Part shown: piece by piece, positions 1 through 41,916 of the stretch
Layout: each line of letters starts with the position of its first letter
How positions within the stretch are numbered: the first letter of the stretch is position 1
Virus record (IMG/VR): IMGVR_UViG_3300032087_003790
Coordinates: 1-41,916 of that record
DNA: 41,916 bases
From: a virus
Direction: 5' to 3' (one strand)
Translations under genes and position numbers: made by a program
The notes under the pieces: generated by a model
What the model was told of the DNA's origin: nothing
The model's database searches: none
What the model saw: the letters and a program-made list of their open reading frames with translations, nothing else

Positions 1-1438
1 TGGCTATTAGCGAAGCTGTAGAGTTATGTAATGTATTATTAGATACTCGCCCACCGTTCATTCCAGTCGCATAAATAAACGCAGTACCGCCTCCGCTAGC
101 CACATAATTACTGTCTATAACAGTGTTAACACAAGGAGCACCATAGCTTAGATTAGTAGTACCTCCACCATTAATTATAATATCGGCTTTAATAGTTTCA
201 GCCGGAGTGGTAAACGTGTAGCCTGTATTAGCGTTTGATTCAAAATAACTATCTCTTATTGTACAATTTCTTAAATCATTAGTTAGTAGTACACCGCCTT
301 TCGCGTTCAATTCAATAGTTGTACCGGAATCTATTGTGAATGAATTTGTTGAAGATCCCGCTATGACTCCTACACCGCTATTGCTGAATATCTTACAATG
401 GGTAATAGATACTGAATTGTTAGAGCCTTGACCTCTCGCGGTTATCCCGTCACCAGAATTATTGGAAATCTCCACATTATCATATACAATCGACCAGCCA
501 TAACTAATATCAATTGCAGAAGTTAATGTCGCGTTTATATAGCAATCTCGCATAGTAAAGTTATTAGTATAACCTTTAATCCCATGCGTTGCAATTGAAT
601 TGCCTATAAACCGCATACCGGTAATAGAAGATCTTTGTGTAATCGAGGTATCGCCTATCACAGAATCAGGCAAAGAAATCATTTCCGTGACACCTGCAAG
701 CGCTTTAATTTCTGTGCCTGTTTTACTTGTCCCAATCCAGTTAAAAGTGCCGTCAACTGTAAGAGAAGCATCAATTAAATAAGTGCCATCTAACCAATCT
801 AAAGTAAGTGCGCCTGCGGGTAATCCAGCTCCCGTTGCAGTCGTAGCATTGATAGCTGCTTGAAGATAGCTTGTATCAGTCGCACTATTATCTCCTTTTG
901 CTCCCCATTGCCTCACATTTCTTTTGCCATCAGGAAATAGTCCTTTTGCTTGATGCGTAACTAAATCTATATAGCGTCCGCCGTCATCAGTTCCTGTTGC
1001 AGCGGCCACTATTTCATAAGAGTTTGCTCCTCCGTCTCCAGCAGAGTAATATCCTAGAGTTTTTACTCTATCTCCTACAACTAAATTTGTATTGCTTTGC
1101 ATCTCACTTACAGAAACGAAAGTTTGCTCTGTGCCTGTAATAGCCGTACGCACCCATTGCCCGCCTCCTAGCGCAGCGATAAAGTTATAATTATCTACAA
1201 TTTCAGCAGAGGCAGCATCAAAACGATAGAAGGTGAAATAATTATCTTTTGATAGCATGCAATGCTTTAACTTCGTTGTATCTAACAGACCTATTTCGCC
1301 TACTGTTGTATATACCCACGGTAAATCCATTAATGTGACTGTTGTGTTAACTCCTTGTCGAGTCTGTACGGTAGAACCTTGCCCTAAAGCTAAATCCTCT
1401 TGGGCGGCTAATACTTTAGTTATAGTTCGCTCTGTCAT
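1..1438 (-). CDS. Tailspike / tail fibre, N-terminal part (3' end beyond window)
   Basis: Open without a stop from ATG at 1438 to the window edge (479 codons plus one base). The first ~120 residues look like a virion-attachment region. A linker follows, then the motif RQWGAKGDNSATDTSYLQAA near residues 180-200, which matches the entry of phage pectate-lyase-type tailspikes (usual form FGAKGDGVTDDT). The rest is rich in short Asn/Ser/Gly/Thr/Ile repeats (for example VEISNNSGDGI) typical of a right-handed parallel beta-helix. Expected role: trimeric host-surface receptor binding or depolymerase at the tail tip. It is last in the minus-strand late operon on this side, 8 bp after the 106-aa membrane protein gene. 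The missing C-terminus is probably the fragment at 41635-41916, although joining the window ends directly does not keep frame. No catalytic residues can be assigned. Confidence 0.85.
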   Translation of the reverse strand, partial: MTERTITKVLAAQEDLALGQGSTVQTRQGVNTTVTLMDLPWVYTTVGEIGLLDTTKLKHCMLSKDNYFTFYRFDAASAEIVDNYNFIAALGGGQWVRTAITGTEQTFVSVSEMQSNTNLVVGDRVKTLGYYSAGDGGANSYEIVAAATGTDDGGRYIDLVTHQAKGLFPDGKRNVRQWGAKGDNSATDTSYLQAAINATTATGAGLPAGALTLDWLDGTYLIDASLTVDGTFNWIGTSKTGTEIKALAGVTEMISLPDSVIGDTSITQRSSITGMRFIGNSIATHGIKGYTNNFTMRDCYINATLTSAIDISYGWSIVYDNVEISNNSGDGITARGQGSNNSVSITHCKIFSNSGVGVIAGSSTNSFTIDSGTTIELNAKGGVLLTNDLRNCTIRDSYFESNANTGYTFTTPAETIKADIIINGGGTTNLSYGAPCVNTVIDSNYVASGGGTAFIYATGMNGGRVSNNTLHNSTASLIA

Positions 1439-1446
1439 AAGTTACC

Positions 1447-1767
1447 TCACACATGAAAAAAATGTTTAATTAGTTTAGACGCAGCGTAGCCGATAACAGT
1501 GAATACCACACTCATAGCTGCTACTACTCCCATACCTTTATGTTTTAAATCCTGCAGTTCTTCCACAGAAGGTTCAATCCTTAGTTTTAAATCAGATTCT
1601 ATTGTGTCTAAACGCGCTGCAACCAATTTTACTTCTTTTCTTATTTCTTCGTTATTATCATGCAATGCACCTAATTTAGAGCTTATTGCATCTACTCTTT
1701 GACTAGTTGCATCCTGTTTAGCTTCTATATTACCTAATAAACGACTGATCTGATCTAACTCACTCAT
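1447..1767 (-). CDS. Coiled-coil protein with C-terminal membrane segment
   Basis: 106 aa. Residues ~1-75 form heptad-rich helices (SRLLGNIEAKQDATSQRVDA and onward) and residues ~78-100 form one hydrophobic segment (GMGVVAAMSVVFTVIGYAA) followed by KLIKHFFHV. This coiled coil plus single C-terminal anchor resembles small phage membrane proteins of the late region, some annotated as holin or spanin-like, but I cannot assign it. It lies 2 bp after the 831-aa ejection protein gene and 8 bp before the tailspike gene, so it is co-transcribed with late genes. Lysis accessory or virion-entry membrane protein are both possible; a separate 3TM holin-like gene exists at 40730-41242. Confidence 0.75.
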   Translation of the reverse strand: MSELDQISRLLGNIEAKQDATSQRVDAISSKLGALHDNNEEIRKEVKLVAARLDTIESDLKLRIEPSVEELQDLKHKGMGVVAAMSVVFTVIGYAASKLIKHFFHV

Positions 1768-1769
1768 GA

Positions 1770-4265
1770 TTACCTCAACTGTAGCACTGTGCCGTCTTTT
1801 AACCTTAATCCAACAAACCCTTGGTTTAAAAGCAGGGCTTTTTCTGTTTTACTAAGATCTGAGCTTTGTTTAATCTCTCGTCCTAGTAAATTTTCTACAG
1901 TGTCTGCGCTTGTCATTCTGTGCGCTGGAATACTGCTAATTTCTTTTCTTCCGCTGCCTGGAGTAGTATAAGTTGTAGTGCCTTTCTGATAAAGTTTTAT
2001 TTTATTTCCTACATTACCTTCGGCAGCTTCTTTAGCCATTTCTTTTTGTAGAGAGGTAAAGGCAGCTTTTAATTCTTCATCTTCACCAATAGCGTCTAAT
2101 ACTCTTTTAGCAGCTTTTGCATCTAAAGGATTTTCTAAAGCTTCTGCAGTTTTGTTAATTAAAGCGTTTACATCTGCTTTAGATCCGCCTACAATATCTT
2201 TAATTCTACGCCACATAGAATTGACCATTTGCATTTTAGCTTTACCTTCAATAGTAGTAGCTATAGTTTGGCCTGCTCCATGTTGCAATTGAGGATTCAT
2301 TTGGAACAATAACTTATCGTTTTTATATACTTCCGCAAACTTTTGCGCAGCTTTTTGTAAAGTAATAGCTTTAGGTGAATTAAATTTATATAGTTGCAAC
2401 TCTTGCGCTAAATCAGGAAAAGAGATAGCTTTAAACCCTTCTGTCTCTCCAGAAGCGAATTTATTCGTTAATACGTCTATAATTTCATTCTCCACAGTAG
2501 CACGAGTTTTCGCAGGTATTTTAGCCATAACATCTGTATAAGTGTCGTCAATAGACGGCCCATATTTCACTAAAGCTTTAGCTATGTCTTTCTCATTGAT
2601 GCCTTTGCTCTTTTTGGTAACAAAATTAAATAAAGCATTCTTTTGTAACATTTTATATTGGCCATACTCTTTATTAACATCTTTCCACTGCTTTAACCAT
2701 TCTTGGCCTTCTTTAGTGTTTTTTGCGACTCTAGCAATTTCTTGGTCTACTTCATTCCGCGCTGCCGTAACAGCTTCATTTGCAACAAATTTAGACTTAG
2801 AAGTTATTTTATTAGCATATTTAAATTCATTTAATGCTTCTCTTAAGTCTAATAAGTCTTGAAAAGTCCTACTTTCTGTTCGTTGTTCTATTCGAATTAA
2901 AGTTCGCTGCAACTTTTCTACTACAGAAGGGTCAGCAATTTCTTCTATAGTTTCTTCTAAAGCAGGAACTAGAGATTTGTTTACAAGATTAAATTCGTAA
3001 CCTTTAGGGGCAAAATCTGCTGCAGCTTTAGTTTCTGCATAGGCATTTCTTACTGATGTAGTATAATCCGATAAAGCTTGGCGCAAATTGGCACCTGTTT
3101 CAGCAGGATTTTTTGCAAAATTTAAGACTGTTTGAGCCCTTGCGTTTAAGTCTGCTCTTAAAGTAATTGCCGCTTTGGCATCTTCTCTGGCCGCAGCTGC
3201 AACTACTGTCTCGCCTCCAGGAGTTGTACGAGGAAGAATAGAAATAGCTTTTTCTTTCGTTGTTTTACCTGGTGCTTTTTGTTGGTGTAGCCGTTCCCAT
3301 CTAGCCACTATTTCTTGCGCTTCTTCATCTGTAATATAACCTAAAGCGTCTTTTAATGCTTTGTGAGCGCCTACAGTATTACCATCTTTAACTAAACTAA
3401 AGGCGTGCTTTGCGGAATTCCAGCCTGCTGCCCCTAATTTGCTTAAAACTTTACCTCCGGCAGCAATGCCTCCAGTTAATAAGGCGTCCATTGCTGCGGC
3501 TCCCATAGCTTTTTCTGCCGCTACTTTAGCGTCTAACTCTTCTTGAAGTTCTACAGCAGAAGCTAAATAATCAACAGACTCTCCTAAAGCTGCTCCTGCT
3601 GCGCCTCCTGCCATGGCAGCAACAAGCTTTGCCAAAGGATGAGCTACAGGGGCCCTTAAACCTGCAGCAGCGCCTGCGATTGCTCCTACAGTTTCAAATT
3701 TCTCTGCCCCTATAGATTGAAGGAAAGAGGGCGTGATTTTTTGTAGGTTACCCTGCTCGTCGTAAGCAACAAATTCGCCGTTTCTATATTCTGCTTGTAA
3801 TCCTCGGTCTGCTGCCATAGACAATATATTTTCTATGCTTTGGCGTTTCATCTGCTCATATTCAGCATTCGCAGCAGTATTGTAAGTACTTTTAATAGCC
3901 GAAAAAGGTCGTGCTACGTTGTTAAATTCTTGTAGATCTGTTAATAACTCTTGTCCACTTCTTTGCCAATTCTTTTGGCGTTGTGCTTGAGAATAGGTTG
4001 CATTTATCCCATCTTCAGTAGAAGGATCTACTCCGATGGCTGAAGCTATTTGTCTTACCTCATCTTCTGGTAAAGCAGGAAAGAAAGAATATCCGCCTTC
4101 TTTATTGAAAGAAACTGTCGGTTTAGCTAAAGGTTTAATTTCTGGCTCAACTACTTCCGGAACAGAACTAGTTGCAGTTTTTTCTGCTATGTACGCAGAA
4201 ATCTTCTCTTCAGAAAATCCTGCTGCAGTTGCTTTTTGTCTAAATGCTGCTTCGTCAAAAGCCAT
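1770..4265 (-). CDS. Large internal virion / DNA ejection protein
   Basis: 831 aa, the longest protein in the window. The N-terminus (~1-60) is a short helical region followed by a Pro/Glu linker. Residues ~190-285 contain Ala/Gly-rich hydrophobic stretches (VGAIAGAAAGLRAP, LVAAMAGGAAGAALGE, ALLTGGIAAGGKVL) that look membrane-active. The remainder is highly charged and helical. This architecture, a very long helical protein with membrane-inserting segments beside the portal gene, is that of podovirus ejection proteins (role analogous to T7 gp16), which leave the capsid and span the envelope during DNA entry. There is no lytic transglycosylase motif that I can see. Its start codon overlaps the portal stop by one base (TAATG), implying translational coupling. 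Family assignment is by architecture and context, not motif. Confidence 0.7.
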   Translation of the reverse strand: MAFDEAAFRQKATAAGFSEEKISAYIAEKTATSSVPEVVEPEIKPLAKPTVSFNKEGGYSFFPALPEDEVRQIASAIGVDPSTEDGINATYSQAQRQKNWQRSGQELLTDLQEFNNVARPFSAIKSTYNTAANAEYEQMKRQSIENILSMAADRGLQAEYRNGEFVAYDEQGNLQKITPSFLQSIGAEKFETVGAIAGAAAGLRAPVAHPLAKLVAAMAGGAAGAALGESVDYLASAVELQEELDAKVAAEKAMGAAAMDALLTGGIAAGGKVLSKLGAAGWNSAKHAFSLVKDGNTVGAHKALKDALGYITDEEAQEIVARWERLHQQKAPGKTTKEKAISILPRTTPGGETVVAAAAREDAKAAITLRADLNARAQTVLNFAKNPAETGANLRQALSDYTTSVRNAYAETKAAADFAPKGYEFNLVNKSLVPALEETIEEIADPSVVEKLQRTLIRIEQRTESRTFQDLLDLREALNEFKYANKITSKSKFVANEAVTAARNEVDQEIARVAKNTKEGQEWLKQWKDVNKEYGQYKMLQKNALFNFVTKKSKGINEKDIAKALVKYGPSIDDTYTDVMAKIPAKTRATVENEIIDVLTNKFASGETEGFKAISFPDLAQELQLYKFNSPKAITLQKAAQKFAEVYKNDKLLFQMNPQLQHGAGQTIATTIEGKAKMQMVNSMWRRIKDIVGGSKADVNALINKTAEALENPLDAKAAKRVLDAIGEDEELKAAFTSLQKEMAKEAAEGNVGNKIKLYQKGTTTYTTPGSGRKEISSIPAHRMTSADTVENLLGREIKQSSDLSKTEKALLLNQGFVGLRLKDGTVLQLR

Positions 4266-6109
4266 TATGCTTCCTCATTAGTATTAGTAGGCAGTTTTAA
4301 ACTTTGGCTGTTAGATCCTCGGTTGTCTCCTTGCCCTGTATTTTGTGCTATCATAGCTGCAGCATCTTCCATTTGGGGGTTTCCGCCTAGCATTTGAGCA
4401 GTTTCTTGTAGTATTCTAGAAACTTCTGGACTATACTTAGTTTTAAAAGTGCGTAACATTAGAGCACTCATTCGGAAAAATCCTGCCGGATTTATTTGAG
4501 ACATCATTTGGCCTACGTTACCAGACATTACTTGCTCTAGCATAAGCTGAGTACGTTCATCTTCGTCATTATATGCTACGCTTTCTATAGTAATGTCAAA
4601 ATCAGTAAAAGCAATCTCAGTACCTTCTTCTGGAACAGGAGCAAAAACTAAATTACCTTCGTCGTCTGTTTCAGGCTCATTAGTTTCCGGGTTATATACT
4701 TGCTCGTATATAGGTCTCATAATAGGCTGACCTGTTTCATCCATTTGCCCTGACCAAACCATCATAGGTTTATTCAGCTCTATATAACGTCTTCCTACTA
4801 TTTCGTCAGAAAGTCTTAAAACTTGATTAGCAGTAAAATATTGTTTAACTAAGTTAACCACATCTTTACCTAACAGCTCATAAAATGCTTCAATACGTAC
4901 AGTTAAATAGCGCAAAGCCATTACAGTAGCGTTTTGCTGTAATTTAACTTTTCTGCCCGAATCTGAAGCATAGGCCATACCAAGAAAACTATCATTAACA
5001 CTAAGAATTCTTTGGATTCTGTCAAATGCTCTGTCTATAACTGCATATTGTTCTAGTGCTTCACGAGCTAAATTTTCTACTTTAACTCCTTTTAATGACT
5101 TAACTTGAATAACTCCATTAACTCTGTTAAAAGCATCTGTGAAGTCGTTAATGTCTCCAGCCAATGCCGTAGATTCTACAAAAGCTTTTTGTGTATTAAC
5201 CATTAATTGAAGTTTAACTAAAGCTTGATTGATAGCTTTTTGTGACTCTTTAACTTCCCTAAAAATACCATAATATTCCGTATAACTAGAAGAATGTAAT
5301 TTTACTACTCTATAAGGCCATTTTACTTCCTTGTAAGTAATTTCTTTTCGCTCTAGCTCTACTCCGTCGGACCAAAAAATATTCCAACGCTTGCCGTCGT
5401 CATCTTCTATAACAGTATGAACTATAAGGTAGTTGTCAAATACTCTATAACGTCCTTGAAATTGATCTCCGTGGCTATACTCAAATTCGGCTTCTTCTAC
5501 TTCTAAAAAGTTATGGTACTCAGTTAGCTTATCTAACTTAGCTTGGCCCCAAACTTTTCTAATTGTTTCTGCGGGCACCCACTTAAATCTATGTAAGAAT
5601 CGTGCATCTTCATAGTTTCTATCTTTACTCATAGGGTCTAAAACTAATTCGTGATCATATACCTGATTTATATCTATACGATAAATAGGACGATTAAAAG
5701 TATCTCTTTTGCCTGTAAAAACAGGAGTTACTTGTGCTGCCATTAAACCTGCAATCATTCCACATAGCTTTACTTCATCGCCTTCTGTGGCCATTCTATT
5801 TTGGTTAAAAACAGCGTTTATAGTATCTGTCATTAAGCTAGCAATGGTTTGGTCATTATTTTGAGTAGGCTCTGCCCGCACAGTGTTAACTACAGTAGAA
5901 TAATATCCTACTAACATTCTAGCAAAGAGTTTTATTATGTTAAAAGTTTCTTTCGGCTGCCCTCTGTTTTCTAATATAGCTAATTGATCTTGTGTCCACT
6001 GACGATTATGGTACATATTCCATATTTCGTCCGCTTCAACACGAGATTCCCAATAAGCTTCGTAGCCCATGTGAAAAGAATCTTTTAATGTCTCTAGGTC
6101 TGTTTTCAT
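4265..6109 (-). CDS. Portal protein (P22-type)
   Basis: 614 aa. The order of segments fits P22/podovirus portals: a helical N-terminus with YEAYWESRVEADEIWNMYHN (residues ~15-34), then NIIKLFARMLVGYY, a wing region carrying DINQVYDHELVLDP and the KWPYRVVKLH strand, a long stem helix region (KESQKAINQALVKLQLMVN), and a distal clip/helical part ending in an Asn/Gln/Gly-rich tail (MLGGNPQMEDAA onward). It forms the dodecameric ring through which DNA is packaged and to which the adaptor and nozzle attach. It sits unusually late in the structural operon, after two ejection-type genes and immediately before the 831-aa one, rather than beside the terminase. Gap to the upstream gene is 4 bp. Confidence 0.9.
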   Translation of the reverse strand: MKTDLETLKDSFHMGYEAYWESRVEADEIWNMYHNRQWTQDQLAILENRGQPKETFNIIKLFARMLVGYYSTVVNTVRAEPTQNNDQTIASLMTDTINAVFNQNRMATEGDEVKLCGMIAGLMAAQVTPVFTGKRDTFNRPIYRIDINQVYDHELVLDPMSKDRNYEDARFLHRFKWVPAETIRKVWGQAKLDKLTEYHNFLEVEEAEFEYSHGDQFQGRYRVFDNYLIVHTVIEDDDGKRWNIFWSDGVELERKEITYKEVKWPYRVVKLHSSSYTEYYGIFREVKESQKAINQALVKLQLMVNTQKAFVESTALAGDINDFTDAFNRVNGVIQVKSLKGVKVENLAREALEQYAVIDRAFDRIQRILSVNDSFLGMAYASDSGRKVKLQQNATVMALRYLTVRIEAFYELLGKDVVNLVKQYFTANQVLRLSDEIVGRRYIELNKPMMVWSGQMDETGQPIMRPIYEQVYNPETNEPETDDEGNLVFAPVPEEGTEIAFTDFDITIESVAYNDEDERTQLMLEQVMSGNVGQMMSQINPAGFFRMSALMLRTFKTKYSPEVSRILQETAQMLGGNPQMEDAAAMIAQNTGQGDNRGSNSQSLKLPTNTNEEA

Positions 6110-6113
6110 TAAA

Positions 6114-7577
6114 TTACTCCGCAGCTATAGCATCTAAAGCAGCTCTGTCTTCATCACTTAAGCCAGTGTCAATTTGTTTAGCAGGTGCTTTAATTACGTT
6201 TTTGTCTTTTTCAAACTCATCCAAGAATTCTAACCGTTCTTCTATGCCATCTATCATACCCTGCAAGTCTTCAGCATCTCGTCCTAATCTAAAGTGCATT
6301 ACATAACTATTATTTGTATTAGCTAAGGCTTCTAATTCGCCTTGTAATTGCTGTAAAGCTACTTTAAACTGCGCTAACACGGGACCTGTTTGTTGTCCTA
6401 AGTCTCCAAACTGCTCTCTAAATGCTGTCATCTCGCCTTCTGTTAGTACAGAACCGTATAGAGCATTCCTTAAAACGTTTCTATATGCTGCATAAGCAGA
6501 TTCTGCTTCTATGCCACTTACTTCATTGCTAACAAACTTTTTAATTTTTCTGCTAAATCTATCTATAATACCTGTTTCTTCATTTGATATTTCTTCCGAT
6601 GCCGTTCCACCTACGGCTAATAATTGTTTTATAGAACTAATCTTTTTCTTTTCTGATTCGCTTAATTCCAGTTCACCCATGCGCTCCATACGCTCTATTT
6701 CACGCTCAAATACACGTCTGTTTTGTGGCTTAGACATATCTAACTCGAAGAAATCTGCGCCATAACGCTCTGAAGCTATACGATCTATGTTAGCTACAAT
6801 CACGTCTACTTCATCTTCTTGTTTACTAGCAGAAGTTTGTCTATTGCGAGCAATAATATTATCGAATTCTCTATTATACGCTGATTCATATTCGGCAGAA
6901 CCTTCTTCTAACTCTGGAAATCGTTCTGCTACTCGTCTAGCAGCTTCTCGCTCATCTTTAGTATTTCCTCCAGCTCGGCCTTTTTGTAACAGTTTAACTA
7001 TCTTAGCCCTTTTTAATTGTCGATCTAATTCTCTGTTATCGGCATAATCTGCATACCCTGTAGCTGCTTTTAATCCGTCTGCAGACCATAATTTAGTTGT
7101 TCCATCTGCAAAAGTAGCCCTCATTAAAGTCTCTTTAGCCTCAGGCGAATTAAGTACTGCATCAGCATCGTAACCTGTTTGTTCTAACATAGTTCTATCG
7201 ATCTCTGCTAAGGAATCAAATCTAACAATATCGCCTAAAGGTCCAGTAGGAAGCCCTTGAGATTTAAATTCTCTTAACATATTAGTTAAATGCTTAGGAT
7301 CATTATCGCTACTATAACGATCCAAAGAATCAAACATGCGCTGCTTAACAAAGCCTCTAACTAATTGATTATTCTTTTCTCGCAAAGCTAAAAGTTCTTG
7401 CTTAGTAGCATCTGCTTCTAGCTGCACCATTTCAGGAGTAGAAGTTGCTTTAATCCGTTGTAATTTAGCCTCTTGCTCTGCTTTAATGCGTCGAGCTGTA
7501 GCTCTTTCTGCTTCTCGCTCTGGGCTAGTATTTCTTGCTATGCCTTGAGCAATTGCGCCAAATATTTCTGCTGTCAT
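6114..7577 (-). CDS. Probable internal virion / ejection protein
   Basis: 487 aa, almost wholly charged and helical, with long Arg/Glu-rich segments (SPEREAERATARRIKAEQEA at residues ~18-37; VFEREIERMERMGELELSES near 285-305). I see no catalytic motif and no membrane segment. It lies between the 213-aa putative ejection protein gene and the portal gene with 2-4 bp spacing, the place occupied in podoviruses by internal core proteins (T7 gp14-gp15-gp16 arrangement). A role as the middle ejection protein is inferred from size, composition and position only. Confidence 0.65.
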   Translation of the reverse strand: MTAEIFGAIAQGIARNTSPEREAERATARRIKAEQEAKLQRIKATSTPEMVQLEADATKQELLALREKNNQLVRGFVKQRMFDSLDRYSSDNDPKHLTNMLREFKSQGLPTGPLGDIVRFDSLAEIDRTMLEQTGYDADAVLNSPEAKETLMRATFADGTTKLWSADGLKAATGYADYADNRELDRQLKRAKIVKLLQKGRAGGNTKDEREAARRVAERFPELEEGSAEYESAYNREFDNIIARNRQTSASKQEDEVDVIVANIDRIASERYGADFFELDMSKPQNRRVFEREIERMERMGELELSESEKKKISSIKQLLAVGGTASEEISNEETGIIDRFSRKIKKFVSNEVSGIEAESAYAAYRNVLRNALYGSVLTEGEMTAFREQFGDLGQQTGPVLAQFKVALQQLQGELEALANTNNSYVMHFRLGRDAEDLQGMIDGIEERLEFLDEFEKDKNVIKAPAKQIDTGLSDEDRAALDAIAAE

Positions 7578-7579
7578 AA

Positions 7580-8221
7580 TTACTCCATTATTTGCATTGG
7601 TGTAGCTGCAGGTAACTGCACAGGAGCAGGCGTGCTTTGTTTAGGAGTTAGCAAGCTACTTAATTGATTAAAAGTGGTATCTATAGCGCCGCCTACAGCT
7701 TGCACGGCTCCTGCTGTAGCTTGCTGCGATCTTTGTGCAGTTAATTCTGTTTGTCGTCCTAAAGCAGTGCTAAGGTTGCCTGCAGGATTTTGACCTAAAC
7801 CTACTTGTAAAAAATCTCTCTGTTCTGTAGCTGCTTTCATAGGAGCTTCCGCCCTTATTTTTGCTCTTTCTGCTGCAGAAGATATCTCGATATCTTTCTC
7901 TATATCCCCAGCTAAACCTGAAGTACTTATGCCTCTTTGCTCTAAAGTTGTCCTTACGTTTTCTAGCGTGGCTGCTTTTTCTTGCTCAAATGCTTGCAAT
8001 TCTTGCGACTCAATAAAAGCAGGGGTTAAATTTTGATAGTAATTAGATAAATTTTGTTGGATGTCTCCAAAAGCTGCAAACCAATCGTCATATTGTTGCT
8101 GAGCAAAAGCTAACTCATTTTTAGCAGCTCTTTTCGCATCTTTCCGACCTTTTCGAGCTTCAGATACCCCTGCTACAGCGGCGCCAGCTCCTACTACTGT
8201 TGCGACTACTCCGAAAGACAT
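7580..8221 (-). CDS. Probable internal virion protein with N-terminal hydrophobic segment
   Basis: 213 aa. Residues 1-19 are a hydrophobic Gly/Ala/Val segment (SFGVVATVVGAGAAVAGV) followed directly by a Lys/Arg cluster (EARKGRKDAKRAAKN). Then come long Gln/Ala-rich helices (FAQQQYDDWFAAFGDIQQN; ERAKIRAEAPMKAATEQRD) and a Pro-rich C-terminus (TPAPVQLPAATP). Small podovirus ejection proteins (T7 gp14-like) share this layout, which inserts in the outer membrane to begin DNA delivery. The start at 8221 overlaps the end of the cupin-like gene by 16 bp. Assignment rests on architecture and position ahead of two larger ejection-type proteins. Confidence 0.65.
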   Translation of the reverse strand: MSFGVVATVVGAGAAVAGVSEARKGRKDAKRAAKNELAFAQQQYDDWFAAFGDIQQNLSNYYQNLTPAFIESQELQAFEQEKAATLENVRTTLEQRGISTSGLAGDIEKDIEISSAAERAKIRAEAPMKAATEQRDFLQVGLGQNPAGNLSTALGRQTELTAQRSQQATAGAVQAVGGAIDTTFNQLSSLLTPKQSTPAPVQLPAATPMQIME

Positions 8222-8625
8222 TTTTTCTGCTCCTCAATAACTTCTTGTTGCTTTGAATCGTCAATTACTAACATTTCTTCAAGCTTAGCTATATTTGTTT
8301 CTTCTGTAGGATGTATAGTCATGTACTTAACTTTAGTATGAGCTATTACTGCTCGCTTGTCACCTGCCATAGAGTGAATTATATACGGTGCATTGTATAA
8401 GGCTGTCCCGTATTTAGAGCTAATAGTAATAGTTCCTTCTAAAATAACCGATAAATGGTTTGTTTTGTGTGTTTTGCCTATTACCGCACAGCCTGGTTCT
8501 ATTGTGCAAACTCTTGCGTATACTCCGTCTGAAAAGAAATGATCCACGTGCATTTCAACTTTCTGACTTTCGTCTAAAGCTAGCATAGTTTCTTGTAATT
8601 TTTTAATCTCGGTGCTTTTAGTCAT
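8206..8625 (-). CDS. Cupin-like small protein in the structural operon
   Basis: 139 aa. The centre reads as a single cupin beta-barrel: GCAVIGKTHKTNHLSVILEG (residues ~45-64) gives the H-x3-H...E-G pattern of cupin motif 1 (H53, H57, E63), followed by strands and an IIHSMAGDKRAV segment resembling motif 2 with one His. Flanking helices carry no motif. Proteins of this kind occur in other phage structural clusters with unknown function; a metal-binding or scaffold-like role is possible. The 3' end overlaps the next gene by 16 bp and the 5' end follows the 266-aa gene by 1 bp. The fold call is moderately secure; the function is unknown. Confidence 0.7.
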   Translation of the reverse strand: MTKSTEIKKLQETMLALDESQKVEMHVDHFFSDGVYARVCTIEPGCAVIGKTHKTNHLSVILEGTITISSKYGTALYNAPYIIHSMAGDKRAVIAHTKVKYMTIHPTEETNIAKLEEMLVIDDSKQQEVIEEQKKCLSE

Positions 8626-8626
8626 A

Positions 8627-9427
8627 TTAGCTCACTATATCAGCGAAAAATCCCATAAAACCTGCATTTATTGCTTGAGTGCCAGATGAAGCCACTCCTG
8701 TCATGACAATATCGCTATTAGGTTTAATTATTTCATAAGGCAGTACAAGCTGTTCTAAAGGAGAGTCTAGACTTACAGCCCAAATGTCGTCTGTATAAAA
8801 ATTATTACCTAGAATTTCGTCGTCTAGATTAGCTATTTTAACTCGCACATCAACTGCAGCGGACCCTGCAGCTTTACCCATAGTGGCCCAATAATGTGTA
8901 AGTATAAAATAATTGGTACTTGCTATACTTGTTCCTGCTTTTAAGCTAGTGTTTTCTGCCGCGAGCACTTTATTGTGCACTTTAGACAAATCATTAGGTA
9001 CTCCTGCCGTAATAGCAGAATCTTGATATACATAAATATCACCCACCGCAGCGCATCTCACTCTAGTACATCTAGCTAAAGGAGTATCTAATGTAACTTT
9101 ACTTTGGCCATTAAGTGTTTTTGTTTGAGACACAAAAGTTAATACTCCACTAGAAATTGTCATACCTTCAATATATACAACAACTGCAGTATCTGCAGCA
9201 TTACTACTACTAATAGAATCTATTGCATTAGTAGAAGGTAAAGTTTCAGTGGGAGTAGCCGTAACATTCCAACTATTTATATCTATTTCTGTTGTACCTA
9301 CGTCGGTGCTCCTGCCATACTTTCGTAGAGTCTTTCTATTAATAGTAGTTCGATGGCCGTAAGTTTTGTATATTTCTAATTGAGCTAATTCTAAAAAATT
9401 AGCGGCTAGTGGTTTATAATAACTCAT
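8627..9427 (-). CDS. Hypothetical structural protein
   Basis: 266 aa, rich in Ser/Thr/Ala/Val with alternating beta-type segments (TAVVVYIEGMTISSGVLTFV; SQTKTLNGQSKVTLDT) and few charged helices, the composition of a virion surface or tail protein. I do not recognise the family. The start ATG at 9427 overlaps the stop of a 35-codon reading frame as ATGA, so translation is probably coupled. It sits between the nozzle and the ejection protein genes, suggesting a tail-associated or capsid-decoration role by position. Confidence 0.7.
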   Translation of the reverse strand: MSYYKPLAANFLELAQLEIYKTYGHRTTINRKTLRKYGRSTDVGTTEIDINSWNVTATPTETLPSTNAIDSISSSNAADTAVVVYIEGMTISSGVLTFVSQTKTLNGQSKVTLDTPLARCTRVRCAAVGDIYVYQDSAITAGVPNDLSKVHNKVLAAENTSLKAGTSIASTNYFILTHYWATMGKAAGSAAVDVRVKIANLDDEILGNNFYTDDIWAVSLDSPLEQLVLPYEIIKPNSDIVMTGVASSGTQAINAGFMGFFADIVS

Positions 9428-9531
9428 AGGATTTTGTACCTCAGTAACCGTGGGTATAGGGTATTAATAATATCCGGATTATCCGTCACTCCATCTCGTG
9501 TAGCTACATTTACATTTATTTTTAACGCCAT
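9424..9531 (-). CDS. Very small protein, coupled to the downstream gene
   Basis: 35 aa from ATG at 9531: begins MALKINVNVATRDG and ends in PRLLRYKIL. An AAGGG sits about 7 bp upstream of the ATG. The stop overlaps the next start as ATGA (9427-9424), and the reading frame fills the otherwise empty 113-bp gap between two late genes. These features support a real small gene, or at least a leader peptide for coupling. No homology can be claimed. Confidence 0.5.
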   Translation of the reverse strand: MALKINVNVATRDGVTDNPDIINTLYPRLLRYKIL

Positions 9532-9540
9532 AATTAACCC

Positions 9541-9963
9541 TTAAGTTAAAATGCCTGCAGAACGTAATACGCCTAGCAAAGTGTCTAATTTATCCGAAAC
9601 TGTTTCTAAATCATCTGCCACACCTTGTGCTTCTGCTTGAACATATCCTGCAGAACGTGTAGGTGCAGTGTAAGAAGTATCCGAAATGCTTGTACCTTGT
9701 TGAATAGTATTTATATCGTTTTCAGTAGCATCTATTCTTGCAACTACTGCGTCTAGTTCTGCTTCTAGCGCAAATGCCGTAGCAGCAATTGAAGTTAAAG
9801 TCAATTCAGTTGTATCCGCAGCATCAGTTTCTGTCTGATACCCGTCATTGCCTCTATAACCTAACACGATATCTAATTGTTCTACTAGTTTTATAGCAAA
9901 AGCCCTTACTTGCTTAAATTCTTCGAATTTTGTAGGTACGCTTATTATAGTCTGATTAGCCAT
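9541..9963 (-). CDS. Small helical protein of the tail region
   Basis: 140 aa from ATG at 9963. That ATG overlaps the upstream nozzle stop within ATGGCTAA and has a GGAGG about 9 bp upstream, so I prefer it to the GTG at 9993, which has no such site. The sequence starts MANQTIISVPTKFEEFKQV. It continues as amphipathic helices (ATAFALEAELDAVVARIDAT) and a C-terminal helix (VADDLETVSDKLDTLLGVL), so it probably forms a coiled-coil oligomer. Function unknown; position suggests a tail or head-completion component. Confidence 0.75.
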   Translation of the reverse strand: MANQTIISVPTKFEEFKQVRAFAIKLVEQLDIVLGYRGNDGYQTETDAADTTELTLTSIAATAFALEAELDAVVARIDATENDINTIQQGTSISDTSYTAPTRSAGYVQAEAQGVADDLETVSDKLDTLLGVLRSAGILT

Positions 9964-11875
9964 TAATGCTAGCCTCCGGCCAAGATAATTCACGAACTAT
10001 TCCAGAAGTTTTAACCTCAAAAGATATCGTAACTCCTCGTTTCTGTGCTTCAGGCAGCTTTAACTCGTGTATACCAGTAGTAAGTTTAGTTTGAGTTAAA
10101 GCTAAAGTATCATCGATATAAACACTAATTTCTGCAGAACCTATAACATGAAATTTAACATCAGTAAAAGCTTTTTCTACTGTATAAGAACCGCTAGCAA
10201 AATTAGGAGATTTGTACTCTAGAGTAGTTAACAATTCGCTAGCTTCTAACTTGTATAAATCATTGTTTAAGTCTATTCCATACAACTCATCATTAGCAAT
10301 AGCTAAACTATCTACACCATATCTAAACCTCTTAAATATACCTCTCTCAAAATCTAAAGCTAAAGTTAAGCCGTCCGTTAAGTGTAGTCTATAAACTTGG
10401 TCAAATAAAGTAGAATTACTTACAGATAAAGCTAACTTTCCTAATTTGTCTCTTGAAATAACCTTTACATCCGAACCATCTGAAATGCATATCCCATCTG
10501 TACTTGCCCATATAGCAGTATCTTTAGTTTCTTGTATAGAATCGTGAGAAATACAGCCTTGATCGTTCGCCAACGGCTGTTGTACGAAAGAAGTAGGACC
10601 TGTGCCGGTTATAAGGAACGTAGTGTAATAAGTATGGACTAACAAGCCTATAGCGGTTTTGCTTATACCTGTAATAGTAGCAGGAAAGTCTAAAAAATAT
10701 TCTTCTGGCCATGCATCAGGTTTACCTATTGGCGTAAAGCGAAGTTTATCTTCTAGCGCTCCAAATAACATTGAATAAGATTCTTTTAAGTATCTTAATC
10801 CTGTTGGAGCAGGATCGTTATCTACTGTACTTAATATAGTTCCTATTATATCAGTATCAGCTATACTATCAGTAAAAGATGTAGCTGCATTATCTATCGT
10901 AGCTACTAAACTGTAAGAAGTTAAATTGCCCCCTATTCTGTAAATTCTTTTCTTATCAACTAAAGTATTGGCAGAAACGGGTATATTAGTTAAAGTGATT
11001 TGTCCTTTACTTACTTCGACTTCGCTAGTTAAAATAGGCGCAGACTCTACTCCTCTAACAGAATCATAGTTAGTTATTGCGTAAGTAATAGTGCCAGTAA
11101 TAAATCTATCTTCATCTAATGCAGCTTTAGCTGATATGTCATACACATTATCTGTAATAGTAGCAGGCATAGACACAAAACCTGCAGTTACCTCTCTCCA
11201 TGTACCATCAAAACGTCGGAATACCTTTATTTCATCTGCATGAGTATCATTGACATCTATGTCTATTTCATTGTCACCTGACGTAACTGTGCCAGAAAGA
11301 TAGTTCGTATATTTAATTCCTGCAATAGTAGTACCAGAAGTGTTTTTGCTTACCGTTTGATTTACATCGGGTTTAGCTGTAGCTTCATTAGTAGGCGTTT
11401 CGAAATACGAAGTAGATTCTAGTAAAGTTGTAGAATCTCTATTAATAATCTTATATTCATAAGTACCCGTAGGAAGATCAGAACCTCCAGTATTAGAACT
11501 AGTGAAATCCACTCTAGAAACTGGATTAGGAGCAGAAGTGGCTGTTGTTATAGTGCCGCTTATTGGAGCTTCTATACCTAAGTCGTATTCAGTTCCTCCT
11601 ATTATTTTCTTAGGAAGGCCGACTCTGTCTGTTTTATATAAAATATCTTTGTATTCAATATAGTCAGCAGGCGCAGTGTCAAAAAACCATTGTCCTAAAG
11701 AAGAGAAATAATACCCATACTTACCAGAAGTTTCGCTAACTAACAGTTTATCTTTAATAGGAGTTAGTGTAGCTTTATCTGTATCTACGTTAATTAGTTC
11801 TCTCGCCTCATTGACTTTAATAAGATGAGAATCTACTCTAGTATTTAAGCCACCATCAAAAGTAGTTATTCTCAT
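9956..11875 (-). CDS. Tail nozzle / stabilisation protein (beta-propeller-like)
   Basis: 639 aa. The start (MRITTFDGGLNTRVDSHLIK) is the typical opening of podovirus tail nozzle or packaged-DNA stabilisation proteins: 'FxGGlN...' followed by a list of DNA-end-facing loops. The body is beta-rich with repeated blade-like units (TYAITNYDSVRGVESAPILT; KRIYRIGGNLTSYSLVA; GISKTAIGLLVHTYYTTFLI; ISHDSIQETKDTAIWASTDG) and a separate C-terminal beta domain. By analogy with P22 gp10 or T7 gp12 it closes the tail below the adaptor ring. Its start overlaps the adaptor gene's stop by 4 bp (ATGA), which fits stoichiometric co-translation with the adaptor. Confidence 0.8.
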   Translation of the reverse strand: MRITTFDGGLNTRVDSHLIKVNEARELINVDTDKATLTPIKDKLLVSETSGKYGYYFSSLGQWFFDTAPADYIEYKDILYKTDRVGLPKKIIGGTEYDLGIEAPISGTITTATSAPNPVSRVDFTSSNTGGSDLPTGTYEYKIINRDSTTLLESTSYFETPTNEATAKPDVNQTVSKNTSGTTIAGIKYTNYLSGTVTSGDNEIDIDVNDTHADEIKVFRRFDGTWREVTAGFVSMPATITDNVYDISAKAALDEDRFITGTITYAITNYDSVRGVESAPILTSEVEVSKGQITLTNIPVSANTLVDKKRIYRIGGNLTSYSLVATIDNAATSFTDSIADTDIIGTILSTVDNDPAPTGLRYLKESYSMLFGALEDKLRFTPIGKPDAWPEEYFLDFPATITGISKTAIGLLVHTYYTTFLITGTGPTSFVQQPLANDQGCISHDSIQETKDTAIWASTDGICISDGSDVKVISRDKLGKLALSVSNSTLFDQVYRLHLTDGLTLALDFERGIFKRFRYGVDSLAIANDELYGIDLNNDLYKLEASELLTTLEYKSPNFASGSYTVEKAFTDVKFHVIGSAEISVYIDDTLALTQTKLTTGIHELKLPEAQKRGVTISFEVKTSGIVRELSWPEASING

Positions 11876-12693
11876 TCGCCCATGCCTCTATATTCAGAAG
11901 TATTATTGTGCGCAGCAGAAGTATTAGAATGTAGTCCCATGCTTTTAATATCATTTAACTCGTTTTGATAGATAATTAGCTCCTCGTTACCCATAGCCCT
12001 ATTCTGCGTATCTGTATCGTCTCTTAAAGCAGTACCAGCTATATATCGAACTAAAGCGGTATTATAAGCAGGGGGTAACTCAGGTGTTTGATTTATTGTA
12101 GTAATTTCAATGGGTCTTCTTATGTATTCTATAGTAATGAAGTCACCCTCTAATGCGTCTGCTATAATACCAAAAGTATCTAAATCTACGTCTAGCAAAT
12201 TAATATCGAAGATGTCGCCAATTAATCCAACGTTAGTATCAAAAACGTAATCTGTAATAGCGTCTTCTATGCCGTAAGGATCTGGAGTAAAATTATAAAG
12301 ATCATATAAATCGTCTATATAAGGACGAGGATAAATACGGATAGTCTTAGCATCTTGTCTGTCTGTAATGCAAGCTAAAGGTTCGCTTGTAGTCGTGTGC
12401 ATGCGCCAATCATTACCAAATAGACGTACCATTTGTTGTGCAGAATAAACAGGTAAAGGCTCCTGTGCAAATAGGACACCTTTTATTAGAACAAAATCAT
12501 CAGGAAGTTCGTAAAAATGTTTACCTTTAACTATTTGAATAGAAATAGAATCTTTAAAGACTTCAGTCTTTTTAGCTATATCAACTAAACCTTCATTTAG
12601 TCTGCGGATAAGAGAGTCGTCGGTCCAGCGCGTCTTATCTGGATCGCCTAAAATATCTCTTACACGAAGTAATATAGTTTCAACTGTAGCCAT
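11872..12693 (-). CDS. Head-to-tail adaptor protein
   Basis: 273 aa. The N-terminal helix pair (ETILLRVRDILGDPDKTRWT, DDSLIRRLNEGLVDIAKKTE) is the signature of podovirus adaptor proteins (T7 gp11 / P22 gp4 type): a short helix, a Trp/Thr-Asp turn, then a helix ending near a conserved Asn. A beta region (GKHFYELPDDFVLIKGVLFA) and a C-terminal helix (ALVRYIAGTALRDDTDTQNR) follow. It should form a dodecamer under the portal and receive the nozzle encoded next. The upstream hairpin at 12705-12724 ends only 11 bp before the ATG and no Shine-Dalgarno is visible, so translation initiation may be weak or structure-dependent. Confidence 0.8.
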   Translation of the reverse strand: MATVETILLRVRDILGDPDKTRWTDDSLIRRLNEGLVDIAKKTEVFKDSISIQIVKGKHFYELPDDFVLIKGVLFAQEPLPVYSAQQMVRLFGNDWRMHTTTSEPLACITDRQDAKTIRIYPRPYIDDLYDLYNFTPDPYGIEDAITDYVFDTNVGLIGDIFDINLLDVDLDTFGIIADALEGDFITIEYIRRPIEITTINQTPELPPAYNTALVRYIAGTALRDDTDTQNRAMGNEELIIYQNELNDIKSMGLHSNTSAAHNNTSEYRGMGE

Positions 12694-12697
12694 AAGT

Positions 12698-12724
12698 AAA
12701 TAAAGGAGGGTATTTCTACCCTCC
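12698..12724 (-). terminator. Rho-independent terminator after the capsid cassette
   Basis: On the minus strand GGAGGGTA-GAAA-TACCCTCC forms a perfect 8-bp stem capped by a GAAA tetraloop (12724 to 12705), then TTTATTTA. It lies just after the 152-aa gene and before the adaptor gene, so it should lower expression of everything downstream relative to capsid. The hairpin is seen directly; the terminator function is inferred. The T tract is interrupted once. Confidence 0.75.
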
Positions 12725-12731
12725 AGGCCCC

Positions 12732-13190
12732 TTAGGTAGCAGAGAACTCAGTAAGCTCACCTTCTTCACCACGCTCAATCTCAACATACTCAATCATAAG
12801 GATAACCTTACCTGCAGTAGTCGCGCCAGTGTAAGTAGGTAAGAAAGTAATAGTTCCACCTGTCTCTAAAAACTGAGGAACTACCGCATTAGTACCGCCA
12901 CTAAGCTTAGTGTTAGCTGCAGACTTAAGGTTTGCGCCATCTATCAAAGTGTCGCCACCTGATAGACCTACATCTGCAACTGCTGACGTAGCGGAATCAA
13001 ACGCAGTAAGAACTAACATTTCAGCTTTAGTAATATAGCAGTCATTAGGAGCAACAAAAAGCTCATAAGCATCCGCTGAAGTGGTGATATCTAACTCAGA
13101 AGTATCAGCATAATCTAAAGTGCAACAAGCAACTCTAGTGCCTTTCTTCTTGTTTAGCTTTGCATTACGAGTCAAATTTTGTGTCGCCAT
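12732..13190 (-). CDS. Probable capsid decoration / head protein
   Basis: 152 aa. After a basic N-terminus (LTRNAKLNKKKGTRVACCTL) it is beta-rich with few charges (TSADAYELFVAPNDCYITKA; VPQFLETGGTITFLPTYTG), ending in an acidic tail. It is 14 bp downstream of the capsid gene and shares that gene's private transcription unit, bracketed by terminators at 12698-12724 and 14567-14595. Expression at capsid level suggests a highly abundant virion component, such as a decoration or minor head protein. No known family is recognised. Confidence 0.75.
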   Translation of the reverse strand: MATQNLTRNAKLNKKKGTRVACCTLDYADTSELDITTSADAYELFVAPNDCYITKAEMLVLTAFDSATSAVADVGLSGGDTLIDGANLKSAANTKLSGGTNAVVPQFLETGGTITFLPTYTGATTAGKVILMIEYVEIERGEEGELTEFSAT

Positions 13191-13204
13191 TATTCAACTC
13201 CTCC

Positions 13205-14338
13205 TTATTGTACTTCTACGTCAACAGCGATTACACCGTAGTCGATTGAAGCGACTTTAGCTTGTTTGTAATCAGTGTTTTCAGCAGTAAGGTTACATTT
13301 TTGAGCTTCCATCCAAAATTCAACGGCAGACTCAGAAGTAATACCAAAGTCAGTAGACTCTTGGTATTTGTAGTCAGGCATTTTACCAAACGCAAGCTGC
13401 AATGCACCAGCACCCATGATGATACCACGAGAGTGAAGATTGGCATGCGCATAGTCGAAGCCGGTTTGACCCGTCCAAGGAGCAGAAGCAGGAGTAGCTC
13501 CAGCGTACTGTCGAAGACCTGCAATCTCAATCTCAGAGTCGTCAAGATTCCAAGAAGGAGTAGAACCCGCAGTTTCTCCGAAGAAGTTACTTGCTTCAAC
13601 AATCATTAGAGAGCCAAGCTTTCCGATAACTCCTTTGATATTACGGTTGTTGTTGCCTCGAACATCACCAGAACGAACAATAGTCTGATAACCAGAAGTA
13701 TCTGCTCGAAGGAGGTTCGCCATAGCGGCATCAATAACCATAATCCAAACAGGCTCACCGTCTTTAGTCATATACGGGTCTGGAGGACGTCGTACAGAAC
13801 CAGTAGAAAAGCCGTTAGAAGTTTTAAGGATTTTTTCAATATCCAGCAAATCGCCGAAAGTGAAAGTAGTACCAAGATCAATAATGTGACTAGGAGTCTG
13901 GCCAAGGTTACCTTGAGCAGCATCGAATAAAGATTGATCTTTAAAGCGAATGAATTGATCGCCAAGCTTAGAACGGGAATCACTATGTTGAGTGATAGAA
14001 AGATCGCCGATATCAACACCATCAAACTCGTCTCCGTTATCTACAACAAGACGATATCGATCAACAGTGATTTTATCAGAGAATTTACGTTTAGTTTGAC
14101 CTTTACCATAGGCAGTATCTTTGCCTTTGATAGCTTTACCAGTGGTGTTACCGGAATAGTCAAATACAACAGTGTGACCTGCAGCAGCATTTGAGTTGTT
14201 AACTTGATAAACAACTGCGTCTTTGCTATTGCCGGTCATAGGAGACCAGAAGCTTTTAGATGCAGCCTGAATAAGGCCTTCACGCATCCATTTCTTACGC
14301 TTCAAGTCGCTCGAAAGAGAAACGACAGCAGTAGTCAT
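13205..14338 (-). CDS. Major capsid protein (DUF4043 / N4 gp56-like)
   Basis: 377 aa. The N-terminal part (SLSSDLKRKKWMREGLIQAA, FWSPMTGNSKDAVVYQ) followed by a strand with GKAIKGKDTAYGKGQTKRKF and then DKITVDRYRLVVDNGDEFDG matches the HK97-fold DUF4043/N4 gp56-like phage capsid group. DQSLFDAAQGN, a 'WIMVIDAAMANLLRAD' segment and a GRQ-type 'MGAGALQLAFGKMPDY' core follow. It builds the icosahedral shell around the scaffold encoded just upstream. Codon use in this gene favours C/G-ending synonymous codons more than its neighbours (seen as fewer A/T third positions), as expected for very high expression. It has its own promoter (14495-14523), a structured leader, and a clear GAGG-type ribosome site about 8 bp before ATG. 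Confidence 0.85.
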   Translation of the reverse strand: MTTAVVSLSSDLKRKKWMREGLIQAASKSFWSPMTGNSKDAVVYQVNNSNAAAGHTVVFDYSGNTTGKAIKGKDTAYGKGQTKRKFSDKITVDRYRLVVDNGDEFDGVDIGDLSITQHSDSRSKLGDQFIRFKDQSLFDAAQGNLGQTPSHIIDLGTTFTFGDLLDIEKILKTSNGFSTGSVRRPPDPYMTKDGEPVWIMVIDAAMANLLRADTSGYQTIVRSGDVRGNNNRNIKGVIGKLGSLMIVEASNFFGETAGSTPSWNLDDSEIEIAGLRQYAGATPASAPWTGQTGFDYAHANLHSRGIIMGAGALQLAFGKMPDYKYQESTDFGITSESAVEFWMEAQKCNLTAENTDYKQAKVASIDYGVIAVDVEVQ

Positions 14339-14494
14339 AAGAATTTCCTCTAAATAGATAGCTTAAATTATTATTTCTGCTAAGCTACTTAGACCTCGGT
14401 TACGAATTACTTTCTACAGTAGGCAACTTTATGTCTTTCAGTTAGCTGTAGCAAAGAAGAGTGTCGTAACGGAGTACTCTTACAATACTTTTTT
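14339..14494 (-). promoter_or_regulatory. Structured 5' leader of the capsid mRNA
   Basis: About 150 nt between the putative -10 box and the capsid ATG hold three successive potential hairpins on the minus strand. The first is AAGAGT...ACTCTT (around 14480-14456). The second is CTACAG...CTGTAG (around 14450-14412). The third is TAGCTTA...TAAGCTA, a perfect 7-bp stem with arms 14387-14381 and 14365-14359. The last stem ends just upstream of the AGAGGAAATT ribosome site, leaving it accessible. Stabilising leaders are common on abundant phage capsid mRNAs; that function is inferred. Confidence 0.45.
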
Positions 14495-14523
14495 ATTATA
14501 CAATGAATTTTTAGATAAGTAAA
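14495..14523 (-). promoter_or_regulatory. Sigma70-like promoter for the capsid gene
   Basis: On the minus strand TTTACT (14523-14518), a 17-bp spacer and a perfect TATAAT (14500-14495) lie between the terminator after scaffold and the capsid gene. Spacing is ideal and the -35 matches consensus at 4 of 6 bases. Since a terminator lies directly upstream, a dedicated promoter here makes functional sense. Confidence 0.6.
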
Positions 14524-14566
14524 AGTTTTTATTCAGTTTTCTTTAATTTACTATTATTACTTGCGA

Positions 14567-14595
14567 ATAAAAAAGCCCTCACCAAACAGAGGGCT
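14567..14595 (-). terminator. Rho-independent terminator after scaffold gene
   Basis: On the minus strand AGCCCTC-TGTTTGGT-GAGGGCT (arms 14595-14589 and 14580-14574) is a perfect 7-bp GC-rich stem with an 8-nt loop, followed by TTTTTTATT. This is a textbook intrinsic terminator 26 bp after the scaffold stop. It separates scaffold from capsid transcription. Confidence 0.88.
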
Positions 14596-14620
14596 GTCGC
14601 AGTACCGACAAAAAGGGAGA

Positions 14621-15364
14621 TTAGAATATTTCGTTGCTATAAGATATCGCGGCATCTGCTTCAACAGCGTCTGATGACGGTGTTGAACCTCCAGGAAGTT
14701 TACTAAGATTAGTGCCTTTATCTGTAGGAGTTTCATCCGAACCTTTAATCTTTTTATTAGGTGACAGATACTTTTCTGTCTCTAAAAGGAACTTGTCAAA
14801 AGCCCACTCACCAGATTCTACTTTCTTCATAAAAGAAGCAGGAAGCTCATTCTCAATGACTTGATCAGATAGTTCTATTCCTGTTCGCTCTTTAAACTCA
14901 TTATACGCCGTTTTGCGCAATTCTTCTTCGCTTGCTTTTTTGCCTTTAGATTGGAATTCTTCAATTTTCTTAGACTGAAGCTCTTTCGCTTTCTGTTCAT
15001 GCTCGTTAAGTTTCTCTCTCCATGCTTCAGGATTTGACGTTCTAAGATCGTCTAACTCATCACGTTCATCTTGTGATAGATGCATAGTAGCATTCTTAAT
15101 GACATGCTCTGTTAGCTCTTTGTTAACAGTTTCAAACTCTTTTAACTTCTGCCTGCTTTTTGTGTATGCGGATTGAGTATCCCTAAAGCGCTTCTCTACT
15201 TTAGCTGCGTATACTACAGCTTCAGGCAAGTCTTTAAGTTTGTCTTCAGGAATAACATACTTACCATCTTCTTCGACCATAGAATCAAGCAAAGTATTTA
15301 CTTGATCTTGTATTGTTGGTGCTTTAGCTTCTTTTTTATCGTCTTTTTGTTCGTTTTCGTCCAT
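14621..15364 (-). CDS. Capsid assembly scaffolding protein
   Basis: 247 aa, very hydrophilic and helical with strong Lys/Glu content. The N-terminus is disordered and charged (MDENEQKDDKKEAKAPTIQD), the middle is coiled coil (SAYTKSRQKLKEFETVNKEL; EKAKELQ-type heptads), and the C-terminus has low complexity ending in a short acidic tail. Length, composition and its place immediately ahead of the capsid gene are those of podovirus scaffolding proteins, which guide procapsid assembly and then exit. A GGAGC ribosome site precedes ATG 15364. It is the first gene of the minus-strand late operon, divergent from the terminase operon. Confidence 0.75.
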   Translation of the reverse strand: MDENEQKDDKKEAKAPTIQDQVNTLLDSMVEEDGKYVIPEDKLKDLPEAVVYAAKVEKRFRDTQSAYTKSRQKLKEFETVNKELTEHVIKNATMHLSQDERDELDDLRTSNPEAWREKLNEHEQKAKELQSKKIEEFQSKGKKASEEELRKTAYNEFKERTGIELSDQVIENELPASFMKKVESGEWAFDKFLLETEKYLSPNKKIKGSDETPTDKGTNLSKLPGGSTPSSDAVEADAAISYSNEIF

Positions 15365-15446
15365 TTCTAGCTCCGAAATTAATTTTACGTAATTTTATTA
15401 TATCATATTATATACAAAATAAAATAAATTTATTAAAATAAGTTGT
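15365..15446. promoter_or_regulatory. Divergent promoter region, scaffold / terminase operons
   Basis: This 82-bp, extremely AT-rich spacer separates the minus-strand late operon from the plus-strand terminase operon. On the minus strand two TATAAT boxes occur within 12 bp (near 15410-15398), upstream of the GGAGC ribosome site of scaffold. No convincing -35 matches are visible for either direction, so sigma factor assistance or an activator may be needed. The RHH protein encoded next door is a candidate local regulator. Confidence 0.45.
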
Positions 15447-15617
15447 ATGAACAAAGTATATTCTTTTTCTGCTAAAAATGAAGCAGACATGTTATTAATA
15501 GAGAAACTAAAAAAGCGAGCAAAGCTTAGAGGTATAAGCTTTAGTTGGACTGTCTTACAGGCTATAAAGCAGTATATAGAAGCAGACAAACTAAATGAAG
15601 ATAACCGAAAAGACTAA
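15447..15617 (+). CDS. Small ribbon-helix-helix (Arc/MetJ-like) protein
   Basis: 56 aa. The opening strand VYSFSAKNEADMLLIEKLKK (residues 4-23), a Gly-Ile-Ser turn and a second helix SWTVLQAIKQYIEAD reproduce the ribbon-helix-helix layout: a beta strand, helix A, a G-x-S turn (RGISFS), then helix B. Such proteins bind DNA as dimers, often as autoregulators or antitoxin-like repressors. It leads the terminase operon and its 3' end overlaps the next gene by 23 bp. There is no strong Shine-Dalgarno before ATG 15447. It could repress the divergent 15365-15446 promoters or be a terminase accessory factor. Confidence 0.65.
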   Translation: MNKVYSFSAKNEADMLLIEKLKKRAKLRGISFSWTVLQAIKQYIEADKLNEDNRKD

Positions 15618-16101
15618 GCTAATAGCTTTAGCGCATCTCAAAAACGGCAAGACTCCTAGAGAAACTTCGGAGTTATTAGGTATCTCTTACTCTCAAGCGT
15701 TAAAGCTAAATAAAGATTTAGCTAAAGCAGAAAAAAATAACACTTTACAAGAATTATTCAATTTAGATGAAGCCGCGGTAGAAGCTCTTCTAGAAAACGT
15801 CCATACTGAATTAGCTCCAGCGGTAGAAGTACTCGAAGGTGAAATACAGCCTTTAAAAGATAAGCTAAATGAGTTATCTGATGAAGTATCTGGCGCGAGG
15901 GCATTAGAGCAAGAATTAGTTGAATCTGCTAGACGCATAGCGAAGCAAATCAATGCTAACGCAATATCCGCACCTTGTATTGAAAGTATTCTAGTAATGA
16001 CAGAAGCCTTAACTAAACTACAAACAGCGTTCTTTGCTAAGCAAGCGAATGTGCAAGTAAATAACATAAACAGTAATTTTGAAAAATTCCTTAAGGACTA
16101 A
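15595..16101 (+). CDS. Probable small terminase subunit
   Basis: 168 aa. The first 45 residues form a helix-turn-helix (LIALAHLKNGKTPRETSELL, GISYSQALKLNKDLAKA) like that of terminase small subunits and homeodomain-like resolvases. A long helical oligomerisation region (AEVLEGEIQPLKDKLNELSD; VLEQ-type heptads) and a short C-terminal tail that may contact the large subunit follow. It should recognise phage DNA to start packaging. The position two genes before the large terminase supports this. Alternative: another HTH packaging regulator. Confidence 0.65.
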   Translation: MKITEKTKLIALAHLKNGKTPRETSELLGISYSQALKLNKDLAKAEKNNTLQELFNLDEAAVEALLENVHTELAPAVEVLEGEIQPLKDKLNELSDEVSGARALEQELVESARRIAKQINANAISAPCIESILVMTEALTKLQTAFFAKQANVQVNNINSNFEKFLKD

Positions 16102-16103
16102 AT

Positions 16104-16334
16104 ATGGCTGATATAGTTAAATTCCATTGTCAAAGTAATCAACAAATAATTGGTTATTTCGAACAGCTATTAGAAGAAGCTAAAAGAGGAGAAATTCACT
16201 TCTTTGTAGGAGCTGCACTAAAAGCAGACGCACGGATTTACTCTTATATGGGCAATATAATTAATCCTTATATGGCTCTAGGCGCTGTTGATGTATTAAA
16301 GGACGACATTAAGGATTACTTGTATTCTGAATGA
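16104..16334 (+). CDS. Hypothetical protein between terminase genes
   Basis: 76 aa (starts MADIVKFHCQSNQQIIGYFE). It has a helical N-terminus, a hydrophobic centre (EIHFFVGAALKADARIYSYM) and an acidic C-terminus (VLKDDIKDYLYSE). It starts 2 bp after the small terminase candidate and its stop overlaps the large terminase start as ATGA. Tight coupling on both sides suggests a role in packaging or a small accessory protein; no family is recognised. Confidence 0.65.
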   Translation: MADIVKFHCQSNQQIIGYFEQLLEEAKRGEIHFFVGAALKADARIYSYMGNIINPYMALGAVDVLKDDIKDYLYSE

Positions 16335-17944
16335 GTATAGCAATAACAGAAGAAGAGTTCAATAAATGGTATCCTAAGCATAGCTATGTGTGGGAGCTTC
16401 TTAATACAAAGCCTAAAAACGCTGAAGACTTAATTAAGAACTACTTGCCTTCGAAACTATGGCGACTTAATAACCTTTACTATATCATCGATAAATATGG
16501 TGAACCTTGCTTGTTCAAGATGAACAGAGCGCAGTTCTTTGTTTATAGCCACCTTTTTAGGCATCCTCGTCTTATAATCCTGAAATCTCGCCAACAAGGC
16601 ATCTCCACACTGTTTCTTGTGTCCTATAGCGACGACGCGATATTCTTGCCGAACCTAAACTGCGGATTAATGGCTCAAGATAAAGAAGCCGCGTCACTAC
16701 TGTTAGAGCGAACTAAATACTTATGGGATAAGCTAGATGCAGACGTTAAAAGCTTTTTAGATAGAAAATTAGTTAAGGATAATACAAGTGAGCTGGCTTT
16801 CAATAATAATAGTAGTTTGTTCATTCGAACGTCATTTAGATCAGCAACATTACACCGATTGCACATATCAGAACTGGGCAAGATCGCTAACAAGTATCCA
16901 GACAGAGCTAAAGAAACCAAAACAGGCACATTGCAGGCGCTTGGTGCGGGCAATATTGGAGCGGTGGAAAGTACGGCTGAGGGTGCTAATATGTTCAAGA
17001 CTATGTGGGATCAGGCGGTGGCACATTCCAACAAAGCTAATCTTGCAACGAAGGACTTCCTGCCTGTATTTCTTCCGTGGCTTGATGATCCAGACTGTGC
17101 TGAGTTTGAACCGCAGGAGATACACCAAGCAGCTAAGGACTACTTCACTAAACTAGAAGGCGAGATAGGCCGTAAGCTGACTTCGGAGCAAAAGAATTTC
17201 TGGATTATGCAAGAACGTGAACTTGAAGGAGATATCCACCAAGAATACCCTGCAACTCCTGAAGAAGCCTTTGCTGCAGCTAAAGACGGCACATATTGGG
17301 CTAAGAAGTATTTAGAATGGGTTATTAGGCGCGGCCGAAGGACTGTAGGGCTTTATGATAGAAATTTGCCTGTGTATTGTGTAATGGACCTGGGTCGTAA
17401 CGACTACACTGTATTAACCTTCTTTCAAGTGTTCAAGACGTCTATCAGAATTATACATGAATATTATAACTCAGGCGAAGGGTTGAAGCATTATGCAGAG
17501 AAACTAAAGGAACTAAAGAAAGAGCGAGCATGGGATCTAGTTGAGATTGGACTGCCTCACGATGCTTTGGTAGTGGATCTAAGTGAAGAACACGGTAGGA
17601 CAAGACAGCAGATACTGCACGATTATGGCATAAATAATACAATCGTTTTGGATAAGCAAGGAGTTTCAACTGGCGTGGAGCTTGTTCGAGAAGCTATGCC
17701 ACATGTGTATATAGAAGAAACTTGCGTATATCTAGATTTATGTTTCATGAACTATACTAAAAAATGGAATAAGGAACTAGAAGTTTGGAACAGCGAACCT
17801 AAGCGTAATGAATATGCTCACGGCGCTGATACTATCAGGTATATGGTTCAATACTGCCACCAACATCTAGGGTTAGTGTTTAAATCCTCGGAAGTTGGGA
17901 AGAAGGCTGAACAGCGTTCGGTGTTTAACGGCGTAGCACTTTGA
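16331..17944 (+). CDS. terL: Terminase large subunit
   Basis: 537 aa, full length for the family. N-terminal ATPase: a Walker A-like loop in LIILKSRQQGISTLFLV (residues ~81-97; KSRQQGIST replaces the classic GKS/T form, as in many TerL) and an acidic pair in the LHRLHISELGKI segment (Walker B region). The C-terminal RNase H-fold nuclease has metal-binding Asp in YCVMDLGRNDYTVLTF (near residue 352), a middle acidic site in HDALVVDLSEEHGR, and a final Asp in NEYAHGADTIRYMV. It powers DNA translocation through the portal and cuts the concatemer. The terminase genes are on the opposite strand to capsid and portal. Confidence 0.92.
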   Translation: MSIAITEEEFNKWYPKHSYVWELLNTKPKNAEDLIKNYLPSKLWRLNNLYYIIDKYGEPCLFKMNRAQFFVYSHLFRHPRLIILKSRQQGISTLFLVSYSDDAIFLPNLNCGLMAQDKEAASLLLERTKYLWDKLDADVKSFLDRKLVKDNTSELAFNNNSSLFIRTSFRSATLHRLHISELGKIANKYPDRAKETKTGTLQALGAGNIGAVESTAEGANMFKTMWDQAVAHSNKANLATKDFLPVFLPWLDDPDCAEFEPQEIHQAAKDYFTKLEGEIGRKLTSEQKNFWIMQERELEGDIHQEYPATPEEAFAAAKDGTYWAKKYLEWVIRRGRRTVGLYDRNLPVYCVMDLGRNDYTVLTFFQVFKTSIRIIHEYYNSGEGLKHYAEKLKELKKERAWDLVEIGLPHDALVVDLSEEHGRTRQQILHDYGINNTIVLDKQGVSTGVELVREAMPHVYIEETCVYLDLCFMNYTKKWNKELEVWNSEPKRNEYAHGADTIRYMVQYCHQHLGLVFKSSEVGKKAEQRSVFNGVAL

Positions 17945-17983
17945 GATATTTTAGGAGACGTTTTTAATAAATTTAATACAACA

Positions 17984-18111
17984 TTAACTTAATAAATTTA
18001 ATAATACTAAAGCAAAATAAATCCACGAAGCCAATTTCGTAAAATTAACTTAATAAATTTAATAATACTAAAGCAAAATAAATCCACGAAGCCAATTTCG
18101 TAAAATTAACT
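17984..18111 (+). repeat. Two perfect tandem copies of a 61-bp repeat
   Basis: Units 17984-18044 and 18045-18105 are identical, and six bases of a third unit follow. Each contains a small inverted repeat ACGAA-GCCAAT-TTCGT and an AT-rich half. The repeat follows the terminase gene in non-coding DNA. Perfect identity suggests recent duplication or concerted maintenance. Confidence 0.95.
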
Positions 18112-18149
18112 CTTAAGCCAAACCTCCCTAGGGCCTAAAAATTCCAAAA

Positions 18150-18179
18150 AGTTATAAGAATCTTACTTTTTATTCTTAT
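18150..18179 (+). promoter_or_regulatory. AGTTATAAGAA motif inside an inverted repeat
   Basis: AGTTATAAGAA (18150-18160) is the first of four exact copies in the window. It overlaps a perfect 8-bp inverted repeat, ATAAGAAT (18154-18161) and ATTCTTAT (18172-18179), with a 10-nt loop. No gene begins at the distance typical of the other copies, so it may belong to the origin or control region. Confidence 0.5.
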
Positions 18180-18200
18180 TCTTTTTAGTTATAAAAACAT

Positions 18201-18323
18201 CAATTCTTATTCTTATAGCCAAATGACATATTAAATTCAATTCTTATTCTTATAGCCAAATGACATATTAAATTCAATTCTTATTCTTATAGCCAAATGA
18301 CATATTAAATTCAATTCTTATAG
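18201..18323 (+). repeat. Three perfect tandem copies of a 37-bp repeat plus a shortened fourth
   Basis: Units 18201-18237, 18238-18274 and 18275-18311 are identical. A truncated copy (CAATTCTTATAG) runs from 18312 to 18323. Each unit carries TTCTTATTCTTATAG, the reverse of the TATAAGAA core found in the AGTTATAAGAA motif nearby. No spacers separate the units. Iteron-like arrays in AT-rich non-coding DNA are typical of origins or regulator-binding regions. Confidence 0.95.
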
Positions 18324-18500
18324 ACTAGTAAATAAACAATATATTTATTTTGTTAACAACTATTGTATAAATATTAATATAAAGTAAGTTATAAGAATTA
18401 ATTTTATTATAGTAAATTGATATTTTACAATTTCAACTTTTATATTATAATTAAAATATAAGTTAATTAAATATAAACTTACTTTTGAGAGAGAAATAAT
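18313..18500 (+). promoter_or_regulatory. AT-rich control region with a copy of the early promoter module
   Basis: AGTTATAAGAA lies at 18387-18397 and TATAAT at 18446-18451 (59 bp later). The ATG of the small gene at 18501 is 55 bp after the -10. A GAGAGAG ribosome site precedes it. The DNA is nearly all A/T and should melt easily. The spacing matches the modules before 20393, 33023 and 33631. Confidence 0.55.
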
Positions 18501-18572
18501 ATGATTTATGTTATATACGGTTTATGTATTATTTCTGGTCTTACTATATCAAAGGCGTTTAAACTAATATAG
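18501..18572 (+). CDS. Very small hydrophobic peptide
   Basis: 23 aa: MIYVIYGLCIISGLTISKAF then KLI. It is almost all hydrophobic, so a single membrane segment is likely. A GAGAGAG ribosome site lies about 8 bp upstream. The next gene begins 6 bp after its stop with its own AGAGG site. It may be a real membrane microprotein or a leader peptide; the promoter module and ribosome site favour translation. Confidence 0.45.
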   Translation: MIYVIYGLCIISGLTISKAFKLI

Positions 18573-18578
18573 AGGAAT

Positions 18579-18794
18579 ATGATTATGTTATTAAAGATTA
18601 AACTAGTTATGCTTGATGCAGATGATGCTGACTTATTTGAAGAAACTTATGGCGAATGTTTTGAAGTGAATAGAAGTGGTCGATTTATAACAGCGTATAT
18701 AAATGCTGAAGCCTTTGCTGAGCATTATCAAATCATTCTATCTGATATGCAAGAAGTTTATGGCATAGACAAATTCACTGTCGAATTGGTATAA
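18579..18794 (+). CDS. Small hypothetical protein
   Basis: 71 aa from ATG 18579 (a second ATG at 18585 is possible). It alternates strands and helices: LKIKLVMLDADDADLFEETY, RFITAYINAEAFAEHYQIIL, MQEVYGIDKFTVELV. The pattern suggests a small alpha/beta domain of beta-alpha-beta type, perhaps dimeric. AGAGG precedes the start by about 5 bp. It follows the 23-aa peptide in the same transcript and lies in the repeat-rich region, so it is probably expressed early. No family is recognised. Confidence 0.65.
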   Translation: MIMLLKIKLVMLDADDADLFEETYGECFEVNRSGRFITAYINAEAFAEHYQIILSDMQEVYGIDKFTVELV

Positions 18795-18853
18795 CTAACT
18801 GATATAAGTAGGCGAACTAACTGATATATGAGTCGGTTCGTCTACTTGTTAGT
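18794..18853 (+). other. Long bulged hairpin after the 71-aa gene
   Basis: ACTAAC (18794-18799) pairs with GTTAGT (18848-18853). AAGTAGGCGAAC (18806-18817) pairs with GTTCGTCTACTT (18836-18847) with one G-T. TGATAT is a 6-nt bulge and the loop has 18 nt. Inside the loop TAACTGATAT repeats the outer arm sequence, so an alternative pairing is possible. No T tract follows, so it is not a standard terminator. It begins at the stop codon of the gene. Confidence 0.6.
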
Positions 18854-18855
18854 AT

Positions 18856-19312
18856 AAATCCAAAAAATCCAAAGTATACTCTTCATATAATCTATATATC
18901 TTATAGACCTACTGGAACATTTTTAAGCTATATATAAATATAAGGAAACCGGGAGTTTGGATTTTTCGGATTTTTTAAACGTGGAGTATACGGTTCCTAA
19001 AGTATTGATTTTTATATGGAAATTGTGTATACATCTTATTCGGATCTTGTATGCCAGCGTAACCCTGCGTATACCTCTCTAACTTATTGATTCCGTTAAC
19101 AAAAATTTTGTAGAACTATAGTCGTATGTGTGTTTATACAGTATATCGTGCGTATGCCTGCGTCAGTTTTTTTTACACTTTGAAAACGAAGCCTGTTTTA
19201 ATATTCCGATTTGTCATAAGTACTTTCCTAATATAACCGAAAGTCATTTCATTTTTAATAAGTGCTATCGCTCAAATCTAAACATCGAATATACTTTGGA
19301 TTTTTTGGATTT
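18856..19312. repeat. 25-bp near-perfect inverted repeat enclosing 407 bp
   Basis: The left arm 18856-18880 (AAATCCAAAAAATCC plus AAAGTATACT) is the reverse complement of 19288-19312 at 24 of 25 positions. A partial third copy in the right-arm orientation lies at 18955-18976 (TTTGGATTTTTCGGATTTTTT), itself followed by GAGTATAC, so the GTATAC and AATCC blocks recur together. There is no transposase or open frame inside. Confidence 0.85.
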
Positions 19313-19385
19313 GGCCTAACAAATAGCACAAAGTGCATTTTGTCGCTAACAAATAACCCTTATTCTATTTTGTACTAACAAGTAA
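19311..19385 (+). repeat. Three degenerate ~30-bp direct repeats
   Basis: TAACAAATA occurs at 19317, TAACAAATA at 19347 and TAACAAGTA at 19376; the second and third are preceded by ATTTTGT. Period 30 then 29 bp. This is a degenerate iteron-like array just outside the right arm of the inverted repeat. Confidence 0.6.
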
Positions 19386-19647
19386 ATTCTCGGAACTATT
19401 TGCTATAAGTCTAAAAAAAATCCACACAGAATATAAAGTTTAGCTTTCAATCTCAAATTTAGGTCTCCATATTCGTCCATTATCAGATTTAATTTAGTTC
19501 CGAGTATAAACATCAGGGCCAAATTTTTAGCTCTCACAGGCCAAATATGGAGCTCTGAGCACGTCAATTCATAACTCCTTGATTTCTAAGATAAATTGTA
19601 TATAGCAATTAGTTACTTACTTTTAAGTTAAAATAACACAATAATAT

Positions 19648-19676
19648 TTTACTTTTAAATAAATTCAACCTAATAT
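19648..19676 (+). promoter_or_regulatory. Possible promoter for the small early gene cluster
   Basis: TTTACT (19648-19653), a 17-bp spacer and TAATAT (19671-19676) lie 48 bp before ATG 19724. The -35 equals that of the capsid promoter; the -10 matches consensus at 4 of 6. The match is weak but the spacing and location are right. Confidence 0.35.
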
Positions 19677-19723
19677 TAATAATAACAGAGCGAACAAATT
19701 AAGATAATTTAAGAGGACAACCA

Positions 19724-19939
19724 ATGTGTAACAACTCAATATTTACTAAAGAACAACGAGCGGACTTGCTTAATATACTTTTCGAATTTCGCATGGAAGA
19801 AATGACGACACAATGCATAGAAACTATTGTATTGCAAGGATACGATTGCAAAGGTTTAGAGAATTTTTCAGACGAAGAATTGTTGAGATTGAGTAAATTT
19901 TATGGCTTAGATCTAGATGAATTTTTTGAAAACAAATAA
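19724..19939 (+). CDS. Small acidic protein, paralogue 1 of a tandem pair
   Basis: 71 aa. It begins MCNNSIFTKEQRADLLNILF and contains GYDCKGLENFSDEELLRLSK (residues ~44-63), a short helical hairpin motif shared with the protein encoded directly downstream. AGAGGACA precedes the ATG. Acidic (many Asp/Glu), probably a small helical binding protein, possibly an inhibitor of host enzymes, but that is speculation. It leads the early cluster. Confidence 0.7.
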   Translation: MCNNSIFTKEQRADLLNILFEFRMEEMTTQCIETIVLQGYDCKGLENFSDEELLRLSKFYGLDLDEFFENK

Positions 19940-19949
19940 GGACAAACAA

Positions 19950-20159
19950 ATGTGCAATAATTCAATCTTCACTAAAGAGTATAGAGCCAATCTCATCAAC
20001 AACATTCTCGAAGCGCAATTAGAGAACATTGCAACTAATGTAGATCTAATGCAATTTGTAGAAGAGATATTGTTAGATGGATATGAGTGCAAAGGTTTGA
20101 ATAATCTCTCAGATAAAGAACTACTTAGATTAGGAACGCAACATGAAATACTTAAGTAA
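19950..20159 (+). CDS. Small acidic protein, paralogue 2 of a tandem pair
   Basis: 69 aa from ATG 19950, chosen because it aligns exactly with the N-terminus of paralogue 1 (MCNNSIFTKE) and follows an AAGGACA site. An in-frame upstream start at 19917 would overlap the first gene. GYECKGLNNLSDKELLRLGT matches the C-terminal motif of paralogue 1. The middle has an insertion-deletion difference. Clearly a gene duplication; function unknown. Confidence 0.7.
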   Translation: MCNNSIFTKEYRANLINNILEAQLENIATNVDLMQFVEEILLDGYECKGLNNLSDKELLRLGTQHEILK

Positions 20160-20298
20160 AGAATATTGTCTACATCGTATACAGAAAGAGCTTAGAACGT
20201 TTGCAATTCTACGTAAGCATAATTTAGATCATGCTGCACGTATAAAATTTGAGCAGATTCAAGGCTTAAGAGAAAGTTATAAGAGGCTATTTCCTTAG
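20143..20298 (+). CDS. Small basic protein
   Basis: 51 aa, starting MKYLSKEYCLHRIQKELRTF and ending GLRESYKRLFP. Basic and entirely helical (two helices separated by KHNLDHAARIK). It overlaps the end of the preceding gene by 17 bp in another frame. Its 3' end contains the AGTTATAAGAG copy of the early promoter motif (20275-20285). Small basic helices suggest nucleic-acid or protein binding, but no family is recognised. Confidence 0.5.
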   Translation: MKYLSKEYCLHRIQKELRTFAILRKHNLDHAARIKFEQIQGLRESYKRLFP

Positions 20299-20350
20299 TT
20301 CGAATTAATCTAAGAAGTTTGTATCTTTATTAGTTAGTTTGTTCTATAAT
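20275..20350 (+). promoter_or_regulatory. Early promoter module before the 145-aa gene
   Basis: AGTTATAAGAG (20275-20285; 10 of 11 bases) lies inside the preceding gene's end. TATAAT is at 20345-20350, 70 bp on, and ATG 20393 is 48 bp after that. The leader reads TTAAATCAAAC, as in the other modules. A TTGACA at 20368 is too close to the start codon to serve as its -35. Confidence 0.5.
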
Positions 20351-20392
20351 TTTTATTAAATCAAACATTGACATTAACATCGAGGTAATCTT

Positions 20393-20830
20393 ATGAAAAT
20401 CAAAAAGCAATTTCAACCTTTAATAGACCTGCTAAATCAGAATAAGCATGAGACTATTGAATCTTTAATGCCAGAAATCTTAAAGATAGCAGGTGCTAAA
20501 CAAGCATCAAAAACTTTCCTTAAAGACGATGAAGGTAATACAACCCATATTTTCTGCTATTATCATAAGAAGTGGGAGCCTATCTCTGTGGGCTACACAA
20601 CTCGACAGAAGTCTGCTTCTGGGTATAACACCATGTGTAAAGAGGGCCAGAGTCGCTGGACTAAACAACAACGGCAAGCTAAACTGGATCGCGATGAGCT
20701 AATGAGCGACTTTGCAATGGGTGCTGTTGAGGCTGAAGACTTGAAGGACGAGCTGAAAGCTATAGACGAGCGTAAAGCTAAAATAGTCCCACGCGAAGAC
20801 GGCATTGGCTATGACAACATTGAGGAGTAA
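20393..20830 (+). CDS. Unknown protein, paralogue of the 33023-33517 protein
   Basis: 145 aa. It has an N-terminal helix (MKIKKQFQPLIDLLNQNKHE), then a compact beta core (TTHIFCYYHKKWEPISVGYT), the motif KSASGYNTMCKEGQSRWTKQ (residues ~73-92) and a C-terminal charged helix (QRQAKLDRDELMSDFAMGAV onward). The same blocks in the same order occur in the 164-aa protein at 33023, including SASGYN, GQS-WTK-QR and an AI-x-R helix. Both copies are under the same promoter module; a role in early takeover or replication, perhaps nucleic-acid binding, is inferred. No known family is recognised. Confidence 0.7.
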   Translation: MKIKKQFQPLIDLLNQNKHETIESLMPEILKIAGAKQASKTFLKDDEGNTTHIFCYYHKKWEPISVGYTTRQKSASGYNTMCKEGQSRWTKQQRQAKLDRDELMSDFAMGAVEAEDLKDELKAIDERKAKIVPREDGIGYDNIEE

Positions 20831-20833
20831 CTA

Positions 20834-21490
20834 GTGAAAGATTATATGAACAGAGAGCTTTGTCCTATAACTCTTATACCTTTAGAGAATAAAGCAGACT
20901 TTAAAGGCAAGTCGGTATTAGGCGAGCACAAAGACCCCTTGCCCGAACGTCCTTTAGATCCTGTTAACAGCTCTGAAGACTATGAGAGATATAGGCAGAA
21001 GTTATTAACACCTATAGAAACGAGTTGGGAGCGGATTTTGAGCAAATCAAAGCTAAACACATGGCAGAAGTGTTTAGCAACTATAGAAGTAGATTGGGAA
21101 GCAATACCTCAGGATTATGACATATCTCGTAAGTCAAGTAAGGCGATGAGGCCCGACGAGTTACTAGGAGACTTTAACTCTTTAGGTTTGCCTTATGCAA
21201 CTAATCCGTTTATGGAACTAAAAGACTTTCGCAGCGGACGCGCACTAGACAATTTTGGGACTCGTTTTTATTGTCTTAAATGTTATTTAAAATTGGCTAA
21301 AAATTCTGTGCCCGACGAGTTTATTATTACTCGTAATTCTCAAGGAGATGTGCATATCGTAATTTCAACTCTGAATACTATAAAGCAGTTAATAGAAGCC
21401 ATACAGTCTGAGTACGGCAATTGGATTAGTTACGTTATTGATACTAGAGTTGAAGATAAGCCGGCATTAATTATTACTATATTAGATTAA
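20834..21490 (+). CDS. Hypothetical early protein
   Basis: 218 aa using GTG at 20834, preceded by GAGGAG about 5 bp upstream; ATG at 20846 is the alternative. Charged N-terminal half with KDPLPERPLDPVNSSEDYER and a mid-region SWERILSKSKLNTWQKCLAT; the C-terminal half has a compact alpha/beta look (FYCLKCYLKLAKNSVPDEFI; VIDTRVEDKPALIITILD). I recognise no motif. It follows the paralogue gene by 3 bp in the same operon. Confidence 0.65.
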   Translation: MKDYMNRELCPITLIPLENKADFKGKSVLGEHKDPLPERPLDPVNSSEDYERYRQKLLTPIETSWERILSKSKLNTWQKCLATIEVDWEAIPQDYDISRKSSKAMRPDELLGDFNSLGLPYATNPFMELKDFRSGRALDNFGTRFYCLKCYLKLAKNSVPDEFIITRNSQGDVHIVISTLNTIKQLIEAIQSEYGNWISYVIDTRVEDKPALIITILD

Positions 21491-21500
21491 GGAATAAATT

Positions 21501-22181
21501 ATGAAATCATACGTTATTAGAAAGGAATCAAACTTATTAAACATTAGGCAGTATGCTCATATAGCACCTAAAGTCGGGAGTATAGGCCCTCAAAGCTATA
21601 AGACTTTAGTTGAGGCTTTGCGATGGGCTACTGGTAATAACTTATATTTATGCAAACCTAATGGAGTAATGGACTTTGATGGTAATAAGTTAGCTTCAAA
21701 AGAGTTACTTTACCTTATTAAAGTTGATATGCAACCGATTTATAAGTCTGTATGTTATTGGTGTGCTCGACAAGTTATTACTCTATTGAAACCTAAAGTA
21801 ACTAAAGAAGACTATGCTGTAATTTTGTCTTTTGTTTTAGAGAATCGCAAGATACTACCTAAGCCGATTAAAGACAAATTACAGCAACTGGCTTCTAGTC
21901 CTGCTGGGTATGGTTATGCCGCGAAATTAGTTAAGACTATTCAATGGCTACCTAATACCCATATACAAGCTTGGACTGCTTTAGACTTATATGCAACTGT
22001 AGTTGCCTGGCAAGCAGCTCAGAAAGCTAATAAAGAGAATTGGTCTCAAACTTGGTCCCAAGTGTGGGCAATATATAGACGGTATAGCTTTAATCAAGCT
22101 GAACAGTTTATCGAGCAAGAAGTATTAAACGTTCTTAATCAGAGGAGAGAAATAAATGCGACGAGTAACGAGAGTAAATAG
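21501..22181 (+). CDS. Hypothetical early protein
   Basis: 226 aa. Helical throughout, with LLNIRQYAHIAPKVG near the start and Trp-rich segments in the C-terminal half (VKTIQWLPNTHIQAW; ENWSQTWSQVWAIYRRYSF). No motif is recognised. Basic overall. Its end overlaps the TetR-like gene by 26 bp in another frame, so that gene's ribosome site (AGGAGAG) lies within this coding region. Confidence 0.65.
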   Translation: MKSYVIRKESNLLNIRQYAHIAPKVGSIGPQSYKTLVEALRWATGNNLYLCKPNGVMDFDGNKLASKELLYLIKVDMQPIYKSVCYWCARQVITLLKPKVTKEDYAVILSFVLENRKILPKPIKDKLQQLASSPAGYGYAAKLVKTIQWLPNTHIQAWTALDLYATVVAWQAAQKANKENWSQTWSQVWAIYRRYSFNQAEQFIEQEVLNVLNQRREINATSNESK

Positions 22182-22506
22182 TAACAATCGACTTAATGCG
22201 TTGTTAGATACAGGCATAAACATTATTGCTAAAGAGGGTATTAGAGCGATAACCCATAGGACATTAGCGTATCGATGTGGCTTTCCTTTGTCATCAACTA
22301 CGTATTACTTTGATGATATAAAGGATCTACAAGCTAATTGTTTAATTAGGTTTATTGAATTAACTCAAGATATTAACAACGATGAAAACAACTCTTTATT
22401 AGCATCTTTAAATGGCACAGAGTACATGCGGTTAGAGCATTATGTTCATACAGAGCGCAAATTGTTACCTTTATTAGACCAATATTTTAAGGAGAATTTA
22501 GATTGA
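22156..22506 (+). CDS. TetR-like transcriptional regulator, short form
   Basis: 116 aa. Residues ~12-58 fit a TetR N-terminal DNA-binding domain: a first helix NALLDTGINIIAKEGIRAIT, then the helix-turn-helix THRTLAYRCGFPLSSTTYYF (residues ~33-52) and the typical DDIKDLQANCLIRFIE tail. Classic TetR proteins have ~190-200 aa; here the ligand-binding region is cut to about 50 residues (EHYVHTERKLLPLLDQYFKE), so it may be a dimerising repressor without ligand response. AGGAGAG precedes ATG 22156. TetR regulators are rare in virulent phages. Targets could be the early modules or host genes. Confidence 0.75.
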   Translation: MRRVTRVNSNNRLNALLDTGINIIAKEGIRAITHRTLAYRCGFPLSSTTYYFDDIKDLQANCLIRFIELTQDINNDENNSLLASLNGTEYMRLEHYVHTERKLLPLLDQYFKENLD

Positions 22507-22841
22507 GCATTCAAGAGATATTTGAGAAAGTTAGAGAGCACTTGCTTACTCAAGGTGAAGCAGCTGTGTCTAGCGATAATAGCTGTATGTATAAAATGCA
22601 TTCCGGGCTTCAGTGTGCAGTAGGTTGTTTAATATCAGATGAAGCCTACAGCGAGAAACTAGAAGGTAAGATGGTAGAAATGGAACTCGTTCAAGAAGCT
22701 TTGAGCAAATCAGGAATTGAGCTATCTAATGATGTTATACATATGCTTGCAGATTTGCAGTGTATGCATGATGACGAAGAGGTCGAAACTTGGCCTAAAC
22801 ATTTAGATGAAATTGGAAAACTATACGGAGCGATAGAATGA
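22503..22841 (+). CDS. Conserved phage protein with CAVGCLI motif
   Basis: 112 aa, TTG start at 22503 fixed by an AAGGAG 9 bp upstream and by overlap with the TetR-like stop (TTGA). The segment KMHSGLQCAVGCLISDEAYS (residues ~31-50) resembles a motif (CAVGCLIPDE-like) in many short phage proteins of unknown function. The rest is acidic and helical (ELVQEALSKSGIELSNDVIH; LADLQCMHDDEEVETWPKHL). Function unknown. Confidence 0.75.
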   Translation: MSIQEIFEKVREHLLTQGEAAVSSDNSCMYKMHSGLQCAVGCLISDEAYSEKLEGKMVEMELVQEALSKSGIELSNDVIHMLADLQCMHDDEEVETWPKHLDEIGKLYGAIE

Positions 22842-23113
22842 CATATAAACTATATTGTACAGATTTAGAAGGTCTAGCTAAAAACGGCAAAGCAACTCAC
22901 TTTGATATTACTGATGTTGATATGCGCGGTCATTGGATCTATATTAGAGACATAGATCCAAGTGAGATAGAGTTAACTAAAGAGCATCAAGAAGCCGCTT
23001 TACACTTAATGTTGTCGAAGTATAACGACAGAGAAGCGGAGTTAATGGGCAAACTTGCAGAAGTACGGCAAGCGAAGAAAGAGCTCTTAGCTATAGAGTA
23101 TAAGGAGGAATGA
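22838..23113 (+). CDS. Hypothetical early protein
   Basis: 91 aa. Starts MTYKLYCTDLEGLAKNGKAT with an alpha/beta N-terminal half (WIYIRDIDPSEIELTKEHQE) and a C-terminal helical coiled-coil tail (REAELMGKLAEVRQAKKELL). Its start overlaps the previous stop by 4 bp (ATGA). No family is recognised. Confidence 0.6.
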   Translation: MTYKLYCTDLEGLAKNGKATHFDITDVDMRGHWIYIRDIDPSEIELTKEHQEAALHLMLSKYNDREAELMGKLAEVRQAKKELLAIEYKEE

Positions 23114-23256
23114 TGTTATATTTAACTGTAATACTACTTTTAGCTCATTGCGTAGGAATTGCTTTAGCCGTTTATGAAGAAGATTTTCCCAGTGCTATTA
23201 TTTATGTATGCAATTGTGTTGTCTTCTTTGATCACATTAATTTAATTAAACCTTAA
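23113..23256 (+). CDS. Small membrane protein
   Basis: 47 aa. It begins MLYLTVILLLAHCVGIALAV, a clear transmembrane segment, and continues YEEDFPSAIIYVCNCVVFFD with a second short hydrophobic stretch. An adjacent ATG at 23110 is possible, but GGAGG (23104-23108) fits 23113 better. It overlaps the previous stop by one base. Small membrane proteins of early operons often alter the host envelope; the role here is unknown. Confidence 0.55.
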   Translation: MLYLTVILLLAHCVGIALAVYEEDFPSAIIYVCNCVVFFDHINLIKP

Positions 23257-23267
23257 GGAGGAATAAC

Positions 23268-23492
23268 ATGGCTTGGTTATTAAAGGAAGAAGTAGAATTG
23301 TTGCATCATGGTAACTTAATTACTAGGCAGGTGCGTAAAGTCGGTACGCTTAATTGTATTCATTTTGACGATGCTTTATGGTTAGTAGGTATTCAAAACG
23401 AGCAACAGCATGCAACATTAACTAAACTAGACGATAGCTTACAACCTATGATGAAGGTCAAACAGAAGTATTGTTGGCCCAAAGGAAAATGA
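23268..23492 (+). CDS. Small hypothetical early protein
   Basis: 74 aa. MAWLLKEEVELLHHGNLITR opens the protein, followed by strands (KVGTLNCIHFDDALWLVGIQ) and a basic end (MKVKQKYCWPKGK). AAGGAGG precedes ATG 23268. A small beta-rich domain; no family is recognised. Confidence 0.6.
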   Translation: MAWLLKEEVELLHHGNLITRQVRKVGTLNCIHFDDALWLVGIQNEQQHATLTKLDDSLQPMMKVKQKYCWPKGK

Positions 23493-23493
23493 T

Positions 23494-24030
23494 ATGAAAT
23501 TAGATTTAATGGTTGATATTGAAACTGTTTCTACTGACACAAAGCAAGCTGCTATGATTCAACTTGCTGGAGTTTGGTTTGATCGCTATACAGGAGATAC
23601 TTATGACGAATTTGCTATTAATATAGATTTAATAGATTCCTTACAACACGGATTTAGTTGGGATCAACGTACAATTGATTGGTGGATAGCTACAAACAAA
23701 GACTTATTTGTACAGTTATTATCTAATTCTTGGTCTGTTCAAGAATCTATGGCATCGTTTAACCATTTTATACGAGGCCATAAAATATTAGGTGTTTGGA
23801 GTCATAGTACTTTTGACATTCCTATAATTCAGAATTACTTGAAAGCCACAGGATTTAGGCTTTTGCCGTACAAAAAAGTGCGAGACATTAGAACACTAAT
23901 AGACTTATCTGGTATTGACTTAAAGCAATATGACTGGTCTAATAAAACGCATAACGCTTTAGACGACTGTAAATTTCAAATTAAGTATTGTGTAGATGCA
24001 ATTTCAGCTTTAAAGAGGAAAATGACATGA
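23494..24030 (+). CDS. DnaQ-like 3'-5' exonuclease (DEDDh)
   Basis: 178 aa with all three exonuclease motifs: DIET (residues 8-11, D8 and E10), SHSTFD (103-108, D108) and HNALDDCKF (153-161, H153 and D158). The His in motif III marks the DEDDh subclass of RNase T, DnaQ and exonuclease VIII-type enzymes. It removes nucleotides 3' to 5' from DNA or RNA. The phage polymerase has its own DEDDy proofreading domain, so this free exonuclease probably works in host DNA or RNA degradation, recombination or nucleotide recycling. It follows a 74-aa protein gene by 1 bp and its end overlaps the next start by ATGA. Confidence 0.85.
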   Translation: MKLDLMVDIETVSTDTKQAAMIQLAGVWFDRYTGDTYDEFAINIDLIDSLQHGFSWDQRTIDWWIATNKDLFVQLLSNSWSVQESMASFNHFIRGHKILGVWSHSTFDIPIIQNYLKATGFRLLPYKKVRDIRTLIDLSGIDLKQYDWSNKTHNALDDCKFQIKYCVDAISALKRKMT

Positions 24031-24320
24031 TTAGATCTTACGAACAAGCAGTAGCAGTACAACAACGTCGAGTAGATGCAGGCAAGTATGGATGGGCAAA
24101 AGCAGTACGACGTTATCTTAAACGACAAGCTGAGGAGGCTTTCTTTAATGCAGCAGAGTATAAAGAAGCTAAAGAAGCTTTACCTAATTTACCTATCGAA
24201 GATAAAATTAAGGAGCGGGAAGATGCTATCGAACGTAATAAAGTTTCCAGACAAAAGAAAAGCAAGAGCAAAGGCAAACCAAAGAAAGGAAAAAGAGCAA
24301 CACTTCGAAGTATTAAGTAA
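24027..24320 (+). CDS. Small basic protein
   Basis: 97 aa from ATG 24027, which overlaps the exonuclease stop as ATGA. It is basic (for example YGWAKAVRRYLKRQAEEAFF) and ends in a Lys-rich tail (RQKKSKSKGKPKKGKRATLR). Predicted helical with a nucleic-acid-binding tail. The last ~98 bp also encode the start of the next protein in another frame. Function unknown. Confidence 0.6.
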   Translation: MIRSYEQAVAVQQRRVDAGKYGWAKAVRRYLKRQAEEAFFNAAEYKEAKEALPNLPIEDKIKEREDAIERNKVSRQKKSKSKGKPKKGKRATLRSIK

Positions 24321-24456
24321 GATGATAGCCGATGCTACTAGCCTACACGACGCCATATTTTTAGTTGAATATTATTGTATTAGTAACAATATCCCTTCTA
24401 GTCAATATGACGTCGTGTGGTTATTAGATCACGCTGAGCTTACGCAGGTAAAATAA
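24223..24456 (+). CDS. Small protein, MLSNVIKFP start
   Basis: 77 aa from ATG 24223, preceded by AAGGAGCGGGAAG. It begins MLSNVIKFPDKRKARAKANQ. A basic stretch near the N-terminus and an acidic C-terminal half (VLSKMIADATSLHDAIFLVE) suggest a short helical protein. Similar openings occur in small phage proteins of unknown function. It overlaps the preceding gene by 98 bp out of frame and converges with the dUTPase-family gene, overlapping its last 17 bp. Confidence 0.6.
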   Translation: MLSNVIKFPDKRKARAKANQRKEKEQHFEVLSKMIADATSLHDAIFLVEYYCISNNIPSSQYDVVWLLDHAELTQVK

Positions 24457-25126
24457 TTTGAGGCTTAATGTGAGTTCTATAATGTTTTTCTAAAATGCTG
24501 TAGAACTCACTAAAAGGTTTCTCTTTATTGTCTTCCCATAATCTCACAGCTGCAATACTATCTTCAATACCATTCCAATCTTTAATATAGCTGCCGTCTT
24601 TATATCCTTCATTTTGCCGTAGCGCATTAAGAGTGTTCTTCATCATATAGAACCAATATAATTCAGCAAAGTCTAAGCCATAATTAAGGCAGAAAGCTAA
24701 AAACTCTTGAATGTTTAGTTCTTCTTTATTAATAAGTCTGCCGCACCATTCAGTTACTTTCTCACAGATTACTTCATCTGGCACAGTCTCAATCATACCA
24801 TTCTTAGGCTCGCTATTTGGCAGGAATTTGTAAGAAGCTTTTATTAGCTCATCTATATTAGTTACTAGAAAGTCACTATGACCGTGCACAATACAGTAAT
24901 TCAAAATAAAGTGCCAAATGTCAACTAACTCTATTCTAACGTTGTTATAGTCTGGCTCGTGCTGTTTCCACCATTTAAAACCTAACTCTGTTATTAGTTC
25001 TCCACATTCAGCAAAGATGGCCATAGCATGGTCGTGGCCTGCTGTGCGCCAATCCTTTGAAGAGCATTTTTGATTTAACTTATCTTGCATAGCAAGCATT
25101 TCTTTAATTCTATCTTGGTTATTCAT
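24440..25126 (-). CDS. Dimeric all-alpha dUTPase / dCTPase family protein
   Basis: 228 aa from ATG 25126 (GGAG 10 bp upstream; 8-bp overlap with the DHFR stop, ATGAATAA). It has the metal-binding pattern of the all-alpha NTP pyrophosphohydrolases: E40 and E43 in HAMAIFAECGELITELGFKW, then E66 and D69 in RIELVDIWHFILN. The KWWK segment and the late motif YKDGSYIKDWNGIEDS are typical of dimeric dUTPases (dUTPase_2). Known members turn dUTP/dUDP into dUMP; the T4 gp56 branch also removes dCTP. It sits in one operon with DHFR and ribonucleotide reductase. If the ThyA-fold enzyme works on dCMP, a dCTPase activity would fit. Confidence 0.85.
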   Translation of the reverse strand: MNNQDRIKEMLAMQDKLNQKCSSKDWRTAGHDHAMAIFAECGELITELGFKWWKQHEPDYNNVRIELVDIWHFILNYCIVHGHSDFLVTNIDELIKASYKFLPNSEPKNGMIETVPDEVICEKVTEWCGRLINKEELNIQEFLAFCLNYGLDFAELYWFYMMKNTLNALRQNEGYKDGSYIKDWNGIEDSIAAVRLWEDNKEKPFSEFYSILEKHYRTHIKPQIILPA

Positions 25127-25652
25127 ATAAATCATTCTCCGTAATTTTAGTATAGGTTATATATTCATGAGTGTCTGCTAAAGGATAGGCTACTTCTACT
25201 TTATAGTTAGAAGAAACAAAGTAGCCACTATGCCAAGGAAAGTGTACTGTATTTAAACTAGGCGAAGTATTCGTATTTTTTTCTACGAACAAATTAACGC
25301 GTGTCAAATATATTTTATCTGCAAGAGGTAAAAAATATTCGTATATTCTCGCTCCACCTATAATAAATATTTCGTTAGACATTGTTTTAGCTAGTTCTAA
25401 TGCTTGTTCTGGTGTATTAACTTGCCTCACTCCAGGAACTTCTATAGGCTTAGAACTGATAACAATATTAGCTCTATTTGGTAAAGGTGTATTGTTTAAA
25501 CTTTCAAAGGTTTTCCTCCCCATTATAACTGTTTTATTTAAAGTTAATCGCTTAAAGCGTTTTAAGTCTTCAGGCAAATGCCATGGTATATCGTTATCAA
25601 TACCAATGATACCGTCTAAACTAACTGCAGCAATGACATTAATAGTCTTCAT
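25119..25652 (-). CDS. Dihydrofolate reductase
   Basis: 177 aa from ATG 25652 with TTGGAG upstream, chosen over 25727 because it begins exactly like DHFR (MKTINVIAAVSLDGIIG). Recognisable parts: the catalytic helix PWHLPEDLKRFK (Asp substrate contact), GRKTFESL, LPNR, and the NADPH-binding FIIGGARIYEYFLPLADKIY. It reduces dihydrofolate to tetrahydrofolate, the cofactor of thymidylate synthase and dCMP hydroxymethylase. Normal length. Same operon as RNR and the dUTPase-family gene. Confidence 0.93.
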   Translation of the reverse strand: MKTINVIAAVSLDGIIGIDNDIPWHLPEDLKRFKRLTLNKTVIMGRKTFESLNNTPLPNRANIVISSKPIEVPGVRQVNTPEQALELAKTMSNEIFIIGGARIYEYFLPLADKIYLTRVNLFVEKNTNTSPSLNTVHFPWHSGYFVSSNYKVEVAYPLADTHEYITYTKITENDLYE

Positions 25653-25664
25653 TTTATGCTCCAA

Positions 25665-25693
25665 TAAAGGCGCCGACCATAAGTTGATCGGCG
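25665..25693 (-). terminator. Possible weak terminator between RNR and DHFR
   Basis: On the minus strand CGCCGA (25693-25688) and TCGGCG (25676-25671) form a 6-bp GC stem with an 11-nt loop, followed by CCTTTATTGG. The T tract is weak, so partial termination or mRNA processing protection is more likely than a full stop. It fills the 62-bp gap after the reductase gene. Confidence 0.35.
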
Positions 25694-25714
25694 GTAATTT
25701 TAGATCAGGCCACT

Positions 25715-27607
25715 CTAGATTTCGCATGAACCACTACTACAAGCTAAAGTTTGTGCTGATACAGTATTGTCTTCTTTTTCATACTCTGTTAGTTCGAACC
25801 AATTTATTTTAGGTTGTGGATAAGCATTAATGAACTCATAATACTCTTCTTCAGTAAGGTCTTGATACGGTGCTTGCATATACGTATGATCCGTATGCGG
25901 CAAGAAACTAATGCCAGATACCTCGTCAAAATGCTCGTATACCCACGCACCTACTTCTAACCATTCGTGGTCTTTTACTGTAATAGTAACAGAAGGTTTA
26001 TGCTCACACCATTCTCGTTGATACAACAACCATAGCTCCAATGCTTCTATTGCAGTCATATCATTACGAGTAATTGCGTTATCTGGTGCTTTTATAGGAA
26101 AACTAACCACTGCAGTACTATCTGGTCTATATAGTTCATCTTCTATAAGAAAACCTTTGTCTTTCATAAAATGGTATAAAGGATCTTTCTTATCTACTCT
26201 GACGGTTCTTATATAGAATTGATTGTGCCGTGCGTGTATACCACTAGCAGTATCGCATAATTGGCTAACAGTACCACTAGGTTTAACGCAAGTAATAGCA
26301 GTAGAAGGATTAATGCCTAACAGACTAGCCCACTCATGATTAACTTCTCTTGCATGGTCTCTAAGATCATTTAGTATTTCTTTTAAAGCGGCTTTACTCC
26401 GTTGTCCTGCCATAACTATATGATCCATAATACCCGTTAAGCTAACGCCAAGCAGTGCCTCTTCTTTAGTATTTAGCGCCCATGTCTCAGATACAAAATC
26501 AAAATCTGTTAACGTAGCTTGCAACGTACCTAAAATAGTAGCGATACGCACTTTGCGCTTTAAGTCAGACAACTTATCATTAGGACGAATAATGACTTCA
26601 GACAAATTACAAAGTTGTTTATCTCGCAATATTATTTCTGAACAAGGATTACATCCGTAATGCCTATATTGAGAGCGCCTTCCCCATTTAGCTGCTTGTT
26701 CTGCTGCTGCAGCTCTATTGAAAATACCCCGCTCTCCAGACTTAGATTTAACTAAGGCTAACCACTCCTCCATAAAGATTTCAGAAGACGGTTTTTCAGT
26801 ATATGCAATGCTATTATTAGCTAATGCTCTTTGAGGATCTGCGTCATACCAGTTACCTATTTTAGCGTCACGCATACGTTGATCAGATAGATTGCTTAAG
26901 CTAATCAAGGCACTGCGACGTACGCCTCCTACTACGACTATCTCGCCTACCATACACATCAAATCATGCACTTCAATACTAGTTAGCTTCCGTCCTGCTG
27001 CTTTTTGAAAAGTCATAATAGTATAGTTAAACAGCCGCTTTAATGGTTCAGGTCCTGATGAACGGCCACCAAAGGTCTTAAGTCTTGCACCTGCCGGTCG
27101 CAACCTACTGAAATCAGTGTCCGGAACACTGCCATTATACAAATAATTAAAAAGCGCGTGATAAGCTTTCGCCCAGCCCTTTTTGCTATCTTCGACAACA
27201 ATTGTATCTCCAGTTTTTTCTAAAATTTGCGGTATTTTAGGTAACTTCGAGATCTCTTGCCGCTCACAAGAAAAGCCCACACCGGTGCCACACATTAAAA
27301 TGTATAAAGTTTCAGCAAATGCTCGTTTAGTATTTACAGCTATATAAGAACAGTTATACCCAGCTAAATTTTCTCTGTCTAATGCAGGTCCTGCAGTCAT
27401 TAGCGCACGCATAGACGGCATTACTTCTAGATTAACTATAGCAGGTTTAACTTGCTCTTGTAACACAGAACTAAATTGCTTATTAGTTCGATTATCAAAA
27501 TAGTCTATATATCTTTGTACTGTTTCTGGCCATGTCTCTCGTCTTCCCAAATCTTCTCTCCATCTTGAGTATCGAGAAATATGGATATATTGTTGGTACA
27601 AATCCAT
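25715..27607 (-). CDS. nrdJ: Class II (B12-dependent) ribonucleoside-triphosphate reductase
   Basis: 630 aa, monomeric RTPR type (Lactobacillus leichmannii enzyme is ~740). Cysteines fall as expected: C86 in GYNCSYIAV, thiyl-site C322 and E324 in GCNPCSEIIL, C333 in QLCNLSEV (11 residues after C322, as C408/C419 in the model), and a C-terminal redox pair C623/C628 in ACSSGSCEI. GGVRRSALISL and CVKPSGTVSQL are further landmarks. It makes dNTPs from rNTPs using adenosylcobalamin, with no oxygen or second subunit needed. GAGGA lies 9 bp before the ATG. Its first 103 bp overlap the upstream 67-aa reading frame. Confidence 0.95.
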   Translation of the reverse strand: MDLYQQYIHISRYSRWREDLGRRETWPETVQRYIDYFDNRTNKQFSSVLQEQVKPAIVNLEVMPSMRALMTAGPALDRENLAGYNCSYIAVNTKRAFAETLYILMCGTGVGFSCERQEISKLPKIPQILEKTGDTIVVEDSKKGWAKAYHALFNYLYNGSVPDTDFSRLRPAGARLKTFGGRSSGPEPLKRLFNYTIMTFQKAAGRKLTSIEVHDLMCMVGEIVVVGGVRRSALISLSNLSDQRMRDAKIGNWYDADPQRALANNSIAYTEKPSSEIFMEEWLALVKSKSGERGIFNRAAAAEQAAKWGRRSQYRHYGCNPCSEIILRDKQLCNLSEVIIRPNDKLSDLKRKVRIATILGTLQATLTDFDFVSETWALNTKEEALLGVSLTGIMDHIVMAGQRSKAALKEILNDLRDHAREVNHEWASLLGINPSTAITCVKPSGTVSQLCDTASGIHARHNQFYIRTVRVDKKDPLYHFMKDKGFLIEDELYRPDSTAVVSFPIKAPDNAITRNDMTAIEALELWLLYQREWCEHKPSVTITVKDHEWLEVGAWVYEHFDEVSGISFLPHTDHTYMQAPYQDLTEEEYYEFINAYPQPKINWFELTEYEKEDNTVSAQTLACSSGSCEI

Positions 27608-27708
27608 TCTATACTGTCCTCTTCAATAGTTATATTTAATACGTTTAATAAAGAATCGCCTTCCGTAGAAAGCGACTCCTCTATCCAATCATCAAAGTCA
27701 AAGCTCAT
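27505..27708 (-). CDS. Small acidic protein overlapping the RNR start
   Basis: 67 aa from ATG 27708, which overlaps the upstream stop as ATGA. Very acidic (MSFDFDDWIEESLSTEGDSL) with a central strand (IEWICTNNISIFLDTQDGE). About half of it (34 codons) overlaps the 5' end of the reductase gene in another frame. Coupling supports reality; the overlap tempers confidence. Function unknown, possibly only a translational coupler. Confidence 0.5.
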   Translation of the reverse strand: MSFDFDDWIEESLSTEGDSLLNVLNITIEEDSIEWICTNNISIFLDTQDGEKIWEDERHGQKQYKDI

Positions 27709-27905
27709 TTTATCCAAGCATCTAGTCTAGTATCTGCACTTGCATTACGTTGAGCTTTAAGCTTTAACATAGCCTCTCTAGGTGTAATATAAGGTTCGGA
27801 TTGAATTTTACCTCCGTTAGCTAAAAAGTTTTTTACTTGCCTAGCAATTTCTGCTCTTTCTTCCTTTTTAGCTTCTATAGTATAAGCTAAAATATCTTCA
27901 TTCAT
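27705..27905 (-). CDS. Small charged protein
   Basis: 66 aa: a helix with EAKKEERAEIARQVKNFLAN (residues ~11-30) then ITPREAMLKLKAQRNAS. The start overlaps the phosphoesterase-like gene's stop as ATGA. Highly charged, helical, perhaps DNA- or protein-binding. No family is recognised. Confidence 0.6.
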   Translation of the reverse strand: MNEDILAYTIEAKKEERAEIARQVKNFLANGGKIQSEPYITPREAMLKLKAQRNASADTRLDAWIK

Positions 27906-29434
27906 TTAATTAACTCCCTCATTAATGGACTTAGTTTGTCGTCAATTATACTAAATAATCCGCGTTTTCCATTATCGTATATAAAGCAATGAGTACTCAT
28001 CCAACTGCTATAGCCAACAGCGAAATGCGCACGATCTTCTGATGCTCCTATTTGATAACACCCTTTAAAAATGCCTGGAGTATGTCCGTGACCTATTACA
28101 GTTTTGCGGCCAGTTTTACTAAAGGTTCTAGCACTGCCTTTGACTCCATTAGGTCCTATGTCTCCGTGTTGAGAGCAGTCTATACCCCTTATATCGAAAT
28201 CGTCGTTACCGCCAATAAATCTAACTTTATTTTTACAATACTTTTCTACGAATAATCTAAATAAATTTCCGTCTCCTCCTTTTTTAATATCTTTACAAGC
28301 TAACGAACCCAACTCAAAATATAAATCTAAATTGATTAAGTCCGAGCCTCTTGGATTAAAACGATTAAACCATTGATCTAGATGTCTATGATGGTTAGAA
28401 TCGACTATAGTAACGTTTTCTATCTCTTCTAAAAAGTCTATAGACAACATTAACTCTTTTCGTATGCTAAAATCTTTATTGTAAACTCTAGTCAGAGAAC
28501 TAAGTACTTTTCCTTCCGCATGGTGTGAGCCTATGTAGTGGTCATGTACATCCTGTAAGACTCGATGCTCAGGTTTTACTGCTTTAGCTATTTCTGACAG
28601 TAATTCTTTAGTTTTAGGTCTCAACCTCTTTATATGTGTATCCCCGTCTAGCATGCCCGCAACTTTACCGTTAACTTTTCTGCCTGGTGAGTAATACTTA
28701 TCAAATAAATGCGCGCCTGTGCCGTCAAAGTGTACTTCATGCGTCCAAAACTTCTTGCCTTCAACTTCTATGAATAACGCACTAATAGAGTGGTGGAACT
28801 CTGCTTTTTTAGCTTTCTTAGATCCTCCATAGTTAGGCGCAGACACAGAACCAGTAGTATGTAACATTTTAGGATAGTGATTATGTGGAGTTGCCACCAT
28901 TTCCATTGCAACTTGAGGATGCCCATATATTTCAGATTTCATGTCGCCTGCGTGATTCATTCCTTCTAAAGGATTAATCGCTGTATACTGTATTCTAGTT
29001 TCCCCGCGAATAACTAAATTCTCATTTAGCTCGATATCTACATTACAAATATAAGGTAATATTTCTTTAGGCCAAGTATATTGCTTAATAATGCCTTGAT
29101 GCTTTAAGTCAGGGTTTTTGTACACTCCGGGAATAACTAAATAACAAGCGTTTAACTCTCTTGCTATTTTAAGCCAAGTTTTATGCGCATCTGCAACTAC
29201 TGGCGTATCATTAACCGCACTAGTTATTAAGAATCTGCGTTTCCTTTTTATTTCTGTTACACGAGTTTTAGGTAGTATTTGTGGTTTAGTGTAAATAACT
29301 TTAACTGTTCTAAATCCGCAAGAAGGGCATCTATACCTAGTTCTACCTGATTCGGTTTTATCTGCAGTTGTCCTCATACCTTTGTTAGCACATTCAGGAC
29401 AATACAAATCTTCTCTTAGTTCACTTTGGCTCAT
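27902..29434 (-). CDS. Zinc-ribbon protein with metallophosphoesterase-like motifs
   Basis: 510 aa. An N-terminal zinc ribbon has C12-x2-C15 and C36-x2-C39 (YCPEC ... RYRCPSCG). The C-terminal ~250 residues carry motifs in calcineurin-like order: GDTH (264-267), DVHDH (295-299), SNHH (346-349, in place of GNHD), QHGD (422-425) and GHGHTP (448-453). Such enzymes cleave phosphodiesters with two metals. A zinc ribbon suggests nucleic-acid targeting, so a phage nuclease, possibly related in role to the T5 A1 DNA transfer protein, is possible. The fold is inferred from motif spacing only. It lies between primase-helicase and RNR genes. Confidence 0.65.
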   Translation of the reverse strand: MSQSELREDLYCPECANKGMRTTADKTESGRTRYRCPSCGFRTVKVIYTKPQILPKTRVTEIKRKRRFLITSAVNDTPVVADAHKTWLKIARELNACYLVIPGVYKNPDLKHQGIIKQYTWPKEILPYICNVDIELNENLVIRGETRIQYTAINPLEGMNHAGDMKSEIYGHPQVAMEMVATPHNHYPKMLHTTGSVSAPNYGGSKKAKKAEFHHSISALFIEVEGKKFWTHEVHFDGTGAHLFDKYYSPGRKVNGKVAGMLDGDTHIKRLRPKTKELLSEIAKAVKPEHRVLQDVHDHYIGSHHAEGKVLSSLTRVYNKDFSIRKELMLSIDFLEEIENVTIVDSNHHRHLDQWFNRFNPRGSDLINLDLYFELGSLACKDIKKGGDGNLFRLFVEKYCKNKVRFIGGNDDFDIRGIDCSQHGDIGPNGVKGSARTFSKTGRKTVIGHGHTPGIFKGCYQIGASEDRAHFAVGYSSWMSTHCFIYDNGKRGLFSIIDDKLSPLMRELIK

Positions 29435-29633
29435 CTTTAATCTCCTTAACTAATTTAACTACTTTATTAGTTTCGGTCTTTTTAATATCGTAGACATCCG
29501 CTAAATATCTAACTAAATCTTCAAAGTCAGAACAAACTAAATGTCTAACGACTTCTAATACTTCCGCTTCGTCTTGCCACTCTTCTTTCAAGTGCCAACC
29601 GTTGTCACATTCTTGTATATGTAATAATAACAT
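29421..29633 (-). CDS. Small acidic protein
   Basis: 70 aa. It opens MLLLHIQECDNGWHLKEEWQ and has a helical centre (LEVVRHLVCSDFEDLVRYLA) and basic end (KTETNKVVKLVKEIKDEPK). It overlaps the next gene by 14 bp and starts 2 bp after the primase-helicase stop. No family is recognised. Confidence 0.55.
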   Translation of the reverse strand: MLLLHIQECDNGWHLKEEWQDEAEVLEVVRHLVCSDFEDLVRYLADVYDIKKTETNKVVKLVKEIKDEPK

Positions 29634-29635
29634 AG

Positions 29636-31852
29636 CTATTCCACCGAATATTTCATTAAACCCGCTATTTCATAGAAATAGGCCTTTTGTCCGTTTCTTG
29701 TGGTAGGCACTTTATTAAAATCTTTCATTCCTACAGTTAATCCTCGTTTTGTGCCTTTGCCTTCCGTCATTTCATAGTACAAGTCGAACAAGTCACTTTC
29801 ATGGAGTTTGCCTTCTGCAGCTGTACTAAGCACGTTTGGTAAGTCGTGTGTTGTGCACAACTCTTCGAAATCTTTAAACATTCTATTAGCTAATAAGAAA
29901 GCTATCTTTTGTGCAGCGCCGAATTTAGATGCTATTAAGCGTTTTTTATCTTCTGTATTTGGCGGAGTCTGATAAGCATCTGCAGATAACATTTCTACTT
30001 CAGTAGCTAAATAGTAACAAAAATCAACTATTTCTTTATCCATTTGTTTATGAATAAGAGACAAGCCGCCTGCTTCTTGCACCCATAGTTCATCTTTTAA
30101 CACATTAGGACAATTAAAAAGAGCAAAACGTCTGTCTTCGCCTTCTATAAAAAGCGGGTTTTTATTCGCAGTCATAATGAAAGTGACACGATGCTCATAT
30201 TGAAAAGGGTCAGTGCGCATCTTACGAATAGACACTTCCGGCTTACCCGTATAAGCTTTAATTTTGCCTATAACGTTTTCTTTTTCGTCAAACTTAGTTA
30301 GCTGATTACCATACTCATCGAGTTGCACAAAATAAGTATCTAGCAGATAGTTGTTATACTTTTCTAAAAACTCTTTTACTGTAGGTCTAGCTAAAGACGG
30401 GCCGCCGATTATTTTCTCCATCAAATGTACAAATGTGTCTTTACCTGCACCAGGCACACCAAGAAAATAAAGTACTGTAGGAGAATAATCGAAATAAGTT
30501 AGTTTACGTTTTATAAACTTGAGTAGATAATTTCTATTATAATTATCTGGAATTAAACTCTTTAAAAAGTTAAGTATATATGTAGGCTTACTATATTTAG
30601 ACTTGTGCGTTAAAGGTTCTTTAAATACTTGTAGTGCTTCTGTAGGATAAAAAGAATTAAACGCAGTTTCTTCATTCTTAATAAAAAATCCAAAATCTTT
30701 AGCTGGAGTGCTAACTACATCAACTAAAGGAACTAAACTTTGCATAGCTTTTTTAGGCGGTGCTTCTACGCAAGTAGTTGCAATATAAGCGGCGAAGTCG
30801 TCGGGCCTTTCAAATTGTTTAACTCTACCTCTAAAAATATCTGCAAAATAATAAGAACATCGTTGTGGATCAAAGAATAAATCTACAACTTCATTTCTTT
30901 TAGTTAATAATTGAAGCTTACCATCTTGCCAATTTTCATCGTATTGCCAAATAGGTTTGCCGTCTATATTAGCACGTTCTTCTGCCATAGGATCTAAGAT
31001 AGTTGTTTGCAGCCTTTTCTTTAACATAGGCTCTTCAAACATCTCATTAATTAGTTCCATGCATTCGTAATACAACTCAATATCAATAGAATTATCTGCG
31101 CCTAAAATGGCGCTTACTTTAGATAAGTATTCAGAGCCGCGACCTTCTGGCACTTCTTCAGGATGCAAATAACCTTTAGCTTTATATTCTTGTATGTCAC
31201 GAAAATCTTTAGGCGTTAAAAAACCAAATAGCTTAGGATCTACTTTCTTTTTAGCTAAAAAGCTTCTGACTTGTGGAGCTAAATTATAAGACCACATTTT
31301 GTCTTCTAGTTTAGCTTCATCTCTAGTTAGGACAACAGGCTGAATAGACTTTAACAAAGCTATAACTTCAGCAGGAGGTTGCTTTAATTCACACAATTCA
31401 AAATCGTGTTTAGTCTCATTTGCTTCTGTTGGTAAATAGACAAAGCCACCATTTGCGTAGAAATCTAACTCTATAACATTATTTTTAACTATAAAATTCT
31501 CTAGCTCTTCTTCAGGATATTTGTATATAATAGTGCCGCAAATCTTTTCATTTCCGTTAGAATCAGTTTTGCCTTTACTCATAAAGCGGAAATTATAGTT
31601 AGGATCTAAGGACTGAAATAAACTAAACGTTATAGCGTTATCACAATCTATAGCAATTATATTAGATAGCTTGCCTGTTAATACACCACCTAAAGGAGAG
31701 TCTTTTGTATTTCGTTCTTTAGAATAAATTTCGCGCCAATTTTTATCAAATATAGGTAAAGTCTTTTTACCGTTAGATTGACGCTTTAACTCGCCTTTTA
31801 ACGGTACAGTGTGCCAGTTTAAATCTATGAATGGTTGTATTGTTTTAATCAC
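29636..31852 (-). CDS. Primase-helicase (prim-pol plus SF3-type helicase)
   Basis: 738 aa fusion. The N-terminal ~160 residues look like an archaeo-eukaryotic prim-pol: GGVLTGKLSNIIAIDCDNA (D69 and D71 metal site) and later IELDFYANGGFVYLP (~127-141). The C-terminal part is an SF3-like ATPase of DUF5906 type: Walker A FLGVPGAGKDTF (~463-474), Walker B FVQLDEYGN (~508-516), and FIMTANKNPLFIEGEDRRF, a typical sensor/arginine-finger region. It should prime and unwind DNA at the fork. It replaces the T7-type DnaG/DnaB fusion. The gene starts the core of the minus early operon and overlaps the upstream HTH gene by 8 bp. Confidence 0.88.
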   Translation of the reverse strand: MIKTIQPFIDLNWHTVPLKGELKRQSNGKKTLPIFDKNWREIYSKERNTKDSPLGGVLTGKLSNIIAIDCDNAITFSLFQSLDPNYNFRFMSKGKTDSNGNEKICGTIIYKYPEEELENFIVKNNVIELDFYANGGFVYLPTEANETKHDFELCELKQPPAEVIALLKSIQPVVLTRDEAKLEDKMWSYNLAPQVRSFLAKKKVDPKLFGFLTPKDFRDIQEYKAKGYLHPEEVPEGRGSEYLSKVSAILGADNSIDIELYYECMELINEMFEEPMLKKRLQTTILDPMAEERANIDGKPIWQYDENWQDGKLQLLTKRNEVVDLFFDPQRCSYYFADIFRGRVKQFERPDDFAAYIATTCVEAPPKKAMQSLVPLVDVVSTPAKDFGFFIKNEETAFNSFYPTEALQVFKEPLTHKSKYSKPTYILNFLKSLIPDNYNRNYLLKFIKRKLTYFDYSPTVLYFLGVPGAGKDTFVHLMEKIIGGPSLARPTVKEFLEKYNNYLLDTYFVQLDEYGNQLTKFDEKENVIGKIKAYTGKPEVSIRKMRTDPFQYEHRVTFIMTANKNPLFIEGEDRRFALFNCPNVLKDELWVQEAGGLSLIHKQMDKEIVDFCYYLATEVEMLSADAYQTPPNTEDKKRLIASKFGAAQKIAFLLANRMFKDFEELCTTHDLPNVLSTAAEGKLHESDLFDLYYEMTEGKGTKRGLTVGMKDFNKVPTTRNGQKAYFYEIAGLMKYSVE

Positions 31853-32153
31853 GTTTCCAAAGTCCCCAAGGAAAAAAGCCTTCGTAATACCACGAGTTAG
31901 GTTGAATCTTTATATAGTCGTTATCTAACCAAGGAGGAAATAAGGACATATATAAAATTAGCTTTTGCTCAGGATCGGACAAAGAAATATAAATATCATA
32001 GTAATGTAATAAATTGGTTAAATGAGGTCTAGAAATATGCAAGCCTAATTGTTTTATAATACGAGTAATAGGCACACCAGTTTGTTGTAACTGATATGCC
32101 TTAGCTAAAGTATTTTCAACAACTAGTTTACGCTTAGCTCTTGAAGTTTTCAT
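31845..32153 (-). CDS. Small HTH-like protein
   Basis: 102 aa. The N-terminal half has a basic start (MKTSRAKRKLVVENTLAKAY) then a helix-turn-helix-like stretch AYQLQQTGVPITRIIKQLGL / HISRPHLTNLLHYY (residues ~19-52), of homeodomain-like resolvase type. The C-terminal half is Trp/Tyr/Pro-rich (PNSWYYEGFFPWGLWKRD). It may bind DNA. Overlaps both neighbours (8 and 20 bp), so it is co-transcribed with the primase-helicase gene. Function unknown. Confidence 0.6.
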   Translation of the reverse strand: MKTSRAKRKLVVENTLAKAYQLQQTGVPITRIIKQLGLHISRPHLTNLLHYYDIYISLSDPEQKLILYMSLFPPWLDNDYIKIQPNSWYYEGFFPWGLWKRD

Positions 32154-32478
32154 ACCGTTCCTTGCACTCGGGACAACGAGTTATTAGATCATTTAGTGCA
32201 GCTTCTTTGTTAACCGTAGCTAGTTGAGTAAATCTCGATAAATAAGAACTATCTGCAACTAATAAGTCAGAATCATGATTATAACCACGCCTGATCATTT
32301 CGCGTGCTAACTCTTCGTGACGTGCAGCTAATTGGCTTATTTGCAACTGATTTAATACTGCATGACCTTCTAAAGACTTTTGCTTATTCAGCGCGCCGTT
32401 AATCATGTGACATTCAACATGCTCGCCTAGTAAGTGCTTTCTGCACATGATTTCTGGCGGTAACATCCACATACGCAT
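32134..32478 (-). CDS. Pyrimidine-dimer DNA glycosylase-like protein
   Basis: 114 aa. MRMWMLPPEIMCRKHLLGEH at the start and ARHEELAREMIRRGYNHDSD (residues ~51-70) resemble the phage proteins related to pyrimidine dimer DNA glycosylases (DenV/Pyr_excise group), with the catalytic Thr/Met region poorly conserved. The C-terminus has RCPECKERYE, a CxxC seen in related proteins. Such enzymes repair UV damage. The link rests on recognised N-terminal blocks, so treat as tentative; a structural role for this family is the alternative. Confidence 0.5.
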   Translation of the reverse strand: MRMWMLPPEIMCRKHLLGEHVECHMINGALNKQKSLEGHAVLNQLQISQLAARHEELAREMIRRGYNHDSDLLVADSSYLSRFTQLATVNKEAALNDLITRCPECKERYENFKS

Positions 32479-32480
32479 AA

Positions 32481-32822
32481 TTAAACCCTTGATTTTTGCT
32501 TATCGGTTTTCTTTAATTCTTTCATTTGTCTGTGTTCTTTATGTCGTTGCTCTAAGAATTTTTCTGGGCTAATTGCACCTACAATCCACTTATATTCATA
32601 AGGAGCTTTGTAATCTATTTTAGGTGAAGCGTGCACTTCTTTAGCACAGCCTAATTTATACCCTGTAACAGTTTCAACAACTACCAAGTCGCCTACTTCA
32701 ACATAAGTTTCATTTTCTACTTTATATGTATAGCGTTTTTTGCTTCTATCATTTAAAAATTCAAATGAAATTGTATAAAAGGTGCCTGCTTGTTGTTTAG
32801 TTAATTCGTGAATATCCGCCAT
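32481..32822 (-). CDS. Conserved hypothetical early protein
   Basis: 113 aa. Beta-rich N-terminal part with RYTYKVENETYVEVGDLVVV and ETVTGYKLGCAKEVHASPKI, a small barrel-like pattern seen in short phage proteins of unknown function, followed by a basic helical tail (FLEQRHKEHRQMKELKKTDK). GGAGACC precedes ATG 32822 by 7 bp. It is the first gene of the minus early operon. An OB-like nucleic-acid-binding domain is possible. Confidence 0.65.
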   Translation of the reverse strand: MADIHELTKQQAGTFYTISFEFLNDRSKKRYTYKVENETYVEVGDLVVVETVTGYKLGCAKEVHASPKIDYKAPYEYKWIVGAISPEKFLEQRHKEHRQMKELKKTDKQKSRV

Positions 32823-33022
32823 GTTTGGTCTCCATATAACTGAATTTATTAAAGATTATATTATACTAGATATTGTTGCAAAAATGAAATAACTTTTAGT
32901 TATAAGAAACGGCTAAATTTAGTCTTAATAAATCTATTAAAAGTTAACACAAGTTAGAATATTTAAACTATAATTAAATCTAATGTGTGAATCAAACTTA
33001 ACCAATCAAATGAGGATTAATA
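32823..33022. promoter_or_regulatory. Divergent early promoter region
   Basis: 200 bp between the two early operons. For the minus operon overlapping TATAAT boxes lie at 32865-32855 (minus strand), 33-38 bp before ATG 32822; the -35 is weak. For the plus operon the promoter module at 32898-32974 follows. The spacer is AT-rich and has no gene. Confidence 0.6.
32898..32974 (+). promoter_or_regulatory. Early promoter module before the 164-aa gene
   Basis: AGTTATAAGAA at 32898-32908 and TATAAT at 32969-32974, with TTAACA (32944-32949) 19 bp before it as a possible -35. ATG 33023 follows 54 bp after the -10. The leader AATCTAAT...ATCAAACTTAA is nearly repeated before the SSB gene. Confidence 0.6.
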
Positions 33023-33517
33023 ATGTCAATTAAAAAAGCTTATACAAGCCTAGTATCTTTTTTACAAGCTAATCAAGATAAAACTGTTTCAGATATTTTG
33101 GATGAAGTGGTTGAAATGTGTTCGGCTAAATCTGCTGGTTCTTCTGCTACTACTGTCCATAAAAATGAAGAAGGTGTTGTTACTCACATTCGTTGTGGAT
33201 TTTTCAAGCAATGGCTACCTCTTTCTCATGTAGAATTCGGAACTAAGTCAAGTTCTGCTTCTGGATACAACTCTATGAGTAAAGCAGGCCAATCAATTTG
33301 GACTAAAAAACAACGTGACGCTAAAAAAGCTCGTGAAGAGTTGCTTGATGGTGTAGCTTCTGGTGATGTCGATCCTTCTGATCTTGCTGAAAAGTTAGAA
33401 GCTATCGAAGCAGAACGCACTGAAGTTGTATCTCATCCTTTAGGTGCTGACACGTTAGAAGAAGCTTTAGCTTACTCTGCTGAAGAATTAGACAATATGG
33501 CTGAAGCTGCAGCTTAA
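33023..33517 (+). CDS. Unknown early protein, paralogue of the 20393-20830 protein
   Basis: 164 aa. N-terminal helix (SLVSFLQANQDKTVSDILDE), a beta core with THIRCGFFKQWLPLSHVEFG, the shared motif SSSASGYNSMSKAGQSIWTK (residues ~76-95), a charged helix (KQRDAKKAREELLDGVASGD) and a longer Ala/Glu-rich acidic tail that the 145-aa paralogue lacks. It leads the replication operon, directly before SSB, with its own promoter and ATGAGGAT ribosome site. The acidic tail is reminiscent of SSB-type interaction tails, but I claim no family. A replication accessory or host-takeover factor is inferred. Confidence 0.7.
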   Translation: MSIKKAYTSLVSFLQANQDKTVSDILDEVVEMCSAKSAGSSATTVHKNEEGVVTHIRCGFFKQWLPLSHVEFGTKSSSASGYNSMSKAGQSIWTKKQRDAKKAREELLDGVASGDVDPSDLAEKLEAIEAERTEVVSHPLGADTLEEALAYSAEELDNMAEAAA

Positions 33518-33630
33518 GTTATAAGAAATGTGATTAGTATAGCTAAAAGTTATTGTTAATTTTTAGCTATACGTTGTATTATAGAATCTAATTTATTAAA
33601 TCAACTTAATCTTAAAGGTAATATCATATT
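33517..33630 (+). promoter_or_regulatory. Promoter module and 11-bp inverted repeat before SSB
   Basis: AGTTATAAGAA (33517-33527) overlaps the last base of the preceding stop. A perfect 11-bp inverted repeat TATAGCTAAAA / TTTTAGCTATA (arms 33538-33548 and 33561-33571) has a 12-nt loop. TATTAT at 33577-33582 is the likely -10, with ATG 33631 54 bp after it. The inverted repeat ends 5 bp before the -10, so it covers the -35 region and could be an operator; no T tract follows it. Confidence 0.55.
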
Positions 33631-34305
33631 ATGTCGAAAAATCCCTCTATACTTGTAGATACTCCTATTGGTGACCTAGAATGGGTTATTATTTCTGGCG
33701 AAGGCTCTGAAGACTTAAACGGTAATATGAAGTATAAAGCTTCTATGGTACTTGACCTAGAAAAGCAAGCACACTCAGAATTTGTTGCTATGGTCAAAGA
33801 CTTTTGGAATACTAATAAACCAAAAGCGTTCAAAAAAGCCGAAGCAGATTCTATGGGGTTATATCCTCATAGGGTACCTACAGGAAATAAGGACGAGAAT
33901 GGCGATCCTATTTATGAAGAAACAGGAAAAGTTATTGTGGTTTTCAAAACTGGCACTACGTTTAAAGACGGCAAGCCTAAAACTGTTAAAGTATTTAACG
34001 CTAAAGGCGCTGAAGTTCTCTTGGGCGATAAGAAGATTGCTAACGGAAGTAGAGGCAGACTTGGTGGCGTTATGGCTATATATACTACAACGGATAGAAG
34101 TGGCAACAAAATAGTTAATTCTGGTGTTACTTTTTATCTAAATAAAGTGCAATTAACTAAGTTTGTAGAATTCGTTGGCGAAGGCTTTGACGCTATTGAA
34201 GATGCTGAAGTAGAAGAAGCTTTCGAAGGTACTGGCGACATGGGTGCAGTAGTTGATGACGAAGTAACTGAAACTGCTACGATAGACAAACCTCGCTTAG
34301 ATTAA
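33631..34305 (+). CDS. Single-stranded DNA-binding protein (T7 gp2.5 / DUF2815-like)
   Basis: 224 aa. The N-terminal OB-fold region opens ILVDTPIGDLEWVIISGEGS, continues with DLNGNMKYKASMVLDL, then KTGTTFKDGKPKTVKVFNAK and RLGGVMAIYTTTDRSGNKIV, and ends with FYLNKVQLTKFVEFVG. Residues ~185-224 form an acidic tail (AIEDAEVEEAFEGTGD onward) like that of gp2.5, which binds polymerase and helicase. It coats ssDNA during replication and recombination. Expression is set by its own promoter module and a strong terminator after the gene. Confidence 0.85.
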   Translation: MSKNPSILVDTPIGDLEWVIISGEGSEDLNGNMKYKASMVLDLEKQAHSEFVAMVKDFWNTNKPKAFKKAEADSMGLYPHRVPTGNKDENGDPIYEETGKVIVVFKTGTTFKDGKPKTVKVFNAKGAEVLLGDKKIANGSRGRLGGVMAIYTTTDRSGNKIVNSGVTFYLNKVQLTKFVEFVGEGFDAIEDAEVEEAFEGTGDMGAVVDDEVTETATIDKPRLD

Positions 34306-34325
34306 TAATAAGAAGTGCCAACTAT

Positions 34326-34357
34326 AGCCCGCATTATGCTTGTTGTGGGCTCTTTTT
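34326..34357 (+). terminator. Rho-independent terminator after SSB
   Basis: AGCCCGC-ATTATGCTTGTT-GTGGGCT (arms 34326-34332 and 34345-34351, one G-T pair) is followed by CTTTTT. It lies between the SSB stop and the polymerase gene, so most transcripts from the SSB promoter should stop here with readthrough into polymerase. Confidence 0.85.
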
Positions 34358-34376
34358 AACCAAATAGGATAAAGAT

Positions 34377-36041
34377 ATGTCAATCTATAAAACAGTTAAT
34401 TTAGATGAAGTACAAGCCGCAATAAACCCTTCTGAAGACCTTGCATTCGATACTGAAACTATTGGTAAATATGGACATATTAAGCTAGCTCAATTTTATC
34501 AACGGCATTGGAAGCAAGCTTTGATAGTGATAGACCCGCCAATATTTGACTTGTTCCTTTTATTAAATAATTTCAATAAAACTAATATTGTAATGCAATA
34601 TGCTTCTTACGATATTAGCACCATACAAACCCAAACAGGTTCTCGTTGGGTACCTAAAACGTTTAGCGATACTTTCTTGCTCGCTAGATTGGCCTTTCCT
34701 CATTTAGACAAATACAGTTTAGATGAACTAATTGCTTTAGTTTATGATGGCGATCCTTACGCTGAAGCTAATATTATTAAAGCAGATATGCATAAAGCAG
34801 ATTGGAAATTCTTAGACGAACAGAAATTACTCTATGCTGCAATAGATGTCTATTATTTATTTTATCTTTATGATAAAGTCAAGCATTGCGAAAATAGCTT
34901 ATCTTATAAAATAGATATGAGAGCATTACGACGTGCATTAGATTTTCAATGTAATGGTTTAGCAGTAGACAGAGATAAACTAGACGCTAAACTAAAACAG
35001 AATCTAATAGATATAGACTATGAAGCGCTTCCAATTAACGCTAATAGCTATAAACAAGTTAGACCTTATATCGGTTCGGATGAATCAGACGCAAAAGGAT
35101 TAGCTAGATTAGCTATGTTTGGCAATGAAAAAGCTGCACAAGTACGTAGAGTTAGATCGTTGTTGAAACAAAATTCTTTTATTAAGAAATTTGACACTGA
35201 AGAAGGTAGAATATACGGTCGCTTTGCTCCTTCTACACGATCTGGGCGCTTCTCTTGTTCGGACCAAAATTTACAGCAGTTGCCTAGAGCTTTGAAAGGT
35301 TGTTTTGGAGTGTCTGAAGACAAGGTGCTAATTTTCTCTGATTATGCTCAATTAGAGTTAAGAACAATTGCGGCTATAACTGGCGATGTAGCTTTATGCC
35401 AATTCTTTTATAACAAAGAAGATGCGCACGGTATTGTAGCCGAAAAGTTTTTTGGGCCTAATTGGACTAAAGATAATAGACAGACAACTAAGACAATTAA
35501 CTTTAACGCGCTATACGGCGGAGGTGCGCCCATGCTACAGCAAATTCTACTAATGCAAGCTAATCAATGGCATGAAGTAGAAGCAGTACGAACAATGATG
35601 CGGAAATGGAAACGCTTGTTTGCAGGCATCGCAGCATGGCAAGAAAACGGCATTAAAGAGCATAAGAAAGGTAGATTAGGTTCTACTCCTTTTGGTCGGC
35701 AGTACAAAGGCCGTTTAATGACTGATCATCTTAATATTGAAAATCAAGGTTTTGGAGCAGACGTGGCTAAATTAGCTTTACACTATATGTATGATGATCT
35801 TATAGCTACTGATGCTAAATTAGTTAATTTCGTGCACGATTCTTACATTATTGAAATGGATAACGACGAATCTGCGTACAAAACTGTTTGTGCACGTTTA
35901 GCAGAAGCAATGAAAGATGCGTGGAGTGAAGCAAGTAAAATGGCCCGAATTAAAGATATACCAATGCCGGTAGAAGTATCTGTCGGTTTTAATTGGGGTG
36001 AAATAGAATCAGGTAAAACTATATACAGTACGGAGGCCTAA
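34377..36041 (+). CDS. Family A DNA polymerase with 3'-5' exonuclease
   Basis: 554 aa, compact (T7 gp5 is 704). Exonuclease: DTET (D25, E27), SYDI (D79) and YAAID (Y153, D157), so DEDDy. Polymerase: motif A DYAQLELRT (D322), motif B RQTTKTINFNALYGG with R368, K372, F376 and Y380 at the spacing of E. coli R754/K758/F762/Y766, and motif C VHDSY (H487, D488, S489). The position-762 equivalent is Phe. Motif C has Ser where most family A enzymes have Glu (HDE). It replicates the genome with SSB and the primase-helicase. The ThyA-fold gene follows with no gap. Confidence 0.95.
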   Translation: MSIYKTVNLDEVQAAINPSEDLAFDTETIGKYGHIKLAQFYQRHWKQALIVIDPPIFDLFLLLNNFNKTNIVMQYASYDISTIQTQTGSRWVPKTFSDTFLLARLAFPHLDKYSLDELIALVYDGDPYAEANIIKADMHKADWKFLDEQKLLYAAIDVYYLFYLYDKVKHCENSLSYKIDMRALRRALDFQCNGLAVDRDKLDAKLKQNLIDIDYEALPINANSYKQVRPYIGSDESDAKGLARLAMFGNEKAAQVRRVRSLLKQNSFIKKFDTEEGRIYGRFAPSTRSGRFSCSDQNLQQLPRALKGCFGVSEDKVLIFSDYAQLELRTIAAITGDVALCQFFYNKEDAHGIVAEKFFGPNWTKDNRQTTKTINFNALYGGGAPMLQQILLMQANQWHEVEAVRTMMRKWKRLFAGIAAWQENGIKEHKKGRLGSTPFGRQYKGRLMTDHLNIENQGFGADVAKLALHYMYDDLIATDAKLVNFVHDSYIIEMDNDESAYKTVCARLAEAMKDAWSEASKMARIKDIPMPVEVSVGFNWGEIESGKTIYSTEA

Positions 36042-36848
36042 ATGCCAAGTCAATTTGAATTAGATTATATTAGTCTTATAGACAAAATTAAGCGTAAAGG
36101 AGTTCGCAGAGAAACTAGAAATTACCCTACTTTTTCTCTTTTCGGCGAAACTTTAGAGATAAGAGAACTAGAGCAAGGAATCTTTCCTATTTTAACAGGG
36201 CGTAAAATGTATTATAAAGGAGTATTAGGAGAATTCGCTGCTTTTATTCATGGAGTAGACAAATTAGAAGACTTTGAAAAGTTTGGCTGTAACTATTGGA
36301 GGCAGTGGGCTAATAAAGATGGTTCAATTAAAGTGGACTACGGCAACACTTGGAGGAATTTCGAGGGCTATGATCAGTTAGCTAAACTAATAGAGACACT
36401 TAAAACTAATCCTGCGGATCGTAGGATGTTGATCTCTGGTTGGAGACCTCACGCTTTAGCTGAATTGTCTTTGCCTTGTTGTCATTTATTGTACCAATGG
36501 TATGTTAATGCGGATACTAATAGACTTGAAATGATATGGTATCAGCGATCTGTAGATGTAATGGTCGGTTTACCTTCAGATATTATCTTAGCAGCAATAT
36601 GGAATATAACTTTAGCTGCTGAAGTAGGGCTAAAGCCGGGCAAGATTACTATGATGTTAGGTGATACACATATATATTCCAATCACGCAGAAGCAGCTAT
36701 GCAATATTGTAGGCAATCGTTCCAAGCCCCTTATTCTCCAAAATACAAGATATTAGCTGGAACTAAATGCACTACATTTACTCCAGACGAATTTGAACTT
36801 ATTGATTACCATCCAGCAAATCCCATTAAATTCGAGGTACATACATGA
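36042..36848 (+). CDS. ThyA-fold pyrimidine methylase, probable dCMP hydroxymethylase
   Basis: 268 aa, full length. Catalytic SLPCCHLLYQW (C147, H148, Q152), YQRSVDVMVGLPSD (R169, S170, D172), GDTHIYSNH (H210, Y212). The residue matching E. coli ThyA Asn177 (in GLPFN), which reads the uracil ring, is Asp180 here (GLPSD). Asp at this place is the hallmark of T4 dCMP hydroxymethylase (Asp179), and Asn-to-Asp turns ThyA toward dCMP. Expected reaction: dCMP plus methylene-THF plus water to 5-hydroxymethyl-dCMP. Plain thymidylate synthase is the alternative, supported by the phage DHFR. A dNMP kinase gene overlaps its end by 4 bp. Confidence 0.85.
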   Translation: MPSQFELDYISLIDKIKRKGVRRETRNYPTFSLFGETLEIRELEQGIFPILTGRKMYYKGVLGEFAAFIHGVDKLEDFEKFGCNYWRQWANKDGSIKVDYGNTWRNFEGYDQLAKLIETLKTNPADRRMLISGWRPHALAELSLPCCHLLYQWYVNADTNRLEMIWYQRSVDVMVGLPSDIILAAIWNITLAAEVGLKPGKITMMLGDTHIYSNHAEAAMQYCRQSFQAPYSPKYKILAGTKCTTFTPDEFELIDYHPANPIKFEVHT

Positions 36849-37477
36849 ATAATTCACACTTACCTAATATTTTAGTTTTAGGCTATAAAGAGCACGGTAA
36901 AGATTTTGTGTGCGAATTATTAGCTAAACATTTTGGTTTTAGTTTTACTTCTAGTTCTATGTTTTGCGCAGAAGAAATTCTCTTTCCACTCATGAAAGAC
37001 AAATATGCATATAAAGATGCAGAAGAGTGTTTTAATGATCGTAGAAGTAGTCAAGAAAAGCGCGCCTATTGGTTTGAACAAATTACGCAGTTCAACATAC
37101 CTCATAGAGATAGGTTAACTAGAGCAATATTGCGAACTAACGATATTTATTGTGGCATGCGCAATATAGAAGAATTTGAGGCCTCTAAACAGCATTTCCA
37201 TTGCGTTGTTTGGGTAGATCGTAGTGAGCATTGTGAGCCTGAACCTGAAAGTTCTTGCACTGTGCATGCAAGTTTAGCTGATATAGTATTTGACAACAAT
37301 GGCACTAAAAAGCAAACTGAGCAAAAAGTTAAAAATTTGTATGCCACTATTATGCAGCAATATTTCAATAAAGAAATTGTTGTACCAGAACCGCAAAAAG
37401 TAGAAGTGGTTGCTATGGCCGCAGCTAAACCTAAATTTGATTTTAAACTGCAGACTAAAGGAACTTCAAATGAGTAA
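36845..37477 (+). CDS. Deoxynucleoside monophosphate kinase-like protein
   Basis: 210 aa. P-loop-type start LPNILVLGYKEHGKDFVCEL (G-x4-GKD, residues ~6-25) as in T4 gp1-type dNMP kinases (GxxxxGKDT). Then AEEILFPLMKDKYAYKDAEE, HRDRLTRAILRTNDIYCGMR with an R-x-R lid region, and VVWVDRSEHCEPEPESSCTV, a WVDR-type strand with conserved Asp-Arg. It should phosphorylate dNMPs, including possibly 5-hydroxymethyl-dCMP from the adjacent enzyme, to diphosphates. The tail after residue 180 is Pro/Val/Ala-rich. ATGA overlap with the upstream gene implies coupling. Confidence 0.75.
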   Translation: MNNSHLPNILVLGYKEHGKDFVCELLAKHFGFSFTSSSMFCAEEILFPLMKDKYAYKDAEECFNDRRSSQEKRAYWFEQITQFNIPHRDRLTRAILRTNDIYCGMRNIEEFEASKQHFHCVVWVDRSEHCEPEPESSCTVHASLADIVFDNNGTKKQTEQKVKNLYATIMQQYFNKEIVVPEPQKVEVVAMAAAKPKFDFKLQTKGTSNE

Positions 37478-38255
37478 GATAATTATTAGGCCTTCTTCTG
37501 TGGACGCTTTTTTACAGTGTCCGCAGCAATGGTATCAAGTATTTATCAAAGGGCGTACCTCTATACCAGGCGCCCGTGCAGCTATAGGCACAGCTATACA
37601 TAAAGCTGCAGAAGTTTTATGGAATAACGCCATGAAGACTAGATCTAAAGATTCTAATATGTCTGAGTTGACAGATGCGGCCATGGAGGCGTATTCAGAA
37701 GAAGAGCAAAAAGGTTTGATGTATGATAAAGACGAAAATAAAAATACTGCGGCAGTCGAAATAGTCAAAGGTACCGAAGCGTTTGTAGAAGACGTCGTGC
37801 CTTGGGTATCTATACCTACTGGGGTTGAAAAGCGGTTTACAGTAGAGTTAGAAGGCCATCCTATAGTTTCTGCAGTTAGTGGCACGGTTGATTATATAGC
37901 TGACGGCATCATAGCAGATTTAAAAACTACTAAACGTAAGCCTACAGTAGCTAATTACAAAACACAGCAGTCTATTTATAAGTTTTTAGCTGAGAAGAAT
38001 GGCGTAAACGTCAAAGAAAATCAGATTCATGGAGTAGTTTTAAAGAAAGTTCCAGAAGGAACAGTAATTCCTGCAGCAATAGATGTGCCTCAAGCTAAAT
38101 CTACTGTTAACACTTTATTAGATACTTTGGAAGTGTATAATGAAGATATAGTAGATCCTGATATTTTGTTTAGGGGTAATCCTAAATACTATTTGTGTAG
38201 TCCTAAGTATTGCTCATTCTATAACGAGTGCAAATTTGTCAAAGGAGAATCTTAA
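37470..38255 (+). CDS. PD-(D/E)XK exonuclease with Fe-S cysteines (Cas4/RecB-like)
   Basis: 261 aa from ATG 37470, overlapping the kinase stop by 8 bp. The start at 37410 was not used because it lies deep in the kinase gene. Motifs: C17 in FLQCPQQWY, H44 in GTAIHKAAE, D141 in GTVDY, D151-L-K153 in IIADLKTTKR, Q166 in YKTQQSIY. C243, C248 and C254 (LCSPKYCSFYNEC) complete a four-Cys set with C17, as in Cas4/AddB 4Fe-4S nucleases. It probably resects DNA ends for recombination or degrades host DNA. It precedes a helicase gene and a ligase gene. Confidence 0.88.
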   Translation: MSKIIIRPSSVDAFLQCPQQWYQVFIKGRTSIPGARAAIGTAIHKAAEVLWNNAMKTRSKDSNMSELTDAAMEAYSEEEQKGLMYDKDENKNTAAVEIVKGTEAFVEDVVPWVSIPTGVEKRFTVELEGHPIVSAVSGTVDYIADGIIADLKTTKRKPTVANYKTQQSIYKFLAEKNGVNVKENQIHGVVLKKVPEGTVIPAAIDVPQAKSTVNTLLDTLEVYNEDIVDPDILFRGNPKYYLCSPKYCSFYNECKFVKGES

Positions 38256-38425
38256 TGAGTGTTGAAAAAGAAGTGCAAAATAAAATACGTTATCGTAACG
38301 ATAGAATATCTAAGTTAGAAGCGGAGCTAAAAATATTACGAGATGAGCGTAAACTACTAGAAAGTTGTTTGAGGCCGCCGAAACCTATAGATATAGCTAA
38401 TGCAGTAATGAACGAGTACTATTAA
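38255..38425 (+). CDS. Small coiled-coil protein
   Basis: 56 aa from ATG 38255 (AAAGGAG upstream, TAATG overlap with the exonuclease stop). It reads as one long basic/acidic helix (NDRISKLEAELKILRDERKL) followed by a Pro-rich turn (RPPKPIDIANAV). It lies between the exonuclease and helicase genes, probably as an accessory. No family is recognised. Confidence 0.55.
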   Translation: MSVEKEVQNKIRYRNDRISKLEAELKILRDERKLLESCLRPPKPIDIANAVMNEYY

Positions 38426-39618
38426 TGAAGCCTAGAGAATCCCAAATTCGAATGGCAGAAAGAGCGTTTGCTGTATTAAAGGCAAATGCTCTTGTTTATT
38501 TAGCTGCAGAAGAGCGAACAGGTAAAACGTTAGCTTCTATATTAGTTGCAGAGAAATGTACTACAGTAAATAGAGTCTTAGTAGTTACTAAGAAAAAGGC
38601 TTTAGACGGTTGGCGTGATACCTTGAAAAAGTTTAAACATACTAAGCAATATACAGTAACTAATTATCATCAAGCTAAAAAAGTAAATGGTAAAGACTTA
38701 GATCTTGTAATTTTAGATGAAGCACATAATTATATAGCTTCTTCTCCCAAGCCTTCAGGTTTATGGAAGACGATTAAGCCTTTAACTAAGAATTTGCCTC
38801 TTATCTATATCTCTGCTACGCCTCATGCACAAGGCTATCAGCAGTTATTCCATCAATTAGCGCTTAGTTCATGGTCTCCTTGGGTTGATTATATAAACTT
38901 TTACAAATGGTTTAAAGATTATGGAGTGCCTAATAAGATATGGATTCAGGGCCAAATGAAGGAAACCTATACTAAAACTAAAGAGGAACTAATTAGACAA
39001 GAAACTAACCATTTATTTATAACAGCCACTAGACGAGAATTAGGGTTCGAGCACGAGCCAGAAGATAAACTTCATTATATAACTCTTAAGAAAGCCACTA
39101 AACAGCTTTATAATGATTTAATGAAAAAACGTCTTGCTGAAATGGAAGGAGAGATGCTTGTTTGCGATACGCCAATGAAATTGCGCGTAAGTCTTCACAT
39201 GTTAGAAGGAGGTGTAGCTAAAATAGAAGATAAATATATCGTGCTAGACAATACTGAAAAGATAGACTATATCATAAGAGAATGGGGCGATACTAATGAT
39301 ATGGTTATCTTTTATCACTACATAGCCGAAGGAGAAAAGCTGAGGAAAATATTCGCCAATGCTGAAATATTGCAAGGTACTTCTTATGCAGAAGGAGTAG
39401 ACCTAAGTAAATATAAACATTTAATTGTATATAGCCAAGATTTTAGCACAGCTAAACACACGCAACGGCGTGCAAGACAAGCAAATTTTAAGCGCAAAGA
39501 AGCTATTACAGTACATTATTTAGTTGTAGAGAAAGCTATATCTGAACAAGCTTATCACACTGTGTCAGTGAATAAAACCAACTTTGTTGACTCTGTATTT
39601 GAAAGGATAGAACTATGA
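38425..39618 (+). CDS. SF2 (SNF2-like) helicase
   Basis: 397 aa. Motif I AEERTGKTLAS (residues ~28-38), motif II LVILDEAHNYI (DEAH at 98-101), motif III YISATPHA (~128-135), and in the second RecA domain DMVIFYHYIAEG and a motif VI-like QRRARQANFK. It lacks a long N- or C-terminal extension and is short for the family. It translocates on DNA, likely in recombination or fork remodelling. Overlaps both neighbours (1 and 4 bp). Confidence 0.85.
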   Translation: MKPRESQIRMAERAFAVLKANALVYLAAEERTGKTLASILVAEKCTTVNRVLVVTKKKALDGWRDTLKKFKHTKQYTVTNYHQAKKVNGKDLDLVILDEAHNYIASSPKPSGLWKTIKPLTKNLPLIYISATPHAQGYQQLFHQLALSSWSPWVDYINFYKWFKDYGVPNKIWIQGQMKETYTKTKEELIRQETNHLFITATRRELGFEHEPEDKLHYITLKKATKQLYNDLMKKRLAEMEGEMLVCDTPMKLRVSLHMLEGGVAKIEDKYIVLDNTEKIDYIIREWGDTNDMVIFYHYIAEGEKLRKIFANAEILQGTSYAEGVDLSKYKHLIVYSQDFSTAKHTQRRARQANFKRKEAITVHYLVVEKAISEQAYHTVSVNKTNFVDSVFERIEL

Positions 39619-40457
39619 TTAAACAGCCAATGCTAGCTTATAGTAAAGTACCTGCTTTAGACACTATTAATTACCCTGTATTTGTTTCTCCTAAATTAGA
39701 TGGTATTAGATGTGTAATGTTAAATGGAATACCGCATACGTTTAATCGTAAAAATAAAGTATGGAACAAAGTACCTAATGAATTTGTCTGCCAAGAATTA
39801 AGTAAATTAGCCTTACCTACTTTTGACGGAGAGCTCATGGTTAACGGAGGTTTTAATAAAGTTCAAAGTAGCATAATGAGTGCTAAAGGAGCTTGTGATT
39901 TTACGTATAATGTTTTTGATATTATCGCAGAAGCGCCTTTTTCTAAAAGAATAGAGCAGGTTACTAGTATTATTCGAACAATACAAAGTCCGCGCATTTC
40001 TGTTGTAGATCAATATTGGGTAGAAAATTCTACGCAATTGTTAAGTTTATGGGATAGTTTTATCGCAAAAGGCTATGAGGGCGCGATGGTACGAAGTTTA
40101 TTAGGTCCATATAAGTTTGGACGGAGCACTTTAAAAGAAGGCTATTTAATGAAGCTAAAGCAGTTTTTTGAAAGTGAAGCTATCATAGTTGATTACAAAG
40201 AACTAATGCACAACGCAGATACTACTACAAACAAACAAGAGAATATGTTTGGAGGTAATACCTTAGGCGCATTGGTAATGGATTGGAAAGGAGAGGAATT
40301 CGATTTAGGTTCTGGATTTAATCAAGAACAGCGAGATAAGATATGGGCGAACAAAGAAAGTCTTCTTGGTTCAACAGTTACTTTTAAATACCAAGAAGTA
40401 ACTAAAGATAATAAACCTCGTTTTCCCGTATTTAAATCTTTTAGAGAAGGCTACTAG
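39615..40457 (+). CDS. ATP-dependent DNA ligase (minimal)
   Basis: 280 aa, small (T7 ligase is 359). Motif I KLDGIR with the adenylated K27 (VSPKLDGIR), motif III TFDGELMV, motif IIIa YNVFDI, motif IV GYEGAMVR, motif V YLMKLK. The C-terminal OB domain is short but includes NTLGALVMDWKGEEF. It seals nicks in replication and recombination. Starts by ATGA overlap with the helicase gene. Confidence 0.93.
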   Translation: MIKQPMLAYSKVPALDTINYPVFVSPKLDGIRCVMLNGIPHTFNRKNKVWNKVPNEFVCQELSKLALPTFDGELMVNGGFNKVQSSIMSAKGACDFTYNVFDIIAEAPFSKRIEQVTSIIRTIQSPRISVVDQYWVENSTQLLSLWDSFIAKGYEGAMVRSLLGPYKFGRSTLKEGYLMKLKQFFESEAIIVDYKELMHNADTTTNKQENMFGGNTLGALVMDWKGEEFDLGSGFNQEQRDKIWANKESLLGSTVTFKYQEVTKDNKPRFPVFKSFREGY

Positions 40458-40747
40458 TGGCGGAAGCTAAGCTTCAGGCTAAAATCCTAAAGTATTTAGA
40501 ATCTTTAGGTTTTGTAGTCATTAAGATTGTCGTTGCTAATAAAGCAGGCCATGCAGATATAGTTTGTTGTGCGCCTAATGGCAAATTCTTCGCTATAGAA
40601 GTTAAAGACGATGACGTGCCTAGAGAACTACAAGAATATAAATTAAACTTATATCTTAAAAATAATGGAGTCGCTTTCTGGTGCGACTCCTATGAAATGT
40701 TTGAAAAAGAATTTAATAAAGTTAAACGTTCACTTGGACTTAAATAA
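40457..40747 (+). CDS. VRR-NUC nuclease
   Basis: 96 aa from GTG 40457, overlapping the ligase stop by one base; GAAGG upstream. PD-(D/E)XK core: AGHADIV with D34 and FFAIEVKDDD with E48 and K50, preceded by LESLGFVVIKIVVANKAG. VRR-NUC proteins in phages act as Holliday-junction resolvases or structure-specific nucleases, clearing branched DNA before packaging. Last gene of the plus replication operon; its end overlaps the convergent holin gene by 18 bp. Confidence 0.88.
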   Translation: MAEAKLQAKILKYLESLGFVVIKIVVANKAGHADIVCCAPNGKFFAIEVKDDDVPRELQEYKLNLYLKNNGVAFWCDSYEMFEKEFNKVKRSLGLK

Positions 40748-41242
40748 ATTACCTCCTCTAGAACCAAACCACCACCCTACAGCCAACACAGTTAAGTATA
40801 AAGATGCAGCTACCATATCTTTAAGCATAACAACTAATTCTGTTTTATCGAAAGCCTCTAATCCGCCTACTGCTACCCATACTTGGGCAAAAAGTGCAGT
40901 TACTGCAAGTAATAAGTAAGAAGTTACTGCAGGACGCACAAACTTTAGTAGACCTTCTACCTTGTTGCCGTGCTCTTGGGAGACTGTAAATGCAGCAAGT
41001 TCTCCTTCATTAATACGGATAGCGCCTTCAACTTCTGCTTTGTCTATTTGTTTGTCAACTAAATCTAGTTCATGTTCGCGTTCTAGTTTAGCTTCTTCAA
41101 TATCCAGTTCACGCATTTTAGAGTCGAAGGCGTATTTTTCTCGCTGTGCCTTTAACTCAGTAAACTTAGTTATTACGCCTCCAACCAATCCTGTTATCCC
41201 GGCGGCTCCAGGACCTGCAAGTATATCAACTAACCAACTCAT
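40730..41242 (-). CDS. 3TM holin-like membrane protein
   Basis: 170 aa. N-terminal segment (WLVDILAGPGAAGITGLVGG) is followed by a long charged coiled coil (~30-90; ELDIEEAKLEREHELDLVDK), then two hydrophobic segments (YLLLAVTALFAQVWVAV and AASLYLTVLAVGWWFGSRGG). The ending GWWFGSRG matches the GTA_holin_3TM-type end. Expected to permeabilise the membrane at lysis, though structural roles are also reported for such proteins. Overlaps DUF5675-like gene by 17 bp and ends the late operon. Confidence 0.72.
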   Translation of the reverse strand: MSWLVDILAGPGAAGITGLVGGVITKFTELKAQREKYAFDSKMRELDIEEAKLEREHELDLVDKQIDKAEVEGAIRINEGELAAFTVSQEHGNKVEGLLKFVRPAVTSYLLLAVTALFAQVWVAVGGLEAFDKTELVVMLKDMVAASLYLTVLAVGWWFGSRGGNLFKSK

Positions 41243-41633
41243 CGATTACCTCCAATTCAAATTGTTTTCTCTTAGTAATTTCATTCAATTTTCGCATAGC
41301 ACTGCGGCTATTTAATACTGCATTTTGTCCTGCTAATTTGCCTACTCTAAGTCCTAAAAGAAAGCATCCTTTAGTATGTTTAGCTGTATTACCATTGTGT
41401 ATTAAGATACCAGTCCTATTTTTTACCTTCATAATGTGAAAACAGTTTCGGTATTTGCCCGAAGCAGAACGAGCTAAATAATTAACTTTGTAGGAACCTT
41501 GTGGTATACAAGACACATTCCTAGTATTGTTTTTCCATGTTGGCTCCAAGACAAAAAACTTATGGCCGTTTATTACTAAACAGCCTAAAGTTTCTTTGTT
41601 GGTCCTTAGATATCTAATTAAAATAGCTTTCAT
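41226..41633 (-). CDS. DUF5675-like protein, lysis candidate
   Basis: 135 aa from ATG 41633, chosen because it starts 1 bp after the tailspike stop; the longer start at 41696 lies inside the tailspike frame. Motifs: CIPQGSYKVNYLARSASGKY, then GILIHNGNTAKHTKGCFLLG, the His-Gly-Asn...Gly-Cys pattern of DUF5675 proteins, reminiscent of the HxG...GC site of L,D-transpeptidase-like folds. No canonical endolysin is present, and this gene sits directly before a holin-like gene, so a murein-acting role in lysis is inferred, not shown. Confidence 0.7.
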   Translation of the reverse strand: MKAILIRYLRTNKETLGCLVINGHKFFVLEPTWKNNTRNVSCIPQGSYKVNYLARSASGKYRNCFHIMKVKNRTGILIHNGNTAKHTKGCFLLGLRVGKLAGQNAVLNSRSAMRKLNEITKRKQFELEVIDELVS

Positions 41634-41634
41634 A

Positions 41635-41916
41635 TTAAGTAGCAGGGCTGACTGTTGAAAGATATTGAGCAACCCAAGTTCCAGGAGAGCCTGCAACAGT
41701 ACATACCCAATGGTCTAAGACCATATTATTCCCATCTACAGAAGGCGTAGTATTATACACTCTATCTCCTCTCTTCCAAGTGCCTGCTGTAGGTGCTGCG
41801 GTGCCTAAAAAGTTGGTTTTTAAGCTTCGCTCGTCGCACAACTCTTTTGTGATACCTCCCAATTCTCTAACAACTGGGCAAGCAAATTGTACTGTACCAC
41901 TTGCACCTACCTTAGT
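41635..41916 (-). CDS. Tailspike / tail fibre, C-terminal fragment (5' end beyond window)
   Basis: 94 codons open from the right edge to TAA at 41635. Sequence includes GTAAPTAGTWKRGDRVYNTT and WVCTVAGSPGTWVAQYLSTV, a C-terminal module common in phage tailspikes and fibres. There is no ATG; a TTG at 41862 is a codon within the frame, not a likely start. Probably the end of the tailspike that begins at 1438. Joined directly to position 1 it falls in another frame (the N-terminal frame would read AAC then TAA), so sequence is missing between the ends or the ends do not touch. Confidence 0.75.
   Translation of the reverse strand, partial: TKVGASGTVQFACPVVRELGGITKELCDERSLKTNFLGTAAPTAGTWKRGDRVYNTTPSVDGNNMVLDHWVCTVAGSPGTWVAQYLSTVSPAT

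Follow-up and report, generated by a model that had tools for sequence, protein, structure and literature searches.

The window analyzed here, an entire virus record of 41,916 bases, carries on its plus strand at 36042-36848 a gene for a ThyA-fold enzyme with Asp at the position of Asn177 of thymidylate synthase (TS), and the locus raises the question of which nucleotide this enzyme binds and which product it makes. The labels hydroxymethylase and plain thymidylate synthase are both readily given to phage ThyA homologues with Asp at this position, and an earlier note on this DNA had read the gene as bearing a dCMP-hydroxymethylase signature. In the window protein, the residue that governs the substrate and those that govern the product are readable separately, and from the PF00303 match, the alignment, the tree and the AlphaFold2 model we predict a dCMP methylase (5-methyl-dCMP synthase).

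The gene is an ATG-started open reading frame of 268 amino acids with no internal stop, and residues 8-266 of its product match the thymidylate synthase family PF00303 (Pfam, E 4.7e-65). The AlphaFold2 model has a pLDDT of 95.8, and its top 50 PDB matches in Foldseek are all thymidylate synthases with TM of about 0.9. The catalytic Cys and the RS.D and H.Y motifs, together with the PF00303 fold, place the protein in the ThyA/TS_Pyrimidine_HMase superfamily. C147, H148, R169, S170, D172, H210 and Y212, listed as intact in the earlier note, are all present and are invariant in the window family; these catalytic residues are common to synthases and hydroxymethylases and are therefore uninformative on the product. 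The window also contains portal (P22-like match), capsid and terminase genes, indicating a P22-portal-type phage with a short tail; the short tail had been proposed in the earlier note.

The observation made from the sequence of this gene was correct. Residues 176-180 read GLPSD where ThyA has GLPFN, and in our alignment Asp180 (codon GAT, 36579..36581, plus strand) stands at N177 of E. coli ThyA (EcThyA) and D179 of T4 gp42. Since two further, independent IMG/VR metagenome contigs (L002 and L003) code for an identical protein, Asp180 is not an error or a chance change. Asp at this position, the mark of dCMP-specific members, moves base preference toward cytosine, dCMP over dUMP (PMC8670742, PMC6400193), and in MetaGPA Asp177 was found mostly on contigs with modified cytosine (PMC8670742). 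We gathered relatives by tblastn against phages, by a scan with the window protein and by a scan with the family profile; position 177 was Asp in 69 of the 72 distinct window-family sequences and Asn in the other three, while Asn was present in 74/75 of the control TS set. Positions 177 and 93 lie outside the family scan patterns, and the same residues were found in the seven phages from plain tblastn (VPMS1, KF-1, PH1, Amaethon, Kolga, MW202665 and MW202744; 41-47% identity, Asp in 7/7). Judging from this alignment, Asp at position 177 of the window family is under selection. Because Asp180 is strongly conserved and Asp177 has a published role in substrate choice, the substrate of the window enzyme is likely dCMP rather than dUMP, and the dCMP preference drawn earlier from this residue gains support from the whole family.

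A different explanation keeps dUMP as the substrate, with a thymidylate synthase that tolerates Asp180, perhaps with Asp99 compensating, and with the dUTPase, DHFR and kinase of the phage boosting dTMP supply. The three members that have gone back to Asn speak for it, as do the td genes of Gaprivervirus (Tevenvirinae), presumed dTMP synthases, which have D177. However, Asp is kept to about 40% identity and Asn is equally kept in the TS set, where neutral tolerance predicts otherwise, and both the base preference swapped by Asn-to-Asp and the MetaGPA distribution described above argue against it. We consider this explanation unlikely. The tree requires three separate Asp-to-Asn changes within the window family, and these independent reversions (the ThyA-like genes of L008, L034 and L035) keep Asp93 and LPCCH, offering a natural test of substrate switching. 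The Gaprivervirus td genes (L186:2995-3855, L188:1336-2196 and L191:10001-10858) are annotated as thymidylate synthase, lie next to frd and read GLPFDIGS, unlike T4 td, which has Asn at 177; their D177 could mark a further enzyme acting on dCMP, or the change could simply be tolerated.

Substrate and product are governed by different residues, and Asp177 is a signature of the substrate only. In the ternary structure of T4 gp42, the hydroxymethylation signature consists of Asp145, at the third position ahead of the catalytic Cys (Cys-3), and Ser94-x-Tyr96, so that a hydroxymethylase is expected to have Asp or Glu at Cys-3 and Ser/Thr-x-Tyr at T4 94-96 (PMC6400193). TS has Leu at Cys-3, and the D145N variant of gp42 is inactive; Ser94, the structural counterpart of E. 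coli Val93, acts with Asp145, Val85 replaces Trp83 of TS, which controls water access, and the C-terminal tail is absent (PMC6400193). We compared the window protein with this signature. First, the residues L144-P145-C146-C147 (36471..36482, plus strand) place Leu, not Asp, at Cys-3 of the catalytic Cys147, and Leu was found there in 72/72 distinct relatives, although both the LPCCH and the GCNYW motif served as selection criteria in the family profile scan, which in part explains their constancy. Second, Ser/Thr-x-Tyr is absent from the T4 94-96 position of the window protein, where the alignment shows Val98-Asp99-Tyr100. Third, Trp89, equivalent to Trp83, and a C-terminal tail of TS length (PIKFEVHT) are kept; across the family this position is Trp, with Phe in two members, and His147 and the full tail are found throughout. 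The site fits what is expected of a methylase, Asp177 on a TS-type site capable of hydride transfer (Trp83, Leu143 and the tail), but has an extra change, Asp at 93.

By comparison, Cys-3 was Asp in every hydroxymethylase-type reference enzyme that we examined and in 55/56 distinct T4 gp42-type rows. It was Asp in SPO1 gp29 (annotated dUMP hydroxymethylase), Yuavirus Churro, Kuttervirus Mutine and Bordetella phage MW2, and also in the enzymes encoded beside homologues of the 5-hydroxymethylcytosine (5hmC) carbamoyltransferase, an experimentally characterised enzyme (PMC8670742): those of Xp15, two Acinetobacter phages, BF503P2 (two genes) and IMG/VR contig L271. These carbamoyltransferase-linked enzymes resemble T4 gp42 in the C-T that follows the catalytic Cys, in S-N-Y and Asp177, and in lacking the tail. 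In Bacteroides phage BF503P2, two diverged genes of the dCMP-hydroxymethylase type (L274:10456-11262 and L274:13336-14016) lie near the carbamoyltransferase homologue. When we looked for the carbamoyltransferase (PF02543) in 50 window-family records, none was found. In the maximum-likelihood tree, the split between the hydroxymethylases and the window family has 100/98 support, some hydroxymethylase branches being long and their inner order unsure, and the window family (100/99) stands beside the TS clade; clustering of the window family with known hydroxymethylases was not seen in this tree.

The remaining residue of note is Asp99 (codon 36336..36338, plus strand), which lies at the E. coli Val93 position beside the catalytic Tyr100. 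Position 93 was Asp in 72/72 distinct relatives and is Val in most TS, the control scan pattern PVYG[KA]QW fixing Val93 in part of the control set. Since all relatives carry this Asp, the active site is not simply that of ThyA N177D. From its location, Asp99 could contact the cytosine amino group via water, or could activate water for hydroxymethylation. In the latter case the enzyme would be a dCMP hydroxymethylase in which Asp99, on the neighboring strand in the E. coli Val93/T4 Ser94 region, replaces T4 Asp145, and 5hmC would enter the DNA. We keep this explanation mainly because Asp99 is invariant and sits next to the proton-abstracting Tyr, at the site where T4 places Ser94, the partner of Asp145 (PMC6400193), and it also accounts for Asp180; we nevertheless hold it to be improbable in view of Leu at Cys-3 throughout the family, of Trp83 and the TS tail, which limit water and position folate for hydride transfer, of the lack of carbamoyltransferases in the 50 records, of the separate clade and of a chemistry that needs no phage DHFR. 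Because the product signature is absent from the window protein and from its whole family, we rejected the label of dCMP-hydroxymethylase signature as the best reading, and 5-methylcytosine (5mC) is a better prediction than the 5hmC of the earlier note.

We favor a dCMP methylase, since Asp177 sits on a TS-type site (Leu at Cys-3, Trp83, His147 and the tail), and rate somewhat above even the chance that the window enzyme makes 5-methyl-dCMP and, with the adjacent kinase-like protein, places 5mC in the phage DNA in an Xp12-like manner. As cited in PMC8670742, the exchange of Asn for Asp in a ThyA scaffold yields a dCMP methylase that forms 5-methyl-dCMP (Liu & Santi 1992, Hardy & Nalivaika 1992). 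In the proposed reaction, Asp180 in place of Asn177 would make cytosine the base that is bound and protonated at N3, and the remaining steps would proceed as in thymidylate synthase: Cys147 would attack C6, 5,10-methylene-tetrahydrofolate would donate a carbon to C5, and the folate hydride would reduce this carbon to a methyl group, giving 5-methyl-dCMP and dihydrofolate. The phage DHFR would recycle dihydrofolate, the adjacent dNMP-kinase-like protein would phosphorylate 5-methyl-dCMP, and the phage polymerase would insert 5-methyl-dCTP, resulting in 5mC in virion DNA as in Xanthomonas phage Xp12. His at 147, as in EcThyA, speaks against a methylase, this being the second modification-associated position of MetaGPA. 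We can also picture, though as less likely than not, that the clade is a natural dCMP methylase lineage on a TS scaffold, which would have arisen separately from the T4 hydroxymethylases with Asp93 as its own change; where a deaminase is present, 5-methyl-dCMP might feed both 5mC-DNA and a thymidylate supply that bypasses dUMP.

The genes around the enzyme were then compared with those of its relatives. A family A DNA polymerase with a 3'-5' exonuclease domain (34377..36041, plus strand; PF00476, PF01612) lies directly upstream. The next gene (36845..37477, plus strand), which shares its first 4 bases with the end of the ThyA-like gene, encodes a P-loop protein with a conserved GxxxxGKD motif, and this protein matches phrog_139, dNMP kinase (E 2.7e-10); T4 dNMP kinase (1DEK) was its second Foldseek match, with E 8e-4 and low TM. 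It is likely dNMP-kinase-like and is a candidate kinase for the modified dCMP. In L101 and L102 (L101:9103-10005, L102:9103-10005), the gene immediately before an Xp12-type D177 enzyme and a dCMP deaminase joins an NTP-PPase to a dNMP-kinase-like domain in one protein, and this fusion beside a D177 enzyme links the functions of NTP-PPase and kinase. The same fusion explains the composite family phrog_38514.

On the minus strand, 11 kb from the ThyA-like gene in the case of DHFR and dUTPase, three nucleotide-metabolism genes follow each other in overlapping order: an adenosylcobalamin-dependent (class II) ribonucleoside-triphosphate reductase (25715..27607; phrog_367 and TIGR02505, E 7.6e-89, below the curated cut-off), a DHFR (25119..25727; PF00186, E 3.3e-45) and a dimeric dUTPase of the dUTPase_2 type (24440..25135; PF08761, E 3.4e-25; C. 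jejuni dUTPase 1W2Y, E 4e-24). In 69 of 86 family loci a MazG-like NTP-PPase lies within 2.5 kb of the ThyA-like gene; five loci have a dUTPase_2, and none has both, which suggests that dUTPase_2 substitutes for the NTP-PPase that neighbors the enzyme in the majority of relatives. Since the dUTPase_2 of the window resembles a genuine dUTPase, the phage has no evident dCMP source of its own, which counts against the methylase. The set of dUTPase, DHFR and dNMP-kinase-like protein also suits ordinary dTMP synthesis, and a dCMP deaminase, which yields dUMP, lies within 2 kb of the gene in about half of the window relatives, both being in favor of the dUMP explanation; the window itself has no dCMP deaminase. 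In three relatives (L012:17611-18219, L013:21354-22103 and L016:19048-19647) the deaminase is fused to a domain like the N-terminal one of dATP/dGTP diphosphohydrolase (PF18909), two genes after the ThyA-like gene. Elsewhere in the window, a short ORF at 32134-32478 (minus strand) matches phrog_1183 (endonuclease V N-glycosylase UV repair enzyme, E 2.5e-10), and in VPMS1 the equivalent region holds a gene annotated as endonuclease V. Two plus-strand ORFs (20393-20830 and 33023-33517), the first matching phrog_10459, share the motif K.ASGYN.M.K.GQS.WTK.QR and flank the replication region.

The presence of DHFR bears on the product, since hydroxymethylase chemistry leaves tetrahydrofolate while TS chemistry makes dihydrofolate and requires DHFR (PMC6400193). 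A DHFR gene within about 10 kb was found in 0/81 gp42-type, 70/79 ordinary TS, 13/83 window-family D177 and 7/9 AXL1-type rows, counts that are not independent by descent, and in T4 the DHFR gene adjoins td, not gene 42. Whole-record searches found DHFR above the Pfam cut-off in 3/32 long family records; as proof of methylation across the family, the argument was dropped, and it is kept as modest evidence because most relatives are without DHFR. A second thymidylate synthase as the reason for DHFR was ruled out: neither a second ThyA (PF00303) nor ThyX was found in the window, and no other PF00303 gene or ThyX in 32 family records, the two PF00303 matches of one record being pieces at opposite contig ends, as if of one split gene.

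ThyA homologues with Asp177 on phages with modified cytosine are already known as a general kind (PMC8670742). The present reading predicts 5mC DNA in small short-tailed phages, including culturable phages of Vibrio, Edwardsiella, Pseudoalteromonas and Dickeya. Full replacement by 5mC is documented for very few phages, with Xp12 as the standard, and the prediction, if true, could add a whole group and would give nucleotide chemistry a naturally occurring dCMP methylase. Restriction resistance, which the earlier note had tied to 5hmC, is a plausible consequence of either base.

Among known systems, T4 gp42 shares the base-recognition Asp (D180/D179) and the catalytic residues with the window protein; however, it is about 20% identical and belongs to a separate clade, its Asp145, Ser94-x-Tyr96, Val85 and Thr149 are missing from the window protein, and the full tail is the window protein's. 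The TS enzymes of E. coli and L. casei and the engineered N177D/N229D dCMP methylase share with it the fold, the catalytic Cys/Arg/Ser/Asp/His/Tyr, Leu at Cys-3, Trp83, His147 and the tail length, and the engineered enzymes also share Asp at 177, which in the window is a natural form. EcThyA is 28% identical; the LPCCH motif and Asp at 93 are window-family features, and position 263 is mostly Lys or His in the family, compared with Ala in EcThyA. The D177 'thymidylate synthases' of Vibrio phage VPMS1, Edwardsiella phage KF-1, Pseudoalteromonas phage PH1 and Dickeya phage Amaethon fall in the window clade with the same signature residues and a similar flanking order of polymerase, nuclease, helicase and ligase, but in these phages the gene adjoins a MazG-like NTP-PPase and, as a rule, a dCMP deaminase, where the window has dUTPase_2, DHFR and the dNMP-kinase-like protein. 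Our literature search found nothing on the base composition of VPMS1/Kafunavirus, no published assay of these four enzymes and no characterisation of the clade or its active-site variant. In Xp12 DNA, 5mC replaces cytosine (PMC7653180, PMC8670742), and papers on 5-methyl-dCTP deaminase and on new thymidylate biosynthesis in this phage are cited by title in PMC11946847. The Xp12-type (Bradleyvirinae) D177 enzyme was represented in our comparison by gp63 of AXL1, a near relative of Xp12 with Xp12-like restriction resistance (PMC9206674), in which NTP-PPase, the D177 ThyA-like enzyme, dCMP deaminase and DHFR stand in one row. As in the window, AXL1 combines Asp177 and no acid at Cys-3 with a phage DHFR and a nucleotide pyrophosphohydrolase-type enzyme. 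On the other hand, gp63 is about 26% identical to the window protein, belongs to a separate clade and differs at Cys-3 (Asn) and at position 147 (Pro), and AXL1 has a dCMP deaminase whereas the window has the D177 enzyme, DHFR and dUTPase without one; the likeness between AXL1 and the window is one of pathway, not of close kinship.
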